Of a stretch of DNA of 8,829 nt, positions 1-8,829 are shown one piece after another (the stretch's first letter is position 1; every line of letters begins with the position of its first letter). Source of the DNA: Desulfofustis sp. (GTDB lineage Bacteria > Desulfobacterota > Desulfobulbia > Desulfobulbales > Desulfocapsaceae); the NCBI GenBank assembly GCA_030604345.1, contig JAUVWB010000047.1:1-8829 (forward strand), given 5' to 3'. Made by a program: the position numbers and the translations under genes. The notes below the pieces were generated by a model. That model had not been told where the DNA came from and searched no databases. It was given only the letters and a program-made list of their open reading frames with translations.

Positions 1-271
1 ACCCAGTGCCGGCGGCACTGAAACGGCAAAACCAGCGACAGGAAGCGGTTGAAGCGGTCAAGCGGGTACCGGGAGTACCCAACCGACCAAACCACCGGCA
101 GCAGGCAGCGGCTGAAGCGGCCAGACGGGTACCGGGAGTACCCAACCGGCCGCACCACCCGCCACCGGGAGTGGCTGAAGCGGGAGTAAAGGCAGCGCCG
201 GGAGCGCTGATCAACAGCCCGCCGAGCAACCAGAGGAACAAAAACCCAAGAAGAGCGGCTGAAGCGGTTGA
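1..271 (+). CDS. Multi-selenocysteine RiPP precursor peptide, 3' part (TGA recoded; 5' end outside window)
   Basis: Reading from base 2, 89 sense codons run to a TGA stop at 269-271 if four in-frame TGAs (50, 113, 176, 260) are read as selenocysteine. Visible residues U17, U38, U59 and U87 all sit in SG-U-SG; the first three are in GSGUSG. The rest is Gly/Ser/Thr/Pro/Gln/Ala with no hydrophobic core, as expected of a peptide substrate rather than a folded enzyme. Codons 17-37 and 38-58 are a 63-base tandem repeat differing at 12 bases and 4 residues. The last segment is charged (QPEEQKPKK) and ends U-S-G-stop. No ATG, GTG or TTG start lies in this frame before the first TGA, so the start and leader are upstream of the window. 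Each internal TGA has a SECIS-like hairpin, and a radical SAM/SPASM maturase follows at 400. I infer a selenocysteine-bearing ribosomal peptide modified by that enzyme. Alternative: non-coding repeat DNA, which the phased hairpins and conserved flanks argue against. Confidence 0.82.
56..88 (+). promoter_or_regulatory. SECIS-like hairpin 1 (for TGA 50-52)
   Basis: The stem GGGTAC (64-69) pairs perfectly with GTACCC (75-80) around the loop CGGGA (70-74). An outer stem GGTC (56-59) pairs with GACC (85-88) across a symmetric 4x4 internal loop. The apical loop begins 17 nt after the TGA and has G as its second base. As I recall them, bacterial SECIS rules ask for a loop about 16-37 nt after the UGA with G in the first two loop positions, so this fits. 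It would recruit SelB-Sec-tRNA. It lacks the bulged U of the E. coli fdhF element. Confidence 0.75.
119..151 (+). promoter_or_regulatory. SECIS-like hairpin 2 (for TGA 113-115)
   Basis: This has the same upper stem and loop as hairpin 1, exactly 63 nt downstream: GGGTAC (127-132), loop CGGGA (133-137), GTACCC (138-143). The outer stem is GGCC (119-122) with GGCC (148-151). Relative to hairpin 1, T58 has become C121 and its partner A86 has become G149. This is a compensatory T-A to C-G change that keeps the pair while the A-to-G alters an amino acid (Thr to Ala). The loop starts 17 nt after the TGA. Confidence 0.75.
193..209 (+). promoter_or_regulatory. SECIS-like hairpin 3 (for TGA 176-178)
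   Basis: CAGCGC (193-198) pairs with GCGCTG (204-209) around the loop CGGGA (199-203). The loop is identical to hairpins 1 and 2, but the stem is different throughout, so structure and loop are kept while the stem sequence is not. The loop starts 20 nt after the TGA. No outer stem as clear as in copies 1 and 2 was found. Confidence 0.72.
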
Positions 272-276
272 CCAAC

Positions 277-290
277 CGTGCGGTCGCACG
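277..290 (+). promoter_or_regulatory. SECIS-like hairpin 4 (for TGA 260-262), located after the stop codon
   Basis: CGTGC (277-281) pairs with GCACG (286-290) around the loop GGTC (282-285), the same apical GGUC as in the E. coli fdhF SECIS as I remember it. The loop starts 19 nt after TGA 260-262, within the range of the other three, but only 10 nt after TGA 269-271, so the latter should terminate. The hairpin lies entirely in the 3' untranslated region and is not explained by coding constraint. A competing small hairpin (265-269 with 274-278) is possible. Confidence 0.68.
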
Positions 291-299
291 ACAGCCGAA

Positions 300-330
300 G
301 TGTCGCTGCTGCGGATCGCGGCAGCGACAC
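300..330 (+). terminator. Strong 14-bp hairpin between precursor and maturase genes (possible attenuator)
   Basis: Bases 300-313 pair with 317-330 around the 3-base loop GAT, with one T-G wobble (310 with 320). The following sequence (331-346) is pyrimidine-rich but has no run of T, so it is not a classical intrinsic terminator. Between a peptide gene and its modifying enzyme it could stabilise the upstream message or partly terminate it, giving more precursor than enzyme. That role is inference. Confidence 0.4.
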
Positions 331-399
331 CGGTCACCTCTTCATCCATCGGCCGTTTACCTGCCAGAACGTCCATCTTCACCTTGAACAAACCGGTCG

Positions 400-1947
400 A
401 TGCCTCCGGATCTCATTCAGATCTTCCCCGTCAGCAGCACCCTGCTTCCCGATGATTTCGTCTGCCCGCCAGCCGATGCGCTTCCGCACCTCATCCGGAG
501 CTCGGCCACGCTATCGAGACGCCACCCCTATCTGGCCGATCTCGCTGAAATAGAACTGCAGATCCACGAACTCAACCAACGCCCGCCGGCCTCACCCAAA
601 ACCGTCGAACATCTGCAGATCCGACCGGGAGTCACGTTGCTGGAAGTTGGCTGGAACAGCTTGCCGGAACTCATCAATAATCAGCAGATCGAACCGCAAG
701 CTGAATCATCTCTGATTCTGCTGGTCCCGCCGACCGCCACCGCCCCCAGCCGTGCCCTGACCCCCAGCGGCCACCAACTACTGGCCATGAAGATTGCCGT
801 CGAACACCTGGACCCCAAAACCGTAGCCGCCGAAGGCAATGTTCCGGTAGGCGTGATCGATCGGCTCATTACCGCCGCTGTCCGGGACGGTCTGTTGCTC
901 GCACCGGCGCCCGCCCTGGTCCGACCGCCGTCTTTCTTCCCGGCCGAACCGCGCTTTCACCACCGGCTCAGGGCCGATGTTTTCACACTGCAATGGCACA
1001 TCACCCAGGCCTGCGACCTGCTCTGTCGTCACTGTTACGACCGCAGCAGCAGGACTGCCGTTTCCGCCGATCAGGGGAGGCTGGTCCTCGATCGGTTCTA
1101 CGATTTCTGCCAGGCCAATCACGTTCGCGGGCAAGTCAGCTTCACCGGCGGCAACCCGTTGCTCCATCGCCATTTTTTCGATCTCTATCGGGGCGCGGCG
1201 GAACGCGGCTTCATGGTCGCCATCCTGGGCAACCCGACTGATCGCCAGACCCTCGAATCCCTCGTTGCCCTGACCAAACCGGAGTTCTATCAGGTCAGCC
1301 TGGAGGGTCTGCCGGAACATAACGATTTCATCCGCGGCATCGGTCATTTCCAGCGGGTCATGGCCTTTCTCGACGTGGCCCGGGAACTGCGCATCTACAC
1401 CATGGTCATGCTCACCCTGACCCGAGACAATCAGGATCAGGTGTTGCCCCTGGCAGAGATGCTGCGCCATCGCGTCGATCTGTTCACCTTCAACCGTCTG
1501 GCCATGATGGGCGAGGGAGCAGCACTGGCCTCCGCTCCGGTGGAAAATTATCAAACCTTTCTTACGAAGTACCTGCAGGCCGCTGCCGAAAACCCGATCA
1601 TGAGCCTCAAGGATAGCCTCTTCAACATCATCCTCGACCAGGACGGCCGCCCGCCTGGCGGCGGTTGCGCCGGATTCGGTTGCGGAGCGGCCTTCAATTT
1701 CGTCTCCCTGCTCCCGGACGGGGAGGTACACGCCTGCCGCAAGCTCCCCTCCCTGCTCGGCAACCTCCATGAACAGACTCTACTGGAGATTTACCGCAGT
1801 CCCCTGGCGGCCGCTTTCCGCCAAGGCAGCTCCGCCTGCCGCCCCTGCCCCCTGCGTCCGGTCTGTCGGGGCTGCCCTGCGGTTGTCGCCGGACTCGGCG
1901 GCGATATTTTCACCACTATCGACCCTTATTGTTTTTACCGCCGCTGA
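400..1947 (+). CDS. Radical SAM/SPASM peptide maturase (selenobiotic-type)
   Basis: This 515-residue protein is predicted to modify the selenopeptide encoded just upstream. C205, C209 and C212 form the CxxxCxxC that binds the radical SAM 4Fe-4S cluster, followed by the SAM-binding stretch FTGGNP at 248-253. A C-terminal SPASM-type region carries C423, C428, C446, C480, C483, C489, C492 and C511, enough for two auxiliary Fe-S clusters. About 190 residues precede the radical SAM core. Residues 120-170 look like a small helical or winged-helix segment that could serve as a PqqD-like peptide-recognition domain. SPASM enzymes of RiPP pathways form thioether, C-C or similar crosslinks; Cys/Sec-directed chemistry here is inference. 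From memory the architecture fits the NCBIfam 'selenobiotic family peptide radical SAM maturase'. ATG 400 is the only ATG/GTG/TTG between the in-frame stop at 385-387 and the conserved region, but no convincing Shine-Dalgarno precedes it. It begins 128 bases after the peptide stop. Confidence 0.9.
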   Translation: MPPDLIQIFPVSSTLLPDDFVCPPADALPHLIRSSATLSRRHPYLADLAEIELQIHELNQRPPASPKTVEHLQIRPGVTLLEVGWNSLPELINNQQIEPQAESSLILLVPPTATAPSRALTPSGHQLLAMKIAVEHLDPKTVAAEGNVPVGVIDRLITAAVRDGLLLAPAPALVRPPSFFPAEPRFHHRLRADVFTLQWHITQACDLLCRHCYDRSSRTAVSADQGRLVLDRFYDFCQANHVRGQVSFTGGNPLLHRHFFDLYRGAAERGFMVAILGNPTDRQTLESLVALTKPEFYQVSLEGLPEHNDFIRGIGHFQRVMAFLDVARELRIYTMVMLTLTRDNQDQVLPLAEMLRHRVDLFTFNRLAMMGEGAALASAPVENYQTFLTKYLQAAAENPIMSLKDSLFNIILDQDGRPPGGGCAGFGCGAAFNFVSLLPDGEVHACRKLPSLLGNLHEQTLLEIYRSPLAAAFRQGSSACRPCPLRPVCRGCPAVVAGLGGDIFTTIDPYCFYRR

Positions 1948-2049
1948 CGGCTCGGGAACTCGACCGCGAACGCACAAGACCGTCACCTCGTCATCGTGAA
2001 GAAGGGGACGAAGGGTAAACGGATCGACGGGCATGGTTGCTCATATGCT

Positions 2050-2080
2050 GCGAAACCCCAGAGGATTCGCTGTTTTTTTT
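2050..2080 (+). terminator. Intrinsic terminator-like hairpin with T8 tract
   Basis: GCGAA (2050-2054) pairs with TTCGC (2066-2070), with a possible inner CC/GG pairing, followed two bases later by eight T residues (2073-2080). It lies about 100 bases after the maturase stop and about 150 before the nfeD start, so it probably ends the peptide/maturase transcript. The stem is short, so strength is uncertain. The AT-rich stretch 2073-2108 could also hold the promoter of the next operon, but I see no clear -35/-10 pair. Confidence 0.5.
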
Positions 2081-2231
2081 CGCAATTTTTAATCATTTCA
2101 TGCACAATGGATTGGCCACGGCAATCTGTCAACCCGGCAACGGCACCACGAACACTTCCCCCGGAACAGACAAAACGGCACCGTCACCATCGTAAACAAC
2201 CTCTCATCATCCTGGGCAACGGAATACGGAC

Positions 2232-2681
2232 ATGGTAATTCTTTGGTGGTATTGGCTGATCTTCGGTATGCTGCTGATGCTTGGCGAGCTCTTCATCCCC
2301 AGCTTCACCCTCTTCTGGTTCGGCTTGGCCGCTTTACTGCTGGGGGTGATCCTCTATTTCCTGCCGGACCTGAGCCTCCCAACCCAATTGGTCTGCTGGA
2401 CCGCCGGCAGTATCGTCTTTACCGCGCTGTGGTTCAAGTATTTCAAACCGACCATGATCGACCGGACCAAGGCCGGGATCTCCCGTGAAGCGGTCACCGG
2501 CCAGACCGGCATCGTCGTCAAACCGCCTCAAGACGACCTTCGGGGTGTCGTTCGGTTCGCCCTGCCGCTACTCGGTAACGACGAATGGGAATTCATCGCT
2601 ACCGAAACCTGCCAGGTCGGGGACCGCGTGGAAGTAACCGACGTCTCGGGCAACACCCTGGTTGTCAGACGCAAGCCATAA
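2232..2681 (+). CDS. NfeD-family membrane protein (short form)
   Basis: This 149-residue inner-membrane protein has three or so hydrophobic segments in its first half (roughly residues 3-20, 22-46 and 52-68). A soluble C-terminal domain (about 80-149) contains the GQTGIV start and the GDRVEVTDVSGNTLVV end typical of the NfeD OB-fold. There is no N-terminal ClpP-like protease domain, so it is the short form, like E. coli YbbJ. Short NfeD proteins are nearly always encoded beside an SPFH/stomatin partner and are thought to bind it in membrane microdomains. Here the SPFH gene starts 32 bases downstream, matching that rule. The ATG at 2232 has only weak GGA-type upstream complementarity; the start is supported by the immediate transmembrane segment. 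It is probably the first gene of a five-gene unit. Confidence 0.9.
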   Translation: MVILWWYWLIFGMLLMLGELFIPSFTLFWFGLAALLLGVILYFLPDLSLPTQLVCWTAGSIVFTALWFKYFKPTMIDRTKAGISREAVTGQTGIVVKPPQDDLRGVVRFALPLLGNDEWEFIATETCQVGDRVEVTDVSGNTLVVRRKP

Positions 2682-2713
2682 CCATCATAACCGTCCCGGG
2701 GAGGAAATCATTT

Positions 2714-3574
2714 ATGGAAATCGGCGCCCTATACACGGCCTTCGTATTCACCCTGATCGTCATCGTCACCCTGTTCAAAGGGGTACGTATCGTCCCGCAG
2801 GGTTCAAAATGGGTGGTTCAGCGACTCGGCAAGTATCATTCAACTCTGTCCCCGGGTCTTAATTTCATCATCCCCTATTTCGACAAGGTTGCTTACAAGG
2901 TCACCACCAAGGATATCGTTCTCGACATCCCCAGCCAGGATGTGATCACCATGGACAACGTGGTCATCATCGCCAACGCCGTCGCCTTCATCAACATAGT
3001 TCACCCGGAAAAAGCGGTTTACGGGGTGGAAAATTACATCGTCGCCATCCAAAATTTGGTCCAGACATCGCTCCGTTCAATCATCGGTGAAATGCAGCTC
3101 GATGACGCCCTGTCGAGCCGGGACACCATCAAGGCCAAATTGAAGACCTCCATCTCCGACGACATTTCCGACTGGGGCATCACCTTGAAAACGGTGGAGA
3201 TCCAGGACATCAACCCAAGCCCGACCATGCAAAAGGCCATGGAGGAGCAAGCGGCCGCCGAGCGACAGCGCCGCGCCACCGTTACCCGGGCCGACGGTGA
3301 GAAGCAGGCCGCCATCCTCGAGGCCGAAGGACGGCTTGAAGCCTCGAGAAGAGACGCCCAGGCCAAGATCGTCCTCGCCGATGCCAGCCAGCAGGCGATC
3401 GAAAAGGTTACCCAGGCGATCAAGGATCAAGAATTACCGGTCATGTACCTGCTCGGGGAAAAGTACATCGAGAGCATCCGGGCCATGGCCACCAGTGCCA
3501 ACGGCAAGACCATCGTCCTGCCGGCCGATATCCCGGCCGCCGTTCGCGGGATCATGGGAGGGGTAACCAAGTGA
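2714..3574 (+). CDS. SPFH/Band 7 (stomatin/slipin-like) membrane protein
   Basis: This 286-residue protein has an N-terminal transmembrane anchor (residues 5-22). The SPFH domain follows (about 23-180; note VRIVPQGSKWVVQRLGKY and the LRSIIGEMQLDDALSSRD segment around 120-136). An Ala/Glu/Arg-rich coiled coil (about 176-235, with EEQAAAERQRRA and EKQAAILEAEG) precedes a short C-terminal tail. It resembles QmcA (YbbK) and other stomatin-like proteins that form large membrane-bound rings and organise membrane domains, usually with the adjacent NfeD. ATG 2714 was chosen because GGGGAGG lies at 2698-2704, nine bases upstream, and the anchor follows at once; an open frame extends further 5' but overlaps nfeD and lacks such a site. 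Its TGA overlaps the GTG start of the next gene, implying coupled translation. Confidence 0.93.
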   Translation: MEIGALYTAFVFTLIVIVTLFKGVRIVPQGSKWVVQRLGKYHSTLSPGLNFIIPYFDKVAYKVTTKDIVLDIPSQDVITMDNVVIIANAVAFINIVHPEKAVYGVENYIVAIQNLVQTSLRSIIGEMQLDDALSSRDTIKAKLKTSISDDISDWGITLKTVEIQDINPSPTMQKAMEEQAAAERQRRATVTRADGEKQAAILEAEGRLEASRRDAQAKIVLADASQQAIEKVTQAIKDQELPVMYLLGEKYIESIRAMATSANGKTIVLPADIPAAVRGIMGGVTK

Positions 3575-4782
3575 CGCTGGACCCAAGAATGCTCGCGGCT
3601 CCCGCTTGTTCCATCCACCGGTTGCTGCTGCTCCTAGGAATCCTGCTCGGCTTCTGCCCGGGCCTGGCAACAGCCGCTGCATCCCCCGGCAATCCTTCCG
3701 TACGGCCCAACTCGATCATCCTCGGTCAGTCCTGTGCTCTCAGCGGCCCGACCCGGAACCATGGCCTGGAAATGCGCGCCGGCCTGCTGGCGGCCTTTGC
3801 CCATATCAACGAACGCGGCGGCGTCAAGGGGCGATCGATTCAGCTGGTGAGTCTCGACGACGGATATGAACCGGACAAAGCGGTGAAAAATACCATCAAG
3901 CTGATCACCGAAGAGGATGTCTTCCTGCTGATCGGCGAAGTGGGCACGCCAACCTCGAAAGCGGTGATCCCGATTGTCGAGGAGTTCGAGATCCCGTTCT
4001 TTGCCCCCTTTACCGGCGCCGAACTGCTTCGTGAACCGTTTCGTCGTTATGTCATCAATGTGCGGGCCAGCTATTACCAGGAGATGGAGGCGCTCGCCGC
4101 CTATCTGATCGATCAGCAGAAGCTGCAGCGGGTTGCCTGTTTCTACCAGAACGACAGCTATGGGCTCACCGGACTGCAGGGCATCGAGTTGGCTCTGGCC
4201 CGCCGCGGCATGGAACTGGTCAGCAAAGGGGCCTACGAGCGCAACACGCTGGCGGTAATGGGCGGAATCCGCGACATCTACCGCGCCGACCCGCAAGCGG
4301 TGGTAATGGTCGGCGCTTATCCGGCCTGCGCCGAATTTATCAAACTGAGTAAGGTCAAGATGAACCGGGATCTACCTTTTTGCAACATCTCCTTCGTCGG
4401 TACCGAGAGCTTGAAAAAGGCCCTCGGCGCTTACGGTGAGAATGTTATCGTTTCTCAGGTGGTACCCCACCCGTTGAGCAACGAAATCAGCTTGATTCGC
4501 GAGTACCAGGAATCCATGAGCGTGTACCAGCACGACGCACCGATCAGTTTCATCAGTCTCGAAGGCTATATCGCCGGCAAGCTGTTCGCCCAGATCGCCA
4601 CCGCCGTACCCGGCGAATTGACCAGGGAAGCTTTCATCAGCACCATGCAGGAGGTCGGCAGCTTCGATCTGGGCGGCATCACTTTACAATTCGGCCCCGG
4701 CGATCACCAGGGAATGGATTCGGTCTTTCTCACCACCATCTTTCCCGAGATCGTCAAAATTGAAGACAACAACCACCCATGA
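3571..4782 (+). CDS. Periplasmic ligand-binding protein, Leu/Ile/Val (Peripla_BP_6) type
   Basis: This 403-residue secreted protein has a basic/hydrophobic signal peptide (R17 then LLLLLGILLGF, likely cleaved after the Ala-rich ATAAA at 33-37). The mature part begins with IILGQSCALSGP, the typical first strand of type-1 branched-chain amino acid binding proteins. GLEMRAGLLAAFAHINERGG, VKGRSIQLVSLDDGYEPDKAV and LLIGEVGTPTSKAVIPI follow in family order. In this family the ligand is an amino acid, amide, urea or small organic acid; which one cannot be read here. No LivHMGF-type permease or ATPase genes flank it, and a Cache histidine kinase follows, so a sensing role is plausible. The GTG start at 3571 overlaps the SPFH stop by four bases and has GGGAGGGG about seven bases upstream; an in-frame ATG at 3589 is a weaker alternative. 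Confidence 0.88.
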   Translation: MTLDPRMLAAPACSIHRLLLLLGILLGFCPGLATAAASPGNPSVRPNSIILGQSCALSGPTRNHGLEMRAGLLAAFAHINERGGVKGRSIQLVSLDDGYEPDKAVKNTIKLITEEDVFLLIGEVGTPTSKAVIPIVEEFEIPFFAPFTGAELLREPFRRYVINVRASYYQEMEALAAYLIDQQKLQRVACFYQNDSYGLTGLQGIELALARRGMELVSKGAYERNTLAVMGGIRDIYRADPQAVVMVGAYPACAEFIKLSKVKMNRDLPFCNISFVGTESLKKALGAYGENVIVSQVVPHPLSNEISLIREYQESMSVYQHDAPISFISLEGYIAGKLFAQIATAVPGELTREAFISTMQEVGSFDLGGITLQFGPGDHQGMDSVFLTTIFPEIVKIEDNNHP

Positions 4783-4813
4783 CCTGAACGGCACACGGAT
4801 CGCTCGATTGGAC

Positions 4814-7273
4814 ATGCCCCGGCTCACCCCGCACAACATCCTGAAACGGCTCAAATCGCACAAGGTTTCACTGTCGGCCGCACCGTTTTACGCCTCACTG
4901 TTGGTTATCATGGCGTTGGCCATTTTCATCGGCATCTTCTGGGCCATCAACGAATACCAAGCCCTGCAAGAGAGTATCGCCAATATCCGGACCACCTACG
5001 AGCAGCAATACCGGGACCGGGTCAAAGAGGAGTTTGATACCGTCATCGATTTCATCGATTTCACCAGAAATCAGGCCAACATCACCGTTGAGGAGGATAT
5101 CCGCAACCGTGTCCAGTCTGCCTATACCATCGCCTCCCACCTCTATTCGCTTTACAAGGATGAGCAGAGCAACGAGGAAATTCGCTCGATGATCGCCGAA
5201 GTGCTCCGTCCCATCCGCTGGTACGACGAGCGCGGTTATTTTTTCGCCGGGCAGATCGATACCGGCATCATCGACCTGTTTGCCGATGAACCCTCTTATG
5301 AAGGAACAAAGAACCTGCAGGCCCTCGATCGTCAGCCAACGGCGGTCGTTAACGATATCATCGAGATCGTAACCGAACGGGAGGCCGGTATCTACCGCTA
5401 CAATCTGATCAAACCGTCATTTGCCGACCTGGTCTTCTCCAAGATCTGCTTTGTCAAATATTTTCAGCCATTGAACTGGTTCATCGGCGCCGGCGTCTAC
5501 AACAACGACATGGAGAACCTGAACCAGGCGAACGTATTGGCGCGCATCAGCCAGATGAAATTCGGCCGGGGCGGCGAAGTCTTCGTCTTTCGCTTCGACG
5601 GTACCATCCTCTCCCATCAGAATCAGCAGCTGATCGGCCGTTCCATCCGCACGCTGACCAACGCCGCCGGAGAAGCCTACGGAGAAGCCATCTGGCAGGC
5701 CAGCACCGCCCCCCCGGACCAACGCTATGTGGTCTTTCACGACGGGAACCCGAAAAACCACCCCTATCAGCAAAAGCTGTGCTTTGTCGGACCCTTCAAA
5801 GACTGGGGCTGGACCATCGCCACCAGTATGCACATGAGCGAAATGGAAGAACTGGTGGCTACCGCCATCCAGACCTACCGCAGGATTGCTTTCAAAAACG
5901 TATCGACCTTTCTCGTCCTCTTTACCGTCGCCGTCTCCCTGCTGCTGCTTGTTGCCTACTACTACACCGTCAAAATCAAACAGGGCTTCAGCCTGTTCAC
6001 CGATTTCTTCCGGCGCGCCGCCGATGCCAAGGTGAAAATCGAAAACGAAGACCTGGCGTTCAGCGAGTTTGAAGACCTGTCGGTACTCGCCAACCGGATG
6101 GTCGACGACCGGATCCAGAAGGAGCGATTGCTCCATCGCGACGAACTGCGTCTCGACACCCTGCTTCGTCTGGGCATGATGGAGAATTTCTCGCTGAAGG
6201 ACAAATACGAGTTCACTTTGCAACGGATCGTCCAGGTCACCCGCTCCGAGCAGGGATATCTCGCCCTGGTGAACGTTCCGCAGAGCCATATCACCATCAT
6301 CTCCCACCGCTGGGCCGACGGTACCAAGGTCCATTACGACAACAAACGCCGCCTCTCCAGCATCGTCGCCCGGGCCGGCCTGCCGGGAACCGCCGTGCAA
6401 AGGAAGACCGCCGTCATCTGCAACCATTGCAGCAAGTCGGGCAACGAGGCAACCTACCCGTACCAGACACCGATCAAACGCCACCTGGATGTGCCGATCT
6501 ACGCTAGTGGTCTGATCGTTCTGGTCGCCGGCGTTTGCAACAATCAGGACATGTACGACAATGCCGATGTCCGGCAGATGACCATGGTGCTGGAAGGCAT
6601 GTGGCTGCACATCCTCAAGACCCGGTCGGAGAAAAAAATGGCCCGACTCGAACGGCGGGTGATCGCCGTCCGGGAAGCGGAGCGCAGCAACATCGGCCGG
6701 CTCCTCCACGACGATCTCGGCTCCCACCTCAGCGGTGTCGAACTGCTGGTCAAGGCCCTGAAGCGCACCCTGGACAAAGACCTGCCGGCCAGGGCCGAGC
6801 AGCTTGAATCAATTCGCACCCTGATTGTCGACGCCACGGAAAAGACCAGACGTCTGGCACGAGGCCTCTATCCGGTCCACATCATCGAAAACGGGCTTGA
6901 AGCCGCCATTGAGGAACTGGCGATGGAAATCGAGACCCTGTTCGGCATCTCCTGTGAGCTCTCCTTCCACTGCACCGCCGAATACAGCGACAATACCATC
7001 GCCACCCATATCTATTACATCATCCGCGAAGCCGCCTTCAACGCCGCCAAGCACGGAAAACCCGAAAACATCGGCATCACCATGCATACCGAGGCCAACC
7101 TCCTGTCTATCAAAATCATCGACAATGGCAGCGGTTTTGATACATTATCCACTCGAAAGGGGATGGGGCTGCACACCATGGAGTACCGGGCCAAGGCAAT
7201 CGGAGCCACCCTTTCGGTACAGTCCGGTGCCATGGGCACCATCGTCTCCGTAACCAAAGAGATCAACAGCTGA
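4814..7273 (+). CDS. Membrane sensor histidine kinase (Cache, GAF, HisKA_3, HATPase_c)
   Basis: From ATG 4814 the protein has 819 residues. A transmembrane helix (about 24-46) is followed by a long periplasmic part (about 50-355). This reads as a two-module Cache sensor: DERGYFFAGQIDTGIIDLFA in the first module, GGEVFVFRFDGTILSH in the second. TM2 spans about 363-385, a HAMP-like linker follows, then a GAF-like domain (about 456-600). A HisKA_3 dimerisation domain carries the phospho-accepting His632 in LLHDDLGSH, and HATPase_c has N743 in the N box, DNGSGF at 770-775 and a GMGL G-box. This is the NarX/DegS/UhpB kinase class, which pairs with LuxR-type regulators such as the next gene. An upstream in-frame TTG at 4760 would add 18 residues and overlap the binding-protein gene; neither start has a strong Shine-Dalgarno, and ATG was preferred. 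The kinase stop and regulator start overlap at TGATG. Confidence 0.9.
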   Translation: MPRLTPHNILKRLKSHKVSLSAAPFYASLLVIMALAIFIGIFWAINEYQALQESIANIRTTYEQQYRDRVKEEFDTVIDFIDFTRNQANITVEEDIRNRVQSAYTIASHLYSLYKDEQSNEEIRSMIAEVLRPIRWYDERGYFFAGQIDTGIIDLFADEPSYEGTKNLQALDRQPTAVVNDIIEIVTEREAGIYRYNLIKPSFADLVFSKICFVKYFQPLNWFIGAGVYNNDMENLNQANVLARISQMKFGRGGEVFVFRFDGTILSHQNQQLIGRSIRTLTNAAGEAYGEAIWQASTAPPDQRYVVFHDGNPKNHPYQQKLCFVGPFKDWGWTIATSMHMSEMEELVATAIQTYRRIAFKNVSTFLVLFTVAVSLLLLVAYYYTVKIKQGFSLFTDFFRRAADAKVKIENEDLAFSEFEDLSVLANRMVDDRIQKERLLHRDELRLDTLLRLGMMENFSLKDKYEFTLQRIVQVTRSEQGYLALVNVPQSHITIISHRWADGTKVHYDNKRRLSSIVARAGLPGTAVQRKTAVICNHCSKSGNEATYPYQTPIKRHLDVPIYASGLIVLVAGVCNNQDMYDNADVRQMTMVLEGMWLHILKTRSEKKMARLERRVIAVREAERSNIGRLLHDDLGSHLSGVELLVKALKRTLDKDLPARAEQLESIRTLIVDATEKTRRLARGLYPVHIIENGLEAAIEELAMEIETLFGISCELSFHCTAEYSDNTIATHIYYIIREAAFNAAKHGKPENIGITMHTEANLLSIKIIDNGSGFDTLSTRKGMGLHTMEYRAKAIGATLSVQSGAMGTIVSVTKEINS

Positions 7274-7932
7274 TGACCAGAATACTCATAGTCGACGATC
7301 ACCCCATTTTCCAGATGGGCATGAAGGAACTGCTGAACCAGGAAGACGACTTTCAGGTCTGCGCTGTCGCCGAAGACTTTTCCAGCGCCCGACAGGCCTT
7401 GCGGGACCAGCACCCGGACCTGGCCATCATCGATATTTCCTTGGCCGAGGAAAACGGGCTTGATCTGGTCAAGGAGATCGCCGCATCCTATCAGGGTCTG
7501 CCGATCCTGGTGCTGTCGCTCCACGACGAGTCGGTTTGGGCGGAACGTGCGATCAGGGCCGGAGCCCGCGGCTATGTGATGAAGAAGGAGGCATCAGAAT
7601 CGGTGGTGCAGGCGATACGCAACATTCTCGAAGGTCGGATCCATGTCAGTCCGGCCATGATGTCCTTGATTCTCGACAAATTCCAGTTCAATCCCCATAC
7701 CCAGGGGACGCCGACCATCGAACTCCTGACCGACCGGGAGTTGGAAGTCTTCCGTCTGATCGGATTCGGGCTTTCCACCAGAGAGATCTCCGAACGGATG
7801 AAACTGGGCATCAAGACCATCGGTACCTACCGAGACCGGATCAAGCAAAAACTCTGCATCAAGACGGCGGCCGAACTGACCCGCCGGGCCGTTCTGTGGA
7901 ACGAGAATGAACATTTTGGCAAGACCGACTAA
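7273..7932 (+). CDS. NarL/FixJ-family (LuxR-type) response regulator
   Basis: This 219-residue transcription factor has an N-terminal receiver domain (1-120) with the acidic pair D8-D9, phospho-acceptor D54 (AIIDIS), S82 in the switch position and K104 (YVMKK). The C-terminal LuxR helix-turn-helix (about 150-207) has LTDRELEVFRLIGFGLSTRE, then ISERMKLGIKTIGTYRDRI with the recognition helix. The length is normal for the family. All catalytic receiver residues are intact, so it should be phosphorylated by the kinase encoded immediately before it; ATG 7273 overlaps the kinase TGA by one base, so translation is probably coupled. Targets are unknown; the operon itself is a reasonable candidate. 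Confidence 0.95.
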   Translation: MTRILIVDDHPIFQMGMKELLNQEDDFQVCAVAEDFSSARQALRDQHPDLAIIDISLAEENGLDLVKEIAASYQGLPILVLSLHDESVWAERAIRAGARGYVMKKEASESVVQAIRNILEGRIHVSPAMMSLILDKFQFNPHTQGTPTIELLTDRELEVFRLIGFGLSTREISERMKLGIKTIGTYRDRIKQKLCIKTAAELTRRAVLWNENEHFGKTD

Positions 7933-7961
7933 CCCCCCATGACCGGAAGTGCGACCCACCC

Positions 7962-8045
7962 ATGAAGATCCTCACCGTGGTCGGGAGCACTGGCCGGGCC
8001 TTGGCGCTGCGCCCTCCCAGCCTGGGGCATCCGCGTTTCAGATAA
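7962..8045 (+). pseudogene. Short ORF beginning MKILTVVG; possible remnant of a wecB-like gene
   Basis: An ATG at 7962 opens 27 codons ending in TAA at 8043-8045. The first eight residues, MKILTVVG, match the usual start of non-hydrolysing UDP-GlcNAc 2-epimerases (WecB family). The following residues do not continue that family's RPQFIKAAP motif in any frame I could read. A GGAAG at 7945-7949 is a distant ribosome-binding candidate. Eight residues is weak evidence, so this may be a decayed 5' gene fragment, a small peptide gene or chance. Confidence 0.2.
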
Positions 8046-8054
8046 GCCCTCGCA

Positions 8055-8099
8055 GCCTTACCGTCCGCCCGTCTCGCCGGAAAGGGCGGACGGTAAGGC
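8055..8099. repeat. Perfect 16-bp inverted repeat with 13-base loop
   Basis: Bases 8055-8070 are exactly complementary to 8084-8099, and the loop is 8071-8083. No T-run follows on either strand, so it is not a classical intrinsic terminator, though it is the first strong structure after the response-regulator operon and could stop transcription or protect the mRNA 3' end. It could also be a REP-like palindromic element, which copies elsewhere in the genome would show. Confidence 0.6.
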
Positions 8100-8559
8100 A
8101 ACAACCTACAACGGCCACGTCTTTGTCCCTACAAAAGAAAAGGACGTTGCCCGATTTTTCCCATCGCCGCCACTCGCTAAAATGATTTGCATAGCTGCAT
8201 CGAGCAGAATCTGACCAACCCGTTCGCCACCATCGCTCCGGCAGTGAGTATCGTATGGGGATAGTTACCATCCGTGTTGACCAAACAGCCGTGACGCCTG
8301 CCGAAAATCACCACTCCGGAACCGAGATCGAATCGGCGGCCACGATTCTGCTCAGGTTTGCCGCGGCGACCGCAACACTGTCAAGTGCACCCATGACCCC
8401 GCCGCTGACCGTACATGATCCGACGGTCCGGCCAGACCGGCAGACACCCACCCGGCCGGAACCACACGAGGCCGGCGCCCCCCTTGCCCCCAAAGGAAAA
8501 CGAGCGACTGCCGCTTTCTTCCATCACTCGATGCCCGAATCCACCACCGGTTAATCGCC

Positions 8560-8586
8560 GACAGGGCGTCTTCGGGAAACCCTGTC
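8560..8586. repeat. Hairpin GACAGGG/CCCTGTC with UUCG motif in its loop
   Basis: GACAGGG (8560-8566) pairs with CCCTGTC (8580-8586). The 13-base loop contains CTTCGG (8570-8575), a C(UUCG)G motif typical of stable RNA tetraloops, although the adjoining pairs are poor. Its role is unknown. Confidence 0.4.
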
Positions 8587-8657
8587 ACCCGCTGTACCAT
8601 TTCGCCTGCGCCATTATTTTGGGTTTATCCGACTCAAGCGTACGTCTCTGCAACCAA

Positions 8658-8780
8658 GGAGGCGGAGGGTATCGCTGGAAAACGCCTCGCGGAGGCCCGC
8701 CGGCGCGCCACAGCAGGCCCGCAGGGTTGTGGACAGGACGTCCGCAACTGACAGCAGGCCATGGATGGCCTGTCTGTCAG
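8658..8780 (+). other. Cluster of strong hairpins; candidate structured RNA or leader, unidentified
   Basis: Three consecutive stems are visible. GAGGCG (8659-8664) pairs with CGCCTC (8683-8688). GTTGTGGAC (8726-8734) pairs with GTCCGCAAC (8740-8748) with one wobble. A two-part hairpin at 8748-8780 has outer CTGACAG/CTGTCAG and inner AGGCCA/TGGCCT around the loop TGGA. A perfect AAGGAGG (8656-8662) lies at the start but no usual start codon follows at the right distance. An ATG at 8761 opens a frame to the window edge (23 codons), but it lies inside the last hairpin. The right side is cut by the window, so the element may be longer. I do not recognise the family. Confidence 0.35.
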
Positions 8781-8829
8781 CCGTGGCGTGGCGGCGAAGG
8801 AGCCGAAGAGCAGCGTTTGGAAGCGATGC

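Follow-up and report, generated by a model that had tools for sequence, protein, structure and literature searches.

A selenocysteine-rich SbtA precursor very probably encoded beside an SbtM maturase in Desulfofustis, with a tentative role in soft-metal binding

The closest described counterpart of the locus reported here is SbtA/SbtM, a thio(seleno)oxazole RiPP system reportedly presented by Lewis et al. in 2021 in Biochemistry 60:3347. For one SbtM whose chemistry has been reported, the enzyme removes four hydrogens and forms a thio(seleno)oxazole from Cys or Sec, according to the portion of the paper compared here (PMC11002830). A 2026 review, likewise compared in part, counts 119 prokaryotic selenoprotein families, most with one selenocysteine (Sec) and a small subset with two or three; it lists the SbtA family with two Sec and an SGUG core under the name Selenobacteriocin, and in the portion compared it notes that some archaeal FrhD/VhuD have several Sec, with no number stated (PMC13188914). 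Bufferins and oxazolins carry thiooxazole or related groups installed by MNIO/DUF692 enzymes and are made with Sec-type signal peptides, and the thiooxazole bufferins bind copper, as the excerpted text describes (PMC12452194). DAG-RiPPs are RiPP–lipoprotein hybrids (PMC12636315, in part). Our literature search, which covered texts other than the original characterization, returned no SbtA-family Sec count above two and no leader called a signal peptide. The locus belongs to a known kind of system; its Sec number, cassette layout and leader type go beyond the descriptions in the texts compared.

The window is the whole 8829-base stretch of Desulfofustis sp. DNA that we analyzed. Its positions 1–271 are very probably the 3′ part of a Sec-containing sbtA gene, the product of which is acted on by the adjoining SbtM; the window begins inside sbtA, and the start codon lies upstream of the window edge. 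The first-pass annotation had pointed to four in-frame TGA codons in an SG-U-SG context within a repetitive peptide, in the frame starting at base 2, and we find them at 50, 113, 176 and 260. All four are likely read as Sec, and the features of the gene are as follows.

2–271, forward strand: 3′ part of sbtA, a repeat-built precursor with four likely Sec codons (translation with TGA as U; the full-length homologues L111 and L031 score above the TIGR04081 cut-off)
50–52, forward strand: in-frame TGA, likely Sec codon, the second of five if as in L111; hairpin downstream
113–115, forward strand: in-frame TGA, likely Sec codon, the third if as in L111; hairpin downstream
176–178, forward strand: in-frame TGA, likely Sec codon, the fourth if as in L111; hairpin downstream
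260–262, forward strand: in-frame TGA, likely Sec codon, the fifth and last if as in L111; hairpin downstream
269–271, forward strand: TGA stop codon of sbtA, 10 nt from the last apical loop and outside the 16–37 nt bacterial SECIS (bSECIS) range given in the part of the review compared (PMC13188914)

With TGA read as U, the frame from base 2 gives 89 residues up to the stop at 269–271 (PSAGGTETAKPATGSGUSGQAGTGSTQPTKPPAAGSGUSGQTGTGSTQPAAPPATGSGUSGSKGSAGSADQQPAEQPEEQKPKKSGUSG). The motif SGUSG occurs four times in this frame and in none of the other five frames across the whole 8829-base window, and the SGU core with its Sec codon, characteristic of SbtA, is present at all four sites. The layout is modular: each five-residue SG-U-SG core is followed by a short Gly/Ala/Ser/Thr stretch (GTGST, SAGSA and similar), and at the nucleotide level the gene piece contains a 63-nt direct repeat in two copies (83% identical) and a 15-nt Sec core in four. 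The TGA at 269, considered as a fifth Sec codon of the window, was ruled out by its 10-nt spacing to the last loop and by the downstream sequence, which differs between L111 and L031.

Full-length relatives supply the part of the gene that the window lacks. The nearest, locus L111 in genome G001, is 92% identical over window 1–1955 and contains the start in the Sec frame that the window piece leaves upstream; its sbtA encodes 127 residues with five Sec codons and begins MKKELKKALAGLGVAGLLSAGGVTLPGAMAAGSGUGAK. The extra first Sec codon (TGA 3548–3550 of L111) lies 11 bases upstream of the position equivalent to window base 1, and the hairpin that serves it in L111 is identical to the one at window 4–20. 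Because this hairpin is kept in the window, the window gene likely carries a fifth Sec codon just 5′ of the window edge. Desulfofustis glycolicus DSM 9705 (L031, the same locus as L030 in the per-precursor counts below) has an sbtA of 116 residues with four Sec. The NCBIfam profile for the SbtA leader, TIGR04081, 27 positions long, did not match the window piece, which is without the leader; with U written as C, the full-length homologues score 41.6 (L111) and 41.1 bits against a cut-off of 30.5. Downstream of sbtM, L111 holds roughly 970 extra bases (5516–6484) that are absent from the window (compare window 1948–1955); they include a reverse-strand ORF of 281 aa with a PrmA match (PF06325, 128 bits).

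The radical SAM/SPASM maturase noted directly downstream proved to be an SbtM above its curated cut-off, which, with the precursor homologues above theirs, aligns the locus with the described SbtA/SbtM system.

400–1947, forward strand: sbtM, radical SAM/SPASM thio(seleno)oxazole maturase, 515 aa (TIGR04082, 633.7 bits, cut-off 350; PF04055, PF13186)
592–933, forward strand: N-terminal domain of SbtM, predicted RRE-like (leader-binding) fold (AF2, pLDDT 92.9)

The best structural matches of the N-terminal domain are mostly RiPP biosynthesis proteins, with weak scores. Across 29 aligned SbtM sequences (the window and 28 of 80 loci), the radical SAM CxxxCxxC cysteines C205, C209 and C212 are invariant, as are C423, C428, C446, C480, C483, C489, C492 and C511 of the SPASM region. 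By analogy with the reported chemistry, this SbtM is predicted to turn the Sec residues of the window SbtA into selenooxazole rings.

The two genes travel together. SbtM scored above cut-off in 45 of 97 relatives; of these 45 genomes, 44 also yielded SbtA, versus none of 15 SbtM-negative ones (15 of the 52 without an above-cut-off SbtM); in the single exception, G089, SbtM sits at a contig end. With the full-length homologues above the leader cut-off, this co-occurrence upholds the assignment to a multi-Sec RiPP precursor of the selenobiotic family. In 12 of the 44, no SbtA lay beside SbtM among the matches listed (on another contig in 11, and about 600 kb away on the same contig in G023), so the pair may work with its genes apart.

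We collected 84 distinct precursors from 89 loci with a leader match; starts and terminal TGA codons were set by simple scripted rules (the L016 start by hand), the doubtful L048 (read past its usable end) and L074 were kept in the counts, and precursors met in a later genome search were left out. These contain no Sec in 6 cases, one in 3 (one of them doubtful), two in 36, three in 22, four in 14, five in 2 and six in 1; with only hairpin-backed Sec counted, the same series reads 7, 6, 34, 21, 13, 2 and 1. The maximum of six is in L034 (Desulfofustis sp. PB-SRB1, 124 residues). Like the multi-Sec prokaryotic selenoproteins of the review, these chains hold several UGA-coded Sec, but the four in the window, five in L111 and six in L034 contrast with the one, or in few families two or three, given in the part of the review compared (PMC13188914). 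The difference from the SbtA entry in that review is one of degree: four Sec seen and five inferred in the window against two, in a family where our survey usually finds two to four and at most six. The window locus is therefore Sec-rich relative to the review and ordinary within the SbtA family, in which two to six Sec are usual; of the earlier suggestion that it may be a distinctive member, the Sec richness stands and the singularity does not.

Cys replaces Sec at the motif in L001, L002, L005, L065, L072, L083, L087, L090, L095, L102, L107, L120 and L121, and the precursors of L083, L095, L120 and L121 have Cys only. The first-pass annotation had expected Sec slots to become only Cys among sense codons; several members agree, and a few slots in L029, L015 and L019 apparently hold Gly or another residue (judged by eye). 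The hairpin is kept after the Cys codon of L005, and the hairpin-coded stretch apparently after a Gly codon of L029 (by eye), as expected of recent Sec losses. An idea that Cys-only precursors track loss of selB was rejected: G087, with no selB found, fits it and G095 does not. Two Trichlorobacter loci carry a second SbtA paralogue with Cys only, just 5′ of the Sec-rich gene (L102:3018, L107:426). The precursor at L074:3481 onward, from the Olavius algarvensis Delta 4 endosymbiont, has a TGA at the lipobox Cys position with no SECIS-like hairpin.

The leaders resemble export signals. SbtA leaders start basic and continue into a hydrophobic stretch, whose best Kyte–Doolittle mean over 15 residues is 1.5–2.2; a loose AxA pattern follows the stretch in 37 of 84 and a simple lipobox pattern ends about 30 (it matched 33 of 84, three of them, L001, L002 and L090, through the SGC motif), leaving 14 of 84 with neither. 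The window's nearest relatives have AMA-A and no lipobox. Since the same leader defines the 27-position TIGR04081 and looks export-like, it could serve SbtM and the export machinery in turn, as we infer for SbtA. The lipobox of many SbtA leaders recalls the DAG-RiPPs, which differ in chemistry, as far as the text compared goes, and from the AMA-A of the window's nearest relatives (PMC12636315). The resemblance to bufferins is closer: both have precursors with Sec-type signal peptides (for SbtA, by leader pattern) and a five-membered ring, predicted at this locus and made from Cys in the bufferin case, whereas at this locus sbtA adjoins a radical SAM maturase, not an MNIO/DUF692 enzyme, and selenium takes the place of sulfur (bufferins: PMC12452194, in part).

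We propose the following scheme. SelB would deliver Sec at each UGA, each with its own SECIS-like hairpin; the conserved leader (LKK-LAG-GVAGLL) would bind the RRE-like N-terminal domain of SbtM, which would convert each Sec into a selenooxazole ring. Export would follow, with the leader serving as a signal peptide of the Sec type (AxA in this case, a lipobox elsewhere in the family). The product would be released into the periplasm or anchored in a membrane, and its rings could, like thiooxazole bufferins, bind Cu(I) or other soft metals. The metal-binding role is suggested because bufferins combine a Sec-type signal peptide, a thiooxazole and copper binding in the text compared (PMC12452194). 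Taken jointly, the export and metal-binding steps are tentative. So is the broader reading, possible though on balance doubtful, that SbtA is the selenium counterpart of the bufferins. In this view the peptides would be exported, often tethered to a membrane, and would bind soft metals through a chain of two to six selenooxazole rings; the chain would grow or shrink by copying a self-contained cassette of Sec codon and SECIS, and the window would encode a five-ring member. If this were true, that member would exceed the range of two to three Sec for multi-Sec prokaryotic families in the part of the review compared (PMC13188914). The export-like leader makes the metal-binding role directly testable.

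Somewhat less probable than the metal-binding reading is that a Sec-containing SbtA yields a secreted signal or antimicrobial peptide. Many RiPPs are antimicrobials, which speaks for such a product. So does the name Selenobacteriocin given to the family (PMC13188914, in part). No gene family other than SbtM, however, is shared by more than 21 of 95 loci (ORFs of at least 70 codons in flanks of up to 4 kb, duplicate loci included, neighbors counted as unnamed families), so neither an immunity gene nor a transporter partner or dedicated exporter is evident among these neighbors. Lipid-anchored products, expected where a leader ends in a lipobox by pattern, would not diffuse, and the copper binding of thiooxazole bufferins with Sec-type signal peptides also weighs against a signal or antimicrobial (PMC12452194, in part).

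Improbable is a product in which the rings are not the end point and diselenide or other crosslinks connect the Sec of neighboring units. The several Sec per chain and the Gly/Ser/Pro-rich linkers would suit it, and the initial reading of the locus had cast the selenols as crosslinking groups; the SbtM characterized in the text compared, however, takes away four hydrogens and yields a thio(seleno)oxazole, which weighs against that proposal (PMC11002830). The single-Sec precursors of the survey also argue against crosslinks.

SECIS-like hairpins follow the TGA codons.

4–20, forward strand: SECIS-like hairpin, identical in L111, that belongs to the first Sec codon (TGA expected just 5′ of the window)
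64–80, forward strand: SECIS-like hairpin of TGA 50, 6 bp, loop CGGGA (hairpin search)
127–143, forward strand: SECIS-like hairpin of TGA 113, 6 bp, loop CGGGA (hairpin search)
193–209, forward strand: SECIS-like hairpin of TGA 176, 6 bp, loop CGGGA, with a different stem sequence (hairpin search)
277–290, forward strand: SECIS-like hairpin of TGA 260, 5 bp, loop GGTC, beyond the stop codon (hairpin search)

We required a stem of at least 5 bp, G[GT] in a loop of 3–6 nt and bacterial spacing, and scanned 217 Sec codons (4 in the window and 213 from the 78 Sec-containing members of the 84 distinct precursors). A hairpin follows 209 of the 217, including all four in the window, in keeping with the early claim of a SECIS in every unit. 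For the 140 sites whose 51 nt stay within the coding region, 137 have a hairpin, compared with 30.4 ± 5.1 (maximum 45) after 200 rounds of synonymous recoding. Cys codons at similar motifs, the lipobox Cys included, have one in 5 of 47 cases, and non-Sec codons in 1423 of 6376. Five Sec sites of the precursor set end exactly at TAA/TAG. Among 118 distinct hairpins, outer stem pairing is kept in 115 at pair 5 and in 102 at pair 6, where shuffling gives means of 75 and 53; the register required at least four pairs, which leaves pairs 5 and 6 as the only free evidence, though they too were maximized. The first three window hairpins show directly a change of stem sequence with pairing kept (GGGTAC/GTACCC in two units, CAGCGC/GCGCTG in the third, loop CGGGA in all three).

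In the order TGA 50, 113, 176 and 260, the window stems are 6, 6, 6 and 5 bp, the spacings from UGA 17, 17, 20 and 19 nt, and the MFE of the following 45 nt −14.7, −23.8, −20.7 and −13.1. All four elements fall within the bSECIS limits given in the portion of the review compared (loop 3–9 nt, G in the first two loop positions, upper stem 4–16 bp, spacing 16–37 nt, MFE ≤ −7.5; PMC13188914). Scanned against Rfam at gathering thresholds, the window gave no matches. The codons of the Gly/Ala/Ser/Thr stretches are themselves the hairpins, the last hairpin lying past the stop codon, and the peptide stretch GAGST/SAVST/SAGSA recurs because hairpin codons spell it. The resulting cassette series, with one to six Sec, Cys versions and apparent relic SECIS, offers a natural gauge of multi-UGA decoding in a short message.

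That the TGA codons are real stops, the Sec frame being chance or decay and the true product the Arg-rich frame 3–455, can be dismissed as extremely improbable: this frame runs open over 150 codons of the window, and the 17 substitutions between the window and L111 do not separate the frames (6 synonymous and 11 non-synonymous in each; 4.4 and 11.9 expected for the Sec frame by neutral simulation), but TAA/TAG codons break it in L031, where the Sec frame, conserved as had been anticipated, continues to the same C-terminal SGUSG, and both the hairpins, far fewer at recoded sites, and the co-occurrence of the leader family with SbtM oppose it. Gene callers that treat UGA only as a stop would end or miss genes of this kind, and such selenium-rich peptides are thus easily overlooked.

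The Sec machinery was expected in the genome; in the two nearest genomes it is present with one gap. G001 has selB (364.7 bits), tRNA-Sec (72.5 bits) and selD (369.7 bits), and G002 has selA, selB, tRNA-Sec and selD; searches of G001 with two families and one protein query found no selA. Two candidates for its place were rejected: no SepSecS match supports an archaeal-type Sec synthase, and L150 scored 19.4 bits as SelA, below the cut-off of 22.8, and is presumably a Cys/Met-type PLP enzyme from its sequence. Across the survey, selB is present in 42 of 45 SbtM-positive and 11 of 15 SbtM-negative genomes. G001 has two selD genes (C1:281600–282523 and 929270–930196), and since each match has one in-frame TGA, SelD there is itself likely a selenoprotein.

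Other features of the window were recorded along the way. Between sbtA and sbtM lies a further hairpin, in which no T-run was seen and which perhaps serves mRNA processing or attenuation.

300–330, forward strand: strong 14-bp hairpin, also present in L111 and, with another sequence, in L031

Positions 2232–3571 encode an NfeD-like protein and then an SPFH/Band 7 protein, and 3571–7932 hold in a row a periplasmic binding protein, a dCache/GAF histidine kinase and a LuxR-type response regulator, perhaps one sensing operon.
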